DNA from: a virus
DNA: 23,516 nucleotides
Direction: 5' to 3' (one strand)
Virus record (IMG/VR): IMGVR_UViG_3300046005_000141
Coordinates: 1-23,516 of that record
Every line of letters begins with the position of its first letter. Positions within the stretch are counted from its first letter, which is position 1. Shown piece after piece: positions 1 through 23,516 of the stretch. Below the pieces are notes generated by a model, which had not been told where the DNA came from, made no database searches, and saw nothing but the letters and a program-made list of their open reading frames with translations. Position numbers and translations under genes: made by a program.

Positions 1-1
1 A

Positions 2-2836
2 ACCTCGTCTGGATTGCCTGTGACCCACTGGGACGTTACAAATTATCGATTTGGCATTAATACTGCCGCGCCGCAGTCTGAGCTACATGTTGTTGGAAAT
101 ATCTTAGTCAATGGACATGTCCGACCAGAATCTAATATAGCATTTGATGTTGGGTCTATAACAAATTTTTGGCGTACAGGATATTTTAGCAATATCGCAG
201 GTACTATTTTAACTTCCGAACAACCTAATATTACTACTGTAGGTAATTTAACAAATCTTACAATTGACGGTAACCTAGTGGTTAATGGGATATCTTTTGC
301 TAATGTTTCAACTACTGGTAATATTAATGCAGGTAATAATAGAGTTATATATGTAGCATCTCCACTAGAAAGTTCTGACGCCGCCAACAAAGCCTACGTT
401 GATGCGTCTATCTCTAGTGGAGCACAAGGTAACTTAATACCATTAGGTACACCTACAGATAGCAACTTAGCAGGTAACAATGCCGCCTATCAAGGATTTA
501 CGACTACTACAACAGTAACTGATGCTATCGATATTCTTAATAGTGTAACACAGAACTTATTTACTAATACTTTTGTTCGTAGTGTTAGCTTCTCAAGCAA
601 CACAACTGCCGGCGGTGTAGGGCAAACTATCTTATTAACAATGGTACCGCAAGGTAATGTTAATCAATATGTTATCCAATGGGGCGATGGTAGTGCTAAC
701 ACAACCACAAGTAGTTCAACTGCTACTCACACTTATGCTACAAATATAGGTACACCATTTACAGTTATTGTGAATGCCACAAACACAAATGGTGCTAGCC
801 CGAGTAATGTTGCTAACGCTGTAAGAACAAACTATATTGCAATTTATGCCGCTGACCCTGCAATGGGTCTTGGCTTGTTTAGAGCTAATGTTAGCTCTGC
901 TCCGCTTAGTGGTAATGACCTTTACAGTATTCAAGGTAATGTAATTTACCTACAAAACTCAACAACTAATACTAACACAGCCGCAGCAGTTACTTGGAGT
1001 GTTAACTGGGGTGATGGTACTTATGCCAACGTACCAAATAACTCATCAGCAGGCGGTGCTCAAGGACCGTATGCTAACAAGACGTATATTACAAACACAG
1101 GCGCAGGCACACTATCAGTTAACCTAGCCTTGCTAACTAGCGATATTACCAACCCAGCGATTCTTCCACGTTATACATCAACGACATTAAAAGTCTATGG
1201 TAACAGTGTAAGTCCTCCAGCTGGCTTGAACACTAAAACATTGACATTTACTGGTAGTGTTGGTACCAATGCAACCTTAACTAGTGGTGCTACAGACAAT
1301 ACAGGCGGAACAGCGTTAGCTGCCAACGCAAGTGTAAGCAGAACCATAGCAACAGGATCTACACTAATAACAGCTAACTCGGGTAATGTAAGTTCGAGTT
1401 TTACTTACAGCGCAAACATCGGATACTTGCAGGCAGTAGTTAATGGCGTAGTGCAAGGTAACGCTAACATAGCCGCAACGACATCGCCGACTATCTCAGG
1501 TAATCTTGGCATACTTGGATTTAGTGACTATTGGTTATTAACATCAGCTGGCGCAGGTACAACCTTTGCTAGTTCAACATACTATCCAGGTTACTATTGG
1601 GGCTTTAGAGCAAATGTGGTAGCTCGTGGCGACTTTATACCAGTGGGTATTAATCGCTTTGGTATGAATCATTCTAGCACAGGCATTGTTGCTAATATTG
1701 AATTCGTTAAAGATGATGTAACTAGTGTACCAATCGTTACAGCAGGAACACTAGCGATCAAAGCCCCAGGTACATACAGATATATTTCTGGTATACCATA
1801 TTTCAATACAGGCAGTCCGCAACTATGGTGGCAGAACGTTACCATTAACAGTTGGATTGGACAAACATGGAACAATACCGCTAACGTAGCATTTGTTGTT
1901 ACAGGTACAGTTAAAGAAGGATCAAGTGGCAATGTTATCCTTGCTAATACACATGCTTATGTAAACCTAAGTAATGTAAGTAGTCCAATGTTGGCCAGCG
2001 GTACACCTATTGCAGGTACAGGAAATGTCTCAGCTTACAATGCTGGTAACCTAACAGTAGCGATTAACCAAGCTAGTGTTCGTAGTGTTGCTAACTTAAG
2101 AATTGTAGTAACCAACGTAAATGGCACCAGTGCTTACGCTGAAACAGGGGTTAACGTTCAAGTTCACACAGCAAACCAAAGTGGTATTAGTGAAATCGCT
2201 ATCAGTGCTAATACTTCAGCTAACACAAACCCTGCGGTACGTAGCACATACTTCTTAGCAAGTACAACGCATACACCAAGTTATACAGGCTCGACGAACT
2301 TTATGACTGCACCAAATGTCTACACTGAAACAGCAGATCCTGGTGTTGCCGGTACTAAAGAAGCAACTATACGATTAGGTGTGTTAAAATTCAGTGCAAA
2401 CAATTACAGTACAGGTTACTTACCAGTAGGTCCTGATCGTAGTGGTGACGGTACGAGTTATCAATACTTTACTATGGGCTTGCAACGTAGCGGCGTAAGT
2501 GGATTTAATCTACATTTAATAGCACCGTCTGGCATTGCAGGTCTTTGGGTAGCGGCACCAGGAACATACATAGATCAAACCAGCGGATTAGATGGCTGGT
2601 TAGATGCTACAACAAGTTACGCAGGTTCAGGACGTCCTGGATCTAATACAGGCGCTGGCGGCAATGGATCAAACGGTTGCGGAACTGGCTCATTGATCTC
2701 AGCAAACGTTGCCCTAAACAGTACCTATGCAATGACATTAGGTAACGTAAGTTTATCAACCGCAACTAATAATGTTGCACTAGTTAGAATTGCTTTAGCT
2801 AGTGGACAAACAATATCCACACTGGCGGTGTCATAA
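2..2836 (+). CDS. Large tail fibre protein with PKD-like domains, 5' end cut off
   Basis: The frame is open to the left edge, so the true start lies outside the window; 944 residues are visible. The N-terminal part has the phage fibre phrases GINTAAPQSELHVVGNI and NIAFDVGS-TNFWRTGYFS, followed by short TVGNLTNLTIDGNLVVNG beta-repeat units. Two stretches resemble PKD (immunoglobulin-like) domains, with WGDGS...HTY near residue 227 and WGDGT near residue 335. The C-terminal third includes a G/N/S-rich patch (GAGGNGSNGCGTG) of a kind found near the tips of phage fibres. The protein is rich in Asn, Thr, Ser and Ala and nearly free of Cys, as expected of a trimeric beta-structured fibre. It is probably a virion receptor-binding or long tail fibre subunit; the exact T4 counterpart is unclear. 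It is followed by the next fibre gene with a TAATG overlap, so the two are translationally coupled. Confidence 0.8.
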   Translation, partial: TSSGLPVTHWDVTNYRFGINTAAPQSELHVVGNILVNGHVRPESNIAFDVGSITNFWRTGYFSNIAGTILTSEQPNITTVGNLTNLTIDGNLVVNGISFANVSTTGNINAGNNRVIYVASPLESSDAANKAYVDASISSGAQGNLIPLGTPTDSNLAGNNAAYQGFTTTTTVTDAIDILNSVTQNLFTNTFVRSVSFSSNTTAGGVGQTILLTMVPQGNVNQYVIQWGDGSANTTTSSSTATHTYATNIGTPFTVIVNATNTNGASPSNVANAVRTNYIAIYAADPAMGLGLFRANVSSAPLSGNDLYSIQGNVIYLQNSTTNTNTAAAVTWSVNWGDGTYANVPNNSSAGGAQGPYANKTYITNTGAGTLSVNLALLTSDITNPAILPRYTSTTLKVYGNSVSPPAGLNTKTLTFTGSVGTNATLTSGATDNTGGTALAANASVSRTIATGSTLITANSGNVSSSFTYSANIGYLQAVVNGVVQGNANIAATTSPTISGNLGILGFSDYWLLTSAGAGTTFASSTYYPGYYWGFRANVVARGDFIPVGINRFGMNHSSTGIVANIEFVKDDVTSVPIVTAGTLAIKAPGTYRYISGIPYFNTGSPQLWWQNVTINSWIGQTWNNTANVAFVVTGTVKEGSSGNVILANTHAYVNLSNVSSPMLASGTPIAGTGNVSAYNAGNLTVAINQASVRSVANLRIVVTNVNGTSAYAETGVNVQVHTANQSGISEIAISANTSANTNPAVRSTYFLASTTHTPSYTGSTNFMTAPNVYTETADPGVAGTKEATIRLGVLKFSANNYSTGYLPVGPDRSGDGTSYQYFTMGLQRSGVSGFNLHLIAPSGIAGLWVAAPGTYIDQTSGLDGWLDATTSYAGSGRPGSNTGAGGNGSNGCGTGSLISANVALNSTYAMTLGNVSLSTATNNVALVRIALASGQTISTLAVS

Positions 2837-5541
2837 TGCCTATACAAAACGCATCAGATTCACAAAAAATTGATTATCTTTGGAAGAAGATAGTATATGG
2901 TGCAGCTAAAACAGATATAGCTGGCAACATTGACGCGACTCAAGAACCATACGCAAGTCCACTACTAATTCGTGGCGATAAAATTTGGCAAGATGCTACT
3001 AGTATTCCTGCGGTTATACCAGGTAGTAATACAGCACCTGTAACAGTTTATACAACTAGCTTACCAGTCGAATGTACTAGTGCCGCAGGTATTCCCACTC
3101 CAACACTAACATGGATAACCGGACAAACTAACTGGGTACCACCAGAGTTTGGCAGTACATATCAAGTTAAAGTTTATATTAGTCCTAGCGGGCAAGCAGG
3201 CAATGTACTAACTAAAGGTACACAGGTATTTGCTACAGGTAGCGGTAGTAATGACTTATGGGTATTTGACTACCAATCAGGTATCTTAAACTTTAACAGT
3301 AACAATACTCCGTATAACGGTGCTAGTCCTATTAGCTTCACAGGTAATAGTGTTTATATCAGTGGCGCTGTTTATTCTGGAGAATTGGGTTTTCCAACTA
3401 CCTTTAGTAATATTAATTTAGGTAACTTGTATATTGAAGATACTACAATCAGTAGTACAAGTAACATTACAATAGCTAGTGCGTATCCCGGAATAGTAAA
3501 AATAACTGGAAACTCAGCTGTACAAATACCCGCAGGTGACGACCAAGATAGACCTGATGATCCTACAGAAGGTTATATTAGATACAACACTAGTAGAAAC
3601 GGTATAGAATTCTGGGATGGAGCTCAATGGCAAATACCCGGCGAAGTAAGCATTATATCTGATATTTTTACACCCGACGGTGTAAGTAATGTGTTTATTC
3701 TTACAGCAAATACGTCAACTCAAGGTGTATTAGTTAGTATTAACGGTACTGTACAACGCCCACAGAGTGCATATACAGTATCAAACAATGCAATTACATT
3801 TACAGAAGTTCCTCTGACTACAGATATTATCGAAGTTCGAACACTAGCAACAGGTGCCGCCGTATCGTCTGATACTTTAGGCTACAATAATTCATTAATA
3901 GTTGCTGATGGGACTAATCTTACAGTAACAGGTAATTTAATACCATCGGCAAATATTACCTATAGTTTAGGTAGCCAAACCAATCAATGGAAAGACCTAT
4001 GGATAAGCGGTAATACATTATATCTTGGTGGTGCTGCAATTACAATATCTAACGGACAATTATCTGTAAGCGGTAACACAGTAGGTGCCGCTGATCCGTA
4101 CGGTAATATTAATGTTAAAGCCTATGCTGACACAATGGCATACACTAATTATAGTAACGTTAATGTTAAAGCCTATGCTGACACAATGGCACACACTAAT
4201 TATAGTAATGTCAATACAGCTTCTTACTTAGGCGGAAGTTTTGGTGTAGGTACTATTACAGCTGGTTCATGGGAAGCAGGAACAATTGCTGTAACACATG
4301 GTGGTACTGGTGCTACCACTGCAATCGGCGCATTAACTAATTTACTACCGGGCGGCGCACAGACAGGGTATGTATTAACCACAAGCGGCAGTGGTAGTTA
4401 CTATTGGGCTGTAGGATCAGGTGGTGGCGGTGTCACAATAGGACAAAGTCTTACAACCTTACGTCAATCAAATACAGCCTCATCGGGCCAAACAGTATTT
4501 AATCTAGTAAATGATATAACATATACGCCGGGCGCAGGACAACTACGGGTTTACATCAACGGTGTCCGTCAGTTCCCAGATGCATATACAGAAACATCAG
4601 CAAATAGTTATACATTAAGTACAGGTGTTACTTTGGGCACAGTAGTCTTTGCTGAAATTGACGCATTTAGTTCATTTAATAATTACGCAAACTTAACCTA
4701 CGCAAGTAACATTGGCAATATTGCGGCTAGTGGACTAACAGTACAAGGCGCAATTGACAGTTTAGAAAATAACAAAGCCCCATTAGCACATCCAGTGTTC
4801 ACTGGTGTAACAACCGTCGTCGGTAATTTAGTAGTTCAAGGTAACTTATTTGTTAATGGCAATGTAACTTCTATCAATGCTAACAATTTATCTATTAGTG
4901 ATAGCATAATTTACCTAGCAGATGACAACCCTGCTGATACATTAGACATTGGTATTGTTAGTTCGTTAACTGACGCAGTTAGATATCAGCACACTGGTTT
5001 TGTGCGTGATGCAACTGATGGTACATGGAAACTATTTGCTAACGTAGTACCTGAGCCAACTACTACAGTCGACTTTACTAATGCTTCATATAGTAATTTA
5101 CAATTAGGCAATTTAACGGCAATTGGAGGGGCATTTACAGGAACTGTTACAGCTAATAATGTAACAATAAATGGCTTAACAACTTTATCAGAAACTACAG
5201 AAACGTTAGATACCAAATCCAGTGTTACTGGAACAGTAGTTCATGACTTTTCAACTACGGCTATATGGTATTACTCAAGTATCTCAGGCAACGTTACTGC
5301 TAACATCACTAACGTTCCAACTACCAACAATCGTATAACTAGTATTAGTATGGTTGTCAATCAAGGTGTAACTGGATATATTGTTAACGGCTTACAAATT
5401 GATGGAGCCGCACAGACTATTCGCTGGCAGGCTAACACAGTTCCTACAGCCAGCACTAATAGAGTTGATGTGTTTACATTTAGCTTACTCAGAGCCGCTA
5501 ATGCTTGGACAGTATTAGGTTCAGCAACCAGCCACGGATAG
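2836..5541 (+). CDS. Tail fibre protein, modular (901 aa)
   Basis: The start ATG overlaps the stop of the previous fibre gene (TAATG). The first ~200 residues look like a particle-attachment region. Then come common fibre modules. One is a GYIRYNTSRNGIEFWDG-QW unit (near residue 255), directly followed by a unit with VSINGTVQRPQSAYTV and IIEVRTL. Others are a NITYSLGSQTNQWKDLWISG unit, a YINGVRQFPDAYTE unit (near residue 575), and a DIGIVSS...GFVRDATDGTWKLF unit (near residue 705). The same units recur in the giant fibre downstream. A 51-base tandem duplication lies inside it (4110-4211). The family is known for virion fibres that contact the host. Which fibre this is (long, short or whisker-like) cannot be told from sequence alone. 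Confidence 0.82.
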   Translation: MPIQNASDSQKIDYLWKKIVYGAAKTDIAGNIDATQEPYASPLLIRGDKIWQDATSIPAVIPGSNTAPVTVYTTSLPVECTSAAGIPTPTLTWITGQTNWVPPEFGSTYQVKVYISPSGQAGNVLTKGTQVFATGSGSNDLWVFDYQSGILNFNSNNTPYNGASPISFTGNSVYISGAVYSGELGFPTTFSNINLGNLYIEDTTISSTSNITIASAYPGIVKITGNSAVQIPAGDDQDRPDDPTEGYIRYNTSRNGIEFWDGAQWQIPGEVSIISDIFTPDGVSNVFILTANTSTQGVLVSINGTVQRPQSAYTVSNNAITFTEVPLTTDIIEVRTLATGAAVSSDTLGYNNSLIVADGTNLTVTGNLIPSANITYSLGSQTNQWKDLWISGNTLYLGGAAITISNGQLSVSGNTVGAADPYGNINVKAYADTMAYTNYSNVNVKAYADTMAHTNYSNVNTASYLGGSFGVGTITAGSWEAGTIAVTHGGTGATTAIGALTNLLPGGAQTGYVLTTSGSGSYYWAVGSGGGGVTIGQSLTTLRQSNTASSGQTVFNLVNDITYTPGAGQLRVYINGVRQFPDAYTETSANSYTLSTGVTLGTVVFAEIDAFSSFNNYANLTYASNIGNIAASGLTVQGAIDSLENNKAPLAHPVFTGVTTVVGNLVVQGNLFVNGNVTSINANNLSISDSIIYLADDNPADTLDIGIVSSLTDAVRYQHTGFVRDATDGTWKLFANVVPEPTTTVDFTNASYSNLQLGNLTAIGGAFTGTVTANNVTINGLTTLSETTETLDTKSSVTGTVVHDFSTTAIWYYSSISGNVTANITNVPTTNNRITSISMVVNQGVTGYIVNGLQIDGAAQTIRWQANTVPTASTNRVDVFTFSLLRAANAWTVLGSATSHG
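4110..4211 (+). repeat. In-frame tandem duplication, 2 x 51 bp, inside a fibre gene
   Basis: Two adjacent copies of a 51-base unit encode KAYADTMAYTNYSNVNV and KAYADTMAHTNYSNVNT. They differ at only a few bases. The duplication keeps the frame and adds 17 residues. Its near identity suggests a recent slippage or recombination event. Confidence 0.85.
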
Positions 5542-5546
5542 CCTTC

Positions 5547-6443
5547 ATGCCCCGTCTCAACGCATTTACAAATAAAATCTTAGTAGGTAAAGGACTCAGC
5601 CGCAGAGTAAGCGTTACTGTCACCCTGGCTACAAACATAACTAATTATCTATTAGACCCAACGTCAGTTAGTGCAAATGGTCTATATATTGCTGGCCAGA
5701 CAGACGTAACCTTAGTAGTTAACAGTGGAGTTTATGTTTACTCTACAAATACAGCTAATGCCGGACTTACAGTTGCAGCCTTAAATGCCGCAGATACTGT
5801 GTCTATAGTCAATAATGGTTTTATTATGGGCAAGGGCGGTAATGGTGGATACAGTAATGGCACTACCGAAGTTATCACTTTTCTTAACGGTGGACCGGCC
5901 CTAACTATTAATAGAAATGTTTCTATTACAAATAATAGTTATATCGCCGGTGGTGGTGGTGGTGGTAGAAGAGGGGTTGGCGGCACCGCCTATACTGGTT
6001 CAGGTGGTGGCGGCGCAGGAGGCGGCTCTTCTTGGGATAGTGGAGTTGGCGGATTAGAGAATCCCGGCGGCGGCCCTGGCCAAGCGGGTATTGTCCCAGC
6101 AGGTGGTAACGCTGGAACTTCGGGCGGTCGCATACTACCTGGATCTTTGGCAAATCAGGCCGGAGGTAAGGGAGCCTCATCAGAAAATGCAAGTTTTGAA
6201 ACAGAAGTTTCGGGCACGGCTGGAGGTCTTACTAATCAACCAGGAGCAAGTCAGTCTGATTTATCCGCTGGTTGCATAGGCGGCAGCGGTGGCGGGGGTT
6301 GGGGAGCGGCTGGTGGTAATGTTGGTGGCGGCATTAATACCGGCGGCCTACGTGTTGGCGGCACCGGCGGTAAAGCAGTAAACCTAAACGGCAACACAGT
6401 TACTTGGGTAGTAACAGGAACACGATACGGAGCAATTAGTTAA
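5547..6443 (+). CDS. Glycine-rich tail fibre tip adhesin (Gp38-like)
   Basis: I start at ATG 5547 (MPRLNAFTNKIL, 298 aa), just after the preceding stop, rather than at the upstream TTG at 5505 that would overlap the previous gene. The N-terminal ~90 residues are an attachment region. They are followed by a long glycine-rich part: GKGGNGG near residue 94, a GGGGGGRRGVGG run near 133, then several more Gly runs separated by short variable loops. It ends with GGKAVNLNGNTVTWVVTGTR-YGAIS. This plan resembles the T-even Gp38 adhesins, in which glycine motifs pack as polyglycine-II helices and the loops between them bind the receptor. It also resembles glycine-rich fibre tips in other phages. Its place directly after two fibre genes supports a tip role. 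Host specificity probably lies in the inter-glycine loops. Confidence 0.72.
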   Translation: MPRLNAFTNKILVGKGLSRRVSVTVTLATNITNYLLDPTSVSANGLYIAGQTDVTLVVNSGVYVYSTNTANAGLTVAALNAADTVSIVNNGFIMGKGGNGGYSNGTTEVITFLNGGPALTINRNVSITNNSYIAGGGGGGRRGVGGTAYTGSGGGGAGGGSSWDSGVGGLENPGGGPGQAGIVPAGGNAGTSGGRILPGSLANQAGGKGASSENASFETEVSGTAGGLTNQPGASQSDLSAGCIGGSGGGGWGAAGGNVGGGINTGGLRVGGTGGKAVNLNGNTVTWVVTGTRYGAIS

Positions 6444-6644
6444 ATGACAACAAAATATGCAATATTAAATCCACAAGCGGGAGAATACGAATACATCGAC
6501 GACATTACTTCAGTTAAAGAAAAAGTCGCAGAGTTAGCTATGGCACATTACTTGGCACATACACACGGTGCACCAGTTTCGCAAGTAGATACGGATGATG
6601 CAGGTGCCGAAACTTGGTCTGCAGTTGACTTAAATACACTATAA
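6444..6644 (+). CDS. Small unknown protein in the fibre cluster (66 aa)
   Basis: The start ATG directly abuts the stop of the adhesin gene, with GGAG about eleven bases upstream, so it is probably translated with it. The 66-residue product is acidic, with YAILN--AGEYEYIDDI at the start and a central helix-like stretch containing AHYLAHTHG. No signal peptide or membrane segment is visible. I do not recognise a characterised family. Its position right after a Gp38-like adhesin makes a small fibre chaperone or tip-assembly factor possible, but that is inference from context only. Confidence 0.65.
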   Translation: MTTKYAILNPQAGEYEYIDDITSVKEKVAELAMAHYLAHTHGAPVSQVDTDDAGAETWSAVDLNTL

Positions 6645-6657
6645 CAGAGAATAACAT

Positions 6658-7116
6658 ATGGCATTAACACAAGTAACACCAGACGTACTGCATAATATAC
6701 AAAGTAATGTTACCCAAGTAGGTACCTTAAGTAACCTAACGGTTACGGGAAACATCTTATCGGGTAATGTAATTGCTACAAATTTTACAGGAACTGCCAG
6801 TCTGGCAAATAATGCTAGTTATCTTGGAGGCACATCTGCGGCTAGCTATGCACTAACATCAACTGTAATTGGATTAAACCAATCTTGGCAAGATGTTATA
6901 GGTAGTCGTTCGGCAGGTGTTACCTATACAAATTCAACTGGCAAATCAATAATGGTTGGTATTAGAACGCAAGGCCCCGCATACATTACTGTTGGCGGAG
7001 TTATAACCGCTTACAGTGGTATTAATAATGCAAGTAACTTCCTTGGCACTATAGTGCCAAACGGTGCTAGCTATTATATGACCGGCGCAGTATACAATTG
7101 GGCAGAATTGAGATAA
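6658..7116 (+). CDS. Short tail fibre-like protein with 'foot' N-terminus (152 aa)
   Basis: The N-terminus MALTQVTPDVLHNIQSNVTQ followed by VGTLSNLTVTGNI is nearly the same as that of the gene at 7513, and is a typical start of short phage fibre proteins. It is followed by LANNASYLGGTSAASYAL, another common fibre phrase. The C-terminal half (QSWQDVIGSRSAGVTYTN...) ends in MTGAVYNWAELR, which looks like a small receptor-binding or capping domain. A weak GAGA ribosome binding site precedes the ATG. Probably a small fibre or accessory adhesin. It could work with the assembly chaperone that begins four bases after its stop. Confidence 0.7.
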   Translation: MALTQVTPDVLHNIQSNVTQVGTLSNLTVTGNILSGNVIATNFTGTASLANNASYLGGTSAASYALTSTVIGLNQSWQDVIGSRSAGVTYTNSTGKSIMVGIRTQGPAYITVGGVITAYSGINNASNFLGTIVPNGASYYMTGAVYNWAELR

Positions 7117-7120
7117 TAAC

Positions 7121-7471
7121 ATGAAACTATATAAATCACTAACAAATGAAATTTTTGCCTATGAGGAAGATGGCTCACAAGACCATATAATTCCAGAAGA
7201 CTATGTTGCAGTTACTAACGAACAAGCAGATTTGATTATAGCCACAAGAATAACAGCAGAGCAAAATAAATTAATAGCAATTGGGCTATTACAAGCAACT
7301 GACTGGGCAATGGCATCCGATGTAGCTGATACATCTAACAATCTATATCTAACAAACCAAGCTGATTTTGCCGCTTATCGAGATGCAGTTAGACAGCATG
7401 CGGTTTACCCAACTCCCGGAATCATTATCTGGCCTACCTTACCTCAAGCAGCCTGGGTAACGCTAACATAA
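7121..7471 (+). CDS. Tail fibre assembly chaperone-like protein
   Basis: A 116-residue protein starting MKLYKSLTNEIFAYEEDGSQ. The second half has the layout of phage tail fibre assembly chaperones of the Phage_tail_APC/Caudo_TAP type: LLQATDWAMASDV, then an AYRDAVRQ helix, then a proline/tryptophan end, IIIWPTLPQAAW. Known members help fold or trimerise the fibre encoded next to them and are not necessarily in the virion. Its start lies four bases after the short fibre gene at 6658-7116, so that protein, or the adhesin upstream, is the likely client. Assignment rests on motif memory, not on a search. Confidence 0.68.
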   Translation: MKLYKSLTNEIFAYEEDGSQDHIIPEDYVAVTNEQADLIIATRITAEQNKLIAIGLLQATDWAMASDVADTSNNLYLTNQADFAAYRDAVRQHAVYPTPGIIIWPTLPQAAWVTLT

Positions 7472-7512
7472 CTGTTAGCTTTGAGCAGTATATATTATAA
7501 TAGAGAAATAAC

Positions 7513-7971
7513 ATGGCATTAACACAAGTAACTCCAGACGTATTACACAGCAACCAAGGTAATATTACCACAGTTGGTACCTTGAGTAACCTAACGGTTT
7601 CTGGTACCTTGACACAAGATGGTGTTACTGGAGGTATTGTACCAGTCGGCGGCGTCGCTCCTTCACAGATTGTAACTTCTAATTTATATCCATTTATTAA
7701 AAATAAAAAAATGAATCCTGTTGAATTGCATATTGACGAATTTGCCTACAAACCCTTAGATACTATTGAAATTAATCATCCTCGATATAAACTAGCAGAT
7801 GTTGCTTATCCGCTATTTGCAGTTGACAATATGCCCAATCCATATAATAAAAAATATAGAATGATAGATGGCAGACATAGACTGCTAAAACAAATTAATT
7901 CAGGTAAAAGCGTATTTTTATTCTATATCTTTGATTATCATACTATTAAACATTACATTCACCAAATATAG
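7513..7971 (+). CDS. Fibre 'foot' fused to a ParB/sulfiredoxin-like domain (152 aa)
   Basis: The first ~50 residues (MALTQVTPDVLHSNQGNITT, then VGTLSNLTVSGTL) copy the short fibre foot of the gene at 6658. From about residue 60 the sequence changes in character. It has NPVELHIDEFAYKPLDTI, then HPRYKLADVAYPLFAVDN, then YRMIDGRHRLLKQINSGK near residue 117. The DGRHRL---NSGK pattern is that of ParB N-terminal/sulfiredoxin-like domains, which bind nucleotides in several families. The base composition becomes clearly more AT-rich at the junction (about 7676). An internal ATG at 7711 (MNPVELH) could start a free ParB-like protein, but I see no good ribosome binding site there. It may be a recombinant between a fibre cassette and a once separate gene. 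Function unknown. Confidence 0.6.
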   Translation: MALTQVTPDVLHSNQGNITTVGTLSNLTVSGTLTQDGVTGGIVPVGGVAPSQIVTSNLYPFIKNKKMNPVELHIDEFAYKPLDTIEINHPRYKLADVAYPLFAVDNMPNPYNKKYRMIDGRHRLLKQINSGKSVFLFYIFDYHTIKHYIHQI

Positions 7972-8033
7972 TATGAGCTAGATTAGTTAATAAATGAAGT
8001 ATAATTTAATCAAACTTAAAAATTTCAAACTCG

Positions 8034-8041
8034 CATAAATA
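8034..8041 (+). promoter_or_regulatory. T4-type late promoter box for the giant fibre gene
   Basis: CATAAATA followed by CTACT is one base from the T4 late consensus TATAAATA. RNA should start near 8047, giving a leader of about 86 bases before the ATG at 8133. Four other close matches in the window stand upstream of genes, three of them clear structural genes, which supports the call. Confidence 0.7.
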
Positions 8042-8055
8042 CTACTAAACGAACA

Positions 8056-8102
8056 AACTGAAAGTCCCGAGGGGAATATGGAACCGCAGGGTGATTACAG
8101 TT
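8056..8102 (+). ncRNA. Candidate structured RNA element in the giant fibre leader
   Basis: A GC-rich island in an AT-rich leader. An outer stem AACTG/CAGTT (8056-8060 with 8098-8102) closes two small hairpins: TCCC/GGGA (8065-8068 with 8072-8075) and ACC/GGT (8083-8085 with 8090-8092). The second is flanked by GA on both sides, an arrangement that can form tandem G-A pairs as in kink-turns. Alternatively the same bases hold a short upstream reading frame, ATG 8078 to TAA 8104 (MEPQGDYS), with a GAGG site just before it. I do not recognise a known riboswitch or ribozyme. Confidence 0.35.
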
Positions 8103-8132
8103 AATAGAATATATTAATTTGGAGCAACACTC

Positions 8133-11100
8133 ATGTCGGTTTTAACCCGCATCAAGAATAATCAAATCTTAGATTCAACAATTTACGCTAACGCTAAGAT
8201 TGTTCCTGGATCTATCGTAGGTACACTGTTTAATAGTAACCTAACAATGACAGCAGATGTTACTATTACAGGTAACTTGACTGTTCAAGGGGCTAGTACT
8301 TATCTAACAGTAGCATCTACTAATACCTACGTAAACGATCCGTTAATTGTTATGAATAATGCCTTTTCGGGCACTAATACATACGATTTGGGATTTATCT
8401 TTAATCGTGGATCGCTATTAAACCAAGCTATTATATGGAATGAAAGCAGCAACGAGTTTAGATTTGTAGGCACTACAGAAACTGGAACAACCTACGGTAA
8501 TATTAATCAAACTAACTATGCCAATGTGCGACTAGGCAACTTAGATGTTGTGTTCTCAGCAGGGTTTGGGTCGATAGAAAGTCAAGGATCAATCACCGGC
8601 GCAAGTTTAAATGTTTCGGGTAACGTATTAGCTAACACAGTTGGAGCTAGCTATCTAACTGCAAGTACAGCAACAATTGGTAATATTTCAGCTGTCAACT
8701 TTGGCAACACAGGCGCAGTATTTACTGGAGCAAGCATTAACCTAAGCGGTAATGTATTAGCTGCAGACGGCGTGTTTAATGCGTTAACAGTCAACGGCAA
8801 TGAAACTGTAACTGGTTATTTAAATGTTACTGGCAATATTCTAGGCGCTGATGCTACTTTTGATTCTGCAACCGTTGACGGCAATGCAACTGTAACTGGT
8901 TATTTGAATGTAACTGGTAATGTATTAGCCACGGGCGGCGTATATGATCTCTTAACAGTTAACGGCAATATTGCATCAACTGGATTTATTAATACTTCGG
9001 GTAACGTATCAGCTAGCCAATTGATAGCAGAACGCCTTACAACTCGCAGTGGCTACGGTAACATACTCCTAACACAATTCAATAGTATTTTTGCTGACGC
9101 TAACGGTAGTCAGAACATCGTGGCGATCCAATTAAGCACAACCGGCCTGTCAGATGGTATGGGTATGCTTGGAACAACTAATCTTGACAGTGTCCTATAC
9201 TCTAGTCGAGGTATTGTTTTCCGCACTGGTGCAACAATGCGTAATACAGACACCCCAACTGGTGGTGTCACACTAGTAGCCATCACAGCCACAGGTGACC
9301 TATGGGCTAACAGCACTACCCCAGCATCCAACACAACAACTGGTGCGTTTGTAGTCAAAGGTGGTGTAGGTATTGGCGGCAACTTATATGTAGGTGGCGG
9401 ATTAAACGTAACCGGTGATGAGACAATAACCGGTTATTTGAATGTAACTGGTAATGTAATAGCTAATGTAGTAACAGCAAGTCAGATTAACACAACAGGA
9501 AATGTACTCGCTACTGCTGGGGTGTTTAACAGTTTGACAGTAAACGGCGACCAAGCTGTAAACGGAAACGTAAACGTAACAGGCAATATATTAACTGCAC
9601 AGTTAGACGCAGGGCAAATAAACACCACAGGTAATGTACTAGCAGCAACAGTTGGCGCAGCCTACGTAACTGCGAGCACAGCAACATTTGGTAACATATC
9701 AGCAGCAACTATTGGTAATTCTACTAGTCTAGTAACTGGCCTAACTGCTGAATTCAGCGGTAACGTAATTGGCGGACTAGCAAGTTTTGCTGCAATCAAC
9801 AATACTCCTATAGGCAATGCAACACCAAGTACCGGCGCATTTACAACATTAACATCTAGTGGAACTACACAGTTCACTGACAGCACCAACGCTACAGGAG
9901 TAGGTACAGGCGCAGTACAGGTTACTGGCGGTATGAGTGTTGGCGGTAACTTATTTGTTGGCGGTAACATTAATTTTGTTGGTAGTAGTTTTGTATTAAC
10001 TGGTAATAGCGGTGTGTTTTACGGTGATGCAAACGGGTTTAAGGCACTATACGCTGGTGTAACAGGCTATGCAACATTGCCACAAACTGTATTCCAAACA
10101 TCTGCAAATTACAATGGTTATGTACAGAATAACTTTGAAAATATCAATACAGGAGCACAAGCAAGTACTGATTGGGTAGCTACCGCAGGTGAAGGTACTG
10201 ATACTGATCATTATATTGACATGGGTATCACAACAGTGAACTGGGATGGTACACAAGATAATAGTCTGACCAATGCAGTTGGAGCCATTGATGGCTACAT
10301 GTATGTACAAGGTAATCTTACTACAGGTCAAGGCGGCAACTTAACAGTTGGTGCAAGTACTCCTGGCGCTAAAGAAGTTCGAATCATTGCAGGTGGCAAT
10401 ACAGCATCATATATTTCAGCTGTATTTAGAAATCCAAATACTCCAGCAACTACTACAACAACCGGTGCATTTACTGTAGCCGGTGGGGTTGGTATTACTG
10501 GTAATGCAGTCATCGGTGGTAATTTACTAGCACAAGGTGCTACAGTATTACAAAGTACACTAACTACAACTGGTGCAGTATCATTTACTAATTCAACAAA
10601 TTCTACAAGTGCCACACAAGGTGGTGCATTAACAGTAACTGGCGGTGCAGCAATTGCTAAAGATTTGTGGGTTGGTGGCAATGTATATGCTGCTAACATT
10701 ATTGGTACAAGTTATCAATACCTAACTATTGTTGATCCACTAGTAAACTTCCGTGCTAACAGCACATATCCGTATAGTTATGATATTGGATTCTACAGCG
10801 CATTTACTGGCGGCCCTGCTAACGTTGAAGCAACCAGCGGAGTTATTCGTGATAACGCCGACGGCGTGTGGAAATTCTTTAGTAATGCAGGTGAGCCGGC
10901 AGGCGGATCTGTAACGTTCGACAGCGACACATTGTGGGACGGTATTAAAGCAGGTAACTTATTCTTAACAGATGCAACAAATTCATCATCAAATAGTACT
11001 GGGGCATTCATTGTAACAGGTGGTGCGGGAGTTGGTGGCAGTTTATATGCCCGTGATATCCAATCAACTGTTATTGGTAACGTAGCACCAGCAGCTGGCT

Positions 11101-13889
11101 TCTTTACACAACTAAATGCCACTGGTAATGTTGTTGCTACAGACTATCGCGGTGGTTCATTAAATGTAACAGGCAATGTAAGTGCCGCAACATTAAACGC
11201 AGGACAAATTAACACAACAGGTAACGTATTAGCTGCTACTGTTGGCGCTGGCTATGTTTCAGCTAGCACAGCAACGTTTGGTAACATTTCAGCTGTAACT
11301 ATTGGCAACACTGGCGCTACTGTAACAGGCACTAGTGGCGAGTTTGGCGCAGTAACTTCAGGGTTTATTGGTAATACAGGAACTGCATTTACTGGTGCAA
11401 GTGTAAATGTTACTGGCAATGTATCAGCAAGTACTTTTGTTGGCAACTTAATTACTAGTAACAGTGGGGCAGTAACTGGTGAAATATTTGCCGAAGATAC
11501 AGTATTAAATATTGCATCAGGCACAAGCAATATAAGAATTTATTCATCTAACAATATTGCCATTGGCTCTAACGGTGTTGCTAATGTTGTTGTTATAGGT
11601 ACAACTTCAACTACATTAACTGGAAACTTATTACCTAGTGCCAACTTAACTTATAATTTAGGTAGCCTTACACAACGTTGGGACTCTGGATATTTTGCTG
11701 GCGAAGTGTTAGCAAACACAGTATCAGCGTTGTCAGTGTCAGCAACTAACGCAACATTTACTAACTTCTCAGCTGGTGCAATTGGAAATGTAGTTACTGT
11801 ATACACTGGCGCAAGTATTAATCTAGTAGGAAATGTGTTAGCAACTAATATTATTGTTAGTTCGGCTACAGTGAATGGTGATGTTTCTGGCGGGTTAGCA
11901 AGTTTTGCTGCAATTAATAATACACCAATTGGTAATGCTACTGCATCAACTGGTGCGTTTACAACGTTATCTGCAAGTGCAGGCATTTGGGCTAACAGTT
12001 CAACAGAAAGCACAAGTACATCAACAGGATCTATAGTAAGTGCAGGCGGCCTAGGCTTAGCAGGTAACATATTCCATGGTGGAGCATATTTAGACACAAG
12101 CGCAAGTAATTATATATTTGCAAGTACTCCGACTACAGTTGATGCATTTAAATCAGCAACTGATTTAGAATTAGGTGCTACAAGTGGTACATTAACCATT
12201 AACAACCCAACTGTAGTAGGTTCACAGTCAACACAAAACTTATATAATACTGTAGCAACTGCAATAAACTTTGCAGGTGAAGCAAATGTAACAATTGGCG
12301 CACCAAGCGGTGTTACTACTGTTAGCGGTGGTGCTAATGTGCGTGCAATCACTGATAGCACAACATATACAACTGGTGCATTAACAGTAGCAGGTGGAGT
12401 TGGCGTTGCAGGCAATATAAACATTGCTGCTGATAAAAAATTAGTAATAGGTGCTGAAGCAGCAGGTGCTATAGTACGTGCAAATTCTGCAATTAGTGTT
12501 ACAGGAAATATTACTCAAGATCTAACCGTATCAGTAAGAAATCTAAGCAATATCGGAACTAGCGAATTTAGCGTAGAGTCAGATACTGGATATACTGCAT
12601 TGTTTGGCATTACAAGTTCAGCATATTCAGATACACCTAGCAGACTAGCGGCATCTACTGCATACGTTCAATCTTTTGCAACAGATTTGGTTATCGGCTC
12701 GGGATTTGACGTTGATATAACTGTTGGCGGCACAGACGAAGCGAATGTAATTGCATCTTATAGTGCTACACATTCAAACGTAACAATATACAGCACAGGT
12801 CCAGCAATAACACCAAGAACTGGTGCATTTACTGTAGCAGGTGGTGTTGGTGTTGGTGCTAACTTAGTAGTCAACAGTGGGGCAATATTTAACTACGGTC
12901 AAACAGCCAGCAACGTTGTGATCAGAGGTGTAACCAATGCTGCAGGTGTAGTGTATGATGCAGGCAATCAACACTTGTTTGTAAATGGCCCAGGATACGA
13001 AGGTAATACAAGACCAATTAAAGGTGCAACATTTGCAATAAGATCACAGGATGCTATTTTAATTCCAGTAGGATCTACATCTAAACGTCCAGGTAATGAT
13101 GGTAACGTTGACATTACTGGTATGATGCGTTTCAACTCAACCAGTAATAACCTTGAATGGTATAACGGTACAGATTGGGCAATACCAGGTGCAAGTACTA
13201 CTGTAATTACAGACCAACAGATACTAGGTAACGGTGTAGCAACAACGTTCACTATAAATAATGCAAGTACTACTAACAGCACAATTGTAAGTATTAACGG
13301 TGTTGTTCAAGCACCGGTTACTGCATATGGTATCACTGGAACTACATTAACATTTACAGAAGCTCCTGCAGATGGCGACCTAATCGATGTCCGCACACTA
13401 ACAACTACTTCAGTTATTGCTGGGTTAACTAGTGCAAACGGATTCATGAGCATTGATTTAACTGATGTAACTAATACCTATGCAAATATTACCGCAGGCG
13501 CTAGCTCAGCAACTACAAGAATCAGCATCACAACAGATGGTATTGTCAGTTTAGTAAATGATGCTAAGATAGCTAATCAAAATCCAAGTATTAATATTGC
13601 CAGCGCAAGCACACCATATGTATTAGATACATTTGTGCAGACTAAATTTAGCACTGCAAAATATGTAGTACAGGCTAAACGCGGTGCCACAAATATTGAA
13701 AGTATGGATGCTATTGTAATCACTGACGGTACAGGTAATGCATTTGTTAGTGTATATGGTGTGATTAATAATGGAACTGCAATGGGCACATTAAGTGCTA
13801 ACGTGTTAGCAGGAAACGTACAATTGTATTACACTAGCACAAGTTTAACTAACAGTAACGTTCGTGTAACTACAAGCTACATTAAATAA
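8133..13889 (+). CDS. Giant modular tail fibre protein (1918 aa)
   Basis: Starts MSVLTRIKNNQILDSTIYAN, with a GGAG site eight bases before the ATG. The N-terminal region has a unit with DPLIVMNNAFSGTNTYDLGF. It is followed by more than a thousand residues of repeated short beta modules: GNVLA...V-G-LTVNG units, TIGN-GA-FTGASIN-SGNV units, a SFAAINNTPIGNAT-STGAF unit present twice, and about eight GAF-V-GGVG-GGNL-VGG units. Near the C-terminus lie the RFNSTSNNLEWYNGTDW unit and the VSINGVVQAPVTAYGI unit, also seen in the fibre at 2836. No enzyme domain or signal peptide is seen. It is probably a long trimeric fibre, transcribed late from 8034. Its length, well above the T4 long-fibre subunit gp37 (about 1026 aa), suggests module multiplication. 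Confidence 0.85.
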   Translation: MSVLTRIKNNQILDSTIYANAKIVPGSIVGTLFNSNLTMTADVTITGNLTVQGASTYLTVASTNTYVNDPLIVMNNAFSGTNTYDLGFIFNRGSLLNQAIIWNESSNEFRFVGTTETGTTYGNINQTNYANVRLGNLDVVFSAGFGSIESQGSITGASLNVSGNVLANTVGASYLTASTATIGNISAVNFGNTGAVFTGASINLSGNVLAADGVFNALTVNGNETVTGYLNVTGNILGADATFDSATVDGNATVTGYLNVTGNVLATGGVYDLLTVNGNIASTGFINTSGNVSASQLIAERLTTRSGYGNILLTQFNSIFADANGSQNIVAIQLSTTGLSDGMGMLGTTNLDSVLYSSRGIVFRTGATMRNTDTPTGGVTLVAITATGDLWANSTTPASNTTTGAFVVKGGVGIGGNLYVGGGLNVTGDETITGYLNVTGNVIANVVTASQINTTGNVLATAGVFNSLTVNGDQAVNGNVNVTGNILTAQLDAGQINTTGNVLAATVGAAYVTASTATFGNISAATIGNSTSLVTGLTAEFSGNVIGGLASFAAINNTPIGNATPSTGAFTTLTSSGTTQFTDSTNATGVGTGAVQVTGGMSVGGNLFVGGNINFVGSSFVLTGNSGVFYGDANGFKALYAGVTGYATLPQTVFQTSANYNGYVQNNFENINTGAQASTDWVATAGEGTDTDHYIDMGITTVNWDGTQDNSLTNAVGAIDGYMYVQGNLTTGQGGNLTVGASTPGAKEVRIIAGGNTASYISAVFRNPNTPATTTTTGAFTVAGGVGITGNAVIGGNLLAQGATVLQSTLTTTGAVSFTNSTNSTSATQGGALTVTGGAAIAKDLWVGGNVYAANIIGTSYQYLTIVDPLVNFRANSTYPYSYDIGFYSAFTGGPANVEATSGVIRDNADGVWKFFSNAGEPAGGSVTFDSDTLWDGIKAGNLFLTDATNSSSNSTGAFIVTGGAGVGGSLYARDIQSTVIGNVAPAAGFFTQLNATGNVVATDYRGGSLNVTGNVSAATLNAGQINTTGNVLAATVGAGYVSASTATFGNISAVTIGNTGATVTGTSGEFGAVTSGFIGNTGTAFTGASVNVTGNVSASTFVGNLITSNSGAVTGEIFAEDTVLNIASGTSNIRIYSSNNIAIGSNGVANVVVIGTTSTTLTGNLLPSANLTYNLGSLTQRWDSGYFAGEVLANTVSALSVSATNATFTNFSAGAIGNVVTVYTGASINLVGNVLATNIIVSSATVNGDVSGGLASFAAINNTPIGNATASTGAFTTLSASAGIWANSSTESTSTSTGSIVSAGGLGLAGNIFHGGAYLDTSASNYIFASTPTTVDAFKSATDLELGATSGTLTINNPTVVGSQSTQNLYNTVATAINFAGEANVTIGAPSGVTTVSGGANVRAITDSTTYTTGALTVAGGVGVAGNINIAADKKLVIGAEAAGAIVRANSAISVTGNITQDLTVSVRNLSNIGTSEFSVESDTGYTALFGITSSAYSDTPSRLAASTAYVQSFATDLVIGSGFDVDITVGGTDEANVIASYSATHSNVTIYSTGPAITPRTGAFTVAGGVGVGANLVVNSGAIFNYGQTASNVVIRGVTNAAGVVYDAGNQHLFVNGPGYEGNTRPIKGATFAIRSQDAILIPVGSTSKRPGNDGNVDITGMMRFNSTSNNLEWYNGTDWAIPGASTTVITDQQILGNGVATTFTINNASTTNSTIVSINGVVQAPVTAYGITGTTLTFTEAPADGDLIDVRTLTTTSVIAGLTSANGFMSIDLTDVTNTYANITAGASSATTRISITTDGIVSLVNDAKIANQNPSINIASASTPYVLDTFVQTKFSTAKYVVQAKRGATNIESMDAIVITDGTGNAFVSVYGVINNGTAMGTLSANVLAGNVQLYYTSTSLTNSNVRVTTSYIK
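9342..12875 (+). repeat. Eight copies of the GAF-V-GGVG-GGNL-VGG fibre module
   Basis: Related units of about 17-20 residues occur near 9342, 9908, 10464, 10618, 10999, 12026, 12374 and 12819, spaced irregularly. DNA similarity is moderate, so the copies are old rather than fresh duplications. A second set, INTTGNVLA-TVGA-Y followed by V-ASTATFGNISA, is found near 9606 and 11197, with a diverged copy near 8609. Confidence 0.75.
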
Positions 13890-13892
13890 TAT

Positions 13893-14630
13893 ATGTTAAA
13901 AATAGCCAAACATCATCGCAAAAATTACCAAGGTGAGAATATTGTCATTGACAGAAATTACACCGACGGTGTTTGGCATGACACTGTTGAACGAGTTCAC
14001 AACGCCGTTGAGAATAATCAAATATCTAACCGCGCTGTGGTATTAGGCAACGGTCCTACTAGACTAACATTTGATCTACAGCATCTTAAAAATTATAGCG
14101 GACACTTAGGTGCAGATACAGTGCAAACCTACGGATGTAACGCACTGTATAGGGACTTTACTCCTGATTTTTTAATAGCAGTGGGTAATGTTAATCTCAT
14201 TAAAGAAATTGCTGAATCAGATTATGTAGATAATAATATTGTATATACTAATGCTATACATCTATTAGAGTACCCAAATAAGTTTTATTTGATTCCACAT
14301 GATCCCTACACTGATGCCGGTACTACTGCATTGTATTTGGCAGCATTTGACGGACATAAAAAGATATTCATGTTAGGGTTTGACGGACAACCTGATCCAG
14401 GATATAACTACAATGTCTATGCTGACACAGTTAACTATGATCCTAAACGAACAACAGTATTAGAGCAAAAATGGATTAATGATCGTAAACAAGTTTTTGA
14501 CACGTACTCTGATGCTGAATTTATTCGTGTTACGCAGTTTAACACTGAACGCATTCCTGAGCAGTGGAAATATTGCACTAATTTTAGACAAATTTCTCAT
14601 ACAGAATTTGTCTTAGAAGCGAGCCTATAG
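13893..14630 (+). CDS. Rossmann-like MptE/DUF115-type protein (245 aa)
   Basis: The ATG lies three bases after the giant fibre stop, with no clear Shine-Dalgarno, so translation is probably coupled. The motif VVLGNGPTRLTFDL near residue 48 matches the nucleotide-binding start of MptE-like and DUF115 proteins. It is followed by YGCNALYRDFTPDFLIAVGN, then DAGTTALYLAAFDGHKKIFM and LGFDG, then NVYADTVNY. This set is familiar from marine T4-like phages, and related cellular proteins include pterin pyrophosphokinases and sugar-transfer-associated proteins. The reaction here is unknown. Its place behind a fibre gene would fit modification of a fibre or of the host surface, but that is inference. It converges with the Nudix gene, overlapping by six bases. 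Confidence 0.6.
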   Translation: MLKIAKHHRKNYQGENIVIDRNYTDGVWHDTVERVHNAVENNQISNRAVVLGNGPTRLTFDLQHLKNYSGHLGADTVQTYGCNALYRDFTPDFLIAVGNVNLIKEIAESDYVDNNIVYTNAIHLLEYPNKFYLIPHDPYTDAGTTALYLAAFDGHKKIFMLGFDGQPDPGYNYNVYADTVNYDPKRTTVLEQKWINDRKQVFDTYSDAEFIRVTQFNTERIPEQWKYCTNFRQISHTEFVLEASL

Positions 14631-15053
14631 TAGTTCTTCTAACGTTTTTAGTTTGTTTACTATAGTGTCAAAACTAATAGTTCGCCAAACACCCGGGTGC
14701 AAAGGTTTAGGGTGATCCTCTAAACTTACCCAACAAAAACCTCTATGTTCATGATTTAGATACGGAGCAAATTCTTCATCTATTGGAATGAGAAATGTAT
14801 GATAAGTGAATCTTCCGTTGCTGCTGGTAAACTTTTCTATAGGGATAACCTTAGTGCTAGAAAAATCGTAACCTAATTCTTCTTCTAATTCTCTATGTAA
14901 ACTTGACAATAACTGCTCACCGGGCTCGATGCCACCGCCTGCTAATCCCCAAGTGCCTGCGTATTTTTTAGTATCACGCAGAATAAAAAGATAACGTCTG
15001 GTGGTAGTACAATAGATAAAAGTTCCTACACCTTCTATAACACCAGTGTCCAA
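14625..15053 (-). CDS. Nudix hydrolase
   Basis: A complete Nudix box G-x5-E-x7-RE-L-x-EE-x-G is present (GGIEPGEQLLSSLH-RELEEELGY), about residues 48-70 from the TTG start. It holds the glutamates that bind the catalytic metal. Upstream is FILRDTKKYAGTWGLAGGGI and downstream the usual beta/alpha fold. Nudix enzymes hydrolyse nucleoside diphosphates linked to another group; the substrate cannot be predicted here. An ATG at 15107 would give 160 residues but overlap the upstream gene by 73 bases, and its extra residues look like a frame shadow. I prefer TTG at 15053, which has an AGAGGG site just before it; a GTG at 15092 is also possible. The family is frequent in T4-like phages (T4 NudE is one example). 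Confidence 0.85.
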   Translation of the reverse strand: MDTGVIEGVGTFIYCTTTRRYLFILRDTKKYAGTWGLAGGGIEPGEQLLSSLHRELEEELGYDFSSTKVIPIEKFTSSNGRFTYHTFLIPIDEEFAPYLNHEHRGFCWVSLEDHPKPLHPGVWRTISFDTIVNKLKTLEELL

Positions 15054-16417
15054 AGTCCCTCTTTGTACTCGCCTTCCCAGCTTTTTACCCACTGATTGTT
15101 GTTCCATTTATATTGAGTGCCTGTAGTTAGATTACTTACATATTGTAACGTAGAAGTTGATTGACTGTCAAATGATATACTCCAGTGTGTGCCGTTGTAT
15201 TCAATAATATCATTTGCATGTGCTACTAAGTCGCGGCCATCGGAACCCTGCCAAGCATCAGCACCACTGGCATTATTAAAATCACCAATGTCGTTTAGTA
15301 TTAGATATCGAGTACCAGCTGCTGGCTGTGTAATGCTAGTATTCGTATTTTTATACGGGTCAATAATAGCAGATATTGCTGTCAGGGTGTTTGTTGGGTA
15401 AGTGTCAATGTCGGCATTAAAAATTAATATGCTGTCGTCGGTGGGATGATAACTAACAGTACCAACAACCTCAGAAGCTTCGTCTTCTTGTAGTAATCTA
15501 ATTTGACTAGTGCCATTTTTTAATTGGCCGTAGACATTAACCAATGAACTCCAACTGTCTTTAGTACCTATTTTGGTTGGAATAAGTAGCGTAGGATCGC
15601 GCGATGTAGTTACTTCGCTAGATTTCAGTAGAGTCAGCTGATTGCCTATTAATAAAATTCCATAGCCCATCGGAGTAAAGTATTGTCTAGATATAATATT
15701 AGTATCATTTAAAATATCATCAGCGAGGTTACCATCGCTGTCGTAGATACTGGCAATAATTTTTTGTATGACTCCAAGTTTTTTAACTTTAGCAGGAGCA
15801 CTAACCCAAACAGGCAAACTAAATGTTAGCGTCATAACATCGATAGGATTTTCTGTACCGATAGGAACACTACGACTTGACCAGTTAGTAGAATCTAAGT
15901 ATATCACTGATAAGCTAGTCCAATCGATATAATTGTCTGTGCTTTGTATTTCTAACGCAGGATTAAATAGGCCAACTATCTGTTCAAATAGCTGTAATTT
16001 TTGTTTAGTGTTGCTGGTCCATATGTCCAATTTTAGTTCGATAGTATAAGGAACAGGCATAGTGCGTTCGATAGTAAATGCATTACCTTGGCGATTTTCA
16101 AATTCTTGTGTTTCTTCGTTATAGTATTTTTGACGAATGTGCATCTTGCCAATATAATTAGGTTCTTGTACACGGGCTCTGTCGTAACTAATACCACTGA
16201 TATAAACTGTCATTGCAGGAACTGCTGGCATAATACTACCGCCGGAGTTTTGACTGATGATAGATTGAACTTGTCGACTGCTATCTCCCCAGTAAACTGG
16301 TACACGCTGTAGAGTGTTATTACCAAACTCTACTTGAAATCCTGATACAATCCGAATGAACTGTGCTAAAAATCGTTCAATCTGTGCATCATAAAAAAAT
16401 TGTTGACTAGCTGCCAT
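15035..16417 (-). CDS. 15: Tail sheath stabiliser and completion protein, gp15-like
   Basis: The N-terminal half has the plan of T4 gp15: QFFYDAQIERFLAQFIRIVS, then GFQVEFG with RVPVYWGD, then SIMPAVPAMTVYISGISYDR, then MPVPYTIELKLDIWTSNT and LFNPALEIQSTDNYIDWTSL. In T4, gp15 caps the tail tube and sheath and joins the tail to the neck. At 460 residues it is much longer than T4 gp15 (about 272). The extra C-terminal region contains units such as ANDIIEYNGTHWSISFD and GTQYKWNNNQWVKSWEG, likely surface decorations. The start ATG overlaps the gp14 stop by one base (TAATG), so the two genes are coupled. It is read leftward with gp14 from the late promoter at 17866. Confidence 0.78.
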   Translation of the reverse strand: MAASQQFFYDAQIERFLAQFIRIVSGFQVEFGNNTLQRVPVYWGDSSRQVQSIISQNSGGSIMPAVPAMTVYISGISYDRARVQEPNYIGKMHIRQKYYNEETQEFENRQGNAFTIERTMPVPYTIELKLDIWTSNTKQKLQLFEQIVGLFNPALEIQSTDNYIDWTSLSVIYLDSTNWSSRSVPIGTENPIDVMTLTFSLPVWVSAPAKVKKLGVIQKIIASIYDSDGNLADDILNDTNIISRQYFTPMGYGILLIGNQLTLLKSSEVTTSRDPTLLIPTKIGTKDSWSSLVNVYGQLKNGTSQIRLLQEDEASEVVGTVSYHPTDDSILIFNADIDTYPTNTLTAISAIIDPYKNTNTSITQPAAGTRYLILNDIGDFNNASGADAWQGSDGRDLVAHANDIIEYNGTHWSISFDSQSTSTLQYVSNLTTGTQYKWNNNQWVKSWEGEYKEGLWTLVL

Positions 16418-17844
16418 TATAAGTTATCCGCTGAAGGACGTAGGGCCTGTGATAATCCCTGACGTTCGTTGATTACATGTTGGTACACGGTATATTCTAA
16501 TACACTGTTCACAGATAGAATATTAGTGACGGTAAATGAGATATTACCTGCGGTATTGCCTATGGTATTAGGTATACTTGCACCATTTAAATAAGTTTGA
16601 ATTCCGTAGGTATTAGAATACTGCGCTTTGGTTACTACAGTACCGTATGGGCTAACATTGCTTAATGTAAATGTTAAGGTAGCCGCGTTTGCTACGGGGG
16701 TATATGGACTAGATATTCTAATAGCGTCCCATACAACTGCATTACTCATAAATTTATTAGTATTGTTTATGAAGCCACTGCGTTGTGTTAGATTGTCTGC
16801 ACCTGGAGTTAGATTTGTTCGCACTGCGTCCTCAACTTTGACCCAACGACGACTATCGTATCTAAACAACCTATTAGGCATATAGTCTAAACGTAAGTAG
16901 TAGTCGCCAACATTGGCGTTTATAGGAAAGCTAATACCTGCTGCAACTGATTTGCCACTAGGTAACGTTCCGTCACCGGTTAAATATCCTTCTACTTTTT
17001 GTGTAGAAGTTAAGAACTGTTTACTAGCATCTGCAATACTTTCACTAGCATCTTCTGTAACAGTGCTAGCATCTAATGCAGTTGGGTCTACTAGTCCAGG
17101 CAATACATAAATTTGACTAGTATCATACCCGCTTTTAGGAACATCATCTTCTGCACGTTGTACAACTGCATCATTGATGTCAATAAGAGTGTTGTAGGTA
17201 CTGAGTAAGTCGCCCAACGACTGCTCACCTGGATCTAATATACCATTATTGTTAGGATCACTTGCTGGTAAATTATTAAGAATGTCTTTGTATTCTTGGC
17301 TATCTACTAACGGAGCTAATTTAACACGCCAAAGATGTGGATACCATAAAGGGCTAAATCCTTCTGCAGCACGAGTAGCATCTTGTACTACATAGTATCG
17401 TTTAAGTGCTGCACTAATAGTGTCGTCTAACGGATACAAATCTTTAAGGAACGGCATTTCAAGCACATCACCTACCATTAGCTTACGACCCAATAGGCCA
17501 ATCATGTCATTTAAATGAAACGTGGCAAATATAGTGTCGCCAGTTAAGAATAGACCAAACTGCGTCAGATCAAAATCACTATCATTGATTTGAAATAGGG
17601 TACGCATAGTATATACACTGGTATCATACTTACGATCACGATTTTCTAAGAACAGCATGTCCTGAATACTAGTGATACCAGTAGTACCGGGCTCAGAATT
17701 GCTGACAAATCCTGTTTCTAATGGGCCTAGATACTTGTGTAGATTAATATCAACACCGCCCACGGTAAATTGTTCACTGATATTTTTATCAATGAATTTG
17801 TAGTCGTTGCCCTTATTTGGACGGTATAAACTCAGACGAGGCAT
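16417..17844 (-). CDS. 14: Neck protein, gp14-like
   Basis: Starts MPRLSLYRPNKGNDYKFIDK, with AGGAAT before the ATG. The N-terminal half carries LFLENRDRKYDTSVYTMRTL, then LTGDTIFATFHLNDM, then LLGRKLMVGDVLEMPFLKDL. This resembles T4 gp14 and its marine phage relatives, which with gp13 form the neck collar on the filled head. The 475 residues exceed T4 gp14 (about 256). The extension includes GDYYLRLDYMPNRLFRYDSR followed by RWVKVED, a unit with aromatic residues like those in gp15, gp18 and the fibres of this window. It is coupled to gp15 downstream. Assignment is from motif memory and from the neighbouring gp13, gp15 and gp18 genes. Confidence 0.7.
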   Translation of the reverse strand: MPRLSLYRPNKGNDYKFIDKNISEQFTVGGVDINLHKYLGPLETGFVSNSEPGTTGITSIQDMLFLENRDRKYDTSVYTMRTLFQINDSDFDLTQFGLFLTGDTIFATFHLNDMIGLLGRKLMVGDVLEMPFLKDLYPLDDTISAALKRYYVVQDATRAAEGFSPLWYPHLWRVKLAPLVDSQEYKDILNNLPASDPNNNGILDPGEQSLGDLLSTYNTLIDINDAVVQRAEDDVPKSGYDTSQIYVLPGLVDPTALDASTVTEDASESIADASKQFLTSTQKVEGYLTGDGTLPSGKSVAAGISFPINANVGDYYLRLDYMPNRLFRYDSRRWVKVEDAVRTNLTPGADNLTQRSGFINNTNKFMSNAVVWDAIRISSPYTPVANAATLTFTLSNVSPYGTVVTKAQYSNTYGIQTYLNGASIPNTIGNTAGNISFTVTNILSVNSVLEYTVYQHVINERQGLSQALRPSADNL

Positions 17845-17865
17845 TGCTTATTCCTAATTATCTAG

Positions 17866-17873
17866 TATTTATC
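17866..17873 (-). promoter_or_regulatory. T4-type late promoter box for gp14-gp15
   Basis: On the - strand the bases read GATAAATA followed by CTAGATA, one base from the T4 late consensus. It lies 22 bases upstream of the gp14 ATG, with AGGAAT between, as expected for a short late leader. Confidence 0.72.
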
Positions 17874-17878
17874 GTTGA

Positions 17879-17907
17879 TTGACACTTGGCTCAAATGATA
17901 GTATAAT
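17879..17907 (+). promoter_or_regulatory. Perfect-consensus sigma70 promoter
   Basis: TTGACA (17879-17884), a 17-base spacer and TATAAT (17902-17907) match the consensus exactly. The expected start site is about 17914, only three bases before the ATG at 17917. It is probably an early promoter and stands back to back with the leftward late promoter at 17866-17873. Confidence 0.85.
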
Positions 17908-17916
17908 TATAAAACT

Positions 17917-18186
17917 ATGGAAAACCAAATACAGTCAAGTTTAGATTGGCCCGCAGTGCAGACAGCATTAGAAGCACCCCTACACAAGATGCAGAAATAC
18001 ACACACGAAATGTGGAATATTAGCCATAATATTGGACTTATGGTTAAAGACCTAAGCAAAGAAGAAATCAATTGCCGTAGATATCAAAAGCAAACACGCA
18101 TACATAAAGAAATGTTAGCTAAGATAAATGAAGAAATAACTAACTATGAACGCATGATAACTTTTGCGATATTATTAGCAGGTTGA
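17917..18186 (+). CDS. Small helical unknown protein (89 aa), possible leaderless early gene
   Basis: MENQIQSSLDWPAVQTALEA begins an 89-residue, mostly charged protein likely to be alpha-helical throughout, perhaps a coiled coil around MVKDLSKEEINCRRYQKQTR. The C-terminus is hydrophobic (ITFAILLAG) but too short for a clear membrane span. I know no family for it. It is placed directly behind a perfect sigma70 promoter whose predicted start site is about three bases before the ATG, with no Shine-Dalgarno, so translation may begin on a nearly leaderless message. Position and promoter type suggest early expression during infection, perhaps a host-takeover or regulatory protein; that is inference. 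Confidence 0.65.
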   Translation: MENQIQSSLDWPAVQTALEAPLHKMQKYTHEMWNISHNIGLMVKDLSKEEINCRRYQKQTRIHKEMLAKINEEITNYERMITFAILLAG

Positions 18187-18211
18187 CAAATGATTAGAAA
18201 GGCTATATAAT
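18183..18211 (+). promoter_or_regulatory. Second perfect-consensus sigma70 promoter
   Basis: TTGACA (18183-18188), a 17-base spacer and TATAAT (18206-18211) again match consensus exactly. The -35 box overlaps the stop codon of the preceding gene. The expected start is about 18218, one base before the ATG at 18219. Confidence 0.85.
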
Positions 18212-18218
18212 GTTAATT

Positions 18219-18383
18219 ATGACAATAGAAGAAGCATACGCCGCAGTACAGTTTTATGGACGTGATCTATGGAAATCTCTAGCACAAATGACTAGTGAAT
18301 GGGACGACTTGGATATATACGATAAGACAGCATACAAAATGGTTAAGCGAGAGTTAGAAAAGGAAATGACAAATGGCAATTAA
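18219..18383 (+). CDS. Small unknown protein (54 aa), possible leaderless early gene
   Basis: The frame from ATG 18219 reads MTIEEAYAAVQFYGRDLWKS and ends KREL-EKEMTNGN at TAA 18381-18383. An in-frame ATG at 18210 would add three residues, but it lies upstream of the predicted start site. The product is a 54-residue acidic, helix-prone protein with no known family. Its 3' end overlaps the start of the next gene by 11 bases, and the AAGGAAA near its end serves as that gene's ribosome binding site, so the two are coupled. The promoter arrangement, consensus sigma70 with a start at the ATG, is the same as for the gene before it. Confidence 0.6.
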   Translation: MTIEEAYAAVQFYGRDLWKSLAQMTSEWDDLDIYDKTAYKMVKRELEKEMTNGN

Positions 18384-19566
18384 AGTAGATGGCGCAAAAA
18401 AGAAAGCTAAAGTAGTAACAAAAGATCCTATCTTTTTAGATGAAAAAGCAGTAGGTAGTGAGCCAGTTTGGGATACAGAACGTGCTCTTAAAATGGATGA
18501 AGCAGAGTTTGATCATCAGATGCGTGTAAGCCTACGCTATTATAACTATTTCTATTCTAGTAAAGACCTTAAGAAGTATTTGGTAGAATGGTTAAAGCAA
18601 ACAGCGGGTGTTGCCCATAAACTTGATGCTGCTACTATTACACGTTTTGCCAAAAGCACAGATGGATATACTCCGTTGACTGCTCCTGCATTGATCAAAG
18701 CACATACTCGAGGTATGCCATTGCGTGAACGTGAGATCAAATATATTGTTGGTGTTGTTAATCGTGCATTAGAGTTAGATGATCAAGATGATAAAGTAGT
18801 TGAGGTAGTAGCAGACAAGACTAAACCAGTGGTTAAAGTTCCTACTATCCAAGACCGGATGAATGAGATCATGAAAACTCATATCCTACACTTTGAAGAG
18901 TTGGAAGATAGTTTGTATGAAGGTAATACCGTAGACCCAAAAGCCTATGAATACCTAAGCGGCAAAAGTGTACCACAAGCTATGCTAGGTAAGATACAGG
19001 CAGTATTTGAGCGCCGATATGCTGAAATTACAGAAGCTAAGACAACTAAAGACGAAGATCTTAAAGATGCTTATGCTTACATGAAAGCCGCAGACTACAA
19101 ACGCTACGATGCGTTCTATACTAAGTTGTTTGAAGGTATTGCACAGTACGGGCAGGTTAAGAAAGCAACTAAGAAAGCCGCAGTACGTAAACCACCGCAA
19201 AAAGAAAAACTTGTTGCTAAACTCAAGTATATGAAAAACGATACTACATCCAAACTTGTAAGTGTTAATCCTGTAGATATCATCGGAGCACAAGAGCTTT
19301 GGGTCTATAACACCAAAACACGTAAGCTAGGTAAGTATGTAGCAGAAGAAATGGGCGGCGCACTTGGTGTTAAGGGTACTGCTATAACAGGTTTTAACGA
19401 GTCTAAGAGCGTACAAAAAACTCTCCGCAAGCCAGAGCTACAGTTAAAAGACTTTTTAAGTGCCGGCAAGATTGAGCTACGTAAGTTTATGGATAATATC
19501 AAAGCAACTGATATCAAACTTAATGGCCGTATTAACGTAGACACTATCCTACTTAAAGTAGCATAA
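18373..19566 (+). CDS. Conserved T4-like phage protein of unknown function (397 aa)
   Basis: A lysine-rich protein starting MAIKVDGAKKKAKVVTKDPI, with AAGGAAA before the ATG. The N-terminal part has WDTERALKMDEAEFDHQMR. The middle has RMNEIMKTHILHFEELEDS and then long charged helices. The C-terminus has RKLGKYVAEEMGGALGVKGT, then KTLRKPELQLKDFLSAGKIE and LNGRINVDTILLKV. It reminds me of conserved proteins of marine T4-like phages without an assigned role. No catalytic motif is seen, and the basic N-terminus and linkers would fit nucleic acid binding. It is read from the sigma70 promoter at 18183, and the gene ends just before the hairpin leading to gp13. Confidence 0.7.
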   Translation: MAIKVDGAKKKAKVVTKDPIFLDEKAVGSEPVWDTERALKMDEAEFDHQMRVSLRYYNYFYSSKDLKKYLVEWLKQTAGVAHKLDAATITRFAKSTDGYTPLTAPALIKAHTRGMPLREREIKYIVGVVNRALELDDQDDKVVEVVADKTKPVVKVPTIQDRMNEIMKTHILHFEELEDSLYEGNTVDPKAYEYLSGKSVPQAMLGKIQAVFERRYAEITEAKTTKDEDLKDAYAYMKAADYKRYDAFYTKLFEGIAQYGQVKKATKKAAVRKPPQKEKLVAKLKYMKNDTTSKLVSVNPVDIIGAQELWVYNTKTRKLGKYVAEEMGGALGVKGTAITGFNESKSVQKTLRKPELQLKDFLSAGKIELRKFMDNIKATDIKLNGRINVDTILLKVA

Positions 19567-19569
19567 ACA

Positions 19570-19615
19570 AAATTATCCTGTTATTGATAATAAATACACG
19601 ATAACAGGATAATTT
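19570..19615 (+). promoter_or_regulatory. Hairpin hiding the gp13 ribosome binding site, late promoter in its loop
   Basis: AAATTATCCTGTTAT (19570-19584) is the exact reverse complement of ATAACAGGATAATTT (19601-19615), giving 15 pairs, plus a possible U-G and G-C inside, and a loop of at most 16 bases. The right arm holds AGGA (19606-19609), eight bases before the gp13 ATG. The loop holds the late promoter box. RNA from upstream would bury the binding site; RNA starting near 19602 would lack the left arm. T4 genes e, soc and 49 are known to use this kind of control. Confidence 0.75.
19589..19596 (+). promoter_or_regulatory. T4-type late promoter box for gp13
   Basis: AATAAATA followed by CACGATAA differs from the T4 late consensus by one base. 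The predicted RNA start, about 19602, falls at the first bases of the right hairpin arm, so the late message keeps the gp13 binding site free. Confidence 0.68.
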
Positions 19616-19617
19616 AA

Positions 19618-20508
19618 ATGGCAACAGCAACTACCGGTTTAACCGCAAGATTAAGTCTAACCACAGACAATCTATTTAACGCTAATACAGGAACAGGTGC
19701 AGGACATATTGCATTTGATCCTACTCCGCTTGCTCCTACTCCGCAACAACGTAACGAAATAATTGATTACGTTCGCCTAAGACTAGGTGATGGTATGATC
19801 GATGTTGAAGCAGATAAAGAGCATTATGATATGGGTATTAAACAAGCTCTTATTCTCTATCGCCAAAAGTCCTCTAACAGTGTAGAAGAAAGTTATGCTT
19901 TCTTAGATCTACTGCCAGAAACACAAGAATATATCCTACCAAGAGAAATTGAAAACGTTCGTGCTATCTATCGTCGCGGTATTGGTAGTGTTAGCGGAAC
20001 TACAGCTAGTCAATTCGAACCATTTGCTAGTGGGTATTTAAACACTTATATGCTAGTAGCTGGTCGAGTAGGCGGATTAGCCAGCTACGAATTATTTACA
20101 GGCTACCAAGAACTAGCTATGAAGATGTTTGGCGGTTACATAAATTTTAACTTTAATCGAGTAACTAAAAAGATTACTATTGTACGTAAAGTTCCAACTC
20201 AGGGGCAATCGTACGATGTTAATGAAGCTGAAGGTGTATTACTTCACATAGACAACTACAAACCAGATCAAATGTTACTCAATGATACTCATGCATTTCC
20301 ATGGATACAAGACTATGCACTAGCATTAGTTATGATTAGCATTGGTAATGCACGTGAAAAATTTGCTAGTATTGCTGGCCCACAAGGTGGAACTACCCTA
20401 AATGGCACTGCACTTAAAGCAGAAGGACAAGCATTACTCGAGAAGCTAGATCTAGATATTGCTAACTTTGTCGACGGCGGGATGCCGTTGACTTGGATCA
20501 CAGGCTAA
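19618..20508 (+). CDS. 13: Neck protein, gp13-like
   Basis: 296 residues, close to T4 gp13 (309). It reads MATATTGLTARLSLTTDNLF, then EIIDYVRLRLGDGMIDVEAD with YDMGIKQALILYRQKSSN, and ends with FPWIQDYALALVMISIGNAR, FASIAGPQGGTTLNG and LDIANFVDGGMPLTWITG. These are the hallmarks of the gp13 head-completion/neck family, which with gp14 forms the connector collar after packaging. The ATG has an AGGA site inside a hairpin that also contains its late promoter. It is the only neck gene on the + strand here; gp14 and gp15 are on the other strand. It is followed after nine bases by a sigma70-type promoter for the kinase. Confidence 0.85.
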   Translation: MATATTGLTARLSLTTDNLFNANTGTGAGHIAFDPTPLAPTPQQRNEIIDYVRLRLGDGMIDVEADKEHYDMGIKQALILYRQKSSNSVEESYAFLDLLPETQEYILPREIENVRAIYRRGIGSVSGTTASQFEPFASGYLNTYMLVAGRVGGLASYELFTGYQELAMKMFGGYINFNFNRVTKKITIVRKVPTQGQSYDVNEAEGVLLHIDNYKPDQMLLNDTHAFPWIQDYALALVMISIGNAREKFASIAGPQGGTTLNGTALKAEGQALLEKLDLDIANFVDGGMPLTWITG

Positions 20509-20517
20509 CCAAAACTC

Positions 20518-20546
20518 TAGACTTTGTAATATTTCCGTAATACAAT
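20518..20546 (+). promoter_or_regulatory. Sigma70-type promoter for the dNMP kinase
   Basis: TAGACT (four of six -35 matches), a 17-base spacer and TACAAT (five of six) end 23 bases before the ATG. The predicted start is about 20553, and an AGGGGA ribosome binding site follows at 20559-20564. Confidence 0.55.
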
Positions 20547-20569
20547 ATATACATCATCAGGGGATTTCA

Positions 20570-21250
20570 ATGAGTTCAATTATCGCTATCTGCGGCTTCA
20601 TCGGGTCAGGCAAAGACACTATTGCTGACTATCTAGTTAATTTTCATGGGTATAAAAGAGAGAGTTTTGCCAACAGTCTTAAAGACGCAGTAAGCGTAGT
20701 GTTTGGGTGGGATCGAGAAATGCTCGAAGGGCGCACCAAACAATCAAGAGAATGGCGCGAAACTAAGGACGAATGGTGGAGTAAGCGGTTAAAGCAAGAC
20801 ATTACACCTCGTTATGTATTACAGTATTGGGGTACAGAAGTAGTACGTAAGGGGTTCCACAATGATATGTGGGTGGCTAGTCTAGAGCATCGTTTACTTA
20901 ACAGTAAAGATGATATTGTTATTACAGACTGCCGTTTTCCAAACGAGATCAAAGCACTACAAGACATTGGAGCCAGCGTGATTCGAGTCAACCGTGGCCC
21001 TGAACCAGACTGGTACGAAGCTGCAGAGAACTATAATGCTGGCAAGAAACGTATTGGCTGGGCATTAGGAAAAGAAGTACTAACTAAAGCCAACGTTCAT
21101 GCTAGCGAGTACAGTTGGGTAGGCAGTGATTTTGATGCACTCATTGATAACAACAGCACAGTAGAAGACTTATATAGTCAAATTGAACTGTTTTTGGATG
21201 TTAAAAATCAGGAACAAGGTCTCCTCGACGCCAGCCTAATCCTTCCTTAG
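20570..21250 (+). CDS. 1: Deoxynucleoside monophosphate kinase (T4 gene 1 type)
   Basis: It starts MSSIIAICGFIGSGKDTIAD: a Walker A loop with the aspartate after the lysine (GFIGSGKDT), as in phage dNMP kinases. Further on are RYVLQYWGTEVVRKGFHNDM and a DCRFPNEI motif near residue 120, then RGPEPDWYE. At 226 residues it is near the T4 gp1 length (241). The enzyme phosphorylates dNMPs (including modified dCMP in T4) to dNDPs for viral DNA synthesis in the cytoplasm. It is read from its own early-type promoter, unlike the neck and tail genes around it. Its last 50 bases overlap the antisense end of the HNH-like gene. A terminator-like hairpin lies about 110 bases past its stop. Confidence 0.85.
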   Translation: MSSIIAICGFIGSGKDTIADYLVNFHGYKRESFANSLKDAVSVVFGWDREMLEGRTKQSREWRETKDEWWSKRLKQDITPRYVLQYWGTEVVRKGFHNDMWVASLEHRLLNSKDDIVITDCRFPNEIKALQDIGASVIRVNRGPEPDWYEAAENYNAGKKRIGWALGKEVLTKANVHASEYSWVGSDFDALIDNNSTVEDLYSQIELFLDVKNQEQGLLDASLILP

Positions 21251-21554
21251 CAACTTCGTATTGACAGTTGGCACAAATAGTTCTTAAATTTGTGTGAGTG
21301 CTATTATTAAGATCACCGTCGATATAATAGACAAATAATTGTTCTCGATACTTTGCCTTAAAGCCGCACTTTTCACAGTGCGGTTTCTTTTTGTATCCGC
21401 CCAACGCCCAGCTTGGTTGTTGTGGTTTTAATTTACGACCTTTGCGAATACATCCATTACATCTAGTTCTGAAATGCGTAGTATCAGCCCGCACATAATT
21501 GATTGCTGCAGGCATTTTACCACACGATTGACATAAAGGACGATATAACATCAT
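21201..21554 (-). CDS. HNH-like zinc protein, catalytic histidines apparently missing
   Basis: A 117-residue protein (ATG 21554, or 21551 without the first Met). It begins MLYRPLCQSCGK followed by ---CNGCIRKGR, a CxxC...CxxC zinc knuckle. Then comes KKKPHCEKCGFKAKYREQLF, then VYYIDGDLNNSTHTNLRTIC with ANCQ, and it ends WRRGDLVPDF. Closely similar proteins in T4-like cyanophages are called HNH endonucleases. However, the usual histidines of the beta-beta-alpha-metal site are absent here: YYIDGD where HHIDG or similar is expected, and ANCQ instead of a final H. It may bind nucleic acid without cutting. It is read antisense to and overlaps the kinase end by 50 bases. The nearest late promoter box ends only two bases before the ATG, and no Shine-Dalgarno is seen. 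Confidence 0.7.
   Translation of the reverse strand: MMLYRPLCQSCGKMPAAINYVRADTTHFRTRCNGCIRKGRKLKPQQPSWALGGYKKKPHCEKCGFKAKYREQLFVYYIDGDLNNSTHTNLRTICANCQYEVAKEGLGWRRGDLVPDF
21364..21392 (+). terminator. Intrinsic terminator-like hairpin inside the antisense HNH-like gene
   Basis: CCGCACT (21364-21370) pairs exactly with AGTGCGG (21377-21383) over a 6-base loop; A-T and G-U pairs extend the stem, and TTTCTTTTT follows. On the + strand this has the form of a rho-independent terminator about 110 bases after the kinase stop. The same bases encode the PHCEKCG knuckle on the other strand. Confidence 0.6.
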
Positions 21555-21555
21555 G

Positions 21556-21563
21556 TATTTATG
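21556..21563 (-). promoter_or_regulatory. Late promoter-like box just upstream of the HNH-like gene
   Basis: On the - strand the bases read CATAAATA, then CATGATG. The box is one base from the T4 late consensus. If used, RNA would start at or inside the first codons, so the message would be leaderless or use a later start. It may be a chance match. Confidence 0.4.
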
Positions 21564-21580
21564 ATATCTAGTCTGCAGAA

Positions 21581-21592
21581 CCTTTGCAAAGG
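21581..21592. repeat. Perfect 12-bp palindrome in the gp18 upstream gap
   Basis: CCTTTGCAAAGG is a perfect palindrome with no loop, between the HNH-like gene and the gp18 late promoter. It could be a protein-binding site. The gap 21555-21663 otherwise holds only the two late promoter boxes and the gp18 leader. Confidence 0.4.
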
Positions 21593-21622
21593 CACCTTAA
21601 CCCACTGAATTTTAAAATAACA

Positions 21623-21630
21623 AATAAATA
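21623..21630 (+). promoter_or_regulatory. T4-type late promoter box for gp18
   Basis: AATAAATA followed by GTTT lies 33 bases before the gp18 ATG. The predicted start is about 21636. An AGGAA site (21651-21655) is eight bases from the ATG. Confidence 0.65.
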
Positions 21631-21663
21631 GTTTAAAGTAACCTATAATGAGGAACACATACC

Positions 21664-23516
21664 ATGGCATTAATTTCCCCAGGAGTCCAAGTAACAGTAT
21701 CAGATGAGAGCCAATACACGCCAACCGCGGCTGGTTCTATCGCATACGTTTTAGTTGCGACTGCTCAAGATAAAGTAACCCCAAGCGGGGCAGTGGCAAC
21801 AGGCACAACTATTGCTAACTCAGAAAAAATTATCACAGTAACAAGTCCTAGAGAACTTGTTAGTTTATTCGGAACACCTACATTTAAAACAGATGCAGGT
21901 GGTAATCCAATACATGCAGATGAACTAAACGAATACGGTTTGTTAGCGGCATACTCAGCATTGAGCGCAAGTAATCAAATGTATATCCAACGTGCAAACG
22001 TTGACTTAGATCAACTAACTGGTACTAGCATTCGCCCAACTGGTGAGCCAACCGATGGTACATATTGGTTAGACTTAGACAATACTAACTTTGGCGTTTT
22101 TGGCTGGGACGCAGAAGGCCCAGGATTTACTGCTGAAGCTCCGATCATTATCACAGATGAAGATCAACTAACAACAGTGGCCAATGTAATTGTGCCAATT
22201 GAATCAGTTGGTAAAATTGGTGACTATGCTATTGATGTTACTACAACAAGAAACAGAGTGTACTACAAAGGCTATCGAAACAAATGGAGTCTAGTAGGCA
22301 CAGACAAATGGAGAGCTAACGTACCAGTAATTACAAGTCAAATTGCTAATTCATCTAACTTGTCAATCTGGGACGCGATACAGATCAATGGCGAAGAATT
22401 TATAACTAGCTCAATTACAATGGCAGGTGTTGCGTCATCGATTAACGTAGCTATGAATGGCAAAGGTGTTACTGCACGTGTAAATTCAATTGGTGCGTTG
22501 GAAGTTTTTGCAGATAGCACAGCAGCAAGTTCAGGTAACTTAAGTTTACCGGACGGTAAACTATACATTGCTAAAGGCACAGCATTTGGATATGCTAACG
22601 TTGACTTAGCAGACAAAATTGGTTTGTTTACCAGTTATGACGGCACAGCAAATAACAAAACATTATTAGGCCCAACAATACATTATGGTAGTTACACAAA
22701 TGTTCCAGCATGGAGAGTAACTGATACAGGAACTACTCGTCCGTTTGGTTCAGTGTGGTTTAAAACTTCAGCAACTGGTAACGGTGCTAATTGGGCTATT
22801 AAAGAATACAGCAGTGCATTACAAGAATGGCAATCAATGGCTGCTCCGTTGTACTCAAGCGACACAGCAGCTATCCAAGCATTGGATCTATCGGGCGGTG
22901 GCGCTGGATTAGAAGCAGGTAGTGTTTATGTCAAATATAATGTTGACAGTGACAATACTGGATCATTTACTCCATACATTAAAAATGTACAAGGAATATT
23001 AAAAGTTACAGGTAACGTTGCAGGCGGATCAGCAACATATAGCGCATCTGACAGCTTTACTTTAGAAGTTAGCGTACCTGGTACTACAGTAACATCATCT
23101 GCAACAGTTACGTTAACAGGTACTACAGCACAATCATTAGTTGGCGATATCCTGTCAGCAGGGTTGCCAAACCTTAGTGCTGCTATTGAATCTAGTGGCG
23201 CTATAAGTATTACGCATCAAGCAGGTGGTACAATTAAAATTACCAAAGGTACAGGAAATCCTCTAAGTATGGCTGGTATTTTAGCTGATAGTAAAGTACA
23301 GGTACTGTCAACTGGTTCAGTTTACTTGGCTAGTCCATTTACACCGTTAACATATTTTGCCAGCACTGATGCTCCTTACAGCAATCCGGCAGATGGTAGA
23401 CTTTGGTATTATAACGAAGCATTTGAAGCTGATGTCTTAATACATGATGGTACAGGTTGGGTAGGATATCAAAATGGTGGTACTGATGCACGCGGTTATA
23501 CACTAAATGCAACATC
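21664..23516 (+). CDS. 18: Tail sheath protein, gp18-like, 3' end cut off
   Basis: From ATG 21664 the frame is open to the right edge (617 codons). It starts MALISPGVQVTVSDESQYTP, then TAAGSIAYVLVATAQDK, the typical start of T4-like contractile sheath subunits (ISPGV-V...). Then follow ITVTSPRELVSLFGTPTF and GLLAAYSALSASNQMYIQRA, also standard for the family. The sheath surrounds the tail tube and contracts to drive it into the host. T4 gp18 is 659 residues; this one is clearly longer, since the conserved C-terminal domain is not yet reached. Insertions with GTYWLDLDN---GVFGWD (22060-22110), RPFGSVWFKT (22738) and DGRLWYYNEAF...IHDGTGW (23390-23470) look like repeated surface modules. It is read from a late promoter with a good AGGAA site. 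Confidence 0.85.
   Translation, partial: MALISPGVQVTVSDESQYTPTAAGSIAYVLVATAQDKVTPSGAVATGTTIANSEKIITVTSPRELVSLFGTPTFKTDAGGNPIHADELNEYGLLAAYSALSASNQMYIQRANVDLDQLTGTSIRPTGEPTDGTYWLDLDNTNFGVFGWDAEGPGFTAEAPIIITDEDQLTTVANVIVPIESVGKIGDYAIDVTTTRNRVYYKGYRNKWSLVGTDKWRANVPVITSQIANSSNLSIWDAIQINGEEFITSSITMAGVASSINVAMNGKGVTARVNSIGALEVFADSTAASSGNLSLPDGKLYIAKGTAFGYANVDLADKIGLFTSYDGTANNKTLLGPTIHYGSYTNVPAWRVTDTGTTRPFGSVWFKTSATGNGANWAIKEYSSALQEWQSMAAPLYSSDTAAIQALDLSGGGAGLEAGSVYVKYNVDSDNTGSFTPYIKNVQGILKVTGNVAGGSATYSASDSFTLEVSVPGTTVTSSATVTLTGTTAQSLVGDILSAGLPNLSAAIESSGAISITHQAGGTIKITKGTGNPLSMAGILADSKVQVLSTGSVYLASPFTPLTYFASTDAPYSNPADGRLWYYNEAFEADVLIHDGTGWVGYQNGGTDARGYTLNAT

Follow-up and report, generated by a model that had tools for sequence, protein, structure and literature searches.

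How does a domain resembling ParB and sulfiredoxin (Srx) come to stand directly behind the foot of a tail fibre, in one and the same reading frame? This question is raised by IMG/VR record IMGVR_UViG_3300046005_000141, a single metagenomic record of a marine phage. The record, analysed over its whole length of 23,516 bases (hereafter the window), contains a 152-codon open reading frame (ORF) at 7513-7971 that runs uninterrupted from ATG to TAG. We consider it most likely (with a probability of roughly 70%) that this hybrid is a scar left in the tail-fibre region by an illegitimate deletion, which kept the frame by chance and yielded a product that is neutral or has a residual function, rather than a new weapon.

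A mosaic of three homology blocks

The closest relative of the hybrid region is found in L001-L003 (IMG/VR 3300042541_000210, 3300034082_000705 and 3300042937_000216), apparently one virus in three records. Comparison with L001 and with further loci carrying the same foot (L013-L022, L026-L028) gives the following features:

6658-7116, + strand: short fibre with the same foot, a paralogue (68% identity of the foot; phrog_18834, E = 1e-20)
7121-7471, + strand: tail-fibre assembly chaperone-like gene (Pfam Phage_tail_APC and PHROGs phrog_4912 matches)
7490-7512, + strand: upstream leader with the putative translation signal of the hybrid ORF, common to other foot genes (in blastn, the homology of the L013-L022 foot genes starts at 7490, 5' of the ATG)
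7513-7606, + strand: fibre foot, residues 1-31 (MALTQVTPDVLHSNQGNITTVGTLSNLTVSG), by 77-85% DNA identity to the foot genes of L001, L013-L022 and L026-L028
7603-7653, + strand: collar-fibre linker, residues 31-47 (GTLTQDGVTGGIVPVGG), 80% DNA identity to L001 1543-1593
7654-7662, + strand: putative recombination junction, 9 bases matching neither parent (left homology stops at 7653, right homology starts at 7663 or 1-2 bases earlier)
7663-7968, + strand: predicted ParB/Srx-fold domain, residues 51-152, equivalent to residues 17-118 of the free-standing protein (phrog_35149; 90% identity to the L001 protein; AlphaFold2 and Foldseek on this homologue)
7972-8132, + strand: spacer ahead of the long-fibre gene; L001 is collinear here (blastn, 7663-8386 = L001 3989-4668, 78%)
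8133-13889, + strand: long fibre, downstream of this slot both here and in L001 (ORF list; blastn)

In local DNA alignments the homology blocks abut at 7606 and at 7653-7663. The first (7490-7606) is 77-86% identical to the foot-gene starts, and in most of the foot-gene loci matched it takes in the leader ahead of the ATG; this foot is common to fibres of the same phage group. The second block codes for GTMTQDGVVGGIVPVGG in L001, where it directly precedes the Collar domain match (weak, E = 0.0015) of a 698-aa fibre, and the third extends from the ParB-like gene across the spacer into the beginning of the long fibre. The collar-fibre homology thus ends just short of the collar domain, and neither a fibre body nor a collar or adhesin domain is present in the hybrid. 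An earlier note on this DNA had described the first ~50 residues as a paralogue of the fibre at 6658, continuing without a break into a DGRHRL-type ParB-like domain of different base composition. The open frame and the composition (46% GC in the foot, 27% GC in the ParB part) are as described, and so is the paralogy (68% protein identity over residues 1-38). The paralogous part is shorter, at about 31-38 residues, since the identity to the 6658 fibre covers only the first 38 and residues 31-47 match the collar-fibre linker.

A search of IMG/VR for the same junction of foot and ParB-like domain gave no match, and the junction is found on no second contig. As the hybrid is seen once, in a single 23.5-kb metagenomic record, some residual room is left for an assembly chimera, i.e. 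a fusion that is not natural. However, the junction contains no repeat (of the exact repeats nearby the longest, 20 bases, lies at the foot start, some 120 bases off), which makes mis-assembly through a repeat unlikely, and downstream the sequence remains collinear with L001 into the long fibre that both share. We therefore give an artificial join only a very slight chance.

As far as can be judged from the sequence, expression of the hybrid should start at the foot ATG at 7513, whose leader is intact. The possibility that translation begins only at ATG 7711 was not borne out, because the sequence upstream of the foot is intact and the family does not use the corresponding Met68 as a start. 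The start codons of relatives lie 33 residues further upstream, and by eye 7711 has no clear ribosome site ahead of it. Between 7971 and 8133 there is no ORF of at least 60 aa, so no linked immunity gene, and the next gene is the long fibre.

The ParB/Srx-fold domain and its free-standing relatives

The C-terminal part is indeed a separate domain, as had been proposed, although homology to free-standing proteins starts at residue 51 and not at 55. PHROGs searches assign residues 87-149 to phrog_35149, a family of unknown function (E = 6e-18, or 2e-18 with the C-terminal part alone). No Pfam match (e.g. PF02195) was obtained for the window protein or for seven relatives; the single sequence found no match in the PDB, and a profile search gave SerK as best hit at a non-significant E = 0.9. 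With the AlphaFold2 model of the L001 homologue (pLDDT 96.2, pTM 0.88) as Foldseek query, PDB ranks 1-24 all belong to the ParB/Srx superfamily (Srx, ParB, Noc, KorB, SbnI or related), mostly with probabilities of 0.96-1.00. Srx 6ky4, Noc 7ng0, KorB 8qa9 and ParB 7bm8 each reach 1.00 at TM 0.4-0.5, the best E being 1.1e-3. This count includes 1vk1, titled just conserved hypothetical, which we take to be a ParB-fold entry. In a viral structure library the matches are ParB/Sulfiredoxin-named proteins of phages EL and Psa21. By this model, residues 51-152 clearly belong to the ParB/Srx fold superfamily, which bears out the relation suggested by the earlier note; the closest subfamily is not discernible, because the matches are modest (most E-values between 1e-3 and 1e-1, query-normalised TM-scores mostly from 0.35 to 0.48).

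The P-motif GxxR (Box II) appears as G-[RK]-H-R in all aligned members and as GRHR within DGRHR in the window, and the family-invariant residues N75, P76, Y81, R82, D85, G86, H88 and R89 (L001 numbering) are kept in the hybrid. Of the 16 family columns with at least 90% conservation, two (M1 and W9) are absent from the window owing to the truncation, and two Ile columns are occupied by Phe, as they are in L001. Sulfiredoxins carry a catalytic Cys in a GCHR-type motif; membership of this group was rejected because that Cys is missing, with Arg in DGRHR and no Cys at all in the window domain. Nor is the domain a chromosomal or plasmid ParB, as the homologues are single domains of ~118 aa without a helix-turn-helix (HTH), dimerisation domain or ParA-binding motif. 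The free serine kinase SerK/SbnI has DGHHR in place of the DGRHR of the window, whose domain of only about 100 residues is without the C-terminal part of SerK. What the window domain shares with the superfamily of ParB-CTPases, sulfiredoxins and SerK/SbnI is the predicted fold and the P-motif.

In L001-L003 the domain is 90% identical over 102 residues and occupies the same slot before the long fibre, followed by a collinear spacer, but it forms a separate 118-aa gene (start MIHLMEDEWQI) that is the last of a cassette, its ATG overlapping the stop of a preceding oxygenase-like gene. This is the free-standing version that the earlier note had suggested looking for. The hybrid keeps residues 17-118 of this form; the first 16 codons, including the nearly invariant W9, are gone, and so is the ancestral coupling to the stop of the oxygenase-like gene. 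Between window and L001 the domain shows dN of 0.063 and dS of 0.28, and nine of the ten replaced residues are seen elsewhere in the family (4.3 expected). This pattern of substitution shows a domain under apparent constraint, though one not divisible into pre- and post-fusion parts.

We scanned IMG/VR with a profile of the family and obtained 205 loci; reading the 80 listed together with loci found earlier gave 55 distinct proteins, none of which is fused to a foot. Conversely, the domain has no match in ten other records with the same foot (16 to 178 kb), all of them fragments, so that its absence from those viruses is unproven. Distant free-standing homologues occur in the cultured cyanophages S-SKS1, ACG-2014i, S-SCSM1, S-RIM32, S-N03 and Sf-FP1. 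These proteins, annotated as 'chromosome segregation' or hypothetical, share with phrog_35149 and the window the invariant NP..YR.[ILV]DG[RK]HR, but are 24-33% identical, have an extra WKGKH and a Cys-rich insert and lie in replication or metabolism modules, none being fused to a foot. In genome contigs the single sequence found nothing, and the profile found four matches, two of which (L149 and L150) are complete cassettes in one Rhodobacteraceae metagenome bin, where they are probably phage or prophage sequence.

A conserved cassette behind fibre genes

In 27 loci (19 clusters below 70% identity) the genes follow one another on one strand in the order chaperone-like, oxygenase-like, ParB-like, mostly with a fibre-like gene directly upstream. 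The oxygenase-like family neighbours the ParB-like gene at most of the loci studied, the loci themselves having been picked by the ParB-like gene; in the more distant L068, L071, L087 and L102 the ParB-like gene adjoins an oxygenase-like gene on the opposite strand. Four of 15 members of the chaperone-like family match Phage_tail_APC (weak, best E = 0.005), and two have a weak match to phrog_4912 (tail fibre assembly). For the oxygenase-like family no meaningful Pfam match was found, and no PHROG match for the two members scanned. In structure comparison its model (pLDDT 94) resembles 2OG-Fe(II) oxygenases, prolyl hydroxylases among them (6t8m, 9blq, 6f0w, PHD2), with E of about 1e-4. The conserved motif consists of H-T-N, a distal H and R-x-S, with Asn replacing the carboxylate of the usual HxD, and therefore implies that the metal site is altered or that the protein is not active as an oxygenase. 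This family with HTN for HxD (L043 3420-3959 and relatives) had one match among 50,697 phage records.

Gene order and predicted fold suggest that the cassette is possibly a fibre-modification module. The ParB-like protein is probably an NTP-binding or phosphotransfer protein, with the oxygenase-like protein as its partner and perhaps the fibre as their target. A more specific version, which we regard as doubtful, is that of an uncharacterised phage module altering tail-fibre residues, for instance by hydroxylation followed by phosphotransfer, the window holding a naturally occurring construct in which the ParB-fold member is attached to a fibre foot. Our literature searches for a link between fibres, hydroxylases and ParB proteins found nothing, and the conserved gene set is not described in the papers found. 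The cassette seems to us more interesting, and worth more attention, than the fusion itself: if fibres are enzymatically modified, this could matter for host recognition.

The oxygenase-like gene has no match in the 23.5-kb window by profile search. A weak tblastn hit of the oxygenase-like protein at 7265-7438 (E = 0.005) was dropped, as it lies inside the chaperone gene and lacks most of the invariant residues.

Origin of the fusion

The arrangement would be accounted for by an ancestor in which the chaperone, the oxygenase-like gene and the ParB-like gene stood in this order behind a short fibre of the collar type that bore the usual foot. A single deletion that began immediately ahead of the collar domain, ended at codon 17 of the ParB-like gene and preserved the frame would have taken out the last part of the collar fibre together with the genes following it, and would have shortened the ParB-like gene by 16 codons. 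The product, translated from the foot's own start, would consist of nearly the whole ParB/Srx domain behind a 50-residue leader. Since the immediate parent (a collar fibre with this foot, then the cassette) is in none of the records, the single event is what we infer. The scar as such, already considered in the earlier note, is supported because the closest relatives encode the domain as a gene of its own in the corresponding position, and because not one of the 55 distinct proteins read shows a fusion. Its detail differs from the proposed replacement of an adhesin domain, as a collar fibre appears to have lost its end and captured the last gene of the downstream cassette. The fusion would be neutral or residual in function because both the partner and the N-terminal strand are gone. 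Two observations speak against a mere scar: the break sits where the core fold begins in the L001 model, as it might in a selected fusion, and the domain appears constrained.

The same observations, along with the intact leader of the foot gene and a core fold that is complete from residue 17 in the L001 model, would also fit a functional protein that is not carried on the virion, with the foot as a mere expression leader and the ParB-like protein keeping its usual job in the cell. We think this unlikely, as the partner oxygenase-like gene is not in the window (though possibly elsewhere in the genome) and the nearly invariant W9 is missing. An in-frame joint at the edge of the core fold and the retention of the family-invariant residues might also be expected of a selected virion-borne effector, in which the ParB/Srx domain would be anchored to the baseplate or fibre through the foot, so that the particle carries an NTP-binding domain. 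Precedents for such proteins come from a phage ParB-fold::DUF1983 fusion and from the Tox-ParB domains of polymorphic toxins. The former binds ATP, DUF1983 being common at the C-termini of receptor-binding proteins (PMC12704722); we keep the effector among the alternatives because it demonstrates that a functional fusion of the receptor-binding type is possible. Like the hybrid, it joins a ParB fold to a domain associated with receptor-binding proteins, but DUF1983 is another domain, and the hybrid joins an N-terminal foot without a fibre body. In Tox-ParB toxins (PMC3482391) the ParB fold likewise forms the C-terminal domain of a surface-type protein, whereas the hybrid has no visible immunity gene and no secretion or pre-toxin domains. 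There is one example only; its homologue stands free, next to an oxygenase-like gene as partner; the N-terminal strand and W9 are lost; and there is no fibre body. The effector, an idea also raised in the earlier note, finds nothing specific in its favour and is decidedly improbable. On the preferred reading, that of a deletion scar, the fusion shows how fibre genes here are severed and joined anew at the foot, with the result that open hybrid frames are left which annotation would label tail fibre or ParB.

Some further observations concern the surroundings. A conserved GGGGAATATGGAACCGC stretch lies in the long-fibre leader (window 8072-8090, L001 4352, L018 8663, L017 about 7710) with a TAAATAC late-promoter-like site upstream of it; the region ahead of the long fibre gave no Rfam match for an RNA element and its folding is not unusual. 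Amid the tail genes of the window, a Nudix-like hydrolase gene was recognised by eye from its REL-type motif (14625-15107, - strand). Finally, in L017 (7519-7635) and also in L014-L016 and L020, the same slot before the long fibre holds a 38-aa ORF made up of no more than a foot and a short fibre end; this is another deletion remnant, comparable to the hybrid.
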